Positions 1 to 64,000 of a stretch of DNA of 64,000 nt are shown here, in pieces. How positions within the stretch are numbered: the first letter of the stretch is position 1; every line of letters starts with the position of its first letter. The stretch covers positions 62,001 to 126,000 of the forward strand of contig JABAKE010000010.1 of the NCBI GenBank assembly GCA_019779905.1. The letters are read 5' to 3'. The translations under genes and the position numbers were made by a program. The notes beneath the pieces are model-generated. The model was not told the DNA's origin. It did not search any database and was given only the letters and a program-made list of their open reading frames with translations. This DNA is from Modestobacter lapidis (GTDB lineage: Bacteria; Actinomycetota; Actinomycetes; Mycobacteriales; Geodermatophilaceae).

Positions 1-1
1 G

Positions 2-760
2 GCGGCGGTCGAGGCGGCGGTCGAGGCCGGCCGCCCGCACCGCATCTCGGTGACCCCGCTGGCCCCGGTCCGCCCGCCCGCGCCGGCGGCCGGCGCCCGG
101 GCCGTCGTCGCCGTCGCCGGCTCGGCCGGGCTGGCCGACCTCTTCACCGTCGAGGGCGTCACGGTGCTCACCGCGCCGGTGGCCGAGGTCGACGAGGACG
201 CGCTGCTGACCGCCGTGCTCGGCTGCGGCGCCGAGGAGGTCGTGCTGCTGCCCAACTCCGCGGAGCTCCTGGCGGAGGCCGCCCGGGCCGCCGACCGTGC
301 GCGGGTGGCGGGCCGGGACACCGTCGTGGTCCCGACCCGGTCGGCGGTGCAGGGGCTGGCCGCCCTCGCCGTCGCCGACCCCACCCGGCGCCTGGGCGAC
401 GACGTCGTGACGATGACCGAGGCCGCCGCGGCCACCCGCTGGGCCGAGGTCACCGTCGCGACGGAGGAGGCGCTCACCTCGGCCGGCCGGTGCCGGGCCG
501 GCGACGTGCTGGGTGCCGCCGAGGGAGACGTGGTCGTGCTGGGCGCGGACCTGGCCGCGGTGGGCCGTGAGCTGCTCGACCGCCTGCTGTCCGCCGGGGG
601 CGAGCTGGCGACCGTGGTGGTCGGTGCCGACGGCGACGGCGACCTGGCCGCGCTCGGTGACGCCGTCTGTGCCCACCTGGCCACGGTGCACCCCACCGTG
701 GAGGTGGTCCGCTACGCCGGCGGGCCGGGGGCGGTGCCGTTGCTGGTCGGGGTCGAGTGA
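2..760 (+). CDS. DAK2/DhaL-domain protein, C-terminal part (YloV/FakA-like), 5' truncated by window edge
   Basis: The reading frame is open from the first bases, so the start lies upstream of the window. The visible part matches the C-terminal (FakA-type) region of DAK2-domain proteins. It has the VLLPNSAEL stretch followed by VVPTRSAVQGLAAL, and ends with the usual PLLVGVE tail. Family members bind fatty acids or dihydroxyacetone-like substrates with a kinase partner; in actinobacteria the gene normally sits just before recG, as here. The kinase-like N-terminal domain is outside the window, so the substrate cannot be judged. The TGA stop overlaps the first bases of a dispersed repeat (757-828). 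Confidence 0.85.
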   Translation, partial: AAVEAAVEAGRPHRISVTPLAPVRPPAPAAGARAVVAVAGSAGLADLFTVEGVTVLTAPVAEVDEDALLTAVLGCGAEEVVLLPNSAELLAEAARAADRARVAGRDTVVVPTRSAVQGLAALAVADPTRRLGDDVVTMTEAAAATRWAEVTVATEEALTSAGRCRAGDVLGAAEGDVVVLGADLAAVGRELLDRLLSAGGELATVVVGADGDGDLAALGDAVCAHLATVHPTVEVVRYAGGPGAVPLLVGVE

Positions 761-828
761 GCGAGCTCGCGAGCGAACGCGGGGGCACAGCACGTCCGCG
801 GAGCGGCCGACGAGCGCAGCGAGGAGGT
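757..828 (+). repeat. Dispersed 5'-leader repeat, family B, copy 1 (upstream of recG)
   Basis: The element begins GTGAGCGAGCTCGCGAGC, has a central GCACAGCAC, and ends GGCCGACGAGCGCAGCGAGG. The same three blocks in the same order occur at 56405-56481 (before ispG) and, on the minus strand, at 53655-53731 (before the DUF2631 gene). In every copy the last block contains the purine-rich GAGGA that serves as the ribosome-binding site of the next gene. Here GAGGAGG at 821-827 is 10 nt before the recG GTG. Confidence 0.75.
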
Positions 829-837
829 GGCTGAGCA

Positions 838-3033
838 GTGATCGCGATGGACACCCCGCTGGTCAAGGTGGTCGGGCCCAGGACGGCGAAGGCGATGGCC
901 GACCAGCTGGCCCTGCGCACGGTGCGCGACCTGCTGCGGCACTACCCGCGCCGGTACGCCAGGCGCGGTGAGATGGCCAGGCTCGACGGCCTCGAGGTGG
1001 GCGACCGGGTCACCGTGCTGGCCCAGGTCCGGAGCGTCTCCACCCGGCCGATGCGACAGCGCCGCGGCAACCTCACCGAGGTCACCGTCGGCGACGGCGC
1101 CGGCAGCATGCGGCTGGTCTTCTTCAACCACCGGCACGCCCACCTCGCGGTGGGGGAGTGGGGGCTGTTCGCCGGCACCGTCGGGAAATGGCAGGGCGCC
1201 CTGCAGTTCACCCATCCCGACTGCCACGTGATCACCGGGGACGACGACGACTGGGCGCGTGCCCTGGTGCCGATCTACCCGGCCAGCAAGGACGTCTCCA
1301 GCTGGGTGATCCAGAAGTCGGTCAAGCTGCTGCTGGCCGATCCGCACGCGCTGGAGGGCGCGCTCGACGACCCGGTGCCCGAGGCGGTCCGCCGCCGTCA
1401 CGGGCTGGTCACCCTGGCCACGGCGCTGCTGCACAAGCACCGGCCCGAGAGCACGGCGCAGGTCGAGCAGGCCGATGAGCGGCTCAAGTGGGACGAGGCG
1501 CTGGTCCTGCAGGTCACCCTGGCCGCGCGGCGCCGCGCGGCCGCGCTCGAGCCCGGCATCGCCCGGCCGCGGCGCGGCGGCGGCCTGCTCGACGCCGTCG
1601 ACGAGCGGCTGCCGTTCTCCCTCACCGAGGGGCAGCAGGAGGTGGGTGCGGAGCTCGCCGCCGAGCTGGCCCGCGAGCAGCCGATGAACCGGCTGCTGCA
1701 GGGTGAGGTCGGCTCGGGCAAGACCGTCGTCGCGCTGCGTGCCATGGCCCAGGTGGTCGATGCCGGGGGGCAGGCCGCGCTGCTGGCCCCCACCGAGGTG
1801 CTCGCCGCGCAGCACGCGCGCAGCCTCGCCGCGATCCTCGGTCCGCTCGGCCGGGCCGGGGAGCTGGACGGCGATCCGGCGGGCACCCGGGTCACCCTGC
1901 TCACCGGCTCGCAGAAGGCGGCCGTCCGGCGCTCGGCCCGCGCCGCGGTGGCCGACGGCAGCGCGGGGATCGTCGTGGGCACGCACGCGCTGCTCCAGGA
2001 GGGGGTCGAGTTCGCCGACCTCGGGCTGGTCGTGGTCGACGAGCAGCACCGGTTCGGCGTCGAGCAGCGCGACGCGCTGCGCGCCAAGGGCGCCCGCCCG
2101 CCGCACGTGCTGGTCATGACCGCCACGCCCATCCCGCGCACGGTGGCGATGACCGTCTACGGCGACCTCGAGACCTCCACGTTGCGCCAGCTGCCGGCCG
2201 GCCGCGGCGGGGTGTCCAGCTCGGTGGTGCCGGTGGGGGAGAAGCCCGCCTGGCTGGACCGGGCGTGGGCCCGGGTGCGCGAGGAGGTCGCCGCCGGCCG
2301 GCAGGCCTATGTCGTCTGCCCGCGGATCGGCGAGGAGGAGGGCGCCGGCGGCAGGGACGACGACGGCCCCGACGACGCCGACGGTGCCCCGCCGGAGGAG
2401 AAGGGCGCCGGCGACCGGCGCCCGCCGCTGGCGGTGCTCGACGTCGCGGAGGGGCTGCGCGCCGGGCCGCTGTCGGCGCTGCGGGTCGAGGTGCTGCACG
2501 GCCGGCTGACCCCGGAGGACAAGGAGGCCCGGATGCGGGCCTTTGCCGCCGGCGAGGTCGACGTCCTGGTCGCCACCACCGTCGTCGAGGTCGGCGTGGA
2601 CGTCCCGAACGCGACGGTGATGGTGGTGATGGACGCCGACCGGTTCGGGGTCAGCCAGCTGCACCAGCTGCGCGGCCGGGTCGCGCGCGGCGCTCACGCC
2701 GGGCTGTGCCTGCTGGTCAGCGAGGTGTCCTCGTCCTCGGCCACCGGTCAGCGGCTGGCCGCGGTGGCTGCCACCACCGACGGTTTCCAGCTGGCCCGGC
2801 TCGACCTGGAGACCCGCCGCGAGGGCGACGTGCTCGGCGCCGCGCAGTCCGGCCGCCGGTCGGGGGTCAGGCTGCTGTCCCTGCTCGACGACGAGGCGCT
2901 CATCGCCGAGGCCAGGGCCGAGGCCACCGCGCTGGTCGAGCACGGCGGCGGGCTGGCCGACCACCCGGAGCTCGCCGCCGAGGTCGCCGCGCTGGCCCTG
3001 GACGACCGCGCCGACTACCTGGAGAAGGCGTGA
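838..3033 (+). CDS. recG: ATP-dependent DNA helicase RecG
   Basis: RecG remodels stalled replication forks and branch-migrates Holliday junctions. The 731-aa product has an N-terminal wedge/OB-fold region, then helicase motifs: Walker A GEVGSGKT near residue 285, DEQH near 400 with FGVEQR after it, and MTATPIPRT (motif III). The C-terminal helicase lobe contains the conserved QLRGRVAR. A low-complexity acidic insert (about residues 500-525, rich in D, E and G) separates the two helicase lobes. The GTG at 838 is chosen because GAGGAGG lies 10 nt upstream; an ATG at 847 is the alternative. The stop overlaps the rsmD start as GTGA, so the two are probably translationally coupled. Confidence 0.95.
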   Translation: MIAMDTPLVKVVGPRTAKAMADQLALRTVRDLLRHYPRRYARRGEMARLDGLEVGDRVTVLAQVRSVSTRPMRQRRGNLTEVTVGDGAGSMRLVFFNHRHAHLAVGEWGLFAGTVGKWQGALQFTHPDCHVITGDDDDWARALVPIYPASKDVSSWVIQKSVKLLLADPHALEGALDDPVPEAVRRRHGLVTLATALLHKHRPESTAQVEQADERLKWDEALVLQVTLAARRRAAALEPGIARPRRGGGLLDAVDERLPFSLTEGQQEVGAELAAELAREQPMNRLLQGEVGSGKTVVALRAMAQVVDAGGQAALLAPTEVLAAQHARSLAAILGPLGRAGELDGDPAGTRVTLLTGSQKAAVRRSARAAVADGSAGIVVGTHALLQEGVEFADLGLVVVDEQHRFGVEQRDALRAKGARPPHVLVMTATPIPRTVAMTVYGDLETSTLRQLPAGRGGVSSSVVPVGEKPAWLDRAWARVREEVAAGRQAYVVCPRIGEEEGAGGRDDDGPDDADGAPPEEKGAGDRRPPLAVLDVAEGLRAGPLSALRVEVLHGRLTPEDKEARMRAFAAGEVDVLVATTVVEVGVDVPNATVMVVMDADRFGVSQLHQLRGRVARGAHAGLCLLVSEVSSSSATGQRLAAVAATTDGFQLARLDLETRREGDVLGAAQSGRRSGVRLLSLLDDEALIAEARAEATALVEHGGGLADHPELAAEVAALALDDRADYLEKA

Positions 3034-3584
3034 CCCGGGTCATCGCCGGGGCCGCCCGGGGCCGGCGGCTGGCCGTGCCCTCCTCCGGCGTCCGGCCGAC
3101 CGGCGACCGGGCGAAGGAGGGGCTGTTCAACTCGCTGGGCTCCCTGCTCGACCTCGACGGCGCCCGGGTGCTCGACCTCTACGCCGGGTCGGGCGCCCTG
3201 GGGCTGGAAGCGCTGTCCCGCGGGGCCGTCGAGGCGGTGCTGGTCGAGAACGGGCCGCGGGTGCTGCCGGTGCTGCGGGCCAACGTCGCCGCGGTCGGGC
3301 TCCCTGGAGCCCGGGTGATCGGCGCCGCGGTGTCCTCCGTCGTCACCGGGCCGGCGCCGGCCGCCTTCGATCTGGTGCTGGCCGACCCGCCGTACGCGGT
3401 GGGTGTCCCGCAGGTGCTCGGCGTGCTTCAGGCCCTCCTCGACGGCGGGTGGCTGGCTCCCGAGGCGGTGGTCATGGTCGAGCGGTCCAGCCGCGAGGAA
3501 CCGTGGGCGTGGCCGACACCCCTGACCGCCGTCCGCGATCGGCGCTACGGGGAGGCCGTGCTCCGGTACGGTCGGGCACCGTGA
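3030..3584 (+). CDS. rsmD: 16S rRNA (guanine(966)-N2)-methyltransferase RsmD
   Basis: RsmD methylates G966 of 16S rRNA using SAM. The 184-aa protein opens with IAGAARGRRLAVP and has the GVRPTGDRAKEGLFN segment. The SAM-binding motif LDLYAGSGALGLEALSRGA lies near residue 50, and the catalytic N-methyltransferase motif DPPY near residue 115. The start is the GTG that overlaps the recG stop by four bases. The stop overlaps the GTG of coaD in the same way. The rsmD-coaD pair is conserved in actinobacteria. Confidence 0.93.
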   Translation: MTRVIAGAARGRRLAVPSSGVRPTGDRAKEGLFNSLGSLLDLDGARVLDLYAGSGALGLEALSRGAVEAVLVENGPRVLPVLRANVAAVGLPGARVIGAAVSSVVTGPAPAAFDLVLADPPYAVGVPQVLGVLQALLDGGWLAPEAVVMVERSSREEPWAWPTPLTAVRDRRYGEAVLRYGRAP

Positions 3585-4066
3585 GGCGAGCGGTCTGTCC
3601 TGGTTCGTTCGACCCGGTCACCAACGGCCATGTCGACGTCATCACCCGTGCCGCCGCCCTCTACGACGAGCTGGTGGTGGCCGTGCTGGTGAATCCGGGC
3701 AAGGCCGGCCTCTTCGGGGTCGAGGAGCGCATGGCGCTGCTGCGCGAGACCGTCGTGGACCTGCCCAACGTCACCGTCGACAGCTTCGAGGGCCTGCTCG
3801 TCGAGTACTGCCGGGCCAACGACGTGCCGGTCATCGTCAAGGGGCTGCGCGCCGTCGGTGACTTCGAGTACGAGCTGCAGATGGCCCAGATGAACCGTGA
3901 GCTGGCCGGGATCGAGACGCTCTTCGTGCCCACCGCCCCGCAGGTCGGGCACCTGTCCTCCAGCCTGGTCAAGCAGATCGCGAAGTTCGGCGGCGACGTC
4001 TCGTCGCTGGTGCCCACGGGCGTCAACGACCGGCTCGTGGCGCAGGGGATGGGGCCCACGCCATGA
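3581..4066 (+). CDS. coaD: Phosphopantetheine adenylyltransferase
   Basis: CoaD transfers AMP from ATP to 4'-phosphopantetheine, the penultimate step of coenzyme A synthesis. The 161-aa product has the usual family length. It begins RRAVCPGSFDPVTNGH, with the nucleotidyltransferase TxGH signature at TNGH. The second nucleotide-binding element, normally ISSTxxR, reads LSSSLVKQ here, a normal actinobacterial variant. The start (GTG) overlaps the rsmD stop and the stop overlaps the ATG of the next gene. Confidence 0.95.
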   Translation: MRRAVCPGSFDPVTNGHVDVITRAAALYDELVVAVLVNPGKAGLFGVEERMALLRETVVDLPNVTVDSFEGLLVEYCRANDVPVIVKGLRAVGDFEYELQMAQMNRELAGIETLFVPTAPQVGHLSSSLVKQIAKFGGDVSSLVPTGVNDRLVAQGMGPTP

Positions 4067-4752
4067 CCGAGGTGGTGTACCGGCTCTACGAGACCGTCGA
4101 CGAGCTGACCACGGTCATCGAGAACGCCCGCAGCGTGCCGATGTCGGGATCGTGCATGGTCCCGCGCGACCACCTGCTCGACCTGCTCGACGAGCTGCGG
4201 GAGTCCTTGCCCGAGGAGGTGCAGCAGGCCGGCGCGATCGTCGAGCAGCGCACCGAGATCCTGCAGCAGGCGCAGGCCGAGGCCGAGCGGTTGACCGGGC
4301 GCACCCGCAGCGAGACCGAGCAGGTCATCGGCTCGGCCCGTCTGCAGCGCGACGAGCTGATCGGTACCGCCCGCCGGCAGCGCGACGAGGTGATCGCCGC
4401 GGCCCAGGACCAGGCCGACCAGGTCCTGGCCGACGCCGAGGCCGAGGCCGAGGCGCTGGTCGCCGAGGGGCGACGCCGGCGCGACCAGTTGATCGCCGAC
4501 GGCGAGGCCCGGCGGGCCGAACTGGTCGCCGCCGCGCAGGAGGAGCACGACCGGCTGGTCACCGAGACCGAGGTCTACCGCAGCGCGGTCGGCCGGGCCG
4601 ACGAACTGGGTGCGCAGACCGTGGCGGAGGTGGCGCGCATGCGCGCCGAGGTCGACGGGTACGTCGACACCCGGCTGGCCGACTTCGGGAACACGCTGGC
4701 CCACATGGTGCGTTCGGTCGACCAGGCGCGGACCAACCTGCGCCAGCCCTGA
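4063..4752 (+). CDS. sepIVA: SepIVA-like DivIVA-family coiled-coil division protein
   Basis: The 229-aa product has an N-terminal DivIVA-like segment (VYRLYETVDEL, then VPMSGSCMVPRDHLLDLLDEL), followed by a long, charged, Ala/Glu/Gln-rich coiled coil with repeated RDELI/RDEVI elements from about residue 75 to 185. This matches SepIVA (M. tuberculosis Rv2927c), which acts in septum placement and cell elongation and lies in the same place between coaD and the DUF177 gene in related genomes. Membrane association would be through the N-terminal module, since no membrane span is seen. It overlaps the coaD stop by ATGA. The functional assignment is by family and synteny. Confidence 0.8.
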   Translation: MTEVVYRLYETVDELTTVIENARSVPMSGSCMVPRDHLLDLLDELRESLPEEVQQAGAIVEQRTEILQQAQAEAERLTGRTRSETEQVIGSARLQRDELIGTARRQRDEVIAAAQDQADQVLADAEAEAEALVAEGRRRRDQLIADGEARRAELVAAAQEEHDRLVTETEVYRSAVGRADELGAQTVAEVARMRAEVDGYVDTRLADFGNTLAHMVRSVDQARTNLRQP

Positions 4753-4792
4753 CCGTTCCCGGCGGCCAGCGAGGCGCGGTGCGGCGATCGGG

Positions 4793-4798
4793 TAGGCT
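4793..4798 (+). promoter_or_regulatory. Candidate -10 element for yceD-rpmF-rnc-mutM
   Basis: TAGGCT in the context GGTAGGCTGAC fits the TAnnnT -10 of actinobacterial housekeeping promoters. It lies in the 127-bp gap between sepIVA and yceD, predicting a 5' leader of about 75 nt. No convincing -35 was seen. Confidence 0.4.
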
Positions 4799-4879
4799 GA
4801 CAGCTCTGTCCGGTCGCTGACGCCCCTCCTCCGGAGGGTCCCGCGCCGGCCGCCCCCACTGCCGACAACGAGTACTGAC

Positions 4880-5542
4880 ATGCCTGCTGCCTCATCGCCC
4901 CGCCCTGGTGCCGCGTCCACGGACGTCCGGCGCTCCGCCGCCGACCCTTGGAAGCTGGACCTGCGGGAGCTCGGCCGGCGCGCCGGCTCCATGCGGGAGT
5001 GGAACGCCACCCTGCCCGCCCCGGCGGGCTGGGGGGTCGAGATGATCGGCGTGCCCGAGGGCGCCCCGGTGCAGCTGCACCTGCGGCTGGAGTCGGTCAT
5101 GGAGGGCGTGCTGGTCTCCGGCCAGGTCGACGTCCCCGTGGCCGGTCAGTGCGCGCGCTGCCTGGAGCCGGTCACCGACTCCCTGGAGCTGGACGTCCAG
5201 GAGCTCTACGCCTACGCCGGCAGCACCACCGAGGCCACCAGCGAGGAGGACGAGGTGCGCCGGATCGACGGCGAGCACCTCGACCTGGCCCCGCTGGTCC
5301 GGGACGCCGTCGTCCTGACCCTGCCGCTGTCCCCGACCTGCACCCCCGACTGCGCCGGGTTGTGCGTGGACTGCGGAGAGCGGCTGGACGACCTGCCCGC
5401 CGACCACTCGCACGAGGTTCTCGACCCCCGATGGGCCGGGCTCGCCGCCCGCCTCGCCGGAGAGACCGACAGTGCCGAGAAGACCGACAGCGCGGAGGGG
5501 CCCCAGCCGGGGTCCGCTCGCACCAACCCAGAGGAGATCTGA
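4880..5542 (+). CDS. YceD/DUF177 family protein
   Basis: DUF177 proteins are linked to 23S rRNA or ribosomal large-subunit maturation in bacteria and plastids. The gene is nearly always next to rpmF, as here. The 220-aa product carries the family core [20 protein letters not shown] (about residues 92-111) and the cysteine pairs CTPDC and CVDCGERL near residues 154-172, which look metal-binding. The first 15 residues are Pro/Ala-rich and may be poorly conserved; an internal start is possible. The stop is two bases before the rpmF start codon, so the genes are cotranscribed. Confidence 0.88.
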
Positions 5543-5544
5543 CC

Positions 5545-5724
5545 GTGGCCGTCCCGAAGAGGAAGATGTCCCGGAGCAACACCCGCTCCCGCCGGTCGCA
5601 GTGGAAGGCCAGTGCCCCCACCCTGACCCCGTGCCCGAACCGCGCCTGCGGTGAGCTCAAGCCCCCGCACCAGGCGTGCCCGACCTGCGGCCAGCACGAC
5701 GGCCGCCAGGTCCTCGCGGTCTGA
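5545..5724 (+). CDS. rpmF: 50S ribosomal protein L32
   Basis: The 59-aa basic protein begins [20 protein letters not shown] after the initiator, the invariant L32 N-terminus. It has a four-cysteine zinc ribbon (CPNRAC and CPTCG), so this is the zinc-binding C+ form. The start is GTG with GAGGAG 8 nt upstream, inside the end of yceD. Confidence 0.95.
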
Positions 5725-5747
5725 CCCGGACCCCGCGTAGGCCCGGC

Positions 5748-6545
5748 GTGACGAGGACGACCTCTCCGACGGTGTCCCCGGGCGGCCAGGCCGCGACCGG
5801 GGCCACCGTCGGCCGTCCGCCGGGTCCGCACGACGTCGGCCCGGCGCACTCCGAGCGCGCCGCCGCCTGGCTGCTCGACGCCCTCGGTGTCGAGCTCCCC
5901 GGCGACCTGCTCACCCTGACGCTGACCCACCGCTCGTACGCCTACGAGCACGGTGGGCTGCCGACCAACGAACGCCTGGAGTTCCTGGGCGACTCGGTCC
6001 TCGGCCTGGTCGTCACCGACGAGCTCTACCGCAGCCGTCCCGGCCTGCCCGAGGGGCAGCTGGCCAAGCTGCGCGCCTCGGTGGTCAACATGACGTCCCT
6101 GGCGCAGGTCGCCCGTGCCCTGGGCGACGGCGGCATCGGCCCGCACCTGCTGCTGGGCCGGGGCGAGCAGACCACCGGCGGCCGGGAGAAGGACTCGATT
6201 CTCGCCGACGCCCTCGAGGCGCTGCTCGGTGCGGTGCACCTGGCTCTCGGGCTGGACACCGCCGCCGCGCTCGTGCACCGGCTGTTCGACCCGCTGCTGG
6301 CCGAGTCGGCCACCCGTGGCGCCGGCCTGGACTGGAAGACCAGCCTCCAGGAGCTGGGCGCGGCCCAGGGCCTGGGTGCCCCGGCCTACGACGTCCAGGA
6401 CGACGGCCCCGACCATGCCAAGACGTTCACCGCCGTGGTGATGCTCGGCGGCACCGTGCACGGCCGCGGCACCGGGCGCACGAAGAAGGCCGCCGAGCAG
6501 GAAGCCGCCGAGGCCGCCTGGCGCGCCCTCACCGTCGAGGACTGA
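5748..6545 (+). CDS. rnc: Ribonuclease III
   Basis: RNase III cuts double-stranded RNA, including rRNA precursors. The catalytic domain holds the signature [16 protein letters not shown], and the second acidic motif is in [17 protein letters not shown]-terminal dsRNA-binding domain runs from about [13 protein letters not shown] to the end ([18 protein letters not shown]). The first 45 or so residues are low complexity, so the start is uncertain: GTG 5748 is used, and GTG 5772 is an in-frame alternative. The gene is followed after 3 bp by mutM. Confidence 0.93.
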
Positions 6546-6548
6546 TCC

Positions 6549-7424
6549 GTGCCCGAGCTACCCGAGGTCGAGGTGGTCCGGCGCGGGCTGGACCGCTGGG
6601 TGACCGGCCGCACGATCGCCGAGGTGCAGGTCCACCACCCCCGGGCCGTCCGCCGGCACCTCGAGGGCGCCGGCCACTTCGTGGCCGCGCTGACCGGCCG
6701 CACCCTGACCGCCGCCCACCGGCGCGGCAAGTACCTGTGGCTGCCGATGACCGAGCCGGACGGGGTGCCCTCCGGCCGCGCGCTCGTCGCCCACCTGGGC
6801 ATGAGCGGCCAGCTGCTGGTCGAGAAGCCGGAGGAGCCCGACGAGGTGCACCTGCGGGCCCGGTTCCGGTTCACCGACGGTGGCCACGAGCTGCGGTTCG
6901 TCGACCAGCGCACCTTCGGTGGGCTGGCCGTCGAGGAGGACGGCGGGGGTCTGCCGCCGCGACTGGCACACATCGCCACCGACCCGCTGGACCCCGGCTT
7001 CGACGTCGACGCCTTCAGCGCTGCCCTGCGGCGCCGGCGCACCGAGGTCAAGCGCGCCCTGCTGGACCAGACTCTCATCGGCGGAGTGGGCAACATCTAC
7101 GCCGACGAATCGTTGTGGCGGGCCCGGCTGCACGGCACCCGGCCGACCGACCGGCTCACCCGCGCGCAGGCGGCCGACCTGCTCGACGGCGTCCGGGACG
7201 TGCTCGGCGAGAGCCTCGAGCAGGGCGGCACCTCCTTCGACTCGCTGTACGTCGACGTCAACGGGCAGAGCGGCTACTTCTCCCGCCACCTCGCCGTCTA
7301 CGGCCAGCAGGACCGGCCCTGCCCGCGCTGCGGGACGCCGGTGGTCCGGGAGTCGTTCATGAACCGATCCAGCTACAGCTGCCCGCGGTGCCAGCCGCGA
7401 CCCCGCACCCGGAGCGCAGGGTGA
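6549..7424 (+). CDS. mutM: Formamidopyrimidine-DNA glycosylase
   Basis: MutM (Fpg) removes 8-oxoguanine and other oxidised purines and cleaves the abasic site. The 291-aa product starts [14 protein letters not shown], giving the catalytic Pro2 and Glu3. The conserved lysine lies in RRGKYLWL (about residue 60). The helix-two-turn-helix motif reads [12 protein letters not shown]. The C-terminal zinc finger has CPRCG and CPRCQ cysteine pairs. The GTG start lies 3 bp after the rnc stop. The 225 bp that follow hold no other convincing gene. Confidence 0.95.
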
Positions 7425-7539
7425 CCGGCGTCGAGGTGGGTCCCGAGGCGGCTGCGGGTGCCGACGACGGAGGCCGTTGCTGCACCCTGGCGTGACGAAG
7501 ACGACACCGCCCCGACACGAGTGAGTCGCCCCCGTGCCG

Positions 7540-7568
7540 TTGACCGAGGTCCGGTCCGGTGTCACCCT
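7540..7568 (+). promoter_or_regulatory. Candidate promoter for the small coiled-coil gene and smc
   Basis: TTGACC (7540-7545) is followed after 17 nt by CACCCT (7563-7568). The -35 is good and the -10 is weak. It lies about 80 nt before the small gene at 7650, in the only sizeable gap of this stretch. Confidence 0.3.
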
Positions 7569-7649
7569 GAGTACACCCCGCCCCCGCGCGCAGACCGCCT
7601 CCGGACGGTGCCACGGGGTCCCTCCTGCACTGGAAAGGCCGCCCAAGCC

Positions 7650-7856
7650 ATGGCCAAGGCCCTGTTCGGTTCCGTCGTCGCTCCGCACGAGCTGCGAGTA
7701 GCCGAGGAGAACGCAGCTCTGCGGGCCCGGGTCCGGCGTCTCGAGGCCCAGGTCGCGGTGCTCCAGGAGGAGCGCGACGCGACCATCGCCCGCGAGCTGC
7801 TCGGCATGGCCGAGGAGCCGGTCGGCGCCCCCGCGCTCGCGAGCACCTCGGCATAA
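7650..7856 (+). CDS. Small coiled-coil protein, conserved next to smc in actinobacteria
   Basis: The 68-aa product begins MAKALFGSVVAPHELRVAEE, followed by a short heptad-like helix (LRARVRRLEAQVAVLQEER). It resembles a family of small actinobacterial proteins that I recall as starting MAKALxGxV, with a basic coiled coil. The ATG at 7650 is preferred over a longer in-frame start at 7458 because the extra N-terminus is low complexity and unlike the family. Function is unknown. No membrane segment or signal peptide is seen. A hairpin repeat separates it from smc. Confidence 0.65.
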   Translation: MAKALFGSVVAPHELRVAEENAALRARVRRLEAQVAVLQEERDATIARELLGMAEEPVGAPALASTSA

Positions 7857-7873
7857 TCGGACTCTGCTTGCAT

Positions 7874-7927
7874 GGCCCCGTCCAGAGGCTCGCCGCGAGC
7901 TCGCGAGTGGTGAGGGGGACGGGGCCC
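7874..7927 (-). repeat. Intergenic hairpin repeat, family A, copy 1 (upstream of smc)
   Basis: Outer arms GGCCCCGTCC and GGACGGGGCC pair over 10 bp, enclosing the family core with GAGCTCGCGAG. The orientation is reversed relative to the copies after glnB, rpsB and tsf. The downstream arm overlaps the purine-rich GAGGGGG that should be the smc ribosome-binding site, and ends at the smc start codon. Confidence 0.75.
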
Positions 7928-10900
7928 TGTTTCTGTCCAGCCTGACGCTCAAGGGCTTCAAGTCCTTCGCGTCCGCGACCACGTTGCGGCTGGAACCGGG
8001 CATCACCGCCGTCGTCGGCCCCAACGGCTCGGGGAAGTCCAACGTCGTCGACGCCATCGCCTGGGTCCTCGGCGAGCAGGGCGCCAAGAGCCTGCGCGGC
8101 GGCAAGATGGAGGACGTCATCTTCGCCGGCACCGCCGGCCGCCCGGCGCTCGGCCGGGCCGAGGTGACCCTCACGATCGACAACACCGACGGCGCGCTGC
8201 CGATCGAGTACACCGAGGTGTCGATCACCCGCCGCATGTACCGCTCCGGGGAGAGCGAGTACGAGATCAACGGCGACAAGGTGCGCCTGCTCGACGTCCA
8301 GGAGCTGCTCAGCGACTCCGGCATCGGCCGGGAGATGCACGTCATCGTCGGCCAGGGGCAGCTCGACGCCGTCCTGTCCGGGCGCCCGGAGGACCGGCGG
8401 GCCTTCGTCGAGGAGGCCGCCGGCGTCCTGAAGCACCGCAAGCGCAAGGAGAAGGCGCTCCGCAAGCTCGAGGCGATGCAGGCCAACCTCGACCGGCTCG
8501 GTGATCTGACCGCCGAGCTCCGCCGCCAGCTCAAGCCGCTGGGCAAGCAGGCCGAGGTGGCCCGCCGCGCCGCCGGCGTCCAGGCCGACCTGCGCGACGC
8601 CCGGCTGCGGCTGCTCGCCGACGACCTGGTGGCGCTGCGTGACGCCCTGGACCGGGACGTCGCCGACGAGAGCGCCGCCCGCGCCCGCCGGGCCGGGGTC
8701 GAGGCCGCGCTCACCGGGGCCGCCACCACCGAGTCCCGGCTGGAGACCGAGCTGGCCGCGGACGCGCCGCGCCTGGCCACCGCCCAGGACACCTGGTACC
8801 GGCTGTCCACGCTGGCCGAGCGGTTCCGCAGCGTGGCGCAGCTGGCGGCCGAGCGGCACCGGCACCTCACCGCCGCCGCGCCCGCCGGCACCGCCGGCCG
8901 CGATCCCGAGGCCCTGGACGCCGAGGCCGACCGGGTCGAGGCGACCGAGGCGGAACTGGCCGACAACCTCACCGCCGAGCGGGCCCGGCTGGCCACCGCG
9001 GTCGCTGCCCGCACCGAGGGAGAACAGGCCCTCACCGAGGCCGAGCGGGCGCTGGTCGCGGCCGCCCGGGCGCTGGCCGACCGGCGCGAGCAGCTCGCCC
9101 GGCTGTCCGGGCAGGTCGCCGCCGGGCGGTCGCGGGCTGCCGCCGGGCAGGCCGAGATCGAGCGGCTGGCCACCGCGGCCGCCGAGGCGGCCGAGCGTGC
9201 CGAGCTGGCCGGGCGGCGGCTGACCGAGCGCCGCAGCTCGGTGGCGGAGGCCGCCGACGGCGACGGAGAACTGGTCACCGCACACGCCGATGCGGTCACC
9301 GCACACACCGCCGCCGCCCGCCGGGTCAGCGGGCTCGCCGACGCCGAACGGTCCGCCGAGCGCGACCGGGCCGGGTGGCAGGCCCGTCGTGACGCCCTGG
9401 CGCTGGGGCTCACCCCCGCCGACGGGGCCGCGGCCGTGCTGGCCAGCGGCCTGCCCGGGGTGCTCGGCCCGGCTGCCGACCAGCTGGTCGTGCACCCCGG
9501 CGACGAGGTCGCGGTGGCCGCGGCGCTGGGCGGGATGGCCGATGCCGTCGTCGTCGCCGGGGTGGCGGAGGCGGCCGCTGCCCTGGGCCACCTCACCGGC
9601 GGGGCCGGTGGCCGGGTGGGCCTGCTGGTCACCGGCGGGCTGCCGCCGGTGGGCCGGGAGGGTTGGCCGGAGCTGCCGGACGGCGCCCGCTGGGCGCTGG
9701 ACCTCGTCGAGGCCCCCGCCGAGCTGGGGCCGGCGCTGGCCCGGGCCCTGGAGCGGGTCGCCGTCGTCGCCGACCTGTCCGCGGCCGTGGACCTGCTGCG
9801 GGTGCACCCGCGGGTGCGGGCGGTCACCGCCGACGGCGACCTGCTCGGTGCCGACTGGGCCCGCGGCGGGCAGCGGGACGCGCCGTCCGGCCTCGAGGTC
9901 CGCGCCCGGGTCGACGAGGCGGCCGCCGAGCTGACCCGGGCCCAGCACCGGGCCGCGGCGCTGGCCGACGAGCTCGCCGAGGCCCGCGCCGCGGCCGCCG
10001 ACCGCTCCGCCGACGTCGAAGCGGCGCTCGCGGCGCGGCAGGCGGGGGAGCGCACCCGATCGGCGGTCGCCACCGAGATCGCCGAGCTGGGCGCCGCTGC
10101 GCGGTCGGCGGTCGCCGAGGCCGAGCGGCTGGCCGCCGCCCGGGTACGCGCGGAACAGGCGGCGGAGCAGGCCGGCGAGGGCCTGACCGACCTGGAGCGA
10201 CGGCTGGCCGAGGCCGAGGCCGCGCCGATGGAGGAGGAGCCGTCCCCGGACGAGCGCGACCGGCTGCGGGCCTCCGCGGCCGCCTCCCGGCAGGCCGAGA
10301 CCGAGGCGCGGCTGGCGGTGCGCACCGCCGAGGAGCGCGCCCGGTCGCTGTCCGGCCGGGCGGAGCAGCTGCGCCGGCAGGCCCGCCAGGAACGGGCCGC
10401 CCGCGAGCGGGCCGCCGCCGCCCGGGTCGCCCGGGAGCGTGGCGCCCGGGTCGCGGCCGGCGTGCGGGACGGCGCCGCGACCGCGCTGGCCGCGCTCGCC
10501 GCGTCGTCGGCCCGGGCCGCCGCCGAACGGGACGCCCTGGCCCGGGCGCGCACCGCCCGGGAGGCAGAGCTGCTCGCGGTGCGTGCCCGGGTTCGCGAGC
10601 ACACCGCCGAGCTGGACCGGCTCACCGACGAGGTGCACCGGGACGAGGTGGCCCGCGCCGAGCAGCGGCTGCGGATCGAGGCGCTGGAGGCCCGCGCCGC
10701 CGAGGAGTACGGCGTCGACCTGCCCACCCTGGTCGCGGAGTACGGCCCGGCGGCGCCGGTGCCCCCGACCCAGGCCCAGCTCGCCGCCGCGCAGGCAGCG
10801 GGGGAGCCCGAGCCGGAGCCGGTGCCCTACGACCGGCCCACCCAGGAACGGCGGGCGGCCCGGGCCGAGCGCGACCTGGGCACGCTGGGCAAGGTCAACC

Positions 10901-11493
10901 CGCTGGCCCTGGAGGAGTTCGCGGCACTGGAGGAACGGCACACCTTCCTGGCCACCCAGTTCGAGGACCTCAAGGCCACCCGGCGTGACCTGCTCACCGT
11001 CGTGCGGGAGGTCGACGCGCGCATCCACGAGGTGTTCGCCTCGGCCTTCGCCGACACCCAACGGGAGTTCGCGGCGGTCTTCGCGACCCTCTTCCCCGGC
11101 GGCGAGGGGCGGATCTTCCTCACCGACCCCGAGGACCTGCTCACCACGGGGGTCGAGGTCGAGGCCCGGCCACCGGGCAAGAAGGTCAAGCGGCTGTCGC
11201 TGCTGTCGGGCGGGGAACGGTCGCTGACCGCCGTGGCGCTGCTGGTGGCGATCTTCCGCGCCCGTCCCTCGCCGTTCTACGTGCTCGACGAGGTCGAGGC
11301 GGCGTTGGACGACGTCAACCTGGGCCGGCTGCTCACCCTCATCGAGCAGCTGCGGGACACGTCGCAGCTGATCGTGATCACGCACCAGAAGCGCACGATG
11401 GAGATCGCCGACGCCCTCTACGGCGTCAGCATGCGCGGCGACGGCATCACCGGGGTGATCAGCCAGCGCCTGCGCGACCCCGACGTCGCCTGA
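7927..11493 (+). CDS. smc: Chromosome segregation protein SMC, probable CTG start
   Basis: SMC is the condensin ATPase that organises and segregates the chromosome. Walker A is GPNGSGKSN near residue 31. Two long coiled-coil arms flank a hinge (about residues 490-620, around GVLGPAADQLVVHPGDE). The C-terminal head has the signature LSLLSGGERSL and Walker B YVLDEVEAALDD. The family-typical N-terminus (LSSLTLKGFKSFASATTLR) is present in frame upstream of the first TTG (7984), but no ATG, GTG or TTG precedes it. The best start is CTG 7927, with GAGGGGG 8 nt upstream, giving 1188 aa. Starting at TTG 7984 would remove the first beta strand of the ATPase head. Confidence 0.93.
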   Translation: MFLSSLTLKGFKSFASATTLRLEPGITAVVGPNGSGKSNVVDAIAWVLGEQGAKSLRGGKMEDVIFAGTAGRPALGRAEVTLTIDNTDGALPIEYTEVSITRRMYRSGESEYEINGDKVRLLDVQELLSDSGIGREMHVIVGQGQLDAVLSGRPEDRRAFVEEAAGVLKHRKRKEKALRKLEAMQANLDRLGDLTAELRRQLKPLGKQAEVARRAAGVQADLRDARLRLLADDLVALRDALDRDVADESAARARRAGVEAALTGAATTESRLETELAADAPRLATAQDTWYRLSTLAERFRSVAQLAAERHRHLTAAAPAGTAGRDPEALDAEADRVEATEAELADNLTAERARLATAVAARTEGEQALTEAERALVAAARALADRREQLARLSGQVAAGRSRAAAGQAEIERLATAAAEAAERAELAGRRLTERRSSVAEAADGDGELVTAHADAVTAHTAAARRVSGLADAERSAERDRAGWQARRDALALGLTPADGAAAVLASGLPGVLGPAADQLVVHPGDEVAVAAALGGMADAVVVAGVAEAAAALGHLTGGAGGRVGLLVTGGLPPVGREGWPELPDGARWALDLVEAPAELGPALARALERVAVVADLSAAVDLLRVHPRVRAVTADGDLLGADWARGGQRDAPSGLEVRARVDEAAAELTRAQHRAAALADELAEARAAAADRSADVEAALAARQAGERTRSAVATEIAELGAAARSAVAEAERLAAARVRAEQAAEQAGEGLTDLERRLAEAEAAPMEEEPSPDERDRLRASAAASRQAETEARLAVRTAEERARSLSGRAEQLRRQARQERAARERAAAARVARERGARVAAGVRDGAATALAALAASSARAAAERDALARARTAREAELLAVRARVREHTAELDRLTDEVHRDEVARAEQRLRIEALEARAAEEYGVDLPTLVAEYGPAAPVPPTQAQLAAAQAAGEPEPEPVPYDRPTQERRAARAERDLGTLGKVNPLALEEFAALEERHTFLATQFEDLKATRRDLLTVVREVDARIHEVFASAFADTQREFAAVFATLFPGGEGRIFLTDPEDLLTTGVEVEARPPGKKVKRLSLLSGGERSLTAVALLVAIFRARPSPFYVLDEVEAALDDVNLGRLLTLIEQLRDTSQLIVITHQKRTMEIADALYGVSMRGDGITGVISQRLRDPDVA

Positions 11494-11494
11494 C

Positions 11495-11550
11495 GGCCTC
11501 TCTAGGGCACCGCCCCGAGCTCGCGAGGGGTGGGGGAGAGGGGGTCCTCC
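11495..11550 (-). repeat. Intergenic hairpin repeat, family A, copy 2 (between convergent smc and EEP gene)
   Basis: This degenerate copy has outer arms GGCCTCTC and GAGAGGGGGTCC around the core GAGCTCGCGAGGGGTG. It sits between convergent genes. The stop and last codons of the minus-strand EEP gene lie inside it, so part of the repeat is translated (C-terminal PRELGAVP). Confidence 0.6.
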
Positions 11551-12332
11551 AACTCCAGGTCGACCAGCAGCGGGTTGTGGTCGGAGCAGTCGGCGCCGTC
11601 GAGCACCTGCGCGCCGGCGACCGCCACACCGGGTGACACCCACACCTGGTCGATCCGCACGCGCGGGTGGCCGGCCGGGTGGGTGAGCCCCTGCTGTGCG
11701 CGCAGCGACCAGCGCCCCGCCTGGTCGCTGCGTGCCCGGGCCAGGTGCCAGGCGTCGGTGAACCGCTCGCGCAGCACATCCAGCTCGGAGGCGCCGGTGT
11801 CGGCATTGAGATCACCGGCGAGAACGCCGGTCTCCGTGGGATCGTGCAGCCCGGCGAGGACGGCGGCCTGGGCGGCCCGGGTGGCCGCGGACCGGGCGTT
11901 CAGGTGCGTGGCGGTGACCCACAGCGCACCGCCGTCGAGCCCGACCTGGGTGCGCAGGGCGCAGCGCGGCTCGCCGTCCCCCGGCAGCGGGTGCACGGCA
12001 CTGGCCAGGATCGGCAGCCGGGACAGCAGGGCGTTGCCGTACTGCCGGCGCTCCCCGGCACCGTCGCCCGGCCGGTCGATGGCCGGCCCCCAGGCCAGCT
12101 GCATGCCCAGCGCGCGGGCCAGCAGCACCGCCTGGTCGACGTGCTCGCTGCGCTTCCCGAAGTGCCGGTCGACCTCCTGCAGGCAGATCACGTCGGCCTC
12201 GCCGGCAGCCAGCAGGCGGGCCAGCCGCGGCAGGTCGTGCCGGCCGTCGGGACCCACGCCGTGGTGGATGTTGAACGTGAGCAGCCGCACCGGGATCGAC
12301 GGCCGGCCGGGACCGGGCACGGGCTCGTCCAC
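11502..12332 (-). CDS. Endonuclease/exonuclease/phosphatase (EEP) family protein
   Basis: The 276-aa product has all the metal-dependent EEP motifs: LTFNIHHG, CLQEVD, the GNALLSRLPI segment, THLN, AGDLNAD, and the C-terminal SDHNPLLVDLEL. Family members hydrolyse phosphodiester bonds in nucleic acids, inositol phosphates or sphingomyelin, so the substrate is open. No signal peptide is seen, so it should be cytoplasmic. The GTG start at 12332 is 11 bp after the stop of the PhoD-like gene, suggesting a two-gene operon of phosphoesterases. Confidence 0.85.
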   Translation of the reverse strand: MDEPVPGPGRPSIPVRLLTFNIHHGVGPDGRHDLPRLARLLAAGEADVICLQEVDRHFGKRSEHVDQAVLLARALGMQLAWGPAIDRPGDGAGERRQYGNALLSRLPILASAVHPLPGDGEPRCALRTQVGLDGGALWVTATHLNARSAATRAAQAAVLAGLHDPTETGVLAGDLNADTGASELDVLRERFTDAWHLARARSDQAGRWSLRAQQGLTHPAGHPRVRIDQVWVSPGVAVAGAQVLDGADCSDHNPLLVDLELEDPLSPTPRELGAVP

Positions 12333-12343
12333 CGGACCGGCGC

Positions 12344-14005
12344 TCAGGACAGCTCGGTGTCGAGCACCTGGTCGAAGGAGGTCCGGCCGGCCTCGTCCCG
12401 GCTGGTGGCGAAGAGCCGGAAGCGGGCGTTGCTGCCCTCGAGCACCAGCTCGCCCAGCTCGTTGCCGAAGAACGGGCCGGACTGCTTGCGCCACTCCAGG
12501 TCGGTGGCGGACACCCGGCCGGCAGCGCGGAGGACGCCGGTCAACGCTCGGGCCCATCGACTCCACCCGATCTTGAAGCCGATCTCGATGGCGCGCGGAG
12601 CCCGGTTGTGCAGCGGGGAGACCGTCAGCTGGTGCACCCGGCTGGTCAGCCCGCCCGGGTGCACCAGCTCGGCGGCGTAGGCGTGGTGCACGTCGCCGGA
12701 CAGCACGAGCGCGGTGGCGGGTGCCGGGCCGAGCTCCCCCCGGGCCAGGGAGACCAGGGTGCGCCCGAGCCGCTCGAAGGACTGTCCGAACGCGGCCCAG
12801 TGCTCCAGGTCGGCGGCCTGGCGGAGCTTGTCGGACAACCGGCCCAGCAGCTTCCCGGCGTGCCGGGAGGTGAGGGTCTCGTTCCACCGCTCGATGTCGT
12901 GCACGGCGTGCGGGAGCAGCCACGGCAGCGAGGTGCCGATCAGCACGTGCTCCACCCCGTCGGAGACCGCGTTCCGGACGGCACCGTCCACCCAGTCGAA
13001 CTCGTCGTCGTCGAGGATCTTCCGGTCGCCCTCGGCGAGCACCCGGCCGGCCCGGCTGTCGACCATGATCAGTCGCGCCGAGCCCCAGTGCCGCACGTAG
13101 CTCCAGCGCACGCTGCGCGGTTCGCGGTCGGCCGCGCGGGCCAGCTCGTCGAGCAGCGGACCGGCGTCGTCCGAACCGTCGTGCCGCCGGCTGATCGCCT
13201 GCCAGGTCTGGTCCTTCTCCAGCTCCTGCGGGGAGAGGTTGCCCAGGTGCTGGTAGACCCAGTAGCTGGTCAGCCCGCCGCAGATCCGCCGCTGCCACCA
13301 GTCGGTGACGGTGACCTGGGCCCGCCACGCGGCCGAGGTGTTCCAGTCGTCGATCATCTCGTGGTCGTCGAAGATCATCGAGGACGGGATCGTGGACAGC
13401 AGCCAGCGCACCTGGGCATCCCCCCAGGACTCCGCGTAGAGCCGGGAGTACTCCTCGTAGTCGGTGGCCTGGGCACCCGGCGGCTGGTCGAGGTCGCGGC
13501 GAGCGGCCAGCCACTGCCTCGTCGCCGGGGTGATCTCGTCGGCGTAGACCTGGTCGCCGAGCAGCACCAGCGCATCGGGCCACTCCTCCTGCGGGGTGGC
13601 GGCGACCTGCACGGCGTAGCTGTCCAGGGCGTCCGGTGGAATGCCGTCCCGCACGTCGACCGTGGACGGCGTCGCGTACCGGCAGGACCCGAAGGCGATC
13701 CGCAGGGGACCCGGCCCGCCCGGGGTCCGGATCCGGCTCGCCGGGAACGTCGAGTGCGGCTGCGGCCACACCGGGTGCCCGTCCAGGTGCACCTCGTAGG
13801 CCGTCGAGCTGCCCGGCTCCAGGCCCTCGACCACGACCAAGGCGTAGTGGTGCCCCTGCACGTGGAAGGTGCGGACCCGGCGGTCGAGCACCGTGACCTC
13901 GCACGGGCGGTCGGTCTCGACCCACACGGTCGCGGACACGGGATCGACGTGCCGGAGCAGCGGGCCGAGCAGGAGTAGTGGGGCGGTGCCGGCGGTCTCG
14001 GGCAT
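12344..14005 (-). CDS. PhoD-like metallophosphatase, no export signal
   Basis: The 553-aa product has an N-terminal beta-rich domain (LLRHVDPVSATVWVET) and a PhoD-like metallophosphatase domain. Metal-binding motifs are GSCR, LLGDQVYADE, MIFDDHEMIDDW and LSGDVHHAYAAEL. Classic PhoD alkaline phosphatases are Tat-exported; here the N-terminus (MPETAGTAPLLLLGPLLRH) has no twin-arginine signal, which suggests a cytoplasmic enzyme. It is transcribed away from ftsY and with the EEP gene. Both may process an organic phosphate, but the substrate is unknown. Confidence 0.85.
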   Translation of the reverse strand: MPETAGTAPLLLLGPLLRHVDPVSATVWVETDRPCEVTVLDRRVRTFHVQGHHYALVVVEGLEPGSSTAYEVHLDGHPVWPQPHSTFPASRIRTPGGPGPLRIAFGSCRYATPSTVDVRDGIPPDALDSYAVQVAATPQEEWPDALVLLGDQVYADEITPATRQWLAARRDLDQPPGAQATDYEEYSRLYAESWGDAQVRWLLSTIPSSMIFDDHEMIDDWNTSAAWRAQVTVTDWWQRRICGGLTSYWVYQHLGNLSPQELEKDQTWQAISRRHDGSDDAGPLLDELARAADREPRSVRWSYVRHWGSARLIMVDSRAGRVLAEGDRKILDDDEFDWVDGAVRNAVSDGVEHVLIGTSLPWLLPHAVHDIERWNETLTSRHAGKLLGRLSDKLRQAADLEHWAAFGQSFERLGRTLVSLARGELGPAPATALVLSGDVHHAYAAELVHPGGLTSRVHQLTVSPLHNRAPRAIEIGFKIGWSRWARALTGVLRAAGRVSATDLEWRKQSGPFFGNELGELVLEGSNARFRLFATSRDEAGRTSFDQVLDTELS

Positions 14006-14076
14006 GCCCGACAGCGTGACGCACCGACCCGGGCGCCGCCCAGTGCGGGGTGTGCGTGAACTGGGAGGATCACCTC

Positions 14077-15303
14077 ATGGAGTTCGTGCTGATCGCGATC
14101 GCGATCCTCGTGGTGGCCCTGCTGGCCGGGGTCGGTCTGCTCGTGAGCCGGGGGCGCCGGACGACGCGGCTGGACACCGATGCCGCGCCCGGGACCACGC
14201 TGACCCGGCCCCGCCCGCCGCAGCCGGCCACCGACACCGAGCCGCCGTTGGGCCCGAGCCCCACCTCCGGCGCCACCGCAGCCGACCGGTACACCGGTCC
14301 GCCCGCCCCGGCGGCGCCGCCGGTCGAGCTGCCGCCCGCGGAGCCCGAGCCCGGCCTGGTCTTCGAGACCCCGCTGCCCTCGGCCGGCCGGCTGGTGCGG
14401 CTGCGGTCCCGGCTGGCCCGCTCGCAGTCGTCGCTGGGCCGTGGCCTGCTCACCGTGCTGGCCCGGGAGAAGCTCACCGAGGATGACTGGGAGGAGATCG
14501 AGGAGACGCTGCTCGCGGCCGACGTCGGCGTCGCGGCGACCATGCAGATCGTCCAGCGGCTGCGCACCCAGAGCCTCGTCCTGGCCACCGCCTCGGGGCC
14601 CGAGCTGCGGGAGCTGCTGGTCCGCGAGCTCACCGCCGTCCTGGGCCCGGACATGGACCGGACGCTGGCCAGCGACCGGCACGACGGGCGGCCGGCGGTG
14701 CTGCTGGTGGTCGGCGTCAACGGCGCCGGCAAGACGACGACGGTCGGCAAGATCGCCCGAGCGCTGGTGGGTGACGGCAAGAGCGTCGTGCTGGGTGCCG
14801 CGGACACCTTCCGCGCCGCGGCGGCCGACCAGCTGGAGACCTGGGGCGAGCGGGTCGGCGTGCTGACCGTGCGCGGCCGGGAGGGCGGTGACCCGGCGTC
14901 GGTGGCGTTCGAGGCCGTCCGCACCGGCACCGAGGGCGAGGTCGACGCCGTCCTGATCGACACCGCCGGCCGGCTGCACACCAAGTCGGGGCTGATGGAC
15001 GAGCTCGGCAAGGTCAAGCGCGTGGTGGAGAAGCACGGGCCGGTCGACGAGGTGCTGCTGGTGCTGGACGCCACCACCGGGCAGAACGGCGTGGTGCAGG
15101 CCCGGGTGTTCACCGAGGCGGTCGAGGTGACCGGCATCGTGCTCACCAAGCTCGACGGCACCGCCAAGGGCGGGATCGTGGTCTCCGTGCAGCGCGAGCT
15201 GGGCATCCCGGTGAAGCTCATCGGCCTGGGCGAGGGCCCGGACGACCTGGCGCCGTTCGAGCCCGAGGCGTTCGCCGAGGCGCTGGTCGGAGGCGCCGAC
15301 TAG
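14077..15303 (+). CDS. ftsY: Signal recognition particle receptor FtsY
   Basis: FtsY is the membrane-associated GTPase that docks the SRP-ribosome complex to the translocon. The 408-aa protein opens with one hydrophobic segment (FVLIAIAILVVALLAGVGLL), then a Pro/Ala-rich linker to about residue 95. The NG domain follows: G1 GVNGAGKTTTVGKIA, DTFRAAAADQL, DTAGRLHTK, TKLDGTAKGG. The ATG at 14077 has GGGAGGA 8 nt upstream. The membrane segment replaces the acidic A domain of E. coli FtsY, as is common in actinobacteria. Ffh is encoded at 23188. Confidence 0.95.
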   Translation: MEFVLIAIAILVVALLAGVGLLVSRGRRTTRLDTDAAPGTTLTRPRPPQPATDTEPPLGPSPTSGATAADRYTGPPAPAAPPVELPPAEPEPGLVFETPLPSAGRLVRLRSRLARSQSSLGRGLLTVLAREKLTEDDWEEIEETLLAADVGVAATMQIVQRLRTQSLVLATASGPELRELLVRELTAVLGPDMDRTLASDRHDGRPAVLLVVGVNGAGKTTTVGKIARALVGDGKSVVLGAADTFRAAAADQLETWGERVGVLTVRGREGGDPASVAFEAVRTGTEGEVDAVLIDTAGRLHTKSGLMDELGKVKRVVEKHGPVDEVLLVLDATTGQNGVVQARVFTEAVEVTGIVLTKLDGTAKGGIVVSVQRELGIPVKLIGLGEGPDDLAPFEPEAFAEALVGGAD

Positions 15304-15348
15304 CTCAACCGCGGAGCCCCCTCGGTGGCGCCGACCATGGCAGGAAGC

Positions 15349-15408
15349 GGCCTCCCTGCAGGGCCCCGCCGCGAGCCTGCGAGTGGTGGGGGGCAGGGAG
15401 GTCCTTTC
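15349..15408 (-). repeat. Intergenic hairpin repeat, family A, copy 3 (between convergent ftsY and cbiO)
   Basis: Outer arms GGCCTCCCTGC and GCAGGGAGGTCC pair over 11 positions including one G-U. The core GCGAGCCTGCGAGTGGTG is recognisably the family core. It sits exactly between two convergent genes, fitting a bidirectional transcription terminator. Confidence 0.7.
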
Positions 15409-16158
15409 TCAGCGCACCGCGCGGGGGTCGAAGCCGAAGGGCAGCTCGAGGCGGTGCGCGGCCAGCAGCGCGGGGTCGGCGAGGAGCTCGCGGGTGGGGC
15501 CGTCGGCGACGACCACCCCGCCGTCGAGCACCACCGAACGGGCGCACAGCTGCAGCGCGTAGGGCAGGTCGTGGGTGACCATCAGCAGGGTCACCGGCAG
15601 TGCCTGGAGCACCTCGGCGAGCTCCCGCCGGCCGGCCGGGTCGAGGTTGGAGGACGGCTCGTCCAGGACCAGCACCTCGGGCCGCATCGACAGCACCGTC
15701 GCCACGGCCACCCGCCGGCGCTGGCCGAAGGACAGGTGGTGCGGCGGGCGATCTGCGGCGTCGGCCATGTCCACGGCGGCCAGCGCGTCGGCGACCCGGC
15801 GGGCGACCTCGGGCTCGGACAACCCGAGGTTGCGGGGGCCGAACGCGACGTCCTCGCCGACGGTGGGCATGAACAGCTGGTCGTCGGGATCCTGGAAGAC
15901 GATGCCCACCCGGCGGCGCACCTCGCGCAGGTCCCTGCCCTCGACCGGCAGGCCGGCCACCTCGACCCGGCCTCGGCCGCCGCGCAGGATGCCGTTGAGG
16001 TGCAGCACCAGGGTGGTCTTGCCCGCGCCGTTGGGCCCCAGCACGGCCACCCGCTCACCGGGCCCGATCCGCAGGTCCACGCCGTACAGCGCCTGGTGCC
16101 CGTCGGGGTAGGCGAAGGCGAGGTCCTCCACCAGCAACGACGGCGGGGGAGTGCTCAC
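15409..16158 (-). CDS. cbiO: Cobalt/nickel ECF transporter ATPase (CbiO-type)
   Basis: The 249-aa ABC ATPase powers the ECF importer encoded upstream. Walker A is GPNGAGKTT near residue 39, the signature is LSFGQRRRVA, and Walker B is VLVLDEPSSNLDP. The switch histidine follows in MVTHDL. It overlaps the T-component gene by four bases. Its stop lies just beyond the downstream hairpin repeat. The single ATPase gene implies a homodimer. The metal (Co or Ni) cannot be told from this subunit. Confidence 0.92.
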   Translation of the reverse strand: MSTPPPSLLVEDLAFAYPDGHQALYGVDLRIGPGERVAVLGPNGAGKTTLVLHLNGILRGGRGRVEVAGLPVEGRDLREVRRRVGIVFQDPDDQLFMPTVGEDVAFGPRNLGLSEPEVARRVADALAAVDMADAADRPPHHLSFGQRRRVAVATVLSMRPEVLVLDEPSSNLDPAGRRELAEVLQALPVTLLMVTHDLPYALQLCARSVVLDGGVVVADGPTRELLADPALLAAHRLELPFGFDPRAVR

Positions 16159-16940
16159 CCCACCAGTGAACCCGTGAGCAGGACGGCGCCGGCGGCCAGG
16201 GGGAGGCTGAGCGCCGTCGTCCAGGATCGGGCCCCGACCGCGGCGACCGGCCCGGTGGGCAGCCGGCCGGTGTACCCCCGCGACAGCATCGCCAGGTGCA
16301 CCCGCTCGCCGCGCTCGTAGGAACGGATGAACAGCGACCCCGCCGCCGGCCCGAGCACCCGCAGGGCGCCGAGGTGCCGGGCGCGGAAGCCGCGCGACTC
16401 CCGGGCCATCCGCATCCGGCGCAGCTCGCCGCCGACCACGTCGGCGTACCGGATCATGAACATCAGGATCTGCACCAGCACCTCGGGCAGCCGCAGCCGC
16501 TCCAGGCCGCGCAGCAGGGCCCGCGGCTCGGTGGTGGCGGCCAGCAGCGTGGCGGCGAGCACCGACAAGGTCGCCTTGGCCAGCAGCCCGCCGCCGACGG
16601 CCAGCCCGCTCTGGGACACCGACAGCCCCAGCACCTCGGTGCGCGGGCCGCGGGAGACGAAGACCAGCAGGACGGCGAAGAGCACGAAGGGCAGCTCGAC
16701 GGTCAGCCCGCGGATCAGCCGGCCGAGGCCGACCCGGGCGATCCGCGCGACGACGAGCAACGGCAGCAGGAAGCCGAGGTAGGCCGCCGGCGCCCAGCCG
16801 GCGTGCACGGGGGTCGCCACGACCACCAGCGCGAACCCGAGGACGGCGACCAGCTTGACGTGCGGCTCCAGCCGGTGCACCGGGCTGGTGCCGGCCAGGT
16901 AGCGCGCCGACAGCCCACCGGAAGCGTGCCCCGCGCCCAC
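16155..16940 (-). CDS. cbiQ: ECF transporter transmembrane T component (CbiQ-type)
   Basis: This is the coupling membrane protein of the Co/Ni importer. The 261-aa product has about five to six hydrophobic segments and the N-terminal family motif SPVHRLEPHVKL. The cytoplasmic coupling helix MARESRGFRARH carries the Ala-Arg-Gly-type motif that contacts the ATPase. The GTG start at 16940 is one base after the stop of the PDGLE gene; a longer frame to 17033 would overlap that gene heavily and adds only low-complexity residues. Confidence 0.9.
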   Translation of the reverse strand: MGAGHASGGLSARYLAGTSPVHRLEPHVKLVAVLGFALVVVATPVHAGWAPAAYLGFLLPLLVVARIARVGLGRLIRGLTVELPFVLFAVLLVFVSRGPRTEVLGLSVSQSGLAVGGGLLAKATLSVLAATLLAATTEPRALLRGLERLRLPEVLVQILMFMIRYADVVGGELRRMRMARESRGFRARHLGALRVLGPAAGSLFIRSYERGERVHLAMLSRGYTGRLPTGPVAAVGARSWTTALSLPLAAGAVLLTGSLVG

Positions 16941-16941
16941 C

Positions 16942-17304
16942 TCAGTCCCGGCCGGCCGGCACGCGGTCGGGGGTCTCCGCAGCTGCGTCCTGCGACCCGG
17001 CGGACCGGCGGCGCACGACGAGCGTGAGGCCACCGGCCAGCAGCAGGGTCACCAGGACGCCGGTCACTCCGGCCAGCCCGCCGGAGAGGCGCGCGTCGCC
17101 GATCCCGGCGACCCCGTAGTCGGCGAGGGGCGAGCCGGCCACCGCGCTGTCGCGGGCGGTGTCCATGAAGCCCTCCTCCTCGGCCGACCACTCCAGGCCG
17201 TCGGGTGAGGAGCTGGCGTAGTAGCTGCCGACGCCGGCGACGAGCAGCGTGACGAGCAGGCCGGTGAGGAGGAACCCGACGGTGCGGCGGCGAGGGGCCT
17301 TCAC
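16942..17304 (-). CDS. PDGLE-domain (CbiN-like) small membrane subunit
   Basis: The 120-aa protein has two membrane segments (about residues 10-27 and 75-97) separated by an extracytoplasmic loop with SPDGLEWSAEEEG, the PDGLE signature. In Co/Ni ECF systems this subunit (CbiN, or the NikN half) assists metal loading of the M component. It starts with GTG overlapping the cbiM stop and is followed after one base by cbiQ. Confidence 0.88.
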   Translation of the reverse strand: MKAPRRRTVGFLLTGLLVTLLVAGVGSYYASSSPDGLEWSAEEEGFMDTARDSAVAGSPLADYGVAGIGDARLSGGLAGVTGVLVTLLLAGGLTLVVRRRSAGSQDAAAETPDRVPAGRD

Positions 17305-18014
17305 GCGGCATCCCTCACGGCGACCGGCGCGGCGGCCGGTGGCCGGGGTGCCAGGGTGACGTCGCGCCGCAGGTGCCGGGCCCCGCGGACCAGGTCGGGC
17401 CGGACGGCGAGCACCGCGCTGAGCACCGCGGCGGTGATGGCGGCCTCACCCAGGCCGATGAGCAGGTGCACCCCGCCCATCGTCAGCGCCACCGTGCCGA
17501 TCGCCACGTCGGCCACCCCGCCGACGCCGAACAGGCCGACGAAGACCAGCGCGGCGGCCGGCACCGACAGGAACGCCCCGACGCCGGCCGCGACGAGCGC
17601 CCCGATCCGGGTACGCGGCAGGACGGCCGCCAGGGCACGGAAGACGCCGTACCCGACGGCGACGGACACCAGGGCCATCAGCGTGACGTTGGTGCCGAGT
17701 GCGGTCAGCCCGCCGTCGGCGAACACGACCGCCTGGACGAGCAGGACGACGGTCATGCAGAGCACCGCCGTCCAGGGGCCGACGAGGACGGCGGTGAGGG
17801 CGCCGCCGATGAGGTGCCCGCTGGTGCCGGCGCCGACCGGGAAGTTCATCATCTGGACGGCGAAGACGAAGGCAGCGGTGAGCCCGGCCATCGGCGCGGT
17901 GCGCTCGTCGAGCTCACGGCGCGCGCCGCGCAGGGCCACGGCGATGCCGGCGGCGGCGACGGCGGCGGTGGCCGCCGAGGTGGCCGGGTCGAGGAACCCG
18001 TCGGGGACGTGCAC
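17301..18014 (-). CDS. cbiM: Cobalt/nickel ECF transporter substrate-binding membrane component (CbiM/NikM)
   Basis: CbiM is the metal-selecting S component. The start is set at GTG 18014 because it yields the family N-terminus Met-His-Val-Pro-Asp-Gly-Phe-Leu; His2 and the free N-terminus are metal ligands in this family, so the longer frame to 18107 would destroy the site. The 237-aa protein has about six to seven membrane segments, and NFPVGAGTSGHLIGG carries the second conserved histidine. The operon order cbiM-PDGLE-cbiQ-cbiO is complete. No cobalamin biosynthesis or urease gene is nearby to decide between cobalt and nickel. Confidence 0.92.
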   Translation of the reverse strand: MHVPDGFLDPATSAATAAVAAAGIAVALRGARRELDERTAPMAGLTAAFVFAVQMMNFPVGAGTSGHLIGGALTAVLVGPWTAVLCMTVVLLVQAVVFADGGLTALGTNVTLMALVSVAVGYGVFRALAAVLPRTRIGALVAAGVGAFLSVPAAALVFVGLFGVGGVADVAIGTVALTMGGVHLLIGLGEAAITAAVLSAVLAVRPDLVRGARHLRRDVTLAPRPPAAAPVAVRDAA

Positions 18015-18075
18015 GCAGGGCCTCCCGGGGAGTGGGTGTGCCCGGGGCCCGGGCGGCGGTCGCGACCACGGTATT

Positions 18076-18098
18076 GCACATCGGTCGCACATGCACAT
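18076..18098 (-). promoter_or_regulatory. Candidate metal-regulator operator: three GCACAT hexamers upstream of cbiM
   Basis: GCACAT occurs at 18076-18081, 18087-18092 and 18093-18098, read on the plus strand. The sites are 62-84 nt upstream of the cbiM start, in a stretch less GC-rich than its surroundings. Spaced repeats before a Co/Ni importer would suit a metal-sensing repressor. The regulator is not identified. Confidence 0.35.
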
Positions 18099-18191
18099 CA
18101 GTGGCAACAGGGTTGCCGGAGCGGCGCGCGGCGGCCGTCAGGCACCGGCGCAACACGACTGGAACACCCGGGGCCGACGGACGACCGTGAG

Positions 18192-18230
18192 TTCACCGTG
18201 GAGAAACACGTCCGCGCCGTCGGTGGAAAC
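18192..18230 (+). promoter_or_regulatory. Candidate GlnR box upstream of amt-glnB-glnD
   Basis: TTCAC (18192-18196), a 6-nt spacer and GAAAC (18203-18207) match the actinobacterial GlnR half-site pair gTnAC-N6-GAAAC except for the first base. A second GAAAC is at 18226-18230, 23 bp further on, one base off the usual 22-bp tandem spacing. GlnR control of amt-glnB-glnD is established in Streptomyces and Mycobacterium. Confidence 0.45.
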
Positions 18231-18373
18231 ACCGGGTCGGCACGGTTGTCCGCAGCGTCGCCCCCAGCGCCGGGGGTGCCGGCTGGAACCCCCGCCGCCC
18301 TCCCGGGCGGCGTTCCCCGAGGCCCCCGGGCCCCCGCTGCGGCCGATGGCCGACGACCCCACAGGAGGTTGCC

Positions 18374-20055
<1,682 letters not shown>

Positions 20056-20057
20056 TC

Positions 20058-20113
20058 AAGGACCCCGTCCTTCTCACCCCTCGCAAGCTCGAGGCGAGCC
20101 TCCGGACGGGGCC
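20058..20113 (+). repeat. Intergenic hairpin repeat, family A, copy 4 (after glnB)
   Basis: It starts AAGGACCCCGTCC three bases after the glnB stop and ends GGACGGGGCC; CCCCGTCC pairs with GGACGGGG. The core is CCCCTCGCAAGCTCGAGGC. It probably attenuates or terminates transcription between glnB and glnD. Confidence 0.75.
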
Positions 20114-20251
20114 GTCCACGCTCGGGTGAGCCTCGGGACGGTGCCGGACTCGACCGCGAACGCCGGCCGGGGCGGCGGGGAACCCGCCGTCCCGGCCGGC
20201 TCGTCCCCGCCGCGCCACGTTCCGCTGTGCCGTCCCGACCGGAGGGTTCCC

Positions 20252-22624
20252 GTGCTCGACACCGATGCCCTGCCCGGCCTGAGCCGCGCCCAGCGCTGCG
20301 CGGTCCTCGACGGCTGGCTCACCGGCCTGCTGGCCGCCGCGCTGACCGGCACGCCCCGGCCGGCGCCCCGCCGCGGGGCGCCCCCGCCCGCCGACGACAG
20401 CGGGATCGCCCTGGTCGCGGTCGGCAGCCTGGGACGGCGGGAGCTGCCGCCCTGCGGCGACCTGGACCTGGTGCTGGTGCACGACGGCCGCCCCGAGGTC
20501 GCCCGGGTCGCCGACGCGCTGTGGTACCCGGTCTGGGACGCCGGTCTCCGGCTGGACCACTCGGTGCGCACCGTGAAGGAGGCGGTCTCGGTCGCTGCCG
20601 CCGACGTCAGGGCCGGCCTCGGGCTGCTCGACGTCCGGCACGTGGCCGGTGACGCCGCGCTGTCGGCGGCCCTGCGCAGCGCGACCCTGGCGTCCTGGCG
20701 GCAGCACGCCACCAGGCTGCTGCCGGAACTCCGCGACCTGCGGCGGGCGCGGGGCCGGCAGGTCGGCGAGCTCGGCTTCCTCCTCGAGCCCGACCTCAAG
20801 GAGGCCTACGGCGGGCTGCGCGAGGGGCAGGTGCTGCGCGCCCTGGCCGCCGCCCAGCTGGCCGACGAGCCGCCGGCGCGCGCGGGGGAGGCCTACGCGT
20901 TCCTGCTCGACGTCCGTGACGCGCTGCGCCGGTCCACCGGCCGGGCCGGCGACGTGCTGGTCCGGCAGACCCAGCGGCCCGTCGCCGAGCAGCTGGGGCT
21001 GGCCGACGACGACGTGCTGCTGCGCCAGGTGAGCCTGGCGGGGCGCCGGCTGGCCTTCGTCGCCGACGAGACCTGGCGGCGGGTCGACGCGGCGCTGGTG
21101 CGCCGGCCGGGCTCCCGGTACCGCCGGGTGCGCCGTGAACCGCTCGCCGAGGGGCTGGTCCGGCAGGGCGACGAGGTGGTGCTGGCCCGCGACGCGCGGC
21201 CGGCGGCCGACGTCGGCCTCGTCCTGCGCGGCGCCGCCGCCGCGGCGCGGGCCGACCTGCTGCTGTCCCCGTACACGCTCAAGGTGCTCGCGGTGCACGC
21301 GCCGGCGCTGCCCCGGCCGTGGCCGCCGGAGGTCCGGTGGTCCTTCCTCCGGTTGCTCGCCAGCGGCCGCAGTGCCGTGGCGGTGCTCGAGCAGCTGGAC
21401 CAGGAGGGCCTGCTCGGCCGCATGCTCCCGGAGTGGGACCGGGTGCGCTCCATGCCGCAGCGCCATCCCTGGCACCGCTTCACCGTCGACCGGCACCTGG
21501 TGGAGGCGGCCGCCGCGGCGGCGGAGCTCACCCGGGACGTCGACCGGCCCGACCTGCTGCTGGTCGGCGCGCTGCTGCACGACATCGGCAAGGGCTGGCC
21601 CGGCGACCACACCGACGTGGGAGTGGTGGTCATCGAGGAGATCGCCGTCCGGATGGGTTTCAGCCCGCCGGACGTCGCCACCCTGGTGGCGATGGTGCGC
21701 CACCATCTGCTGCTGCCCGACGTCGCGACCCACCGCGACATCGACGACCCGCTGACCGTCGACCGGGTGGTCGAGGCCATCGGCGGGGACGCCGCCCTGC
21801 TGCAGCTGCTGCACGCCCTCGCCCAGGCCGACGGAGCCGCCACCAGCACCTCGGCCTGGTCGCCCTGGAAGGCGCACCTGGTGGCCGCCCTGGTGGCCCG
21901 GGTCGCCGCCCGGCTGGGTAGTGCCGCGATGCCCGAGCCGGTGCTCGAGCCGACCGCGCCGCAGGTCACCGCGCCGGCGCCGGAGATCCCCGGTCGCACC
22001 GAGCCGGTGACCGTCGGGATCGAGGACGTCCTGGACGGTCAGCAGGTGACCTTCGGCGCCGCGGACCGGCCGGGCCTGTTCAGCCTGTGCGCCGGGGTGC
22101 TGGCGCTCAACCAGCTCGACGTGCGCGCCGCCCGGGTCAACGTCGTCGGGAGCCATGCCACCCTGGTGTTCGCCGTCCGCCCGCGCTTCGGACGGGCCCC
22201 GGTGCCCGAGATCCTCGCCGACGGTGTCCGGGCCGCGCTGGAGGGGACGCTCCCGCTGGCCGGTCGGCTGCGTCAGCGCGAGCACGACTACAGCCAGGAC
22301 GGCGGCCGGAGCGCCCCGCCCCGGGTCTCCTGGTTCGACGCCGAGGCCACCGGGGCCACGAGCCTGGTGGAGGTGCGCGCGGGTGACCGGGCCGGGCTGC
22401 TGTACCGGCTCACCGCCGCCCTGGCCGGTGCCGGCCTCACGGTCAGCTCGGCGACGGTGGAGACGCTCGGCGCGGATGCCGTGGACGCCTTCTACGTCCG
22501 CGACAGCTCGGGTGGCCCCGTCGACGGCGGGCAGCGCACCCGGGCGGAGCGGGCGCTCGTGGCCGCCGCCCGGGGGGAGGCACCAGATCCCGCGGCGTGG
22601 GTGGTGGTCGACACGCCGGGCTGA
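20252..22624 (+). CDS. glnD: [Protein-PII] nucleotidyltransferase GlnD
   Basis: GlnD modifies and demodifies PII. Domains in order are: nucleotidyltransferase (VGSLGRRELPPCGDLDLVL, with the GDLDL catalytic acids), a helical UTase-linker domain, an HD hydrolase domain (HRFTVDRHL, then LLHDIGKG and MVRHH), and two C-terminal ACT domains that would bind glutamine (around FGAADRPGLFSL and VRAGDRAGLLYRL). The start at GTG 20252 has GGAGGG 5 nt upstream and gives 790 aa. An in-frame GTG at 20126 would add 42 low-complexity residues and lacks a ribosome-binding site. It is separated from glnB by a hairpin repeat. Confidence 0.93.
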   Translation: MLDTDALPGLSRAQRCAVLDGWLTGLLAAALTGTPRPAPRRGAPPPADDSGIALVAVGSLGRRELPPCGDLDLVLVHDGRPEVARVADALWYPVWDAGLRLDHSVRTVKEAVSVAAADVRAGLGLLDVRHVAGDAALSAALRSATLASWRQHATRLLPELRDLRRARGRQVGELGFLLEPDLKEAYGGLREGQVLRALAAAQLADEPPARAGEAYAFLLDVRDALRRSTGRAGDVLVRQTQRPVAEQLGLADDDVLLRQVSLAGRRLAFVADETWRRVDAALVRRPGSRYRRVRREPLAEGLVRQGDEVVLARDARPAADVGLVLRGAAAAARADLLLSPYTLKVLAVHAPALPRPWPPEVRWSFLRLLASGRSAVAVLEQLDQEGLLGRMLPEWDRVRSMPQRHPWHRFTVDRHLVEAAAAAAELTRDVDRPDLLLVGALLHDIGKGWPGDHTDVGVVVIEEIAVRMGFSPPDVATLVAMVRHHLLLPDVATHRDIDDPLTVDRVVEAIGGDAALLQLLHALAQADGAATSTSAWSPWKAHLVAALVARVAARLGSAAMPEPVLEPTAPQVTAPAPEIPGRTEPVTVGIEDVLDGQQVTFGAADRPGLFSLCAGVLALNQLDVRAARVNVVGSHATLVFAVRPRFGRAPVPEILADGVRAALEGTLPLAGRLRQREHDYSQDGGRSAPPRVSWFDAEATGATSLVEVRAGDRAGLLYRLTAALAGAGLTVSSATVETLGADAVDAFYVRDSSGGPVDGGQRTRAERALVAAARGEAPDPAAWVVVDTPG

Positions 22625-22712
22625 GGTGACCAGTTCTGTCGTACCCCCGTGACACGTTGACCGGGAGTCGGCGCCCGGTCCGGGGCCCGGCAGCGCGAGG
22701 GGAGACCGATCC

Positions 22713-22907
22713 GTGGAACACCCGACGTGGCCCTGTCCCACCTGCGGGCAGGACACCCAGTTCGAGCAGCCCGCCTGCCCCGACGGTCACACCGACGACG
22801 GTGGCGAGTGTCCCGAGTGGGCGTGCGTCGAGTGCGGCACGGCGTTCATGAGCGGGGGCGTCGTCCCGACGGTCGCCGGCGGGTCCGCCTGGCGGCGCGC
22901 GGCCTGA
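22713..22907 (+). CDS. Small zinc-ribbon protein of unknown function
   Basis: The 64-aa protein has four cysteine-bearing motifs: CPTCG, CPDGH, CPEW and CVECG. The spacing suggests a zinc ribbon or a two-site zinc fold. The GTG start has AGGGGAG about 9 nt upstream. Codon use and GC bias match the neighbours. Many actinobacterial genomes carry similar short zinc-ribbon ORFs without known function. It is followed by a hairpin repeat, so it is probably monocistronic. Confidence 0.7.
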   Translation: MEHPTWPCPTCGQDTQFEQPACPDGHTDDGGECPEWACVECGTAFMSGGVVPTVAGGSAWRRAA

Positions 22908-22927
22908 AGAATGACCCCGCTGCCCCC

Positions 22928-22983
22928 GGCCCCGTCCAGAGGCTCGTCCCGAGCCTGCGAGGGATGAGGAGGACGGGGTCCTT
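22928..22983 (-). repeat. Intergenic hairpin repeat, family A, copy 5 (between the zinc-ribbon gene and ffh)
   Basis: Outer arms GGCCCCGTCC and GGACGGGGTCC pair over 10 positions; the core is CCCGAGCCTGCGAGGGATG. It is reversed relative to the preceding gene. The remaining ~200 bp before ffh hold no gene; CTACCCTGGG near 23070 could be part of the ffh promoter but is weak. Confidence 0.72.
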
Positions 22984-23187
22984 CCCCTCGCGGCGGGACC
23001 CTGCAGCGGGGCCGGCTCTGCCCACCGCTCACAAGCGTGCGGTGGGCCGCTGCGGAGGGGCCACTACCCTGGGAGCGGTGGCGTGACGGCCCCGGGGTGG
23101 CCCCGGGCGCCTGAGCCGTGCTGCCCGGCACGCTGGAGCATCGGCGGGTCGGCCGGCGGCTGCACGCCTGACAGCTGAGGACGTGTT

Positions 23188-24771
23188 GTGTTCGAGACCC
23201 TCTCCGACCGCCTGGACAAGGTCTTCACCGGTCTGCGTGGCAAGGGCCGGCTCTCCGACGAGGACATCGATGCCACGGCGCGGGAGATCCGCATCGCGCT
23301 GCTCGAGGCCGACGTCGCGCTCCCCGTCGTGCGGACGTTCATCGCGTCGGTCAAGGAGCGCGCCCGGGGCGCGGAGGTCTCCGGCGCGCTGAACCCGGCC
23401 CAGCAGATCATCAAGATCGTCAACGAGGAGCTCATCGGCGTCCTCGGCGGTGAGACCCGGCGGATCCGCTTCGCCAAGCAGTCGCCGACAGTGATCATGC
23501 TGGCCGGTCTGCAGGGTGCCGGTAAGACAACGCTGGCGGGCAAGCTCGGCCGCTGGCTCAAGGCGCAGGGGCACACCCCGCTGCTGGTGGCCTGCGACCT
23601 CCAGCGCCCCAACGCCGTCCAGCAGCTGTCGGTGGTGGCCGGGCAGGCCGGGGTCGACGTCTTCGCGCCCGAGCCGGGCAACGGCGTCGGCGACCCGATC
23701 GCCGTCGCCGAGGCCTCCATCGAGCACGCCCGGCGCACGATGCACGACGTCGTCGTCGTCGACACCGCCGGCCGGCTGGGCATCGACGCCGAGCTGATGG
23801 CCCAGGCCGCCGGGATCCGCGACGCCGTCCATCCCGACGAGACGCTGTTCGTCGTCGACGCGATGATCGGTCAGGACGCCGTCACCACGGCGATGGCGTT
23901 CCAGGAGGGTGTCGGCTTCTCCGGCGTCGTCCTGACCAAGCTCGACGGTGACGCCCGCGGTGGTGCCGCACTATCGGTCCGGCACGTCACCGGCCAGCCG
24001 ATCATGTTCGCCTCGACCGGCGAGAAGCTGGCCGACTTCGACGTCTTCCACCCCGAGCGGATGGCCTCGCGCATCCTCGGGATGGGCGACGTGCTGACCC
24101 TGATCGAGCAGGCCGAGCAGGCCTTCGACGCCGACCAGGCCGAAAAGATGGCCGGCAAGCTCGCCAGCCGGGAGGGCTTCACGCTCGAGGACTTCCTCGA
24201 GCAGATGATGGCGATCCGCAAGATGGGGCCGATCGCGAACCTGCTCGGCATGCTCCCCGGCGCCGGGCAGATGAAGGAGCAGCTCGCGCAGGTCGACGAG
24301 CGGGACCTGGACCGCACCGCGGCGATCATCCGGTCGATGACCCCGGCCGAGCGGGCCACCCCGAAGATCGTCAACGCCTCGCGCCGGGTGCGGATCGCCA
24401 ACGGGTCCGGGATGAGCGTCACCGACGTCAACCAGCTGCTCGAGCGCTTCGGCCAGGCCCAGAAGATGATGGGCCAGATGGCCGGCAGCATGGGCATGCC
24501 CGGCATGGGGCCGATGTCGAAGAAGCAGCGCGGCCGGCAGATGCAGCCCAAGGGCGGCAAGAAGGGCAAGGGGAAGAACAAGGGCGGTCCGTCCCGGCGG
24601 CCGATCGGCGCGCCCGGCGGAATGCCGGCCGGGTTCACCGGCGGCGGGACGGGCGGCGGCATGCCGGCGCTGCCCCCCGGCGGGCTGCCCGGCCTGGCCC
24701 CCGGCCAGGGGCTGCCCGACCTCACCAAGCTCGACTTCGACCAGTTCAAGGACGAGCGGCCGGGCCGGTGA
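23188..24771 (+). CDS. ffh: Signal recognition particle protein Ffh
   Basis: Ffh binds SRP RNA and signal sequences and interacts with FtsY. The 527-aa protein has the N domain (FETLSDRLDKVFTGL), the G domain (GLQGAGKTTLAGKLG, DTAGRLGID, TKLDGDARGG) and the methionine-rich M domain from about residue 300 (EQMMAIRKMGP, GMLPGAGQMKEQL). A long C-terminal tail (about residues 440-527) is rich in Gly, Lys, Met and Pro and is longer than in E. coli. GTG 23188 is the start. The stop overlaps the next gene by GTGA. Confidence 0.95.
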   Translation: MFETLSDRLDKVFTGLRGKGRLSDEDIDATAREIRIALLEADVALPVVRTFIASVKERARGAEVSGALNPAQQIIKIVNEELIGVLGGETRRIRFAKQSPTVIMLAGLQGAGKTTLAGKLGRWLKAQGHTPLLVACDLQRPNAVQQLSVVAGQAGVDVFAPEPGNGVGDPIAVAEASIEHARRTMHDVVVVDTAGRLGIDAELMAQAAGIRDAVHPDETLFVVDAMIGQDAVTTAMAFQEGVGFSGVVLTKLDGDARGGAALSVRHVTGQPIMFASTGEKLADFDVFHPERMASRILGMGDVLTLIEQAEQAFDADQAEKMAGKLASREGFTLEDFLEQMMAIRKMGPIANLLGMLPGAGQMKEQLAQVDERDLDRTAAIIRSMTPAERATPKIVNASRRVRIANGSGMSVTDVNQLLERFGQAQKMMGQMAGSMGMPGMGPMSKKQRGRQMQPKGGKKGKGKNKGGPSRRPIGAPGGMPAGFTGGGTGGGMPALPPGGLPGLAPGQGLPDLTKLDFDQFKDERPGR

Positions 24772-25862
24772 GCGGCGGGCCGCTGCCCGACCTCCACCTG
24801 GCCGGTGTCCCGCTCCCCGAGGGTGAGCACCGCGACCTCTGGGTGCGCGCGGGCCGGATCACCTTCGAGCCGGTGCCCGGCGCCGAGACGGTGAGCCGGG
24901 GCGGGTTCGTCCTGCCCGGGCTGGTCGACGCCCACTGTCACGTGGGCGTCGCCCGCGGCGGCGGCCCGGTCGAGGACCTGGCGGAGGTGCGCGAGCAGGC
25001 GCTGACCGAACGGGCGGCGGGCGTGCTGGCGCTGCGCGACTGCGGGTCGCCGGTCGACACGCGGGCGCTGGACGACCATCCCGACCTGCCCCGGATCGTG
25101 CGGGCCGGCCGGCACCTGGCCGCATCCCGCCGCTACATCCCCGGGCTGGCCATCGAGCTGGACCCGGCCGACCTGGTCGCCGAGGTCCGGGTCCAGGCCC
25201 GGCGCGGCGACGGCTGGGTGAAGCTGGTCGGCGACTGGATCGACCGCGGCGCCGGCGACCTGGCCCCGGAGTGGCCGGCCGACGTGCTGGCCGCAGCGAT
25301 CGCGGCCGCCCACGAGGAGGGCGCCCGGGTCACCGCGCACACCTTCGGCACCGACGCGCTGCCCGGCCTGATCGACGCCGGCATCGACTGCATCGAGCAC
25401 GGCACCGGGTTGACCGAGGAGCTCGTCGGCGCGATGGCCACCCGGGGCACCGCCGTCGTCCCGACGCTGGTGAACGTGGCCCACTTCCCGGAGTTCGCGG
25501 CGGCGGGGGAGCGGAAGTTCCCGGCGTACGCCTCGACGATGCGGCGGCTGCACGCGGGGGCGGGCGCCGTGGTGCGGGCGGCGTACGACGCCGGGGTCCC
25601 GGTCTTCGCCGGCACCGACGCCGGCGGCGGGATCGACCACGGACTGGTCGCCGAGGAGATCCGGGCGCTGCACGCCGCCGGGCTGCCCGCCGAGGCCGCG
25701 CTGGCCGCCGGCTCGTGGGCGGCACGGAGCTGGCTGGGGCTGCCCGGTATCGAGGAGGGGGCGCCGGCCGACCTCGTGGTCTACGGCACTGACCCCCGCA
25801 CCGACCTCGACACCCTGCAGCGACCGCAACGAGTCATCCTCCGCGGCCAGATCGTCAGCTGA
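24768..25862 (+). CDS. Amidohydrolase-family protein
   Basis: The 364-aa product belongs to the metal-dependent amidohydrolase superfamily (imidazolonepropionase-like branch). Metal-ligand motifs are VDAHCHVG near residue 50, a conserved lysine in WVKLVGDW, VTAHTFG, DCIEHGTG, and FAGTDAGGG. The C-terminal beta sandwich ends with PADLVVYGTDP. No signal peptide is seen. The substrate is unknown. The gene overlaps the ffh stop by GTGA, so it is translationally coupled to SRP, although no functional link is evident. The 193 bp after it hold nothing recognisable except the proS promoter region. Confidence 0.85.
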   Translation: MSGGPLPDLHLAGVPLPEGEHRDLWVRAGRITFEPVPGAETVSRGGFVLPGLVDAHCHVGVARGGGPVEDLAEVREQALTERAAGVLALRDCGSPVDTRALDDHPDLPRIVRAGRHLAASRRYIPGLAIELDPADLVAEVRVQARRGDGWVKLVGDWIDRGAGDLAPEWPADVLAAAIAAAHEEGARVTAHTFGTDALPGLIDAGIDCIEHGTGLTEELVGAMATRGTAVVPTLVNVAHFPEFAAAGERKFPAYASTMRRLHAGAGAVVRAAYDAGVPVFAGTDAGGGIDHGLVAEEIRALHAAGLPAEAALAAGSWAARSWLGLPGIEEGAPADLVVYGTDPRTDLDTLQRPQRVILRGQIVS

Positions 25863-26055
25863 GCAGCCGAGGACGCTCAGCGCCACGCCAGGAGGCGCGG
25901 GCTGACCAGCCGCCCACGGGTACGGACGACGACGAAGTCGTCGGTGGACCCGGCGCGGGGGCCGGAGGCTCCCCGCCGGGGACACGGCGACTCGCTCAGC
26001 GCAGCCGGACAAACCCGCTGGCCGCGGTGTCGACCGGTAGGTCGACAATGTCGGG

Positions 26056-27882
26056 GTGCTGTTGCGGATGTCGACCCTGTTCCTGCGGACCCTGCGTGAC
26101 GACCCGGCCGACGCGGAGGTGCCCAGCCACCGGCTCCTCGCCCGCGGCGGGTACATCCGGCGCGCTGCCCCGGGCGGGTTCACCTGGCTGCCGCTGGGCT
26201 GGCGGGTGTTCCGCAACGTGGAGCGCGTCGTCCGCGAGGAGATGGACGCGATGGGCGCCCAGGAGGTCCATTTTCCTGCGCTGCTGCCCCGTGAGCCCTA
26301 CGAGGCCACCGGCCGCTGGACCGAGTACGGCCCCAACCTCTTCCGGCTGCAGGACCGTCGCGGCAACGACTTCCTCCTCGGCCCCACGCACGAGGAGATG
26401 TTCACCCTCCTGGTGAAGGACCTGTACTCGTCCTACAAGGATCTGCCGCTCTCGCTCTACCAGATCCAGACCAAGTACCGGGACGAGGCCCGGCCGCGGG
26501 CCGGGCTGTTCCGCGGCCGGGAGTTCACCATGAAGGACAGCTACTCCTTCGACGTGGACGACGCCGGCCTGGACCGCTCCTATGCCGCGCACCGGGCCGC
26601 CTACATCAGGATCTTCGACCGGCTCGGCCTGGAGTACGTGATCGTCTCGGCGATGTCCGGGGCGATGGGCGGCTCCCGGAGCGAGGAGTTCCTGCACCCG
26701 ACGGCCATCGGCGAGGACACCTTCGTCCGCTCACCCGGCGGGTACGCGGCGAACGTCGAAGCCGTCTCCACCGTCGTACCCGAGGCCGTGCCGTTCGACG
26801 GGCTGCCCGACGCCCACGTCGAGGACACCCCGGACACCCCGACGATCGAGACGCTCGTCGCGGTCGCCAACGAGAAGTTCCCGGACGCCGGGTACACGGC
26901 GGCGGACACGCTGAAGAACGTCGTCGTGACCCTGGTGCACCCCGACGGGACCCGGGAGCCGCTGGTCGTCGGCCTGCCGGGCGACCGCGAGGTCGATGCC
27001 AAGCGGCTGGAGGCCCAGGTCGCGCCGGCCGAGGTGGAGGGGTTCACCGACTTCGCCGCCCACCCGGCGCTGGTGAAGGGCTACATCGGCCCGCAGGTGC
27101 TGGGTGCCGACAGCGCCAGCGGCATCCGCTACCTGGTCGACCCCCGGGTGGTGGCCGGAACCCGCTGGATCACCGGCGCGAACGAGCCCGGCGCGCACGT
27201 GTTCGACCTGGTCGCCGGCCGCGACTTCGGCTGGGACGGCGTCATCGAGGCCGCCGAGGTGCTGCCCGGCGACCCGGCACCGGATGGCTCGGGTCCACTG
27301 GAGCTGGCCCGCGGCGTGGAGATGGGGCACATCTTCGCCCTCGGCCGCAAGTACGCCGAGGCGCTGGACCTCAAGGTCCTCGACGAGAACGGCAAGCTCG
27401 TGACCGTGACCATGGGCTCCTACGGGATCGGGGTCTCCCGGGCCGTGGCCGCGATCGCCGAGTCCACGCACGACGAGCTCGGCCTGGTCTGGCCCCGGGA
27501 GATTGCGCCGGCCGATGTGCACGTGGTCGCCACCGGCAAGGATCCCGCGATCTTCGAGTTCGCGGAGCGCCTGGCGGGCGACCTGTCCGACGGCTGGGGG
27601 CTGGCGGTGCTCTACGACGACCGGCCGAAGGTCTCGCCGGGGGTGAAGTTCAAGGACGCCGAGCTCCTCGGCATGCCGACCATCGTCACGGTCGGCCGCG
27701 GGCTGGCCGAGGGCGTGATCGAGATCCGCGACCGGGCCACCGGGGAGCGCCGTGACGTCCCCGTCGCCGAGGCGCGCGATGCGGTGCTGGCAGAGGTGCG
27801 AGGGGGCGCGGCCGGGCCGCGGGGGTCGACGTCGGGGCCGCCGTCGGAGCTGTCGTGGTCAGCGATGCGCCCGGCCGACTGA
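26056..27882 (+). CDS. proS: Prolyl-tRNA synthetase (bacterial type)
   Basis: ProS charges tRNA-Pro. The 608-aa bacterial-type enzyme has class II motif 2 ([19 protein letters not shown]), an inserted YbaK-type editing domain (about residues 225-390, around [11 protein letters not shown]), motif 3 (GSYGIGVSR) and an anticodon-binding domain ([10 protein letters not shown] onward). The start is GTG 26056, giving the family N-terminus [22 protein letters not shown] 26068 is an alternative. The sequence TAGGTC/GACAAT about 12-24 nt upstream suggests a very short leader. The C-terminal ~25 residues are low complexity. Confidence 0.95.
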
Positions 27883-28046
27883 CGCGGGTCCCGGCGACTG
27901 TCCGCCGTCTGGCATGATGGGGGGTCGAACACGGCGGTCGGCGGCCCTCTCACCGTTGCCGTCCGTGTCCCTCGCTCCGCCCCGGCGTGCCCCACGCGTC
28001 CGTCCGGCGGGCACCACAGTCTGAGTTCGAGGAGCACACCACACCC

Positions 28047-28520
28047 GTGGCCACCAAGATCAAGCTCATGCGCCTGGGCAAGATGCGCGCGCCGTACTAC
28101 CGCATCGTCGTCGCCGACGCCCGTACCAAGCGGGACGGCCGGTCGATCGAGACCATCGGCAAGTACCACCCGAAGGAGGACCCCTCCTTCATCGAGGTCG
28201 ACGGCGAGCGGGCGCAGTACTGGCTCGGTGTCGGCGCGCAGCCGACCGAGGCCGTCGCCGCGATCCTGCGGGTGACCGGTGACTGGCAGAAGTTCAAGGG
28301 CGAGCCCGCCCCGCCGCCGATGAAGGTCGCGGCCCCCAAGGCCGACAAGAAGGCCATCTACGAGGAGGCCGCCCGCGCCGCCATGGGTGAGCCCGCCGCC
28401 GACGCGACGACCCCGCGCAAGAAGGCCGCGCCCAAGGCCGACGCCGCGCCGAAGGCCGACGCCGCGCCGAAGGCCGACGCCGCCGCCGAGCCGGCCGCCA
28501 CCGAGAAGCCCGCCGAGTAA
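28047..28520 (+). CDS. rpsP: 30S ribosomal protein S16
   Basis: S16 is a small-subunit protein. The 157-aa product starts [20 protein letters not shown] after the initiator GTG and has the conserved core to about residue 85 ([10 protein letters not shown]). A 70-residue Ala/Lys/Pro tail follows, with three APKADA units encoded by an 18-bp tandem DNA repeat (about 28434-28480). The -10-like CATGAT near 27915 in the 164-bp upstream gap could be the promoter. rpsP leads the khpA-rimM-trmD-rplS group. Confidence 0.95.
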
Positions 28521-28523
28521 GAC

Positions 28524-28760
28524 GTGCTCGAAGAGGCGCTCGAGCACCTGGTCAAGGGCATCGTCGACAACCCCGACGACGTCGCCGTCGACCTGGTCAA
28601 CGGCCGGCGTGGCAAGACCCTCGAGGTCCGGGTGCACCCCGACGACCTCGGCAAGGTCATCGGCCGTGGCGGGCGTACCGCCAAGGCGCTGCGCCAGGTC
28701 ATGACCGGGGTCGGCGGCCGCGGCCTGCGGGTCGACGTCGTCGACACCGACGGGCGCTGA
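28524..28760 (+). CDS. khpA: KH-domain RNA-binding protein KhpA
   Basis: The 78-aa protein is a single KH domain with the GxxG loop in VIGRGGRTAKALRQV. KhpA binds RNA with KhpB and influences cell division and translation in Gram-positive bacteria. Its place between rpsP and rimM is conserved. The GTG start is three bases after the rpsP stop. Confidence 0.92.
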   Translation: MLEEALEHLVKGIVDNPDDVAVDLVNGRRGKTLEVRVHPDDLGKVIGRGGRTAKALRQVMTGVGGRGLRVDVVDTDGR

Positions 28761-28772
28761 GCAGCACCCTCC

Positions 28773-29318
28773 GTGCCCGCAGCTCCTGAGTCCACCGACA
28801 CCGTGGTGGTCGGCCGTATCGGCCGACCCCACGGTGTCCGTGGTCTGGTCACCGTCGAGGTGCGCACCGACGACCCCGACCTCCGGTTCACCCCGGGCGC
28901 CGTGCTCAGCACCGAGCCGGCCGAGCGGGGGCCGCTGACCGTGGTGGACATGCGCTGGCACAGCGGCACGCTGCTGCTGCAGCTGGCCGGCCCGGACGGC
29001 GGCGTGCTGGCCGACCGCGAGGCCGCCGACGCCCTTCGCAACACCCGGTTGCTGGTCCCGGTCACCGACCTGCCCGACCTCGAGGATCCCGACTCCTTCT
29101 ACGACCACCAGCTCGTCGGGCTGGCCGCGCAGCTGCCGGACGGTTCGGTGCTGGGCGAGGTCACCGCGGTGCGCCACGAGGGCACCGAGCTGCTGGTCGT
29201 CCGCCGTCCCGGGGCCGGCGACCTGCTCGTCCCGTTCGTGCAGGCCATCGTGCCGACGGTCGACCTGGCCGCCGGCCATCTCGTCGTCGACCCGCCCGAG
29301 GGCCTGCTGGAGCTCTGA
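28773..29318 (+). CDS. rimM: Ribosome maturation factor RimM
   Basis: RimM helps assemble the 30S head and binds S19. The 181-aa product has the N-terminal VVVGRIGRPHGVRGLVTVE motif and the C-terminal PRC barrel (FYDHQLVGLAAQ to the end, with LVPFVQAIVPTVD). The start is GTG 28773, 12 bp after khpA. The stop TGA overlaps an upstream CTG that is a candidate trmD start. Confidence 0.94.
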   Translation: MPAAPESTDTVVVGRIGRPHGVRGLVTVEVRTDDPDLRFTPGAVLSTEPAERGPLTVVDMRWHSGTLLLQLAGPDGGVLADREAADALRNTRLLVPVTDLPDLEDPDSFYDHQLVGLAAQLPDGSVLGEVTAVRHEGTELLVVRRPGAGDLLVPFVQAIVPTVDLAAGHLVVDPPEGLLEL

Positions 29319-30172
29319 GCGCACTGCGCATCGACGTCCTGACGATCTTCCCCGGGTACCTGGCCCCGCTCGGGCAGTCGCTGCTCGGCAAGGCGGCCGC
29401 CCGTGGGCTGGTCTCCATCGGCGTGCACGACCTGCGGCAGTGGACCGACGACGTCCACCGCACCGTCGACGACGCGCCCTACGGCGGCGGACCCGGCATG
29501 GTGATGCGCCCCGAGCCGTGGGCCCGCGCCCTGGAGGCGGTCCGCCCGCCGGGCACCCGGCTGGTCGTGCCCACCCCGGCCGGCCGGCCGTTCACCCAGG
29601 CCACCGCCGCCGCCTGGGCCACCGAGCCGGGGCTGGTCTTCGCCTGTGGCCGGTACGAGGGCATCGACCAGCGGGTCGCCGACTGGGCGGCCGGCAGCGG
29701 CCCCGTCTCCGAGGTCTCGATCGGTGACTACGTGCTGGCCGGCGGCGAGTCCGCGGTCCTGGTGATGGTCGAAGCGGTCACCCGGCTGATCCCCGGGGTG
29801 GTCGGCAACGCCGAGTCCGTGGAGTTCGACTCGCACGCCGACGGGCTGCTCGAGGGCCCCTCCTACACCCGGCCGGCCACCTGGCGGGGGCACGAGGTGC
29901 CTCCCGTCCTGCTGTCCGGTGACCACGCCGCGATCGCCCGCTGGCGTCGCGCCGAGTCGCTGCGGCGCACCGCCGACCGCCGTCCCGACCTGCTCACCGC
30001 CCTGCCGGATGGCGCCCTGAGCCCGACCGATCGCATCGCTCTGGACGCCGACCCCCAGGGCGGGGCAGGCACTCCGGCCGACTCCCACGAGCGCGGCAAC
30101 CTCTCCCGGAGCTGCTCGCCGGCCCCTGGACCGGCCCGCCGCGCATCGTCGTCCGAAGATGTGGCACAGTAG
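29315..30172 (+). CDS. trmD: tRNA (guanosine(37)-N1)-methyltransferase TrmD, probable CTG start
   Basis: TrmD makes m1G37 in tRNA. The SPOUT core is complete: LRIDVLTIFPGYLAPLGQ at the N-terminus, DAPYGGGPGMVM, CGRYEGIDQRV, and SIGDYVLAGGE near the trefoil knot. No ATG, GTG or TTG precedes LTIFPGY in frame; the first such codon is GTG 29423, which would delete the first 36 residues and the opening beta strand. CTG 29315 overlaps the rimM stop as CTGA, parallel to GTGA/ATGA junctions elsewhere here. CTG 29324 gives the textbook MRIDVLTIFP. The C-terminal tail of about 45 residues is low complexity. Confidence 0.9.
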   Translation: MSALRIDVLTIFPGYLAPLGQSLLGKAAARGLVSIGVHDLRQWTDDVHRTVDDAPYGGGPGMVMRPEPWARALEAVRPPGTRLVVPTPAGRPFTQATAAAWATEPGLVFACGRYEGIDQRVADWAAGSGPVSEVSIGDYVLAGGESAVLVMVEAVTRLIPGVVGNAESVEFDSHADGLLEGPSYTRPATWRGHEVPPVLLSGDHAAIARWRRAESLRRTADRRPDLLTALPDGALSPTDRIALDADPQGGAGTPADSHERGNLSRSCSPAPGPARRASSSEDVAQ

Positions 30173-30186
30173 AGAGCTGCTGCAGG

Positions 30187-30206
30187 CCGCCGGCACGTGC
30201 CGGCGG
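30187..30206. promoter_or_regulatory. Perfect 20-bp palindrome between trmD and rplS
   Basis: CCGCCGGCACGTGCCGGCGG is identical to its reverse complement, with CACGTG at the centre. It lies 15 bp after the trmD stop and about 130 bp before rplS. It could be a protein-binding operator, a terminator stem without a T-run, or part of an L19 leader. Confidence 0.5.
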
Positions 30207-30338
30207 TGGCTCTCTGCTCATGGTCGACCGGTGCGCTGATCGACCAGCCGGGCGTGGAGCGCAGCCCCCGAGTACGGACAGGCCGGGCACACCGCTGTCC
30301 GCACCGCGAACGAGCCACTAGGACTGAGGACTGCTGCG

Positions 30339-30695
30339 ATGAACACCCTGGACGCCCTCGACGCCGCGTCGCTGCGCGACGACATCCCCACCTTCCGCCC
30401 CGGGGACTCCGTGAAGGTGCACGTGCGGGTCATCGAGGGCAACCGCTCCCGCATCCAGGTCTTCCAGGGCGTCATCATCCGCCGCCAGGGCGGGGGCATC
30501 CGCGAGACCTTCACCGTCCGCAAGGTCAGCTTCGGTGTCGGCGTGGAGCGCACCTTCCCGGTGCACACCCCGGTCGTCGAGAAGATCGAGGTCATCACCC
30601 GTGGTGACGTCCGCCGGGCGAAGCTGTACTACCTCCGCGAGCTGCGCGGCAAGGCCGCCAAGATCAAGGAGAAGCGCGAGACCGTCGCGCGCTGA
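30339..30695 (+). CDS. rplS: 50S ribosomal protein L19
   Basis: L19 sits at the 30S-50S interface. The 118-aa protein has the family motifs [22 protein letters not shown] (quoted as [11 protein letters not shown] and [14 protein letters not shown]), [12 protein letters not shown] and [21 protein letters not shown] 30339 is preceded by GGACTGAGGA. The 166-bp leader contains a perfect palindrome and may be regulatory. A strong hairpin follows the stop. Confidence 0.95.
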
Positions 30696-30712
30696 CGCGA
30701 CTTCCTCTCTCC

Positions 30713-30749
30713 CGACCGGACCGGCTGCGCACCGCAGCCGGTCCGGTCG
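30713..30749 (+). terminator. Hairpin terminator after rplS
   Basis: A perfect 16-bp stem (CGACCGGACCGGCTGC / GCAGCCGGTCCGGTCG) with the 5-nt loop GCACC lies 18 bp after the rplS stop. Only a short T-containing run (CGTTTGTGG) follows, as is usual in GC-rich actinobacteria. Confidence 0.75.
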
Positions 30750-30814
30750 CGTTTGTGGCCGGCTGCACGCCGCGTCCGGGGCTGGTGCCGGACGCGGACC
30801 GTACGCTGGTCGTG

Positions 30815-31831
30815 ATGAGCACCGACCGGGCCGATGGGCCTGCCGACGCCACCGACGGGCCGCTGCCCGAGGAACCCGCGACGCGACCGGAGCGGGGGCG
30901 CCGGGCCGGCGGGCACCGGCGTGCGGCCGACCCGGAGAAGAAGTCCTCGCTGCTGCGCGAGCTGCCCGTGCTCCTGGTGGTGGCCTTCGTGCTGGCGTTG
31001 CTGGTCAAGACCTTCCTGGTGCAGGCCTTCTTCATCCCGTCGGGCTCGATGGAGCAGACGCTGCACGGCTGCACCGGCTGCACCGGCGACCGGGTCCTGG
31101 TCAACAAGGTGCCGTACTGGTTCGGCGAGCCCGAGCCGGGCGACATCGTCGTGTTCAAGGGGCCGGACACCTGGTCGCCGGAGATCACCGTCGACGAGCC
31201 GGGCAACTGGCTGTCCGGCGCGCTGCTCACCATCGGGCGGGCCGTCGGCGTGGCCCCGCCGAGCGAGGACGACTTCGTCAAGCGGGTGATCGCGACGGAA
31301 GGGCAGACGGTCCAGTGCTGCGACGCGCAGGGCCGGGTCACCGTCGACGGCGAGCCCCTCGACGAGCCCTACATCTTCGAGGACAAGCCGCTGGAGTCAC
31401 GGGCCTTCGGGCCGGTCACCGTGCCGGAGGACCGGCTGTGGGTGATGGGCGACCACCGGGTGGCCTCGGCGGACTCCCGTGAGCACGTCACCGACCGGTA
31501 CTCCGGCACGATCGGCGTCGACGACGTCATCGGGAAGGCGGCGCTGATCGTCTGGCCGCTGGACCGGTTCACCCTGCTCGACGACCCGGACATCCAGGGT
31601 CAGGAGCAGGCGCTCGGGGCTCCGGTGGTGCAGGGGAATGCCGCCGTGGCGGCCCCGTACGCCCTGGGCCTGATCGGTGCTGTCCCCGTCACCGCCTGGC
31701 GACGACGGCGCCGCTCGGTGGCCCGGCGCGCCGTGCTGACCGGGCCCTCGAGCCGCCCACCCGGCACGGGATGGCGTCGTGTGCGGCGCGGTCCGCGGAC
31801 CCGGCCGGGACGCGAGCCGGCCGACGGCTGA
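30815..31831 (+). CDS. lepB: Signal peptidase I
   Basis: LepB cleaves signal peptides of exported proteins. The protein has a charged N-terminal tail of about 50 residues, one membrane segment (LPVLLVVAFVLALLVKTFLV), the catalytic serine in PSGSMEQTL, the catalytic lysine in FVKRVIATEG, and the conserved GDHRVASADSR box. The last 70 residues are an Arg/Pro-rich tail after a possible second hydrophobic stretch. A -10-like TACGCT at 30802-30807 is 7 nt before the ATG, implying a leaderless mRNA; GTG 30812 is the alternative start. Confidence 0.93.
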   Translation: MSTDRADGPADATDGPLPEEPATRPERGRRAGGHRRAADPEKKSSLLRELPVLLVVAFVLALLVKTFLVQAFFIPSGSMEQTLHGCTGCTGDRVLVNKVPYWFGEPEPGDIVVFKGPDTWSPEITVDEPGNWLSGALLTIGRAVGVAPPSEDDFVKRVIATEGQTVQCCDAQGRVTVDGEPLDEPYIFEDKPLESRAFGPVTVPEDRLWVMGDHRVASADSREHVTDRYSGTIGVDDVIGKAALIVWPLDRFTLLDDPDIQGQEQALGAPVVQGNAAVAAPYALGLIGAVPVTAWRRRRRSVARRAVLTGPSSRPPGTGWRRVRRGPRTRPGREPADG

Positions 31832-31834
31832 CCA

Positions 31835-31852
31835 TTCCCGTCTGAGCGGGAA
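31835..31852 (+). terminator. Weak hairpin after lepB
   Basis: TTCCCG and CGGGAA form a 6-bp stem with a 6-nt loop, three bases after the lepB stop. There is no T-run. Confidence 0.35.
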
Positions 31853-31929
31853 GTGGCGCGAGGCGCCTTGTCGACATTCTGCACTCGTCGCCCCGAATGG
31901 TCAGTCGCACCTTTCGGTGTGCGCAGAAG

Positions 31930-32014
31930 TCTTTCTTGAAAAAGTGTTCAAGTACTCCGTTCACCCATCCGATGGATTGTTTGAGAGTTCACCGGATCTG
32001 AAACGGAGCAAGTC
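31930..32014 (+). promoter_or_regulatory. AT-rich leader of the atypical LuxR-type regulator, with inverted repeats
   Basis: This stretch is strikingly AT-richer than the rest of the window. It contains CTTGAA-N6-TTCAAG (31935-31952), the palindrome CCATC-C-GATGG (31965-31975), and two copies of GTTCACC/GTTCACCGG flanking it. ACGGAG about 8 nt before the GTG is the ribosome-binding site. Autoregulation or binding by another regulator is plausible. Confidence 0.45.
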
Positions 32015-32731
32015 GTGTCTGCACCTCTGGCCAACACCCGCGGCGTCACCCGCGTGCTCATCCTCGCCGACGCCCCGGTGCTGCGCCGTGGGCTGCTCAG
32101 CATGATCAACGAGACCGCCGGTCTGCAGGCGGTCGGAACGCCGGGCGAGGCCCGTCGCGCGCTCACCCTGGCCGAGTCCGCCCGCCCCGATGCGGTCGTC
32201 GTCGAGCTGGGCTCCGGCCGGGCCGAGACGCTCAACGCCTGCCGCGACCTGCGTCGCCGCTTCCCCCAGGTCGCCATCGTGGCGCTGGCCACCTCGGAGG
32301 ACCCGGCCGTGGTCAACGAGGCCCTGGCCGCCGGTGTGCGGGGCTACCTGCTGATGAACACCTCGCCGACCCTGCTGGGCTGGGCCGTGCTGGCCGCCCG
32401 CGCCGGCCGCACCGTGGTCGACCCCCAGATCCGCCGCACCGAGGGCGCCACCGAGCCGGTGGCCAAGGAGTTGACCCCGTCGGTGCCGCTGACCCGGCGT
32501 GAGGCCGACGTCCTCGACGAGCTCATCCAGGGGCAGTCCAACCGGCAGATCGGCCGGAACCTGTTCATCAGCGAGGACACCGTCAAGTCCCACGTCAAGG
32601 CGATCCTGCGCAAGCTCGGTGCCCGGGACCGCGCCCACGCGGTCTCCCTCGTGCTCTCGGCCCGCAACCCGGCCCGTCCGGGTTGCACCTGCGGCGCGCA
32701 CGCCCTGACCGGCACCCCCGCCGGCGCCTGA
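32015..32731 (+). CDS. LuxR/NarL-type response regulator with degenerate receiver domain
   Basis: The 238-aa protein has a receiver-like N-terminal domain (about residues 10-125) and a clear C-terminal LuxR HTH (LTRREADVLDELIQGQSN to VKSHVKAILRKLGA). The receiver has lost its chemistry: the acidic pair reads LADAP (second Asp replaced by Ala), the phosphoacceptor position in AVVVEL is Glu instead of Asp, and the conserved lysine in GYLLMN is Met. It should therefore act independently of phosphorylation, as known for atypical actinobacterial regulators such as BldM or WhiI. No kinase gene is adjacent. The C-terminus has an unusual CTCGAH. Confidence 0.88.
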   Translation: MSAPLANTRGVTRVLILADAPVLRRGLLSMINETAGLQAVGTPGEARRALTLAESARPDAVVVELGSGRAETLNACRDLRRRFPQVAIVALATSEDPAVVNEALAAGVRGYLLMNTSPTLLGWAVLAARAGRTVVDPQIRRTEGATEPVAKELTPSVPLTRREADVLDELIQGQSNRQIGRNLFISEDTVKSHVKAILRKLGARDRAHAVSLVLSARNPARPGCTCGAHALTGTPAGA

Positions 32732-32792
32732 CCACACCGAGCCCGTCGGGCCCGGGTCCTCGCCTCCTCAGCGCCCGGTCCCGACTGCACGG

Positions 32793-32899
32793 CCGGACCG
32801 TCACCTCGGTGGCTGGTCCGGTGACCACGCCGGACCCTTCCGTGGTCCGGCGAGGTCGTCCGCGGGTCGGTCCCCGTTCCCCCGGGGACCGGCCCGCGG
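32793..32899 (+). terminator. Array of stem-loops after the regulator gene
   Basis: Two successive hairpins are present. One has CGCCGGACC / GGTCCGGCG with a 7-nt loop (32828-32852). The other has a 17-bp stem with one G-U pair, starting CCGCGGG and loop TTCCCC (32860-32899). A further CCGGACC/GGTCCGG pair (32793-32821) can pair in competition with the first. They lie in the 224-bp gap before rnhB, where no gene was seen. Terminator function is the simplest reading. Confidence 0.55.
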
Positions 32900-32955
32900 T
32901 TCCCTGTCCGGCAGGGCGGCGGACCCAGCCGACAGCGACGTAAGGTCGGACGGCG

Positions 32956-33705
32956 ATGGCTGTCCGTCCCGCTCCGGCCCCCGACGACCTCTGGTCGATG
33001 GAGGGCGCGATCCGTCGTCGCGGCTTCAGTGCCATCGCCGGCGCGGACGAGGCCGGCCGCGGTGCATGCGCCGGCCCGCTGGTCGCCGCCGCGTGCGTGC
33101 TGCCTCCCGGGCGCCGTGGCCGGGTCCCGGGCCTGGCCGACTCCAAGCTGCTCACCCCGGCCTCCCGCGAGCGGGTCTACGCCGAGATCGTCGACCGCGC
33201 GGTCGCCTGGTCGGTGATCGCCATTCCCGTCCCTGATCTGGACGAGCGCGGCATGCACGTCACCAACATCGAGGCGCTGCGCCGGGCGGTGTCCGTGCTC
33301 GATCCCGGCCCGCACTACGTGCTCACCGACGGCTTCCCGGTCTCCGGCCTGGTCCAGCCCACCCTCGCCGTCTGGAAGGGCGACCGGGTCGCGGCCTGCG
33401 TCGCCGCGGCGTCCGTGTTGGCCAAGGTCACCCGGGACCGCATCATGCTCGACCTGCACGAGCGCTTTCCGGAGTACGGCTTCGACGTGCACAAGGGCTA
33501 CATCACCGACGTGCACAGCGCGGCGCTGGACCGGCACGGGCCCTGCTCCGAGCACCGGATGCGCTTCGTCAACGTGGCCCGGGCGAGCGCACTGCGCGCC
33601 ACGCGGGCACCGCGGCTGTCGGGCGGGGGCGGGATGCACGATGATGGGGCGGTGAGCACCCAGCCGACCGACTTTCCGGTGCTCGTGGGCGGAGTCGAGC
33701 AATGA
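32956..33705 (+). CDS. rnhB: Ribonuclease HII
   Basis: RNase HII removes ribonucleotides from DNA and RNA-DNA hybrids. The 249-aa protein has the signature AGADEAGRGACAGPLV (catalytic Asp-Glu), LADSKLL with the third acid, and LTDGFPV. TAAGGT at 32941-32946, 9 nt before the ATG, fits a -10 of a leaderless or near-leaderless transcript. The last ~45 residues extend past the core and end by overlapping the DUF2469 start (ATGA). Confidence 0.94.
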   Translation: MAVRPAPAPDDLWSMEGAIRRRGFSAIAGADEAGRGACAGPLVAAACVLPPGRRGRVPGLADSKLLTPASRERVYAEIVDRAVAWSVIAIPVPDLDERGMHVTNIEALRRAVSVLDPGPHYVLTDGFPVSGLVQPTLAVWKGDRVAACVAAASVLAKVTRDRIMLDLHERFPEYGFDVHKGYITDVHSAALDRHGPCSEHRMRFVNVARASALRATRAPRLSGGGGMHDDGAVSTQPTDFPVLVGGVEQ

Positions 33706-34022
33706 GCACCGAGGACCTCGAGAAGTACGAGACCGAGATGGAGCTCCAGCTCTATCGCGAGTACAAGGACATCGTCCGGCAGTTCTCCTACGTCGTGGAG
33801 ACCGAGCGCCGCTTCTACCTGGCCAACTCGGTGGACCTGCAGGTCCGCGACGCCGGCGGCGAGGTGTTCTTCGAGCTGAAGCTCTCCGACGCCTGGGTGT
33901 GGGACATGTACCGCCCGGCCCGCTTCGTGAAGAACGTGCGGGTGGTGACGTTCAAGGACGTCAACGTGGAGGAGCTCGACAAGCCCGACCTCGAGCTCCC
34001 GGACAATCCCCGCCTGCCCTGA
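33702..34022 (+). CDS. DUF2469 family protein
   Basis: The 106-aa acidic protein starts STEDLEKYETEMELQLYREY and ends ELDKPDLELP, the highly conserved actinobacterial DUF2469 family (M. tuberculosis Rv2901c). It is nearly always next to rnhB. No membrane or catalytic motif is visible and the function is unknown. It overlaps rnhB by ATGA. Confidence 0.92.
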   Translation: MSTEDLEKYETEMELQLYREYKDIVRQFSYVVETERRFYLANSVDLQVRDAGGEVFFELKLSDAWVWDMYRPARFVKNVRVVTFKDVNVEELDKPDLELPDNPRLP

Positions 34023-34123
34023 CCTGATCCATCGGGGAAGCGTTCCCGGTCGACCTCTGGCCCGCCGGCCGCCGTCCACAGGCAGCGGACCCCTCCACAG
34101 CCCGAGCCGGACCGTGGACCCCG

Positions 34124-34555
34124 GTGCGGCTGCCGGGAACGGTCGGCGGGGTGCAGAACCCACGAGAGACGACGCCACGGCCGCCCACCGGTGCCCGCCC
34201 GTCCACCCGGGCCGCGCTGGGCGCGTACGGCGAGCGGGTGGCCGTGCGGGTGCTGACCGACCAGGGCCTGGAGGTGCTCGACCGCAACTGGCGCTGCCGG
34301 TCCGGTGAGCTCGACGTGGTGGCCCGGGATGGTTCCGCGCTGGTTTTCTGCGAGGTGAAGACCCGCTCGGCGAACGGCTTCGGGCACCCGGTCGAGGCGG
34401 TGACGGCGGTCAAGCGCCGGCGCCTGCGCCAGCTGGCCCGGGCCTGGCTGGACGCCCACGAGCACCATGCCCCCGACCTCCGCTTCGACGTGGTCGGCGT
34501 GCTGGTCCCCCGCTCGGGCCCCGCCCGGGTCACCCACCTGCGGAACGCGTTCTGA
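34124..34555 (+). CDS. yraN: YraN/UPF0102 family protein (predicted endonuclease fold)
   Basis: The 143-aa product has the UPF0102 core RAALGAYGERVAVRVL, NWRCRSGELDVVARDG and FCEVKTRSANGFGHP. This E-x(n)-D-x(n)-ExK pattern is typical of the PD-(D/E)XK nuclease fold. The start is uncertain: GTG 34124 is given, and GTG 34151 is in frame. The stop overlaps the ATG of the next gene by one base. Synteny with comM and dprA suggests DNA metabolism. Confidence 0.88.
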   Translation: MRLPGTVGGVQNPRETTPRPPTGARPSTRAALGAYGERVAVRVLTDQGLEVLDRNWRCRSGELDVVARDGSALVFCEVKTRSANGFGHPVEAVTAVKRRRLRQLARAWLDAHEHHAPDLRFDVVGVLVPRSGPARVTHLRNAF

Positions 34556-36075
34556 TGGCGCTCGCCCGGACGTGGTCGGTGGGGCTGGCCGGTGTGCAGG
34601 GCGCCATGGTGGAGGTGGAGGTCGACCTGGCCTCCGGTGTGCCGACGGTCGTGCTGGTCGGGTTGCCCGACGCGGTGGTGCGGCAGTCGGTGGACCGGGT
34701 GCGGGCGGCGGTGGTCAACAGCGGTCACGAGTTCCCCCTGCGTCGCGTCACGATCGGGCTGTCGCCGGCGGCGATGCCGAAGCAGGGGAGCGGCTTCGAC
34801 CTCGCCGTCGCGGTGGCAGTGCTGGCCGGGGCGGGGGTGCTGCCCCGCGCGGCCGTCGACGAGCTCGTCCTGCTGGGCGAACTCGGGTTGGACGGGTCCC
34901 TGCGGGCGGTTCGCGGGGTGCTCCCGGCCGTGCTGGCCGCCGTGCGGGCCGGTCACCGGCAGGTCATCGTCCCCGGCGAGAACGCTGACGAGGCCGCGCT
35001 GGTCGAGGACATCGACGTGCTCGCCGCGGGCAGCCTCGGTCAGGTCGTGGCGCACCTCGCCGGCCGGGTGGCGCTCACGCCGCACGCACGCGTCCCCGGC
35101 CCGCCTGCGCCGCCGGGCGCCGACCTCGCCGACGTGGTGGGGCAGGCGGCCGGCCGGCGGGCGGTGGAGGTCGCCGCCGCCGGCGGGCACCACCTGTTCC
35201 TGACCGGGCCGCCGGGGGCGGGCAAGACGATGCTCGCCGAGCGGCTGCCCGGGCTGCTGCCGCCGCTGGACGAGCCCGCCGCCCTCGAGGTGACCGCGAT
35301 CGCCTCGGTGGCCGGCACCCTCGCGCCGGGGTCGCCGCTGGCCACCCGGCCGCCGTTCGAGGCGCCGCACCACTCGGCCACCATGGCCGGGCTGGTCGGC
35401 GGCGGGTCGGGGCAAATCCGGCCGGGGGCCCTCTGCCGGGCGCACCGCGGCGTGCTGTTCCTCGACGAGGCACCGGAATTTCCCCGTGCCGTGCTGGACA
35501 CGCTGCGCCAGCCGCTGGAGCGCGGGCAGGTGACCATCCACCGGGCCAGCGGATCGGCGACGTTCCCATGCCGGGCACAGCTGGTGCTGGCCGCCAACCC
35601 CTGCCCGTGCGCCAGCGCCGCCGGTGACACCGCCTGCACGTGCAGTGCGCTGGAACGGCGGCGCTACCAGTCCCGGCTGTCGGGGCCGCTGCTCGACCGG
35701 GTCGACCTGCGGGTGGACCTGCCGGCGGTCACCCGCGCGGCCTGGCTGGACGGGCTGGCCCCGCCCGAGTCCACGGGCGAGGTGGCGCGACGGGTGCGCG
35801 CCGCCCGGGCGACAGCCGCCGCCCGGCTGGCCGGAACGGGCCTGGAGCTGAACAGCCAGGTCCCCGGTCGGCTGCTGCGTGACCGCTGGCCGGTGCCCCG
35901 GGGCGCGCTCCCCCTGGCGGAGCGCGCCCTGGAACGCGGCGCCCTGTCGGTCCGGGGCTTCGACCGGGTGCTGCGGGTCGCCTGGACGCTGGCCGACCTG
36001 GCCGGCATCACGACGCCGGGGAGTGATCAGGTCGCGGAGGCCCTGGGCATGCGGCTGCAGCGGGCGGCGGCATGA
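34555..36075 (+). CDS. comM: YifB/ComM-family Mg-chelatase-like AAA+ ATPase
   Basis: ComM-type helicases promote branch migration during natural transformation in Gram-negative bacteria; the actinobacterial role is less clear. The 506-aa protein has a Lon-like N-terminal domain (EVDLASGVPTVVLVGLPDAVV), Walker A FLTGPPGAGKTMLAERLPG, Walker B VLFLDEAPEF, and the C-terminal Mg-chelatase-associated domain (LNSQVPGRLLRD, SVRGFDRVLRVAWTLADL). A cysteine cluster, ANPCPCA and CTCS, lies near residues 347-363. It is coupled to dprA by ATGA. Confidence 0.93.
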   Translation: MALARTWSVGLAGVQGAMVEVEVDLASGVPTVVLVGLPDAVVRQSVDRVRAAVVNSGHEFPLRRVTIGLSPAAMPKQGSGFDLAVAVAVLAGAGVLPRAAVDELVLLGELGLDGSLRAVRGVLPAVLAAVRAGHRQVIVPGENADEAALVEDIDVLAAGSLGQVVAHLAGRVALTPHARVPGPPAPPGADLADVVGQAAGRRAVEVAAAGGHHLFLTGPPGAGKTMLAERLPGLLPPLDEPAALEVTAIASVAGTLAPGSPLATRPPFEAPHHSATMAGLVGGGSGQIRPGALCRAHRGVLFLDEAPEFPRAVLDTLRQPLERGQVTIHRASGSATFPCRAQLVLAANPCPCASAAGDTACTCSALERRRYQSRLSGPLLDRVDLRVDLPAVTRAAWLDGLAPPESTGEVARRVRAARATAAARLAGTGLELNSQVPGRLLRDRWPVPRGALPLAERALERGALSVRGFDRVLRVAWTLADLAGITTPGSDQVAEALGMRLQRAAA

Positions 36076-37283
36076 GCGGGCCGCCCGTCGGGCCCGGTCC
36101 GGAGCAGCCTCCGGCGCCGCCCGAGGTGCGCCGTGCCCGGGCCTGGCTCTCCCGGGCCGTGGAACCGGGCAATGTCGCGCTGTGGCGGTTCGTGGAGCGG
36201 GAGGGGCCGGTGGCCGCCGCGACGTCTCTGCGGTCGGGAGTCGCGCCGGCCCGGGTGCAGGCGCTCGTCGGCCCGCGTGCCGACGAGGACGTCAGCGGAG
36301 CCGATCTCCGGCGGGCCGAGCGGCTGGGTGCCCGGCTGGTCTGCCCCGAGGACCAGGAGTGGCCGGCCCTGCCGCTGCACGCGCTGGCCCTCGCGGTGGC
36401 AGCGGAGCCCGCGGACGGCGCCCCGGCGACCGACCGCACGCAGGCCCTGGTGCCCCCGGTGGCACTGTGGGTACGCGGGGAGCCCCGGCTCGACGATCTC
36501 GTCGACCGGTCGGTCGCGCTGGTGGGGTCCCGGGCGTCGACCGCCTACGGCGAGCACGTGGCCGGTGAGCTGGCGCACGGGCTGGGGGAGCGGGGCTGGA
36601 CGGTCCTCTCCGGTGGCGCCTACGGCATCGATGCAGCGGCGCACCGGGGTGCACTCGCAGCGGGCGCGCCCACCGTGGTGGTGCTGGCGTGCGGGGTCGA
36701 CCGGGTCTACCCGGTCGCGCACTCGACGCTGTTCGCCCGGGTGCTCGACGACGGCCTGCTGGTCAGCGAGTGGCCCCCGGGCTGCGCGCCGCTGCGGCAC
36801 CGGTTCCTGGTCCGCAACCGGCTGATCGCCGGGCTCACCCGGGGCACGGTGGTGGTGGAGGCCGCGGCCCGCTCGGGCGCGCAGGCCACCGCCAACCGGG
36901 CGCACCGGCTGGGGAAGGCGGTGATGGCGGTTCCGGGACCGGTCACCTCGGCCATGTCGGTGGGGTGCCACGAGCTCCTGCGCGAGAGGGAGAAGGACGT
37001 CACGCTGGTGGCCACCGCGGCGCACGTCGTCGATCGGGTCGGTGGCATCGGCACCGACCTGGCCGAGCGCGCCGCCACCCCGACCACCCCGCGCGACAGC
37101 CTCTCCGACGTCGCCCGGCGGGTGCTCGACGCCTGCCCGGTGCGCACCGGGGTGCCGCCGGAGCGGCTGGCCGCGGTTGCCGGCTGCGACGTCGTCGACG
37201 TGCTGCGGGTGCTGCCCGCACTGGAGCTCGCCGACCTGGTGCAGTGGACCGGCACCGGCTGGCGCCTGCACCGGGGCGGGTAG
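36072..37283 (+). CDS. dprA: DNA processing protein DprA
   Basis: DprA loads RecA on incoming single-stranded DNA in transformation. The 403-aa protein has the Rossmann-like core: VALVGSRASTAYGEHV, VLSGGAYGIDAAAHRGAL, VVVLACGVDRVYPVAH and LVRNRLIAGLTRGTVVVEA. The N-terminal region is helical. A C-terminal winged helix begins near VARRVLDACP. It overlaps comM by ATGA. The 127 bp before xerC contain only a short palindrome (37328-37342). Confidence 0.93.
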   Translation: MSGPPVGPGPEQPPAPPEVRRARAWLSRAVEPGNVALWRFVEREGPVAAATSLRSGVAPARVQALVGPRADEDVSGADLRRAERLGARLVCPEDQEWPALPLHALALAVAAEPADGAPATDRTQALVPPVALWVRGEPRLDDLVDRSVALVGSRASTAYGEHVAGELAHGLGERGWTVLSGGAYGIDAAAHRGALAAGAPTVVVLACGVDRVYPVAHSTLFARVLDDGLLVSEWPPGCAPLRHRFLVRNRLIAGLTRGTVVVEAAARSGAQATANRAHRLGKAVMAVPGPVTSAMSVGCHELLREREKDVTLVATAAHVVDRVGGIGTDLAERAATPTTPRDSLSDVARRVLDACPVRTGVPPERLAAVAGCDVVDVLRVLPALELADLVQWTGTGWRLHRGG

Positions 37284-37410
37284 CCCGTCCGCAAGGGGCC
37301 TGCTGGGGGAGGAGCCCGCCCTGCGCGCACCAGGCCCTGGTGATCGGTCGTGAGCGAGGTGTCCGGCGTGGCCCGTTGACCATGTCGCCCTGCCGACGGA
37401 GGCTCAGCGC

Positions 37411-38370
37411 ATGGCGATCGGGACAGCAGGGCTGCGTGCTGCGCTGCCCGCTCCGCTGGCCGAGCCGCTGGCCGGCTGGGAGGAACACCTGCGGCTGCAG
37501 CGGGACCTCTCCGAGCACACCGTGCGTGGGTACGTGGGCGACGTCGTCTCCCTGCTCGACCATCTCGTCCGACGTCGGGGCGCCGGCGTCGCCGACCTGG
37601 ACCTGGCCACGCTCCGCAGCTGGCTGGCCCAGGGCCGGGCCAAGGGCGACAGCCGGGCGACCACCGCGCGGCGCGCGGCCTCGGCGCGCCAGTTCACCGC
37701 GCACCTGCGCCGCACCGGCCAGGTTCCGGTGGACGTCGGGCTCCGGCTGTCCAGCCCGCGCCGGCACCGCACGCTGCCCGGCGTGCTCGGCGCTGAACAG
37801 GCACGCGAGGTGCTCGACCGCGCCGGCCGGGCCGGGGACGAGCCCGAGGACGGGGCCGCCACGGCCGTGCGGCTGCGCAACGCGCTGGTCGTCGAGCTGC
37901 TCTACGCCAGTGGCGTCCGGGTCGGTGAGCTGGTCGGACTGGACGTCGACGACGTGGACCGGGGCCGGCGGCTGCTCCGCGTGTTCGGCAAGGGCCGCAA
38001 GGAGCGCAGCGTGCCGTTCGGTGCGCCGGCGGCCGCGGCGGTGGAGGCGTGGCTGGCGGACGGCCGGCCCGTGCTCGCGGTGCCCGACAGCGGCCCTGCG
38101 CTGCTGCTGGGGGTCAAGGGCGGCCGGTTGGACGCCCGGGAGGCGCGCCGGGTGGTGCACGCCGCGGTGGCCGCGACGCCCGGCACCCCCGACGTCGGCC
38201 CGCACGGGCTCCGGCACTCCGCGGCCACCCACGTCCTGGAGGGCGGCGCTGACCTGCGGTCGGTCCAGGAGCTGCTGGGTCACGCTAGCCTCGCGACGAC
38301 GCAGGTCTACACGCACGTGACGGTCGAGCGGCTCCGCGCGGTCCATGCGCGAGCACATCCACGAGCTTGA
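37411..38370 (+). CDS. xerC: XerC-type tyrosine recombinase
   Basis: XerC with XerD resolves chromosome dimers at dif. The 319-aa protein has a SAM-like core-binding domain (about residues 20-105) and a catalytic domain with all key residues: Arg in [13 protein letters not shown], Lys in [20 protein letters not shown] (His-x-x-Arg), [14 protein letters not shown] (His and Tyr nucleophile). The position between dprA and the whiG-like gene is the conserved actinobacterial xerC site, arguing against a phage integrase. The start ATG 37411 has a GGAGG about 10 nt upstream. Confidence 0.9.
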
Positions 38371-38428
38371 AGGGGTGCCTGAGTGACGGGGCAGCAGCCG
38401 CGGTCGACGACCGCGCGGAGGACGACCG

Positions 38429-39226
38429 GTGACTGACGCGACGGTCCAGGAGCCCGATGTCGACGACGACCGCGGTGCCGCGGTGGCCGATCTGTGGGCG
38501 CGCTACGTCGTCGGCCGGGACAGCGCCCTGCGTGACCGGCTGATCCTGCACTACGCCCCCCTGGTGAAGTACGTCGCCGGCCGGGTGGGCAGCGGCCTGC
38601 CCGCGCACGTGGAGCAGGCCGACCTGGTGTCCTACGGCACCTTCGGCCTGATCGACGCGATCACCCGGTTCGAGCCCTCCCGCGAGATCAAGTTCGAGAG
38701 CTATGCGATGGCGCGGATCCGTGGCGCGATCATCGACGAGCTCCGGTCGACCGACTGGATCCCGCGGTCGGTGCGCACCAGGGCGCGGCTGTTCGAGCGC
38801 ACGGTCGCGGCGCTGGAGAGCAAGTTCCAGCGGAGCCCGACCGAGGAGGAGATCGCCGACGAGATGGACATGGACGTCGAGGACATCCGGAAGTTCCTCG
38901 GCCAGCTGTCCCTGGTCAACGTCGTCGCGCTCGACGAGCTCCTCGTGGACGACGACGGCTCCGCCCCGCGCCTGGTCGACACGCTCAAGGACACCAGCGC
39001 ACTGGACCCGCAGGCGATGGCCGAGCACGGGGAGGCCCGTCAGCTGCTGGCCCGGGCCGTGGAGCAGCTGCCCGACCGGGAGAAGGTCGTGGTGAGTCTC
39101 TACTACTTCGAGGGCCTCACCCTGTCCGAGATCGGCCGGGTGCTGGGCGTCACCGAGAGCCGGATCTGCCAGCTGCACACCAAGGCCGTCCTGCACCTGC
39201 GGACCAAGCTCGCCGACATCGCCTGA
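38429..39226 (+). CDS. whiG: RNA polymerase sigma factor of the WhiG/FliA class
   Basis: The 265-aa sigma factor has region 2 ([20 protein letters not shown], then [25 protein letters not shown], quoted in parts as [12 protein letters not shown] and [19 protein letters not shown]), region 3 ([16 protein letters not shown]) and region 4 ([23 protein letters not shown]). It matches WhiG of Streptomyces sporulation and FliA of flagellar systems. In motile actinobacteria this gene can control flagellar genes. No anti-sigma factor gene is adjacent. GTG 38429 has GGAGGA about 9 nt upstream. Confidence 0.9.
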
Positions 39227-39289
39227 GGGAGAGGGGCGACCGGTCGGCGTTCCACGGCCGGCGTTCCCCTGCCAGCGGCACGTCGACCG

Positions 39290-39835
39290 TCAGCCCCACG
39301 GCAGCAGCCGCACCCGCGGGACGCGGAGCAGCGACAGTGGATCCAGGTAGCTCTCGCCGCGCCGCAGCCCCCAGTGCAGGCAGGCCTCGACCGGGCAGCC
39401 GGCGTGGCCCCGGGCGAGCGTGCCCAGGGCCGACCCCCGGGTCACCGACTGCCCCGCGGCGACGGTGGGTTGCACCGGCTCGTACGTCGTCCGCAGGCCG
39501 TCGGCGTGCGCGACGCTCACCACCGGGCGGCCGGCGACCATGCCCGCGAACGAGACCACGCCGGCGCCGGCGGCCAGCACCGGGTCGCCGGCGGCGCCGA
39601 GCAGGTCCACCCCGCGGTGGCCGGCCGCGTAGGGCGTGGGCGGGGCGTCGAACGCGCGGGAGACCGTGGGGGAGCCGGCCAGCGGCCAGCCCCAGCGGGA
39701 CGTGGCCGGAGCCAAGGGCTCCGGCGGGGCGGCCGCCGGGGGAGCGGCCCGCGCTGCCGGCCCCGACAGCAGGCCGACGACCAGCGCGACGACGAGCACA
39801 CGGCGGGCGAGCACCCGACCAGCCTGGGCGGACAT
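39290..39835 (-). CDS. Secreted M23/LytM-family peptidase-like protein
   Basis: The 181-aa product starts [21 protein letters not shown], a signal peptide with likely cleavage after ARA. The LytM domain has [19 protein letters not shown] (His...Asp zinc ligands). The second motif, normally HxH, reads CLHWGL, so the first histidine is replaced by cysteine; activity is uncertain, although this variant occurs in other actinobacterial relatives as I recall them. A longer frame upstream to 40045 is rejected because the signal peptide must be N-terminal. It converges with the sigma factor gene and is divergent from rpsB. Confidence 0.88.
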
Positions 39836-39920
39836 CGGGCGGCGGGGCCCGGACCCGCCGCCGCTGTGGACCGGTCGCGGGGCTGGGGACGACCCGGTCG
39901 AACCGCCCCCCGGCAGCGCG

Positions 39921-40134
39921 TATGCTGATCGACGCGGTCCGCCTCTGGCGGATCGACTTCGCGTGTCCTCTCCCCGCTCCAGCAGCGGGGCGGTCGCCAC
40001 CTCGGTCCCGTTCCTTGCGGCGGGTCGGTGGCGCGGAACGGACACCAGGGCGGTGCGCCAACCGGCACCCGCGTCAACCGAGGAGCGCGGTCCGACCCAG
40101 GGTCGACCGCGCGCGCACAGAGAGGCGGCGCCAC
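39921..40134 (+). promoter_or_regulatory. rpsB promoter (-10 TATGCT) and structured leader
   Basis: TATGCT at 39921-39926 is a good -10, predicting a leader of about 200 nt. The leader has a hairpin CCCCGCT/AGCGGGG (39972-39990) and an almost perfect palindrome (40087-40110: GCGGTC, GACCC / GGGTC, GACCGC) just before the ribosome-binding site. S2 leaders are autoregulatory in several bacteria; homology to those was not tested. Confidence 0.5.
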
Positions 40135-41148
40135 GTGGCAGTCGTCAGCATGAAGAACCTGCTCGACAGCGGGGTCCACTTCGGGCACCAGACCCGTCGC
40201 TGGAACCCGAAGATGAAGCGCTTCATCTTCACCGAGCGCAACGGCATCTACATCATCGACATCCAGCAGACGCTGGGTTACATCGACCAGGCCTACGAGT
40301 TCGTCAAGCAGACCGTGGCCCACGGTGGGTCGATCATGTTCATCGGCACCAAGCGCCAGGCGCAGGAGGCCATCGCCGAGCAGGCCACCCGCGTCGGCAT
40401 GCCCTACGTCAACCAGCGCTGGCTGGGCGGCATGCTCACCAACTTCCAGACCGTCTACAAGCGGCTGGCGCGCCTCAAGGAGCTCGAGGACCTCGAGCAG
40501 ACCGGTGCGCTGGTCAGCCTGTCGAAGAAGGAGCAGCTGGTCCTCTCGCGCGAGAAGGCCAAGCTCGAGCGCTCCCTCGGTGGCATCCGCGACATGCAGA
40601 AGGTGCCCAGCGCCGTCTGGATCGTCGACACCAAGAAGGAGCACATCGCCGTCGGCGAGGCCCGCAAGCTGGGCATCCCCGTCGTCGCGATCCTCGACAC
40701 CAACTGCGACCCCGACGAGGTCGACTACAAGATCCCGGGCAACGACGACGCCATCCGCAGCGCCGGCCTGCTCACCCGGGTGATCGCCGACGCCGTGGCC
40801 GACGGCCTGATGGCCCGCTCCGCGGCCCAGGCCAACGCGGGCCGGAGCGAGGACGGCGCCGAGGCGCCGGCCATCGGTGGTGGCGAGCCGCTGGCCGACT
40901 GGGAGCGGGAGCTCCTGACCGGCCAGCAGGGCGAGGCCGCCGCACCGGCCGAGCCCACCGCACCGGCCGAGCCGGCCGAGCCCGCCGCACCGGCCGAGGC
41001 CGCCGCGCCGGCCGAGGCCGCCGCGACCCCGCTGCCGGAGACCCCGGCCGAGCCCCCGACGGTCACCGCGACCGAGGTCGCCCCCGTCGAGGGCGTTCCC
41101 GCCACCGGCGACACCGCCACCGGCACGCAGAACGCCCAGAACGGCTGA
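40135..41148 (+). CDS. rpsB: 30S ribosomal protein S2
   Basis: The 337-aa product begins [18 protein letters not shown] after the GTG initiator, with GAGAGG about 8 nt upstream. The S2 core ([63 protein letters not shown] quoted in parts as [13 protein letters not shown]) ends near residue 240. About 95 residues of Ala/Pro/Glu-rich tail follow (repeated APAEP units), longer than in E. coli and typical of actinobacteria. A hairpin repeat separates it from tsf. Confidence 0.95.
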
Positions 41149-41150
41149 GT

Positions 41151-41210
41151 AAGGACCCCCTCGCCCCCCACCGCTCGCGAGCTCGCGGCGGGCCCCTGCG
41201 AAGGGGCCGC
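41151..41210 (+). repeat. Intergenic hairpin repeat, family A, copy 6 (between rpsB and tsf)
   Basis: It begins AAGGACCCCCTCGC two bases after the rpsB stop, with core CCGCTCGCGAGCTCGCGGC and a closing arm GCGAAGGGGCC. The outer arms differ in sequence from copies 4 and 5 but still pair. It may reduce read-through from rpsB into tsf. Confidence 0.72.
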
Positions 41211-41266
41211 CGCGAGTACGTCGCGGAGCCGTGAGTCCCGAACTCCACCAGACCAGAGGAAGTGAC

Positions 41267-42082
41267 ATGCCCGCGTTCACCGCAGCCGACGTCAAGCGTC
41301 TCCGCGACGCCACCGGCGCCGGCATGATGGACTGCAAGAAGGCCCTCACCGAGGCCGACGGCGACTACGACAAGGCCGTCGAGTTCCTGCGGGTCAAGGG
41401 CGCCAAGGACGTCGGCAAGCGCCTGGAGCGCTCGACCACCAACGGGGTGGTCGTCAGCCGCGACGGCGCCCTGCTGGAGCTGGACTGCGAGACCGACTTC
41501 GTCGCCAAGAACGCCGACTTCGTCAAGCTCGCCGACCGGCTGCTCGACGTCGCCCTGGCGCAGAAGCCGGCCGACGCCGCCGGCCTGCTGGCCACCGAGG
41601 TCGACGGCCAGACCGTCGCCGCGCTGATCGAGTCCGAGTCGGCCCGCATCGGCGAGAAGCTGGTGCTGTCCCGCTTCGTCGCCTTCGACGGCGCGACCGC
41701 GATCTACCTGCACAAGCGCGCCACCGACCTGCCCCCGGCGATCGGGGTGGCCGTGCAGTACTCCGGTGGCAGCGAGGAGGCCGCGCGCAGCCTGGCGATG
41801 CACATCGCCGCCGCCCGCCCGCGGTACCTCACCCGTGAGGAGGTCCCGGCCGAGGCGGTCGAGACCGAGCGTCGCGTCGCCGAGCAGACGGCCAAGGAGG
41901 AGGGCAAGCCCGAGCAGGCGATCAGCAAGATCGTCGAGGGTCGGGTCAACGCCTACTACAAGGACTTCGTCCTCCTCGAGCAGCCCTCGATCACCGAGCC
42001 CAAGCGCACGGTGAAGCAGGTCATCGCCGAGCAGGGGCTGACCGTCGACCGGTTCGCCCGGTTCGAGGTCGGCCAGAACTGA
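41267..42082 (+). CDS. tsf: Elongation factor Ts
   Basis: EF-Ts is the nucleotide-exchange factor for EF-Tu. The 271-aa protein has the N-terminal UBA-like domain [20 protein letters not shown], the [24 protein letters not shown] segment (quoted as [13 protein letters not shown]) and two dimerisation-like subdomains. ATG 41267 has GAGGAA 7 nt upstream; an in-frame GTG at 41231 would add 12 residues. It is shorter than the E. coli protein, as usual for actinobacteria. Confidence 0.95.
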
Positions 42083-42084
42083 AG

Positions 42085-42142
42085 AAGGACCCCCTTCCTC
42101 CCCCCGCCTCGCAGGCTCGGCGTGGGTCCCGGGAAGGGGGCC
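42085..42142 (+). repeat. Intergenic hairpin repeat, family A, copy 7 (after tsf)
   Basis: It starts AAGGACCCCCTTCC just after the tsf stop and ends GGAAGGGGGCC; the arms pair over about 11 bp with one bulge. The core CCTCGCAGGCTCGGCG is the family core. Confidence 0.75.
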
Positions 42143-42159
42143 GTTCCAGCACGTCACCG

Positions 42160-42190
42160 CCGGCCCCGTTCCCGTCAGGGACGGGGCCGG
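42160..42190 (+). terminator. Second hairpin after tsf
   Basis: CCGGCCCCGTTCCC pairs with GGGACGGGGCCGG (one bulged T) around the loop GTCA. It follows repeat copy 7 by 17 bp, making a tandem terminator before pyrH. Confidence 0.6.
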
Positions 42191-42275
42191 TGGGCTGTCC
42201 GGACCCAGGCCGACCCGCCCGCTGCGGCTCCATGCGGCAGGATCGACGCAGACGACACCGACCCGAGGGACCGAT

Positions 42276-43064
42276 GTGACCGACACCCGTACCGCCATCA
42301 ACCCGGAGGGGCTGACGTCCGCACCCACCGCCTTCGCGCCCCCGGACGGCCAGGGCTACTCCCGGGTGCTGCTCAAGCTCTCCGGTGAGGCCTTCGGCGG
42401 CGGCAAGGTCGGGCTGGACTCGGACATCGTCCGCAACATCGCCGAGCAGCTGGCCGCCGTCGTCCACGCCGGCACGCAGGTCGCCGTCGTCGTCGGTGGC
42501 GGCAACTTCTTCCGCGGCGCCGAGCTGTCGCAGGCAGGCATGGACCGCCGGCACGCCGACTACATGGGCATGCTCGGCACGGTCATGAACTGTGTGGCGC
42601 TGCAGGATTTCTGCGAGCAGGTGGGCCTGGAGACCCGGGTGCAGACGGCGATCACCATGGGGCAGGTCGCCGAGCCCTACATCCCCCGCAAGGCCGTCCG
42701 GCACCTGGAGAAGGGGCGCCTGGTCATCTTCGGCGCCGGTGCCGGCATGCCGTACTTCTCCACCGACACCGTCGCCGCCCAGCGCGCCCTGGAGATCGGC
42801 TGCCAGGTGCTGCTCATGGCCAAGAATGGGGTGGACGGCGTCTACGACGACGACCCGCGGACCAACTCCGCGGCCACCATGTACCACGACCTCGACTACG
42901 GCACCGTGCTCGCCAAGCAGCTCAAGGTGGCCGACGCCACGGCCATCAGCCTCTGCATGGACAACCAGATGCCGATCGTCGTGTTCAACCTGTTGCGCGA
43001 CGGCAACATCGCCCGGGCGGTCGCGGGTGAGAAGATCGGCACGCTGATCAGCCAGCCGGTCTGA
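42276..43064 (+). CDS. pyrH: Uridylate kinase
   Basis: PyrH phosphorylates UMP to UDP. The 262-aa hexameric-type kinase has [12 protein letters not shown] near residue 31, [26 protein letters not shown] and [14 protein letters not shown]. The first 27 residues are a variable extension before the core. The GTG start at 42276 overlies the end of a short upstream leader; PyrH levels may be affected by the two hairpins in front. Confidence 0.95.
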
Positions 43065-43083
43065 CGACCGGCTCCGCTCGCAC

Positions 43084-43118
43084 GGTGCGGGCGACGCTCG
43101 CCGGACGTCGCCCGCACC
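43084..43118 (+). terminator. Hairpin between pyrH and frr
   Basis: A perfect 13-bp stem (GGTGCGGGCGACG / CGTCGCCCGCACC) with the 9-nt loop CTCGCCGGA lies 19 bp after the pyrH stop. No T-run follows. Confidence 0.6.
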
Positions 43119-43181
43119 GCCCCGCACCGTCACCACCCGCCGGCCAGCGCGGCAGCACCTGCCGCAGGAAGTGAGAGCCCC

Positions 43182-43739
43182 GTGATCGACGACACCCTGC
43201 TCGACGCCGAGGAGCGGATGGACAAGGCCCTGTCGGTCGCCCGCGAGGACCTTGGCTCCGTCCGCACCGGCCGCGCCACCCCATCGATGTTCAACAAGAT
43301 CGTCGTCGACTACTACGGCGCCTACACCCCGGTGCCGCAGATGGCCTCGATCACCGTGCCGGAGGCGCGGATGGCGGTCATCAAGCCCTACGACGCCAGT
43401 CAGCTGCAGGCCATCGAGCGGGCCATCCGCGACTCGGATCTGGGCGTCAACCCGACCAACGACGGCACGCTGATCCGGGTGGTGTTCCCGCAGCTGACCG
43501 AGGAGCGCCGCCGTGATCTGGTCAAGGTGGCCCGCGCCAAGGGCGAGGACGCCAAGGTCGCCATCCGCAACGTGCGGCGCCGGTCGAAGGAAGAGCTCGA
43601 CCGCATCGCCAAGGACGGCGAGGCCGGTGAGGACGACGTGCGCCGCGCGGAAAAGGAGCTCGACGACCTCACCTCGGCCCACGTGGCCAGCATCGACGAG
43701 GCGATGAAGAACAAGGAAGCCGAGCTGCTGGACGTCTGA
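43182..43739 (+). CDS. frr: Ribosome recycling factor
   Basis: RRF splits post-termination ribosomes with EF-G. The 185-aa protein has the full-length family pattern: [24 protein letters not shown] at the start of the helical bundle (quoted as [17 protein letters not shown]), [14 protein letters not shown], and [21 protein letters not shown] (quoted as [20 protein letters not shown]). GTG 43182 has AGGAAG about 9 nt upstream. Confidence 0.95.
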
Positions 43740-43758
43740 GCCGACGCGCCGCAGCACG

Positions 43759-44916
43759 ATGGCCCGCCACCCGTCCCGCCCCGAGCCCAACGGCCCGGGT
43801 ACCGAGCCTGCCCTCGGCCTGAGGGGCCTGGTCCCCGGCCTCGACCGGGACGACGACCGGCCGGCTCCCCAGGAGCATGCTCCGCGGCGGCCGCGGCCCG
43901 GTCCCGCCCACCGTCGGGCCGACACCGGCCCGGTGCGGCAGGTGCAGCCACCGCCGGTGCCTCGCCGTTCCGGGGCCTCCCCGGCCCGGCCGGCCGATGG
44001 CGGCGGAGCCGAGGAGCCACCGGCGACCGCGCTGCCCGACGCGCTGGGGGCCGAGGCGACCGGCGAGACGCCGCACGAGACGCCCAGTGGCGCTCCGGCA
44101 CCGGCCAGCGGACGGGCCGGCCGGAACATGGCCGCCGCCGTCGGCGTCGGCGTCGGCCTGGCTGTGGTCCTCCTCGCGTCCCTGCTGGTCTGGCGGCCGG
44201 CGTTCCTGCTCGTCCTCACCATCGCGGTGCTGATCAGCGTGGTCGAGCTCAGCCGTGCCCTCGAGGACGGCGGGCACCGCCCGGCGCTCCCGCCGCTGCT
44301 GATCGGCTCGCTGGCGATCGTGGCGCTGGCCTGGACCCGGGGCCCCACCGGCCTGGTGGTGGCGTTCTTGCTGACCGTCTTCGCCGTCCTGCTCTGGCGG
44401 CTCGGCGACGGCCCGGTCGGCTACCTGCGCGATGCCTCCGCCGCGGTCCTCGTGGCGCTCTACGTGCCGCTGCTGGCCGGCTTCGCGGTGCTGCTGCTGG
44501 TCCCTGACGACGGCGCCGCCCGGGTGCTGGCCTTCATCGTCACCGTGGTCGGCAGCGACATCGGCGGCTTCGCGGCCGGTGTGCTCTTCGGAAAGCATCC
44601 TCTCGCGCGGACGGTGAGCCCCAAGAAGTCCTGGGAGGGGCTGGCCGGCTCGGTCGCGGCGTGCGTGCTCATCGGCACCCTGTTCGTCACCCTCGCATTC
44701 TCCGGGCCCTGGTGGGGTGGGGTGCTGTTCGGGATAGCGATCGCCCTCACCTCGACGCTGGGCGACCTGGGCGAGTCGCTGATCAAGCGCGACCTCGGGA
44801 TCAAGGACATGGGGGCGCTGCTGCCCGGCCACGGTGGGCTGATGGACCGGATGGACTCGCTGCTGCCCTCGGCCGCCGTCGCCTACCTGCTGCTGTCGGT
44901 CGTCGCCCCGGTGTGA
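43759..44916 (+). CDS. cdsA: Phosphatidate cytidylyltransferase
   Basis: CdsA makes CDP-diacylglycerol for phospholipid synthesis. The 385-aa protein has an unusual N-terminal extension of about 120 Pro/Arg/Ala-rich residues before the first membrane segment (MAAAVGVGVGLAVVLLASLL). About seven to eight further hydrophobic segments follow. The signature SPKKSWEGLAGS, and GDLGESLIKRDLGIKDMGAL with HGGLMDRMDS, are intact. ATG 43759 is 19 bp after frr. Confidence 0.93.
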   Translation: MARHPSRPEPNGPGTEPALGLRGLVPGLDRDDDRPAPQEHAPRRPRPGPAHRRADTGPVRQVQPPPVPRRSGASPARPADGGGAEEPPATALPDALGAEATGETPHETPSGAPAPASGRAGRNMAAAVGVGVGLAVVLLASLLVWRPAFLLVLTIAVLISVVELSRALEDGGHRPALPPLLIGSLAIVALAWTRGPTGLVVAFLLTVFAVLLWRLGDGPVGYLRDASAAVLVALYVPLLAGFAVLLLVPDDGAARVLAFIVTVVGSDIGGFAAGVLFGKHPLARTVSPKKSWEGLAGSVAACVLIGTLFVTLAFSGPWWGGVLFGIAIALTSTLGDLGESLIKRDLGIKDMGALLPGHGGLMDRMDSLLPSAAVAYLLLSVVAPV

Positions 44917-45013
44917 GGGCGACGGGCCGTCGACGCGCACCTGCTCCGGCCGACGACGGTGAACCCCCGCCGGGCCGGCTCGTCGGCCGGGTTCCCGCCG
45001 GCGCCGTGGCAGC

Positions 45014-45685
45014 ATGCTCCCGGTGCCGAACGAGGAACCTCCCGGACCGACCGAGTGGGGGAAATCCGTCGGGGTGGGCCCGTGGCCGGGTCCGTGGCCG
45101 GCGGATGCTCGTCTCGACCCGGAACTGCTGGCCGGTGGCGACCGGCGCAACGTCGTCGACCGCTACCGCTACTGGACGCTCGAGGCGATCGTCGCCGACC
45201 TCGACCGGCGCCGGCATCCGTTCCACGTCGCCATCGAGAACTTCGGGCACGACATGAACATCGGCACGGTCGTGCGTACCGCCAACGCCTTCCTCGCTGC
45301 CGAGGTGCACGTCGTGGGCCGTCAGCGCTGGAACCGGCGTGGGGCAATGGTCACCGACCGCTACCAGCACCTGCGCCACCACCCGACGGTCGCCGACCTG
45401 CTGCGCTTCGCGGCCTCGACCGACCTGGCCGTCGTGGCGGTCGACAACGGGCCCGGTGCCGTTCCGCTGGAGACCGTCGACCTGCCCCGGCGCTGCGTCC
45501 TGCTCTTCGGCGAGGAAGGGCCCGGGCTGACGCCGGAGGCCCGGGCGGGGGCCGCGCTCACCGTCTCGATCGCGCAGTTCGGCTCGACCCGGTCGCTCAA
45601 CGCCGGCGTCGCTGCCGGGATCGCCATGCACGGCTGGGTCCGGCAACACGCGGACCTGTCCGGCCACTCCAGTAACGAAGTGTGA
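45014..45685 (+). CDS. TrmH/SpoU-family RNA 2'-O-methyltransferase
   Basis: The 223-aa SPOUT methyltransferase has the N-terminal motif IENFGHDMNIGTVVRTANAF, the LLFGEEGPGLTPEA motif, and QFGSTRSLNAGVAAGIAMH forming the knot with the SAM site. The target (tRNA or rRNA ribose) is not predictable. The start may be ATG 45014 or GTG 45023. The preceding 97-bp gap contains no gene. Confidence 0.9.
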   Translation: MLPVPNEEPPGPTEWGKSVGVGPWPGPWPADARLDPELLAGGDRRNVVDRYRYWTLEAIVADLDRRRHPFHVAIENFGHDMNIGTVVRTANAFLAAEVHVVGRQRWNRRGAMVTDRYQHLRHHPTVADLLRFAASTDLAVVAVDNGPGAVPLETVDLPRRCVLLFGEEGPGLTPEARAGAALTVSIAQFGSTRSLNAGVAAGIAMHGWVRQHADLSGHSSNEV

Positions 45686-45834
45686 CGACGCGCCCGGCGC
45701 GGGTTGGCCATTCTCCCCGGCGTCGCCTGCCCGGCGGACCCGCCGGCGAGGGGCAGCATGGCCCGTTGGTTCCGGCTTCCTGAGTACCGGCCACGGACGT
45801 GGCCGGCCGGACGACCGCCGGGGGAGGAGCGCTC

Positions 45835-47259
45835 GTGGACACCGGTCGACCGCGGGACGTCGTTCCTCCGCCTGCCGCGCCCGGCGCTCCGGGCGCGGAT
45901 GCCGCCGACCCCAGCTGGGACGCCGCCTGGCTGCCCGAGTGGCTGGCGTCGGAGGATGACGAGCTCCAGCCCGACGAGGCTGGGCCCGAGGAAGCCGGGC
46001 CCGACGAGGCTGAGCCCGAGGAGCCTGGGGACGACGGATCTCCGGAACCGACCGGCGGCGCCGCGGACGGCGACGCGGTCGAGCCGCTGGACGTCGACGC
46101 GGCCGCGGCCGAGGGCGCGGAGGACGGAGAGCTCCGGGATGCCGAGGGCGACGACGGTGCTGACGACGGGCCCGCGGACACCGGCGTCGTCGCCGCGGCA
46201 GCCGCCGGACCTGCCCAGACGGCGGTCCCGGCCCTGGAGCCCGCGGTCACCGATGCGGCTGCGGTCGTCGACGACGAGCAGGCGGAGGACGACGTCGACG
46301 AGGGCGCGGGACCCGACGCCCGGGATCCCGTCGGGTCCGTCGACCAGGAACCCGTCCTGAGCCCTGCCGGCGTGCGTCCCCGGTGGCGGGCCCGGATGCT
46401 CGTGCCGCTGGTCCTGGTCGTCGTCGGCGCGGGAGTCGCGGTGTTCACGTCGTCCGGTGTCGCCGACCGCGAGGCCCCGGCCGTCGCAGCAGCCGAGCGG
46501 GAGACCCCTGCCGCGACGACCCCCTCGGCGCGCGCCGGTGGAGCGGGCCGGGGCGCCGACGGTGCCGCCGTCCCGAGCCCCCCTGCCGTGCCGACCGCGG
46601 TTCCGGCCGCCGAGCCGTCGGTCGCGCGGGTGACCGGGCCGCTGGCCGCGCCCGCCGCCAGCGGCACGACCCTTGGCGACGCGGCCGGGCGGCCGGTGGT
46701 GGCACGACCGGTGACCGCCGTGCGGGCGCCCGTGCCCCCCGTCGCCCCGGTGAAGACCGCCGCTCCGGTCGGCGCGCCCTCGACCGGAGCGACGCCGGGC
46801 GCCCCGGTCATGATGGCCCCGCCCGCGGGAACGCCGACGCCCGGTGCCCCGCCGATCGGGACGCCGATCCCCACGACGCCGATGCCCACGACGCCGCCCA
46901 CCGCGACGCCGCCGCCCACCGCGACGCAGCCGCCCACGGCGACGACGACGCCCGACACCAACGATCCGGCGGAGCCGACGCCGACGACGCCCGACCCCAA
47001 CGATCCGGCCGAGCCGACGCCGACGGCACCGCCCGACCCGAGCGATCCGGTGGAGCCGAGTGATCCGGCGAAGCCGACGCCGACGACGCCGCCCGACCCG
47101 AGCGATCCGGCGGAGCCGAGCGATCCGGCAGAGCCGAGTGATCCGGCGGAGCCGACGCCGACCGCCCCGCCGACCGGCACGGCGCCGCCCACCGCGACGT
47201 CGGCACCGACCCCTCCGGTCGAGCTGCCGCCGCTTGCGAGCGCCGCCCGGCCCTACTGA
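45835..47259 (+). CDS. Single-pass membrane protein with acidic cytoplasmic and Pro/Thr-rich outer regions
   Basis: The 474-aa product is unrecognised. Residues ~1-180 are very rich in Asp, Glu, Pro and Ala. One membrane segment ([17 protein letters not shown], about residues 187-203) follows. The outer part is Ala/Pro/Thr-rich and ends in repeated SDPAEP/NDPAEP units. GTG 45835 is chosen for the strong GGAGGAG 5 nt upstream; GTG 45799 is in frame. A type II orientation with a wall-spanning C-terminus is inferred. A long antisense frame exists, but its product has no recognisable features. Low complexity keeps confidence moderate. Confidence 0.65.
46960..47154 (+). repeat. 18-bp coding repeats (xDPAEP units)
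   Basis: Seven related 18-bp units of the form A-R-Y-GATCCGG-N8 occur at 46960, 46999, 47041, 47059, 47101, 47119 and 47137; the last three are directly tandem. They encode (S/N)DPxxP hexapeptides in the outer region of the membrane protein and are likely to vary in number between strains. Confidence 0.75.
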
Positions 47260-47335
47260 CCCCACCGGCCGGGGAGCCATCTCACCCTCACCGACGGGCC
47301 CCGGGCCGCCGGGCAGTGGGACCATGGAACACGCT

Positions 47336-48529
47336 ATGACTGCCCTGCCTCTCGTCTTCGACGCCCCGCGGCGTACCAAGCCGCCCCGCCACCTCGCCGA
47401 TCTGACCCGCGAGGAGGCCCGCGCCGCCGCGGTCGACCTGGGGCAGCCGGCTTTCCGCGCCGACCAGCTGGTGCGGCACTACTACGCCGGGGTCACCGAC
47501 CCGGCGCAGATGACCGACCTCCCGGCCGCGGTCCGCGAGGACCTCACCGCGGCGCTGCTGCCCGGCCTGCTGACCCCGGTCCGGCACCAGTCCGCCGACG
47601 GTGGACGCACCCGCAAGACCCTGTGGCGGCTGCACGATGGCGCGCTGGTCGAGAGCGTGCTCATGCGCTACCCCGAGCGGGCCACGGTCTGCATCTCGAG
47701 CCAGGCCGGCTGCGGGATGGCGTGCCCGTTCTGTGCGACCGGGCAGAGCGGGCTCACCCGCAACCTCTCCGCGGCCGAGATCATCGGTCAGGCCGTGGCC
47801 GCCGCGGCCGCCATGGCGAACGGGGAGATCCATGGGGGGCCGGGGCGGCTGTCCAACGTCGTCTTCATGGGCATGGGCGAGCCGCTGGCGAACTACCCCC
47901 GCGTCCGCAAGACCCTCGATGCGCTGCTCACGCCGGCCCCGCACGGGCTCGGGCTGTCCCAGCGCGCGGTGACCGTCTCCACGGTCGGCCTGGTGCCCTC
48001 GATCCGCCGGCTCACCGAGGAGGGGCTCAACGTGACCCTCGCGGTGAGCCTGCACGCCCCCGACGACGAGCTGCGCGACACCCTGGTGCCGATCAACACT
48101 CGCTGGAAGGTCGCCGAGGTGCTCGGCGCCGCCGACGACTACGCGCGGCGCACCGGTCGCCGGTACTCGGTCGAGTACGCGCTGATCCGCGACGTCAACG
48201 ACCAGCCGTTCCGCGCCGACCTGCTCGGGAAGCTGCTGTCCTCGCGGCTGGCGCACGTCAACCTCATCCCGCTGAACCCGACCCCGGGCAGCCCCTGGGA
48301 CGCCAGCCCGCTGCCCGCGCAGCGCGAGTTCGTCGCCCGGCTCCGGGCGGCCGGCGTGCCGACGACGGTCCGCGACACCCGCGGATCGGACATCGACGGC
48401 GCCTGCGGGCAGCTCGCCGCCGCCGACCAGGTGGACGGCGTCCCCAGCGTCGCCCTCGCGACCCCCTCGATCCCGCAGCCACCCGTCGAGGAGTCCGTGG
48501 CCCTGGGCGCCGACCCCGACGAGGCATGA
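47336..48529 (+). CDS. rlmN: Dual-specificity 23S rRNA/tRNA adenine-C2 methyltransferase RlmN
   Basis: RlmN is a radical-SAM enzyme that makes m2A2503 in 23S rRNA and m2A37 in some tRNAs. The 397-aa protein has the CxxxCxxC cluster in [24 protein letters not shown], and a second catalytic cysteine in [14 protein letters not shown] 47336 gives the usual [13 protein letters not shown]-terminus; an in-frame ATG at 47324 is also possible. The stop overlaps the next start by ATGA. Confidence 0.94.
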
Positions 48530-49260
48530 CCGCACCGGGCACCGCGGGTGGGCATCCGGGACAGGCCGAGGCGCACACCCACACCCACTCCGACGTCGCC
48601 GGGGGATGGCTGCGCGCCGCCGTCTTCGGGGCGATGGACGGCCTGGTGACCAACACCGCGCTGGTGGCCGGGGTGGCCGGGGGCGGGGTCAGCGCGCACG
48701 CCGTCGTCCTGTCCGGGGTTGCCGGTCTCGCCGCCGGGGCGATCTCCATGGCGCTGGGTGAGTACACGTCGGTCACCACGCAGAACGAGCAGCTGGACCT
48801 CGAGGTCGCGAAGGAGCGCCACGAGCTGACGACCAACCCCGTCGGTGAACAGCGGGAGCTGGCCGAGCTGTGGGAGGCCCGGGGGCTCGAGGCCCCGCTG
48901 GCCGCGGCGGTCGCCGAGCAGCTGTCCCGCGACCCGGAGCAGGCGCTGCGGGTGCACGCGGTGAACGAGCTGGGCCTCGACCCCGAGGAGAAGCCGTCGC
49001 CGATGACGGCGGCGGTCTCCTCGTTCCTGTGCTTCGCCGTCGGCGCGGTGATCCCGCTGCTGCCGTTCCTGCTCGGGGCGCCGGTGCTGTGGCTCGCACT
49101 GCTGTGCGGCGGGATCGGTCTGGTCGCGGCCGGCGCGATCTCCGCGCGCTTCACCGCGCGGCCCTGGTGGCAGGCCGGCCTGCGCCAGCTGCTGTTCGGC
49201 GCCGTGGCGGCCGCGGTGACCTACCTGATCGGTCTGGCGATCGGATCCGGCATCGGCTGA
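48526..49260 (+). CDS. VIT1/CCC1-family transporter
   Basis: The 244-aa protein belongs to the vacuolar iron transporter family, which exports Fe(II) or Mn(II). It has a His-rich N-terminus (HTHTHSD), [19 protein letters not shown] in the first helix, [14 protein letters not shown] in the second, a cytoplasmic helical domain ([16 protein letters not shown] to NELGLDPEE) typical of metal-binding VIT1 loops, and three further membrane segments. It overlaps rlmN by ATGA. Confidence 0.88.
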
Positions 49261-49262
49261 GC

Positions 49263-49322
49263 CGGCGGACGCCGGCCGGGGGGTTCCTGGCCGGCGTCCG
49301 CGGGTGTGGTCGGTGTGGTCAT
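49263..49322 (-). pseudogene. 5' scar of the LCP gene (first ~20 codons) beside surface-protein copy 1
   Basis: Just after the stop of surface-protein copy 1, an ATG (49322 downward) opens MTTPTTPADAGQEPPGRRPP, the same as the true N-terminus of the LCP protein at 51405. DNA identity to the LCP gene ends at 49263. Beyond that the frame runs into unrelated sequence and stops at 49221. It is a truncated duplicate, not a gene. Confidence 0.85.
49265..49301. terminator. Perfect 13-bp inverted repeat between convergent VIT1 gene and surface-protein copy 1
   Basis: GCGGACGCCGGCC and GGCCGGCGTCCGC flank an 11-nt loop. At this locus it is placed to terminate transcription from both sides. The identical inverted repeat at 51348-51384 lies inside the LCP coding sequence. 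The duplicated segment ends two bases outside this structure. Confidence 0.7.
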
Positions 49323-49324
49323 GC

Positions 49325-50269
49325 TCAGGCCTGGGTGGCTCCGGTGCGTCGGCGGGAGACGAGGAGGGCGCCGCTGCCGGCGATGACGAGGGCGCCGCCG
49401 AGGGCGAGTGGGACGGCGACGCTGGCGCCGGTGTAGGCCAGGTTGCTGGAGCTGGCGGTGGTGGTGCCGGTGCCGACGTGGACGGTTTCCTGGAAGTAGG
49501 AGCCCTTGTTGCCGTCGTAGACGAAGGTGTGGTCGGCCTCGGTGGTGCCGGCCGGGATGGTGTAGGTCGCGGTGACGACGCCGTTGGCGTCGGCGGTGAA
49601 GGTGCCCAGGACGGTCGGGGTGGAGTGCATGACCAGGGTGACGACCTCGAAGGGCTGGAAGCCCTTGAGGATCTTGGTGATCTCCTTGCCCGGGACGACG
49701 GCCGAGGCCGGCACCGAGGTGGAGGTGGGGGCGATGCCCGCGGTGTTGGCCGAGGCGCCCTTGATGGCGCCCTTGGCCGGGGTGGCCGGGGTGGCCGTGT
49801 CGGTGCCGGTGTCGGTGCCGGTGTCGTTGGTGTCGGTGCTGGGGGCGGGGGTCGGCGTCGTGGCCGGCGCGGTCACCGTCGTGGTGATGAACGGGTATTC
49901 GGTGCCCTCGGTGCCGTAGACCTGGCTGCAGACCGCACCGATCTGGTGGGCGCCGGCCGGGGTGCCGGTCGGGAAGGACAGGGTCACCGACCATGCGCCG
50001 TTCGCGTCGGACTCCCCGATGACCAGGTCGTCGGTCTCCAGCGCCTCGTCGGTCAGGACGACCGCGAATGCCGGGTATGCCTCGTCGAGGGTCGGGCATG
50101 CGGTGCCGTTGACGGTGAACGACGCACCGGCGACGACGGAGGCAGGAGCCACCGGGGCGGGCAGCGGGTCGGCGGCGAGGGCGGCGGGCGCCAGCGCCAG
50201 ACCGGCGGTGGTGGCGACGAGCGACAGGCCGGCGGCAGCGGTCACGCGGCGCAGGGGAAGGAGGGACAT
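49325..50269 (-). CDS. LAYTG-anchored surface protein, copy 1
   Basis: The 314-aa product has a signal peptide (MSLLPLRRVTAAAGLSLVAT, cleavage near ALAAD), a beta-rich domain with two cysteines (GTACPTLDE and GAVCSQV), a Thr/Pro linker, a second beta-rich domain (KILKGFQPFEVVTLVMHSTP), and a C-terminal sorting signal: LAYTG, a hydrophobic segment, then SRRRTG. LAxTG is the recognition motif of class E sortases, so wall anchoring is likely. No sortase gene is in the window. From residue ~23 on it is identical to copy 2 (51408-52352). Only the signal peptide and upstream DNA differ. Confidence 0.85.
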   Translation of the reverse strand: MSLLPLRRVTAAAGLSLVATTAGLALAPAALAADPLPAPVAPASVVAGASFTVNGTACPTLDEAYPAFAVVLTDEALETDDLVIGESDANGAWSVTLSFPTGTPAGAHQIGAVCSQVYGTEGTEYPFITTTVTAPATTPTPAPSTDTNDTGTDTGTDTATPATPAKGAIKGASANTAGIAPTSTSVPASAVVPGKEITKILKGFQPFEVVTLVMHSTPTVLGTFTADANGVVTATYTIPAGTTEADHTFVYDGNKGSYFQETVHVGTGTTTASSSNLAYTGASVAVPLALGGALVIAGSGALLVSRRRTGATQA

Positions 50270-50406
50270 CGGGACTCCGGTCTCAGGTTGGCGGCCCGCA
50301 CGTCCGGACCGGCTTGCCCTGGACATCGGCGTGGAACCGGGCCAACTGAAACGGGATCACCCGACGGGGCGGCGATGTCCGGATCTGCCCGGAGCGGACC
50401 CGATGC

Positions 50407-51405
50407 TCATCGCTCGCAGGCCAGGCCTGCCGCCGCCACCGCGGCGGTCGTCTCATCGGTCGCGACCCGGGCGATGGTGCTACCCACGGGAGCGCTGACC
50501 GGCAGTACCGCGACCTCCCCGACGTCCGCCCGGGCCAGCGAGATCAGATCGGCCACGGAGGTGCCCGGGTCGACGGTCACCGCACCCGAGGCGGCCCAGG
50601 CGATCCGCTGGAGACGCCACGGGCGGACGACGGATCCGTGGACGGCGTCGGTGAGGGCCGAGAGAACCGTGCCGGCGGCCGACGCGCGGCCGTCCGGGTC
50701 GACCGGGACCGGCACCCAGTCGTCGCCGACCCGGCGCTCCGGATGCCGGGAGCGCACCAGAGCCAGGGCGGTCGCGCCGTCCACGTGCTGCGGCCCGGCC
50801 GAGGGCAGCAACAGCCCGGCGGCGGGATCGCGGACCGCGGCGGCCACGTCGAGGTCCAGACCGCCGACCGCGTCCACCACCGAGGCGAAGCCGGCCAGGT
50901 CGACCGCCACCAGGTGGTCGACCGGGATGCCCAGGGTGCAGAGCGCGTCGGCCGTGGCCCCCGGGCCGTCCAGCCAGGTCAGAGCCAGGCGGCCGGCCGT
51001 GATACCCCCGGATCGCACGACGAGGTCCCGGGGGATCGACAGCGCACCGGCGACGCCGTCGGCCGTCCGGTGCACGACGACGATGACGTCGGCACGGCTC
51101 CCCGGCACGTCCTGCGGACTGCCGAAGTCCTCGACGGCCGCCCCGGCCGGCAGGCGCTCGCGGGAGTCCAAGCCGACGAGCACCCAGGTGGTCCCGTCGC
51201 CGTCCGGACGCAGATCGACATCCAGCTCACCCACCCGGGCGCTGACCAGCGTCGCATCGACGCAGAGGAGCGCCACCAGCGCCGCCAGGACGGCGAGGAC
51301 CGTCCGGAGCCGGCGCCGCCGGGACGAGACCCCGGGGGCAGCGGACGGCGGACGCCGGCCGGGGGGTTCCTGGCCGGCGTCCGCGGGTGTGGTCGGTGTG
51401 GTCAT
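50407..51405 (-). CDS. LytR-CpsA-Psr (LCP) family protein
   Basis: LCP enzymes attach glycopolymers such as teichoic acids or arabinogalactan to peptidoglycan. The 332-aa protein has a cytoplasmic N-terminus, one membrane segment (LRTVLAVLAALVALLCVDAT) and an LCP domain with VLVGLDSRER, ADVIVVVHRT, LSIPRDLVV, VDHLVAVDLAGFASVVDAVG and HVDGATALALVRSRHP. It lacks the C-terminal LytR_C domain. The ATG is two bases after the stop of surface-protein copy 2, so they form an operon. Its first 20 codons lie within the duplicated segment and contain a perfect inverted repeat. Confidence 0.87.
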   Translation of the reverse strand: MTTPTTPADAGQEPPGRRPPSAAPGVSSRRRRLRTVLAVLAALVALLCVDATLVSARVGELDVDLRPDGDGTTWVLVGLDSRERLPAGAAVEDFGSPQDVPGSRADVIVVVHRTADGVAGALSIPRDLVVRSGGITAGRLALTWLDGPGATADALCTLGIPVDHLVAVDLAGFASVVDAVGGLDLDVAAAVRDPAAGLLLPSAGPQHVDGATALALVRSRHPERRVGDDWVPVPVDPDGRASAAGTVLSALTDAVHGSVVRPWRLQRIAWAASGAVTVDPGTSVADLISLARADVGEVAVLPVSAPVGSTIARVATDETTAAVAAAGLACER

Positions 51406-52287
51406 GCTCAGGCCTGGGTGGCTCCGGTGCGTCGGCGGGAGACGAGGAGGGCGCCGCTGCCGGCGATGACGAGGGCGCCGCCGAGGGCGAGTGGGACGGC
51501 GACGCTGGCGCCGGTGTAGGCCAGGTTGCTGGAGCTGGCGGTGGTGGTGCCGGTGCCGACGTGGACGGTTTCCTGGAAGTAGGAGCCCTTGTTGCCGTCG
51601 TAGACGAAGGTGTGGTCGGCCTCGGTGGTGCCGGCCGGGATGGTGTAGGTCGCGGTGACGACGCCGTTGGCGTCGGCGGTGAAGGTGCCCAGGACGGTCG
51701 GGGTGGAGTGCATGACCAGGGTGACGACCTCGAAGGGCTGGAAGCCCTTGAGGATCTTGGTGATCTCCTTGCCCGGGACGACGGCCGAGGCCGGCACCGA
51801 GGTGGAGGTGGGGGCGATGCCCGCGGTGTTGGCCGAGGCGCCCTTGATGGCGCCCTTGGCCGGGGTGGCCGGGGTGGCCGTGTCGGTGCCGGTGTCGGTG
51901 CCGGTGTCGTTGGTGTCGGTGCTGGGGGCGGGGGTCGGCGTCGTGGCCGGCGCGGTCACCGTCGTGGTGATGAACGGGTATTCGGTGCCCTCGGTGCCGT
52001 AGACCTGGCTGCAGACCGCACCGATCTGGTGGGCGCCGGCCGGGGTGCCGGTCGGGAAGGACAGGGTCACCGACCATGCGCCGTTCGCGTCGGACTCCCC
52101 GATGACCAGGTCGTCGGTCTCCAGCGCCTCGTCGGTCAGGACGACCGCGAATGCCGGGTATGCCTCGTCGAGGGTCGGGCATGCGGTGCCGTTGACGGTG
52201 AACGACGCACCGGCGACGACGGAGGCAGGAGCCACCGGGGCGGGCAGCGGGTCGGCGGCGAGGGCGGCAGGCGCCAGCGCCAGACCG
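51346..52287 (-). repeat. Long direct duplication, unit 2 (partner 49263-50204)
   Basis: Nearly identical to unit 1. It includes the start of the LCP gene (51346-51405) and surface-protein copy 2 as far as its signal peptide. Because the LCP gene is intact here, this is more likely the donor locus. Confidence 0.9.
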
Positions 52288-52352
52288 AGGGTAGCGGTGC
52301 CGAGAGTGAGGCCCGTCGTCACGGCGACGCGGGAGCGGGACAGGCGGCTCAT
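51408..52352 (-). CDS. LAYTG-anchored surface protein, copy 2
   Basis: The product has the same length (314 aa) and the same mature sequence as copy 1, with LAYTG, membrane segment and basic tail. Its signal peptide differs: MSRLSRSRVAVTTGLTLGTA, which resembles that of the third paralogue ([20 protein letters not shown]). ATG 52352 is chosen because it begins the signal peptide; the open frame extends upstream without one. It is immediately followed by the LCP gene. A CTAGACAGA element lies 49-57 nt upstream of the start, as in the third paralogue. Confidence 0.87.
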   Translation of the reverse strand: MSRLSRSRVAVTTGLTLGTATLGLALAPAALAADPLPAPVAPASVVAGASFTVNGTACPTLDEAYPAFAVVLTDEALETDDLVIGESDANGAWSVTLSFPTGTPAGAHQIGAVCSQVYGTEGTEYPFITTTVTAPATTPTPAPSTDTNDTGTDTGTDTATPATPAKGAIKGASANTAGIAPTSTSVPASAVVPGKEITKILKGFQPFEVVTLVMHSTPTVLGTFTADANGVVTATYTIPAGTTEADHTFVYDGNKGSYFQETVHVGTGTTTASSSNLAYTGASVAVPLALGGALVIAGSGALLVSRRRTGATQA

Positions 52353-52400
52353 CGGAGTCTCCGGTTCGTGGCGGCGGCCCGACGTCCGGGCCTGTTGGTG

Positions 52401-52409
52401 TCTGTCTAG
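52401..52409 (-). promoter_or_regulatory. Shared upstream element CTAGACAGA (copy 2)
   Basis: CTAGACAGA on the minus strand lies 49-57 nt before the copy 2 start. The same nine bases are at the same distance before the third paralogue (53135-53143), and are absent before copy 1. It may be a -10 region (TAGACA) or regulator site. The remaining ~215 bp upstream, to 52624, are less GC-rich and hold no gene. Confidence 0.4.
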
Positions 52410-52624
52410 TGGTCGGTCTCGTCCCGGAATGGCAGTCGTTGCTCCGACACGCCACGCTATCGACCAAGTCATGACAGTTGACCCGCGGATCGTCCAGACG
52501 CGAGGCCTTCGACGCTGTGTGCACCTGCCGACAGCTGGACGGATCGCTACCCACATGTGCTGGTATCTGCGTCACGGCGCGAGGGCGGGTGACCGGAACG
52601 ATCCTGCGGTCGATCGTCCAGCGA

Positions 52625-53086
52625 TCAGGGGCGGTCGGCGTCGTCCGTGCCGGAGGCCGGCGGTCCTGCCGCGGTCACGGTCACGGCGACGATCGGGTAG
52701 TCGAACTCCGCGCTGTCCGCGGAGCCGCCGCCCCGGCACACGGCGCCCACCTCGTGCGTCCCGGCCGACGTGCCGGCCGGGAACGACAGGGTCACCGACC
52801 ATTCGCCGTCGGCGTCGGCCACGCCGACGGCCAGGTCGTCGGTCGACTCCGCCTCGTCGGTCAGGACGGCCACCCTGGCCGGATCGCCGGCGTCGAGGGC
52901 GTGGCACCCGCTTCCGCTGACCGTGAACGGGGTCCCCGCGACCACGGTCAGCGGCAGCGCGGGTGCACTGGCCGGCGCACCCTGCGGCGCGGCGGCCGCG
53001 GTGGTCCCGAAGGTGAGGACCGCAACGGCGGTGCCGGCGGCGAGACCGGCCGCCACGGCGACCCGGGAACGGGGCAGGCGGGCCAT
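52625..53086 (-). CDS. Secreted paralogue of the surface proteins, lacking the anchor
   Basis: The 153-aa product has a signal peptide ([20 protein letters not shown], cleavage near TAAAAP) and one domain homologous to the N-terminal domain of the two anchored proteins. Shared features are [52 protein letters not shown] and two cysteines at matching positions. It stops after [10 protein letters not shown] with no linker, second domain or LAYTG signal. It is therefore probably released. It leads the surface-protein cluster on the minus strand. Confidence 0.8.
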
Positions 53087-53134
53087 CGGGACCTCCGGGG
53101 TGGGGCGGTGGTCCGGCGGCCGGACCTGTCCGTC

Positions 53135-53143
53135 TCTGTCTAG
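53135..53143 (-). promoter_or_regulatory. Shared upstream element CTAGACAGA (third paralogue)
   Basis: Identical in sequence and distance (49-57 nt before the ATG) to the element at 52401-52409, suggesting common promoter control of the anchored copy 2 and the unanchored paralogue. Confidence 0.4.
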
Positions 53144-53267
53144 CTGCCCGGCAGGGCCCGCTTGGCACTGGTTGCCAGGACACGCTGGCCGGCCGGCCAT
53201 CCCGTCACAGCCGCACCACCCGTTGCTGCGGACGGAGTCGGGAATCGGGCAGGACATGCCAATGGCA

Positions 53268-53298
53268 GAGGCCGCCTCCCCGTGGGGGAGGCGGCCTC
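53268..53298. terminator. Strong hairpin terminator after the DUF2631 gene
   Basis: GAGGCCGCCTCCCC and GGGGAGGCGGCCTC form a perfect 14-bp stem with the loop GTG, 36 bp after the minus-strand DUF2631 stop. It separates this gene from the surface island. Confidence 0.75.
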
Positions 53299-53333
53299 CG
53301 TGGTCGTGCGGCGCCGCAGTCGGCGGCGTGAGC

Positions 53334-53654
53334 TCAGTTCTTGCGCCAGGCGTTCTTCCGGCGGCGGGAGTCCCAGATCAGGAGCACCACCATGACGGCC
53401 GCCAGGCTGATCAACCAGAGGTCCTCCACCTGGCCCTCGTGGTTGCCGAAGACCATCGCGGCGAGGAAGGCGATCGGCACGAGCGCTGCGATCCGGCCGT
53501 ACTTGCCCATCTCGTGGTGCCAGCCCCAGTCCTCGGGGCGCTCGTGCTGGATCGGGGCCTCGCCGGCCCGCACGATGCCCTCCACCCGGGCGGGCTGCTC
53601 GATCACCCGGGCGCTGGTCTGGTGGCCCTGTCCACGGCCGCTGTGCTCACTCAC
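53334..53654 (-). CDS. DUF2631 family membrane protein
   Basis: The 106-aa protein has a polar N-terminal half ([20 protein letters not shown], then [20 protein letters not shown], the DUF2631 signature), two hydrophobic segments ([15 protein letters not shown] and [16 protein letters not shown]) and a basic end. The family lies next to dxr/rip in mycobacteria too. Function unknown. The GTG start at 53654 has GAGGAAG 5 nt upstream, provided by a family B repeat. Confidence 0.88.
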
Positions 53655-53731
53655 GTGGCTTCCTCGCTGGGGCTCGTCGGCCGCGTTCGCGGCGCTGCTG
53701 TGCTGGTCGGTGAGCTCGCACGCTCGCTCAC
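53655..53731 (-). repeat. Dispersed 5'-leader repeat, family B, copy 2 (upstream of the DUF2631 gene)
   Basis: Read on the minus strand: CGTGAGCGAGCGTGCGAGC, then CAGCACAGCA, then GGCCGACGAGCCCCAGCGAGG and CCACGTG, whose GTG is the start codon. The same blocks lie before recG and ispG. Confidence 0.75.
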
Positions 53732-53807
53732 GACGCATGATGCCAGGCCCGGCGAACGGCCACCCGGCGACCGGCGGGCGGGGGGCGGGTGTTGCGAGGA
53801 TGCACCC

Positions 53808-55007
53808 GTGAACGCGCCGCGGAAGGTCACCGTGCTGGGGTCCACCGGGTCGATCGGCCGGCAGGCGATCGCCGTGGCCCGGCAGAACCCCGACCACCTC
53901 CGGGTGACCGCGCTGGCCGCCGGTGGCGGCGACGTGGCCCTGCTCGCCGAGCAGGCCCTGTCGCTGGGCGTGCGCACCGTGGCGGTCGCCCGCGCCACGG
54001 CCGCCCAGGATCTGCAGCTCGCCTTCTACGCCGCTGCCTCCAAGCGCGGCTGGGCGCAGGGGCAGTACGCGCTCCCCGAGATCCTTGCCGGACCCCGCGC
54101 CGCCGAGGAGCTGGCCGCCCGCCCCGCCGACGTCGTCCTGAACGGGATCACCGGGTCCATCGGACTCGGGCCCACCCTCGCCGCGCTCCGGGCCGGGCGC
54201 ACCGTGGCGCTGGCCAACAAGGAGTCCCTGGTCGCCGGGGGGTCGCTGGTCACCGCCGCGGCCGCACCGGGTCAGCTGGTGCCGGTCGACTCCGAGCACT
54301 CGGCCCTGGCGCAGTGCCTGCGGGGCGGTGCCCGCGGCGAGGTCGCGCGGCTGGTGCTCACCGCCAGCGGCGGCCCCTTCCGCGGCCGCACCGCGGCCGA
54401 GCTGGCCGACGTCACCCCCGAGCAGGCCCTGGCCCACCCGACCTGGGACATGGGCCCGGTCGTGACGATCAACTCGGCCACGCTGGTCAACAAGGGGCTG
54501 GAGCTGATCGAGGCCCACCTGCTCTTCGGCGTCCCCTACGCCGACATCGACGTCGTGGTGCACCCGCAGTCGATCGTGCACTCGATGGTCACCTTCACCG
54601 ACGGCGCGACGATCGCCCAGGCCAGCCCACCGGACATGCGGCTGCCGATCGCCCTGGCGCTGGCCTGGCCCGACCGGCTGCCCGACGTCCAGCCTGCCCT
54701 CGACTGGTCGGCCGCCACCCGTTGGGAGTTCGCACCGCTGGACGAGGTGGCCTTCCCGGCGGTGCGCCTCGCCCGGCAGGCGGGGGAGGCCGGCGGCGTC
54801 GTCCCGGCGCTGTACAACGCGGCCAACGAGGAGGCGGTGGCGGCGTTCGCGGCCGGACACCTGTCGTTCCCAGCCATCGTCCAGGTCGTCGCGGGTACGC
54901 TCGACCAGGCGCCGGACCTCGGCGTCCCCACCTGCGTCGAGGACGTGCTGGCCGCGGAGAAGTGGGCCCGGGAGCACGCCCGCGCCGCGATCGGCCAGCG
55001 GATGTGA
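53808..55007 (+). CDS. dxr: 1-deoxy-D-xylulose 5-phosphate reductoisomerase
   Basis: Dxr makes MEP, the committed step of the non-mevalonate isoprenoid pathway. The 399-aa protein has the NADPH-binding [11 protein letters not shown] near the start, [11 protein letters not shown], the metal and substrate motif [13 protein letters not shown], and the flexible-loop region [12 protein letters not shown] 53808 has GAGGA 8 nt upstream. It is followed by rip and ispG in the conserved actinobacterial order. Confidence 0.95.
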
Positions 55008-55020
55008 CGGAGGGGCTGAA

Positions 55021-56391
55021 CTGAGCGGGTTCCTGTTGACGGTCCTCGGGATCGTCGCCTTCGCCGTCGGCCTGTTGTTCTCCATCGGCTTCCACGAGTT
55101 CGGCCACTTCTTCTGGGCCCGGAAGTTCGGCATGCGGGTGCCGCAGTTCTTCGTCGGCTTCGGCCCGACGGTGTTCTCCCGGCACCGCGGGGAGACCGAG
55201 TTCGGCATCAAGGCCGTTCCGCTGGGCGGCTACATCCGCATCGTCGGGATGATCCCGCCGGCCGAGGAGGGCGAGAGCAAGCGCGCCACCCGGATGCGCA
55301 GCTTCATCGCCGAGGTCCGCGGCCAGGCGCTCAACGACGTGCGGCCGACCGACGGCGACCGGGTCTTCTACAAGAAGCCCTGGTGGCAGCGGGTGATCGT
55401 GATGTTCGCCGGTCCGTTCCACAACCTGGTGCTCGCCGTCGTCTTCTTCACCGTCGTGCTGGTCGGCTTCGGCATCCCGGAGTCGACCACGACGATCGCC
55501 TCGGTCCCGGCCTGCGTGCTGCCCGCCGGTGCCAGCAGCGCAGGTGCCGCCGACCCCTGCCGGGTACCGATCACCGACACCGGCGAGCGGTGCGAGACCG
55601 GCAGCGCCGAGTGCGCGCTGCCGCCGCCGAGCCCGGCCGCCGCGGCCGGCCTGGAGCCCGGCGACACCATCGTGGCCATCGACGGCCGCCCGGTGTCGCA
55701 GGAGACCGACACCGGCTGGAAGCAGTTGCAGGAGGCCGTCCGGGCCAGCATCGACGCCCCGGTCGTGCTCACCGTGGAACGGGACGGCGCCGAGCGCGAC
55801 CTGACCGTCACCCCGATCGAGAACCGCGTCTACCTCGAGGCGCAGAGCGACGAGACGGTCCGCGTCGGCTACGTCGGGGTCAGTCCGGCGCAGACCTACG
55901 TGCAGCAGCCGGTCACCGCCGTCCCGGCCTTCCTCGGTGACACCATCGAGCGGTCGGTGGACCGGCTGATCGAGATTCCGGAGCGGATTCCGCAGCTGTT
56001 CCGGGCCACGTTCCTGGGCGAGGAGCGAGACCCCAACGGACCGATCGGCGTCATCGGCGTCAGCCGGATCTCCGGTGAGGTGTTCGCCCTCGAGCGCTTC
56101 ACCACCACCGAGAAGATCAGCACGTTCTTCTCGCTGCTGGCCGGGGTGAACCTGGTGCTGTTCCTGTTCAACCTGGTGCCCATCTACCCGCTGGATGGCG
56201 GGCACGTCGCCGGTGCGCTCTACGAGAAGGCCCGCTCGGTCGCGGCCCGGCTGCGCGGCCGGCCCGACCCGGGCCCGTTCGACATCGCCCGGCTGATGCC
56301 GGTCGCCTACGTCGTCGCCGGGCTGTTCATCGTGCTGTCCGGGCTGCTGTTCATCGCCGACATCGTCAACCCCCTCACGCTCTCGCAGTAG
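55021..56391 (+). CDS. rip: Site-2 protease Rip (M50 family), probable CTG start
   Basis: Rip-type proteases cut anti-sigma factors and other membrane proteins within the bilayer. The 456-aa product has the zinc motif HEFGH in the first membrane helix (His25), a PDZ domain (about residues 205-290, around AAAGLEPGDTIVAIDGRPV) and the third ligand in VPIYPLDGGHVAGAL. The only ATG/GTG/TTG near the start is TTG 55036, 20 nt from the ribosome-binding site. CTG 55021 is 5 nt after GGAGGGG and gives SGFLLTVLGIVAFAV as a full-length first helix. Confidence 0.92.
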   Translation: MSGFLLTVLGIVAFAVGLLFSIGFHEFGHFFWARKFGMRVPQFFVGFGPTVFSRHRGETEFGIKAVPLGGYIRIVGMIPPAEEGESKRATRMRSFIAEVRGQALNDVRPTDGDRVFYKKPWWQRVIVMFAGPFHNLVLAVVFFTVVLVGFGIPESTTTIASVPACVLPAGASSAGAADPCRVPITDTGERCETGSAECALPPPSPAAAAGLEPGDTIVAIDGRPVSQETDTGWKQLQEAVRASIDAPVVLTVERDGAERDLTVTPIENRVYLEAQSDETVRVGYVGVSPAQTYVQQPVTAVPAFLGDTIERSVDRLIEIPERIPQLFRATFLGEERDPNGPIGVIGVSRISGEVFALERFTTTEKISTFFSLLAGVNLVLFLFNLVPIYPLDGGHVAGALYEKARSVAARLRGRPDPGPFDIARLMPVAYVVAGLFIVLSGLLFIADIVNPLTLSQ

Positions 56392-56404
56392 GAGACTTCT
56401 GGTT

Positions 56405-56481
56405 GTGAGTGAGCTTGCGAACGAACCATCGAGCACAGCACCGTCGGTCACGAGGCCGACGAGCGTCAGCGAGGAGCGCAC
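56405..56481 (+). repeat. Dispersed 5'-leader repeat, family B, copy 3 (upstream of ispG)
   Basis: GTGAGTGAGCTTGCGAACGA, then GAGCACAGCAC, then GGCCGACGAGCGTCAGCGAGG with CGCACGTG following; the last GTG is the ispG start codon and GAGGAG is its ribosome-binding site. Confidence 0.75.
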
Positions 56482-57636
56482 GTGACCGTCTCTCTGGGGC
56501 TGCCTGCCCTGCCGCCGCCCGTCCTCGCCCCTCGCCGCGCGACCCGGCAGCTCGACGTCGGCGGGGTCGGGGTGGGCAGCGATTCCCCGGTCAGCGTGCA
56601 GTCGATGTGCACCACCAAGACCGCCGACATCAACGCCACGCTGCAGCAGATCGCCGAGCTGACCGCGTCCGGCTGCCAGATCGTCCGGGTGGCGGTGCCC
56701 GACACCGACGACGCCGAGGCGCTGCCGATCATCGCGAAGAAGTCGCAGATCCCGGTGATCGCCGACATCCACTTCCAGCCGCGCTACGTCTTCGCCGCGA
56801 TCGACGCCGGCTGCGCCGCCGTCCGGGTCAACCCCGGCAACATCAAGAAGTTCGACGACAAGGTCGGCGAGATCGCCAAGGCCGCCAAGGACGCCGGCAC
56901 CCCGATCCGGATCGGCGTCAACGCCGGCTCGCTGGACCGCCGGCTGCTGGCCAAGTACGGCAAGGCGACACCCGAGGCGCTGGTCGAGTCCGCGCTGTGG
57001 GAGTGCTCGCTGTTCGAGGAGCACGACTTCCGCGAGATCAAGATCTCGGTCAAGCACAACGACCCGGTCGTCATGGTGCGGGCCTACGAGCTGCTGGCCG
57101 AGCAGTGCGACTACCCGCTGCACCTGGGCGTCACCGAGGCCGGGCCCTCCTTCCAGGGCACGATCAAGTCCGCCGTGGCCTTCGGGGCGTTGCTGTCCCG
57201 CGGCATCGGCGACACGATCCGGGTGTCGCTGTCGGCACCGCCGGTGGAGGAGGTGAAGGTCGGCAACCAGATCCTGGAGTCGCTGAACCTTCGCCAGCGC
57301 GGGCTGGAGATCGTCAGCTGCCCGTCCTGCGGCCGGGCCCAGGTCGACGTCTACAAGCTGGCCAACGAGGTCACCGCCGGGCTCGAGGGCATGGAGGTGC
57401 CGCTGCGGGTCGCGGTCATGGGCTGCGTCGTCAACGGACCGGGCGAGGCCCGGGAGGCCGATCTCGGCGTCGCCTCCGGCAACGGCAAGGGCCAGATCTT
57501 CGTCCGCGGCGAGGTCATCAAGACCGTCTCGGAATCGCAGATCGTCGAGACCCTGATCGAGGAGGCCATGCGCATCGCCGCCGAGCAGGTCGACGTCGGC
57601 AACCCGTCGGGTCCGCCGGTCGTGACGGTCAGCTGA
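56482..57636 (+). CDS. ispG: 4-hydroxy-3-methylbut-2-enyl diphosphate synthase (flavodoxin/ferredoxin)
   Basis: IspG (GcpE) is a [4Fe-4S] enzyme converting MEcPP to HMBPP. The 384-aa protein has [20 protein letters not shown] in the TIM barrel, and the three cluster cysteines in SCPSCGR and [14 protein letters not shown] 56482 is set by the repeat-derived ribosome-binding site. The gene lies after dxr and rip, completing the local MEP pair. Confidence 0.95.
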
Positions 57637-57676
57637 GGACGACGACGGCCCAGGGCCGAGGACGGGAGCGCTGGAG

Positions 57677-58525
57677 GTGCTGCGGTCGGCATCGGCGCGC
57701 GTCCTGCACGAGGACGACGAGGCAGCGGTCCGGGAACTGCTGGCCACCGACCCGGTCGGCGCCTGCATGCTCGCCGGCCGGGTCGAGGTGTACGGCACCG
57801 GCACGTCGCTGGGGGCTCCGTTGTGGGGCCTGTACTCCGGGCGGCAGCTGGACGCGGTGTGCCTGGCCGGCGCCAACCTGATCCCCTTCGCCCGCCCCGG
57901 CGCCGAGCGCGCCGCGGCGGTGGCCTTCGCCGAACGGGCCCGCCGGGCCGGTCGGCGGTGCTCCACCGTCGTCGGCCCGGCCTCGGCCGTGACGCCGCTG
58001 TGGGAGCTGCTGGCGCCGTCCTGGGGGCCGGCCCGCGAGGTCCGGGCCCACCAGCCGCTGATGGCCATCGAGGGGCCGCCGGCGGTGCCGGCCGAGGCCC
58101 GGGTGCGGCCGGTCCGCCCCGACCAGCTCGACGTCCTCCTGCCCGCGGCGGTGGCCATGTTCACCGAGGAGGTCGGCATCAGCCCCCTCCGGATCGACGG
58201 TGGCGCCGGCTACCGCGCCCGGGTCGCCGAGCTGGTCTGCGCCGGCCTGGCGCTGGCCTGGATCGAGGACGGCCAGGTGGTGTTCAAGGCCGACGTCGGG
58301 GCCGTGTCGCGCGAGGCGTGCCAGCTGCAGGGCGTCTGGGTGGCGCCGCGGTGGCGTGGCCGCGGGATCGGTCAGCGCGGCACGGCGGCCGTCGTCGAGT
58401 ACGCCCGGACCACGATCGCCCCGGTGGTCAGCCTCTACGTCAACGACTACAACGAGACGGCCCGCGCCGCCTACACCCGGGTCGGCTTCAGCCAGGTCGG
58501 CACCTACGCCTCCATCCTCTTCTGA
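57677..58525 (+). CDS. GNAT-family N-acetyltransferase with N-terminal DUF4081 domain
   Basis: The 282-aa protein has an N-terminal DUF4081-like half (EDDEAAVRELLATDPVGACM) and a C-terminal GNAT domain. The acetyl-CoA loop reads VAPRWRGRGIGQRG, followed by SLYVNDYNETARAAYTRVGF. The substrate is unknown. This gene follows ispG in mycobacteria as well (Rv2867c). GTG 57677 has GGAG immediately upstream. Confidence 0.88.
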   Translation: MLRSASARVLHEDDEAAVRELLATDPVGACMLAGRVEVYGTGTSLGAPLWGLYSGRQLDAVCLAGANLIPFARPGAERAAAVAFAERARRAGRRCSTVVGPASAVTPLWELLAPSWGPAREVRAHQPLMAIEGPPAVPAEARVRPVRPDQLDVLLPAAVAMFTEEVGISPLRIDGGAGYRARVAELVCAGLALAWIEDGQVVFKADVGAVSREACQLQGVWVAPRWRGRGIGQRGTAAVVEYARTTIAPVVSLYVNDYNETARAAYTRVGFSQVGTYASILF

Positions 58526-58583
58526 AGAAGGATCTCGGTGCCGGGTGCTCGGCCCGGTCGCCGGTGTCTGCCAAGGTGGGGAG

Positions 58584-60491
58584 GTGCGGAGACGGCGGGG
58601 GACGGCGCAGGTCATCGGGTCGGCCGGAGTGGCGCTGCTGGTCGTGGCGCCGGTGCTGGCCGGGTGCTCGAGCGACCCGTCCGACGACGTCCGCGCGGCC
58701 GCCCAGGCGTTTCTCGACGACTGGACCGCGGGCGACACCGAGGCCGCCGCGACGCAGACCACCGACCCGGCGGCGACGACCACGCTGCTGACCCGGACGG
58801 CCACCGACCTGCCCGACGCGACGTTGACGGCCGAGGTCGGTGACGTCGTGGTCGAGGACGGGGAGGCGACGGTCGCCTGGGAGGCCACCTGGGACCTGGT
58901 CGCCGCCCCCGACTGGACCTACTCGGCCGCGCTCGACCTCACCGAGGCGGGGGATTCCTGGCAGGTGGTGTCCGCACCGACGATCGTGCATCCCGAGCTG
59001 GGGGAGGGGCAGCACCTCGAGCTCAGCCGCACCCTCGCCGGGCGCGCCCCGATCACCGATGGCGCGGGCGCCGCGCTGTTCACCCCCACCGAGATCGTCA
59101 ACGTCGGGATCGACCCCGGCCAGGTGACCGACCTGCCGTCGCTGGCCGCCGGCCTGTCGGCCGCCACCGGTATCGCCGCCGAGGAGATCGTCGCCGACGT
59201 GCAGGCCGCACCGGCCGGGCAGTTCGTGCCCGTCATCAGCCTCCGCCGACCGGACTTCGAGGCCATCCGCGCGCAGGTCTTCGACCTGCCCGGCGCCGTG
59301 TTCCCCACCGAGACCCGATCCCTGGCGCCCACCTCCCGCTTCGCCCTCGCGCTGCTGGGCCGGGTGGCACCCGCGACCGCGGAGGTCCTGGAGGAGACGG
59401 TGGACGACGACGGCGAGCCGCGGTACGCAGCCGGTGACGTGCTCGGCACCAGCGGTCTGCAGCGCGCCTTCCAGACCCAGCTGGCCGGCACGCCCGGGTT
59501 CAGCGTCTCGGTGGTCAGCGACGACGAGGCACTCGAGGACACCGGTGTGGTCGTCGGCTCGGTGGACCCCGTCCCGGGGACACCGGTGCAGACGCCCCTG
59601 GTGCCGGCGCTGCAGAACGCCGCGGACGCCGCCGTCGCCACCCAGCCACTGGCCACCCACCTGGTGGTCGTCCGCCCGGGCACCGGGGAGCTGCTGGCGG
59701 TGAGCTCCAACGCGGCGGCCAACCCGACGAACGCGCTGACCGGCCGGTTCCCGCCCGGCTCGAGCATGAAGACGGTGACGGCGACCGCGCTGCTGTCGGC
59801 CGGCACCGTGGCCCCGTCGTCCCCGGTGGCCTGCCCCGGCACCACCGTGGTCGACGGCCGGGAGTTCGAGAACGAGGACCAGTTCGACCTGGGCACCGTG
59901 CCCTTCACCGAGGCCTTCGCGCAGTCGTGCAACACGACCTTCATCCAGCAGGCCCTGACCCTGCCCGACGGCGCCCTGGCCGCCGCCGCCGCCTCCTACG
60001 GGGTCGGCAGCGACTGGCAGCTGCCGGTGGACGTATTCAGCGGCGAGGTACCCACCACGAGCACCGGCACCGCCAAGGCGGCCGACGCGATCGGCCAGGG
60101 GCAGGTGCTGATGAGCCCCGCGCAGCTCGCCCTCGTCGCCGCCGGGATCGCCAGCGGCACCCCGGCCGCACCGGTCGAGGTGCCGGGTGCACCGGTGGCA
60201 GGGCCGGCCCCGGCCGGTCCACCGGCCGCGGTGCTGGAGGGGCTGCGGCCGATGATGCGCCAGGTCGTGCTCTCCGGGACCGCCACGGGCCTGGCCGACC
60301 GCGGCGAGGTGTACGGCAAGACGGGCACCGCCGAGTTCGGCCCCGGCACCCCGCCGGACGCGCACGGCTGGTTCATGGGCTACCAGCTCGGCGGGCCGCA
60401 GGGCGACATCGCCTTCGCCGTGCTCGTCGAGGAGGGCCAGTCCAGCAGTGTCGCGGTGGACGTCGCCGACACCTTCCTCGGCGCCCTCTGA
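58584..60491 (+). CDS. Penicillin-binding lipoprotein (class B PBP)
   Basis: The 635-aa protein is a transpeptidase of the Rv2864c type. It starts with Arg residues and a lipoprotein signal ending LAGCSS, then an NTF2-like MecA_N domain (about residues 35-150), a PBP dimerisation domain, and the transpeptidase domain with SSMK (active serine), SCN, and KTGTAEF. GTG 58584 has GGTGGGGA upstream. The penicilloyl motifs are intact, so it should be active in peptidoglycan cross-linking and be a beta-lactam target. Confidence 0.92.
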   Translation: MRRRRGTAQVIGSAGVALLVVAPVLAGCSSDPSDDVRAAAQAFLDDWTAGDTEAAATQTTDPAATTTLLTRTATDLPDATLTAEVGDVVVEDGEATVAWEATWDLVAAPDWTYSAALDLTEAGDSWQVVSAPTIVHPELGEGQHLELSRTLAGRAPITDGAGAALFTPTEIVNVGIDPGQVTDLPSLAAGLSAATGIAAEEIVADVQAAPAGQFVPVISLRRPDFEAIRAQVFDLPGAVFPTETRSLAPTSRFALALLGRVAPATAEVLEETVDDDGEPRYAAGDVLGTSGLQRAFQTQLAGTPGFSVSVVSDDEALEDTGVVVGSVDPVPGTPVQTPLVPALQNAADAAVATQPLATHLVVVRPGTGELLAVSSNAAANPTNALTGRFPPGSSMKTVTATALLSAGTVAPSSPVACPGTTVVDGREFENEDQFDLGTVPFTEAFAQSCNTTFIQQALTLPDGALAAAAASYGVGSDWQLPVDVFSGEVPTTSTGTAKAADAIGQGQVLMSPAQLALVAAGIASGTPAAPVEVPGAPVAGPAPAGPPAAVLEGLRPMMRQVVLSGTATGLADRGEVYGKTGTAEFGPGTPPDAHGWFMGYQLGGPQGDIAFAVLVEEGQSSSVAVDVADTFLGAL

Positions 60492-60567
60492 CACCGCCCT
60501 GGCCCGTCCGATCGTGGCCGGAGCCCGCGAAGCGTGGGCCGGCCGGGGCCCTTCCAGGGGCTGCTGC

Positions 60568-61047
60568 TCAGGAGCCGGGGAGGCCGGGGAACGCCGTGGT
60601 GACCGGGGTCAGACCGGCCGCGGCGCGCCACGCGACGGCCCGTACCTCGGCATCGGCCAGCACGACCACCGCCCACGCGCGGGTGGACCGCTCGCCGGCC
60701 TGGTCCAGCACCCACGCCCACGCCGCGGCGACGCCGTCCTCGAGGGTGACCGCCAGCGCGGCGGCGTCGACCGGTGACAGCACCGGGAACGGCAGGGCGT
60801 ACGCCGCCTCGGCGGGCACCGGGTCCACGCCCCGGGCGTCCAGCAGCCCGGCCACCTCGTCGCGGACGTCGCGGTGGGCGGCCAGCGCGACGTCGGCCGG
60901 CTCGCGGTCGGTTCCCGGCAGCGCGGCGCCGACGACGCCGTAGCCCCACACCGCCACGTGGGCGGCGGCGAGCGCGTCCTGCAGGGCTGCCTCCTCGGGG
61001 CCGACCGCGGTGCGCCCGGAGGTCGGCGTGCTCTCGCCGTCAGCCAC
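60568..61047 (-). CDS. DUF4439 (ferritin-like) family protein
   Basis: The 159-aa protein is helical, with AALQDALAAAHVAVWGYGVV, HRDVRDEV and AYALPFPVLSPVDAAALAVTLED (quoted in part as AYALPFPVLSPVDAAALAV), typical of actinobacterial DUF4439 proteins with a ferritin-like fold. No signal peptide is seen. GTG 61047 has GGAGGAG about 8 nt upstream. It follows the lipoprotein gene after 30 bp, so both are probably cotranscribed. The gene is convergent with the PBP gene; function unknown. Confidence 0.8.
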   Translation of the reverse strand: MADGESTPTSGRTAVGPEEAALQDALAAAHVAVWGYGVVGAALPGTDREPADVALAAHRDVRDEVAGLLDARGVDPVPAEAAYALPFPVLSPVDAAALAVTLEDGVAAAWAWVLDQAGERSTRAWAVVVLADAEVRAVAWRAAAGLTPVTTAFPGLPGS

Positions 61048-61077
61048 GAGCGGCGCTCCTCCCAGGTCGTCGCGTGT

Positions 61078-61575
61078 TCATGCCAGCCGCCCCTCCGCCC
61101 CGCGCAGACCGGCGGCGATGCTGCCGAGCAGCGCCGCCCGGGCGCCGGTGAAGTCCGGGCAGGCCGCCGCGTGCGCGGCGGCCGCCCGGCCCACCTCGGC
61201 GCGCAGCAGGGCCCGGACCCCGGCCGGGTCGCCCGGCGCCGAGGAGGGTCCTGCGGTCGGGTCCGCCGCCGCCCCCGGTGCGGCCGCCACCAGCCGCTCG
61301 AGCTGCGCCCGGGCCTGGGCGGCCAGCACGGCGACCTCCGTGGCCACCTCGGCGGAGCCGGCCGAGGCGCGGTCGTAGGCCGCCACCAGTGCCGCCTGCA
61401 CCGCCACCTGCTCGGCGAGCCGGTCGACCTGGGCGGGGGTGACCGCGTCGGCGGTGTCGCCGTCCGACGACGTGCAGCCCGCGGCCACCGCCGCCGTCCC
61501 CGCCACGGCGGCGGCCAGCAGCGCGCGCCGGGAGAAGGCGCCCGCCGGGACGGCACCGGGGGAGGAGTCGGACAT
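61078..61575 (-). CDS. Lipoprotein, Tat-like signal
   Basis: The 165-aa product begins [20 protein letters not shown], with a twin-arginine [12 protein letters not shown] and lipobox AAGC near residue 35. The mature part is Ala-rich and helical ([21 protein letters not shown] onward, quoted as [17 protein letters not shown]). It may be a partner of the cytoplasmic DUF4439 protein, or itself a divergent ferritin-like helical bundle. It is divergent from rimP, with 283 bp between. Confidence 0.75.
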
Positions 61576-61725
61576 CGCCGCCCATCCTCGCAGTCCTCGG
61601 CGGCCCGTCCCCGCAACGTCCCCGCAACGACCCGGCGACGACCCGGTGACGACCGGTGTCGGCGCGGTGCCGCCGGGTCCGGCAGGGTGCGGCCCGTGCG
61701 CCCGGTCGACTCGCGCGGGGAGCGG

Positions 61726-61731
61726 TAGCCT
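61726..61731 (+). promoter_or_regulatory. Candidate -10 element for rimP-nusA
   Basis: TAGCCT in the context GGTAGCCTGACGG lies in the 283-bp divergent gap and predicts a leader of about 120 nt. The rest of the gap holds short tandem repeats (CGTCCCCGCAA twice, near 61614-61635) and no gene. Confidence 0.4.
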
Positions 61732-61858
61732 GACGGTTCCTGCGCAGCATGCCGCCGGCCCGTCGACCGGAGCCGGCAGACCGCCGGGTCGCTCCGGCCT
61801 CCCGTGCCGGTCCGGGCGACCAGACTGCACAGCAACGCGCACAGCGAGGAGGCAGCCC

Positions 61859-62557
61859 GTGTCCAGCCGAGGACCATCCGCCGCCGACCGCACCACCGAC
61901 CGGCTCACTGCCGCGGTCGAGCCGGTGGTCACCGCCGCCGGGTACGACCTCGAGGAGCTGGTCGTCCGCGCGGCCGGCCAGCGCTCGGTGGTCCGGGTCG
62001 TCATCGACCGGGACGAGGGCACCAGCCTCGACGACGTCGCCGAGGTCAGCCGGGCGGTCTCCGAGGTGCTCGACGCCGACGAGCAGGACGCCGGCCGGGC
62101 GCCCTTCGTGCTGGAGGTCACCAGCCCCGGGGTGGACCGCCCGCTGACGGCGCCCCGCCACTGGCGGCGCAACGCCGGCCGCCTGGTCACCGTGGAGGTC
62201 GGGCCCGAGACGGCCCGCGAGCAGGTGACCTCGCGGCTGCTGCGGGTCACCGACGACGGCGTCGTCCTCGCGGTGGAGAAGGGTGGCACGAAGAAGGGTC
62301 AGGTGCGCCGCACCGTCGGCGAGCGCGCCGTGCCCTGGGCAGAGCTGGGTGAGGGCCGGGTGCAGGTGGAGTTCAGCCGCCCGGCCGGGCACCGGGATGC
62401 CGGCCTGGTCGTCACCGGGCCCGCCGACGACGAGCCGGACGACGACACCGGCGAGGACGAGATCCACCCAGACGAGATCGACACAGACGAGATCGACGAG
62501 CTGGACGAGGTGGCGCTGGACCAGCGCCACCCGACCGGGTCCGGAGGAGAGCAGTGA
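61859..62557 (+). CDS. rimP: Ribosome maturation factor RimP
   Basis: RimP assists 30S assembly. The 232-aa product has [40 protein letters not shown] and [20 protein letters not shown], the RimP core. A C-terminal acidic tail of about 50 residues (repeats of DEIDTDEI type) exceeds the family norm. GTG 61859 has GAGGAGG 7 nt upstream. It overlaps nusA by GTGA. Confidence 0.94.
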
Positions 62558-63669
62558 ACATCGACGTGACCGCACTGAAGGCGGTCGAGCGGGAGAAGGG
62601 CATCCCCGCGGACACCGTGCTCCAGGCGATCGAGACCGCCCTGGTGACCGCCTACCGGCACGCCGAGGGGGCCGCCAAGCACGTGCGCGTGCACGTGGAC
62701 CGCAAGAGCGGTGAGGTCGCCGTGCTGGCCCAGGAGCTCGGCCCCGACGGCGAGGTCGTGCACGAATGGGACGACACCCCCCGCGACTTCGGCCGGATCG
62801 CGGCCAGCACCGCCAAGCAGGTCATCATCCAGCGGCTGCGGGACGCCGAGCACGAGCAGACCTTCGGCGAGTACGCCGGTAAGGAGGGCGACATCGTCAG
62901 CGGCATCGTGCAGGCGCACGACCGCCGCAACATCCAGGGCATGGTGCTGGTCGACATCGGCAAGGTGGAGGCGAACCTGCCGCCGACCGAGCAGGTCCCC
63001 GGCGAGGACTACAAGCACGGCAGCCGGATCAAGGCCTACGTGGTCTCGGTGGCGCGCACGTTCCGTGGACCCCAGGTCACCTTGTCCCGGACGCACCCGA
63101 ACCTGGTGCGCAAGCTGTTCGCGCTGGAGGCGCCCGAGGTCGCCGACGGCAGCGTGGAGATCATGGCCGTGGCCCGCGAGGCGGGACACCGGTCGAAGAT
63201 CGCCGTCCGCACCTCGGTGCCCGGGCTCAACGCCAAGGGCGCCTGCATCGGGCCGATGGGCCAGCGGGTGCGCAACGTGATGAGCGACCTGCACGGCGAG
63301 AAGATCGACATCGTCGACTGGTCGGACGACGACGCCTCGTTCGTCGCCTCGGCGCTCTCCCCGGCCCGGGTGACCAGCGCCCGGGTGGTCGACCCCGCCG
63401 CCCGGGCCGTGCAGGTCGTCGTGCCCGACTACCAGCTCTCCCTCGCCATCGGCAAGGAGGGGCAGAACGCCCGGCTGGCGGCCCGGCTCACCGGCTGCCG
63501 GATCGACATCCGCAGCGATGCGCAGCCCGATGGCGCCGAGGGCCCGGCGTCGCCGGGTGTCGGGCGGGCGCCGCTGCGTTCCGGCGCGCGGCCGCCCGGC
63601 CGCGTCCCGTCGGGCGGTGCGCGACCGCCTGCGCGGCGCGCGGAACATCCCGGCTCGACGGCGCGCTAG
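62554..63669 (+). CDS. nusA: Transcription termination/antitermination factor NusA
   Basis: NusA binds RNA polymerase and nascent RNA. The 371-aa protein has the N-terminal polymerase-binding domain ([20 protein letters not shown]), an S1 domain ([20 protein letters not shown]), and two KH domains (RSKIAVRTS with [32 protein letters not shown]). It lacks the acidic repeats of E. coli NusA. The last ~40 residues are Pro/Arg/Gly-rich. The GTG overlaps the rimP stop. Confidence 0.95.
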
Positions 63670-63670
63670 A
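63665..63670 (+). promoter_or_regulatory. Candidate -10 element for a leaderless ylxR transcript
   Basis: TAGACT ends 5 nt before the ylxR ATG and overlaps the nusA stop codon (TAG at 63667 region). This arrangement fits a leaderless internal promoter; no -35 was recognised. Confidence 0.3.
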
Positions 63671-63675
63671 CTTCA

Positions 63676-64000
63676 CGATGGCCGACCCGTCGACCCCGGT
63701 CCGCACCTGTGTGGGGTGCCGGGGACGCGCTCCGGTCACCGAACTGCTGCGGGTCGTCGTGCGGAACTCCGGGTTGACCCCGGATCCCGGGCGGCGGCTC
63801 CCCGGTCGGGGTGCGTCACTGCACCCCACCGCGGAGTGCCTGCGCGCAGCGGTCCGGCGGCGGGCCTTCCCGCGCGCGCTGCGGTGCAGCACGCCGCTGG
63901 AGACCGGTCCGCTGGAGGAGCACGTCGCGCAACAGGTCACCCGACCGGTTGCCGGGGTGCACCCCGGCGGGCGCACCATGGCAGGACCACCGACGGACCG
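63676..64000 (+). CDS. ylxR: YlxR/DUF448 RNA-binding protein, 3' end beyond window
   Basis: The frame is open to the window end (108 codons seen). The family signature RTCVGCRGRAP is near the N-terminus, followed by LLRVVVRNSG, LPGRGASLHPTAECLRAA and RRAFPRALR. YlxR binds RNase P RNA or affects transcription in other bacteria. Its place between nusA and (expected) infB is conserved. The visible C-terminal part after residue ~75 is variable. Confidence 0.88.

Follow-up and report, generated by a model that had tools for sequence, protein, structure and literature searches.

In Actinomyces oris, lcpA lies immediately downstream of gspA, and LcpA (structure 5V8C) is required for full glycosylation of the sortase-anchored protein GspA (PMC6381275). 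A 2021 review describes A. oris LcpA as a so far unique example of an LCP protein driving the glycosylation of a sortase substrate (PMC7831098). For mycobacteria, a further review reports that Rho-dependent termination is dominant and that intrinsic terminators are scarce, and its reference list contains titles both supporting and opposing U-tract-less termination (PMC12288462).

The locus described here lies in a window of 64,000 nucleotides from Modestobacter lapidis, the whole stretch of DNA that was analyzed, and contains two surface-protein genes, S1 and S2 (Table 1). An intact LCP gene stands behind S2 only, while S1 is followed by a stub. From their sequence and order, S2 and LCP are proposed as a GspA/LcpA-like pair, and the locus as a probable counterpart of the A. 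oris LcpA case, in the form of a two-gene cassette that recurs in a different family of actinobacteria. As in A. oris, a gene for a surface protein, here a putative sortase substrate, has an LCP gene immediately behind it; unlike gspA-lcpA, the Modestobacter LCP starts 2 nt after the surface-gene stop (TGA-GC-ATG), a hairpin lies within the LCP coding sequence, and S carries an LAxTG signal. The words hairpin and terminator have no occurrence in the main text of PMC6381275. S is likened to GspA by gene arrangement, and its glycosylation is presumed.

Table 1. Features of the locus, with positions numbered from the first letter of the window.
Feature	Position	Strand	Description
Repeat copy 1	49263..50204	-	In S1: signal-peptide end, mature protein, stop, LCP codons 1-20, hairpin
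Repeat copy 2	51346..52287	-	In S2: content as copy 1; contiguous with intact LCP
S1	49325..50269	-	LAYTG surface protein of 314 aa; leader and signal peptide of its own, with the mature part the same as in S2
S2	51408..52352	-	314-aa LAYTG surface protein; genus-typical signal peptide
LCP	50407..51405	-	LcpA-like LytR-CpsA-Psr phosphotransferase, 332 aa
Hairpin behind S2	51348..51384	-	Inside LCP codons 8-20; 13-bp perfect outer stem
Hairpin behind S1	49265..49301	-	Copied together with the repeat, which stops 2 nt beyond
LCP stub	49221..49322	-	20 LCP codons and 13 codons antisense into the presumed VIT1-like gene, then stop
S3	52625..53086	-	153-aa truncated paralogue
Presumed VIT1-like gene	48526..49260	+	Convergent; stop codon 2 bp from repeat end
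Small conserved gene, presumably DUF2631-like	53334..53654	-	Flank of the cassette on the dxr side
Gene taken to be dxr-like	53802..55007	+	Conserved flank for placing the locus in relatives

The LCP domain was recognized by PF03816 (67.4 bits, cut-off 24.6) and TIGR00350 (73, cut-off 62.3). Among eight PDB matches in all, A. oris LcpA was the nearest relative (5v8c_A, E = 4.9e-47; next match, 9e-9). By hand count on the alignment, R104, R126 and R240 align with the LcpA catalytic arginines R128, R149 and R266, and C156 aligns with C179 of the disulfide pair C179-C365; C330 lies beyond the aligned part and was matched to C365 by position only. The three arginines are invariant across 15 aligned LCPs and both cysteine columns, that of the C-terminal cysteine included, are conserved in 15/15. 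An LAxTG open reading frame stands directly upstream of LCP at 39/39 LCP loci found in the family. LCP is probably the sugar-attaching enzyme for the neighboring surface protein, judged by sequence, and would attach a glycopolymer to S before sortase anchors it.

S1 and S2 show, by sequence, a signal peptide, LAxTG, a hydrophobic stretch and a basic tail, and the same genome has five sortase (PF04203) matches above cut-off. These features fit the sortase anchoring claimed in a first, sequence-only reading of the locus, although the NCBIfam anchor models stayed just under their cut-offs (NF058582, 26 bits versus 27; TIGR01167, 15.1 versus 15.9). No match was obtained in a Pfam search of S1 and S2 or in a PDB sequence search with S2. 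The paralogue S3 is without the second half, the sorting signal and the hairpin, and a gene similar to it is present in the sister genome G022. A consensus promoter scan gave no hits.

The same reading had described a near-perfect duplication with one difference noticed by eye, flanked by differing signal-peptide starts and upstream regions, and both points were borne out. Base-by-base alignment of the two repeat copies (offset 2083) gave 941 identical positions out of 942; the first 84 nt of S1 and S2 match at 57 positions and differ at 27, and outside the repeat identity is at background level, with no extra matching base at either edge. The sole mismatch (50186, G versus A on the + strand) is silent (codon 28, CCC versus CCT) and falls near the end of the signal peptide. 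Because it stands at the edge of the tract, the copied stretch proper may be free of differences; none occurs in the 923 bp downstream of it. At the other end, the repeat extends 62 bp beyond the surface-gene stop and its edge lies 2 nt past the perfect stem. What had been taken for a 0.94-kb duplicated surface protein thus does consist of near-identical units, but these also take in the LCP start and a conserved hairpin, so that the copied unit is the mature protein plus its 3′ hairpin. The repeat finder reported a perfect 300-bp pair for this repeat, and its other two families had copies of 60-61 bp, 61%-85% like their own references. Genome wide, matches of ~100% were found at only these two places, the next best being S3 (72% over 278 bp), and all remaining matches were shorter than 100 bp.

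Gene conversion occurs between paralogous bacterial surface genes. The S1/S2 tract resembles such conversion in being near-identical within otherwise diverged paralogues and in its identity step (0/923 versus 27/84 differences), and differs from it in having one end beyond the gene, at the hairpin, without flanking homology. The S2 signal peptide shares 27/32 positions with its best relatives and that of S1 20/32, and this difference in relatedness indicates that two different leaders existed before copying. The mature part of S1 was probably overwritten by the neighboring copy: S1 would be an older paralogue whose own leader and signal peptide survive, and its mature coding part, 3′ hairpin and first 20 LCP codons would have been replaced recently from S2. 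This direction can be argued, although copying from S1 to S2 would leave equal identity. RecA-type copying may have started in the conserved end of the signal peptide, and its far end just past the hairpin could be accounted for if nothing but the start of a second LCP (LCP′), lost earlier by deletion, remained there; alternatively, copying may have stopped without homology. Comparison of the flanks found homology on the signal-peptide side and none beyond 49263, which leaves conversion at both ends unsupported. Of the earlier suggestion, duplication or, likelier, conversion, the part that stands is conversion onto an older gene in preference to a plain fresh duplication. The latter was rejected as the sole event because divergence changes so abruptly at the signal peptide. 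The reading as a whole, a GspA/LcpA-like pair in which the body and hairpin of S1 were overwritten from S2 and the hairpin is a 3′ element of the S gene, is put forward with moderate confidence.

A recent tandem duplication of S-LCP, in which only a stub of the second LCP survived deletion and S1 subsequently acquired another S leader or diverged in its own, appears unlikely. Similar layouts exist (S-LCP-S-LCP in G001, S-LCP-S in G004 and G021) and the stub fits the loss of a second LCP, but point mutation alone is insufficient for a divergent start followed by so long a stretch without difference, and the best genome match of the S1 leader is the S2 leader (74% over ~123 nt), with none better. 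Moreover, in G001, G004 and G021 the DUF2631-like gene lies between the two S genes, unlike in M. lapidis, so a common origin with that two-S layout is not favored. In the four other two-S loci (G001, G004, G021 and G009), the copies are 44%-52% identical and share no exact repeat longer than 28 bp. Less likely again is an assembly artefact, with a single real unit or an S1 body misfilled with S2 sequence during gap filling or polishing. The genome is a draft of 383 contigs, and short reads do not easily resolve a perfect repeat of 0.9 kb; against this, the flanks on either side look like genes and differ between the units, the S1 reading frame is open from the start codon of that gene, the repeat on the S1 side runs into a VIT1-like 3′ end that resembles the one in G022 (38 bp, 89%), and the other contigs yielded no third piece of near-identical sequence.

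The hairpin is a larger find than the repeat. It stands behind 19 of 20 S genes across 14 genomes, S3 being the sole exception. A search of 112 family genomes with the hairpin pattern (up to 1 mismatch) found 36 places in 32 genomes and none with the reversed pattern as control. All 36 places stand behind a surface gene, and a dispersed repeat or REP-like element was rejected on this count. Searching the same genomes for LCP (E ≤ 1e-40, best candidates per genome, so that weak relatives may be missed) gave at least 39 places in at least 38 genomes; six of these 38 are without the pattern and have, in the corresponding position, a hairpin whose arms carry compensated changes. At 39/39 LcpA-like loci found, a hairpin follows the surface gene within the LCP frame, and it is present in 4 of the 12 genera searched in the family. 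Rfam returned only two microRNA matches, far below gathering scores, and a known RNA family was rejected. No hairpin at a surface-gene/LCP junction was found in the literature searched (titles and abstract starts; open-licence papers).

Covariation was evaluated over 41 rows and 15 stem pairs using 500 shuffles and slid controls. Pairing was present in 99.7% of stem cells, compared with 24%-47% in the slid controls, and two-sided change was seen at 8/15 pairs and in 31 cells, compared with 2.7 and 6.2 in shuffles (0/500 each); the slid control at -3 likewise gave four pairs with two-sided change (6 cells). Complete surface genes without an intact LCP behind them have kept the hairpin in 4/4 cases (WIN_S1, which is S1 of the window, G004_A, G021_A and G009_u). 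Retention at WIN_S1 is weaker evidence than at the other three because its hairpin arrived with the recent copy, and the LCP′ losses in G004 and G021 may be one single event. Surface genes that lose LCP are proposed to keep the hairpin because it serves surface-gene expression. The G009_u stem differs in its letters and is mismatched at inner positions.

As an RNA, the hairpin would form ~20-23 nt after the stop (23 nt behind S2), inside the LCP frame, as a 3′ element of the surface gene. It is stable and close to the stop codon, as in a terminator, but has no U-tract behind the stem, and 0 terminator-like sites were found in 48500-53800 (shuffles, mean 0.7). Like the I-shaped U-tract-less terminators of mycobacteria, as described in PMC12288462, it is GC-rich, without a T-run and ≤50 bp from a stop codon; unlike them, it is embedded in the reading frame of the gene that follows, whose expression requires read-through, and its role is presumed. 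It would most likely be a partial U-tract-less terminator or a 3′-end stabilizer, giving much surface protein and little LCP, and we propose from sequence that this coding-embedded hairpin sets the dosage of the two. More tentatively, and with confidence slightly short of even, a coding-embedded RNA attenuator may link the amounts of a sortase-anchored surface protein and of the LCP that modifies it, with the N-terminal peptide of LCP largely a by-product of the stem and the hairpin marking the module that is copied, lost and kept as the cassette is rearranged. The locus offers a candidate RNA element together with a natural experiment, one surface gene having probably been overwritten, hairpin included. 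It allows tests of how the ratio of a surface protein to the enzyme modifying it is maintained, and of how the same bases serve both a coding sequence and an RNA structure.

A role in DNA, as a binding site for a dimeric regulator or a break or deletion hotspot that determined where the repeat and the LCP′ losses end, is improbable. The hairpin is palindromic, so that conservation could reflect such a role, the repeat ends 2 nt beyond it, and the LCP′ losses in G004 and G021 start roughly 15-30 nt past it; however, compensated changes at 8/15 pairs of a long stem with an unpaired loop suit RNA pairing better than a fixed binding site, and its distance of 20-23 nt from the stop is similar to that of a 14-bp stem found 18 nt after the open reading frame ending at 43064. 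Conservation of a DAGQ..PGRR motif in the cytosolic LCP tail that is palindromic by chance is very improbable, for although Arg17 and Arg18 are invariant in 15 aligned LCPs, the motif varies with pairing kept (G069, EAGRSSSGRL; G082, DAAPGSPGRR), the arms use CCT at 16/17 and CGT at 17/17 positions compared with 5/299 Pro and 28/349 Arg codons after codon 25 (15 LCPs), and the hairpin also stands behind G009_u, where neither ATG nor GTG is at the usual place behind the stop.

The locus is variable between species. The cassette is present in 13/23 genus genomes; 8/23 have the flanks without the cassette, one, the sister genome, has a cassette fragment, and one was unplaced. No same-species genome was found, and the best S orthologue is ~55% identical. 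A looser hairpin pattern gave 12 places in the 23 genus genomes, nine of them surface-gene hairpins and three elsewhere (G008:C1:1463228, G004:C17:208842 and G014:C1:3007120), with one match each in G000 and G008 for the reversed control.

Outside the family, eight LCPs (E ≤ 1e-35) were found among 298 genomes sampled evenly from the order. L155 starts too close to the sequence end for an upstream call, and L153 and L157 have neither an L[AP]xTG nor an anchor-like upstream open reading frame by the test applied. L152 and L154 have an upstream open reading frame with an anchor-like end, by eye, that misses the motif. The other three (L150, L151 and L156) have an L[AP]xTG open reading frame shortly upstream, and in each case a strong hairpin follows the stop of that frame.

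The two copies of the repeat, which lie in the surface-protein genes S1 and S2, were aligned base by base and matched at 941/942 positions, in agreement with the near-perfect duplication with one difference claimed in the sequence-only reading. The single mismatch was silent and lay 18 bases from the edge of the repeat on the signal-peptide side, leaving 49263-50185 (923 bp) with zero differences. The signal-peptide starts did differ as claimed, the two genes sharing only 57 of their initial 84 nt; because all 13 amino-acid differences between the proteins fell within residues 3-22, mature S1 and S2 should be identical if cleavage occurs at the usual ALA site. No other place genome-wide came near this identity, the runner-up being the truncated paralogue S3 (72% over 278 bp). 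On the minus strand, each copy ran from the signal-peptide end through the mature protein and stop codon, followed by GC and codons 1-20 of the LcpA-like LytR-CpsA-Psr gene, LCP. In the S2 copy these codons ran on into intact LCP; in the S1 copy they formed a 33-codon stub extending into the antisense of a convergent VIT1-like gene, whose stop was 2 bp from the repeat end. A perfect 13-bp stem preceded the repeat end, which followed 2 nt beyond.

Coordinates of features in the window (other perfect stems are of 12-17 bp)
Feature	Position	Detail
S1	49325..50269	314-aa LAYTG protein, minus strand
S2	51408..52352	314-aa LAYTG protein, minus strand
S3	52625..53086	truncated, 153 aa, minus strand
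Intact LCP	50407-51405	minus strand
Repeat, S1 copy	49263-50204	
Repeat, S2 copy	51346-52287	offset 2083
S1 leader	50270-50406	
Hairpin after S1	49265..49301	13-bp outer stem
Hairpin after S2	51348..51384	13-bp outer stem
Other perfect stem	11701-11732	
Other perfect stem	30713-30749	
Other perfect stem	43083-43119	14 bp; behind ORF ending at 43064
Other perfect stem	53268-53298	
Imperfect tandem repeats	46912-47190	in ORF 45799-47259

An LCP domain was found in the LCP protein by profile search, and the protein was far nearer A. oris LcpA (5V8C) than other solved LCPs. In the A. oris study (PMC6381275), lcpA directly follows gspA; the glycosylated, high-mass GspA is reported to depend on LcpA, in which R149 and R266 are described as essential and a disulfide joins C179 to C365. 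R149, R266 and C179 were matched in the window LCP, and C365 by position only. The genome gave 5 sortase and 5 LCP matches. The S linker had 13 Thr or Ser in 31 residues, and our guess is that it could serve as the glycan acceptor.

Taken alone, the duplication is an ordinary instance of recombination between paralogues. Of greater interest is a hairpin conserved within the LCP coding frame, which seems to add something new to a known gene pair. Folding covered the 90 nt that follow each S gene in a set of 20 from 14 genomes (the G022 fragment was outside the set); a long stem was present behind 19, S3 being the sole exception. A hairpin-derived pattern, searched for in 112 family genomes with one mismatch allowed, was found at 36 places in 32 genomes, and the reversed-pattern control at 0 places in the same 112. 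All 19 places outside the genus were LAxTG-ORF/LCP junctions, and the 17 within it were S hairpins already found by folding; L116 is the same as G026. An independent LCP search (E<=1e-40) gave 39 places in 38/112 family genomes, all 39 with a hairpin, including 6 LCP-bearing genomes lacking the pattern, where it lay at the same spot in other letters. ATG or GTG lay 2 nt behind the S stop at 37/39 junctions (exceptions, G014 and G081). Complete S genes without intact LCP kept a hairpin in 4/4 cases, one of them through the recent copy itself. Outside the family, two order relatives (L150, L156) had an L[AP]xTG gene, then a strong hairpin in the spacer ahead of LCP, an arrangement that may be ancestral.

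Covariation was scored over 41 junctions, namely the 39 plus G004_A and G021_A (both S genes without intact LCP); WIN_S1 was omitted since it shares the S2 hairpin, and G009_u since its arms differ in sequence and contain inner mismatches. Pairing held in 99.7% of 615 cells, with two-sided change at 8/15 pairs and 5 pairs invariant. Two-sided-change cells numbered 31 versus 6.2 in shuffles, and 0/500 shuffles reached this value, a shuffle count not to be read as a probability given that the rows are related. Slid controls were 24-47% paired, the best having 4 two-sided pairs. An earlier 17-row, 17-pair test gave 94.5% pairing and 4 two-sided pairs, a count reached by 15/500 shuffles. Codon choice in the arms agreed with the covariation.

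The hairpin lies ~20-23 nt 3′ of the surface-gene stop codon, with no T-run after it. A review of mycobacterial transcription (PMC12288462) sets I-shaped M. tuberculosis terminators, sited <=50 bp from the stop codon, against L-shaped E. coli ones, and describes Rho-dependent termination as dominant; in its reference list, one title has the U-tract dispensable and another required. We favor a role as partial terminator or 3′-end stabilizer of the surface mRNA. The 14-bp stem elsewhere in the window is similarly placed, 18 nt behind its ORF.

The locus was placed in 23 genus genomes through flanks that we take to be RlmN, VIT1, dxr, RseP and a DUF2631-like gene; G015, with no dxr match, was unplaced. 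LCP was present in 13/23, and 8/23 (G003, G005, G006, G012, G013, G016, G018, G019) had the flanks with no S or LCP query match between them at E<=1e-3. In G022, sister to the window with support 1.0 (FastTree, three core proteins), S2-LCP-S1 was missing and an S3-like shortened gene alone remained beside VIT1, 18 nt from its stop (L068; 71% DNA identity over 306 bp, leader included). Eight of the 13 LCP genomes had one S and one LCP (G002 split over two contigs); the others were S-S-LCP (G009), S-LCP-S (G004, G021), S-LCP-S-LCP (G001) and S3-S2-LCP-S1 (the window). Because S copies were 44-52% identical in the other four two-S genomes, homogenized copies are, judged by identity, particular to the window among those compared. 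VIT1-side S genes of G001, G004, G008 and G021 (L045, L047, L048, L049 versus L044) nested with G014/G002 in the S tree, with low inner supports, and the three compared were 74-77% identical to that of G014; between G001 and G014, VIT1 was 71% and RlmN 92% identical. The nesting and identities hint at horizontal transfer of the cassette.

Copying of S1 onto S2 would leave the same identity pattern as the reverse. The signal peptide is genus-typical in S2 and off-type in S1, and intact LCP lies behind S2 only. By eye, 14/20 S leaders have a GTGTCG stretch ~100 nt upstream and 17/20 a TAGACA/TAGGAA/CCGATA-like stretch 53-62 nt before ATG; the S1 leader has neither. Expression of S1 may be low or rely on read-through. 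From the signal peptides, leader stretches and LCP position, we infer that S2 was copied onto an older S1. Since there is no flank homology at 49263, either a second LCP copy would have been deleted to its start beforehand, as in G004 and G021, or copying would have stopped without homology. Behind the second S gene of G004 (L048), the LCP remnant keeps its start with the hairpin and its C-terminal end, the middle being deleted; by eye, its reading frame is still open.

Perfect stems of >=12 bp numbered 6 in the window, two of them the S hairpins, and 5 dinucleotide shuffles gave 0-1 each. The stem at 30713 is just ahead of the ORF at 30755, and that at 53268 is behind the DUF2631-like gene. 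The tandem repeats encode a Pro/Asp/Ser/Thr-rich stretch.
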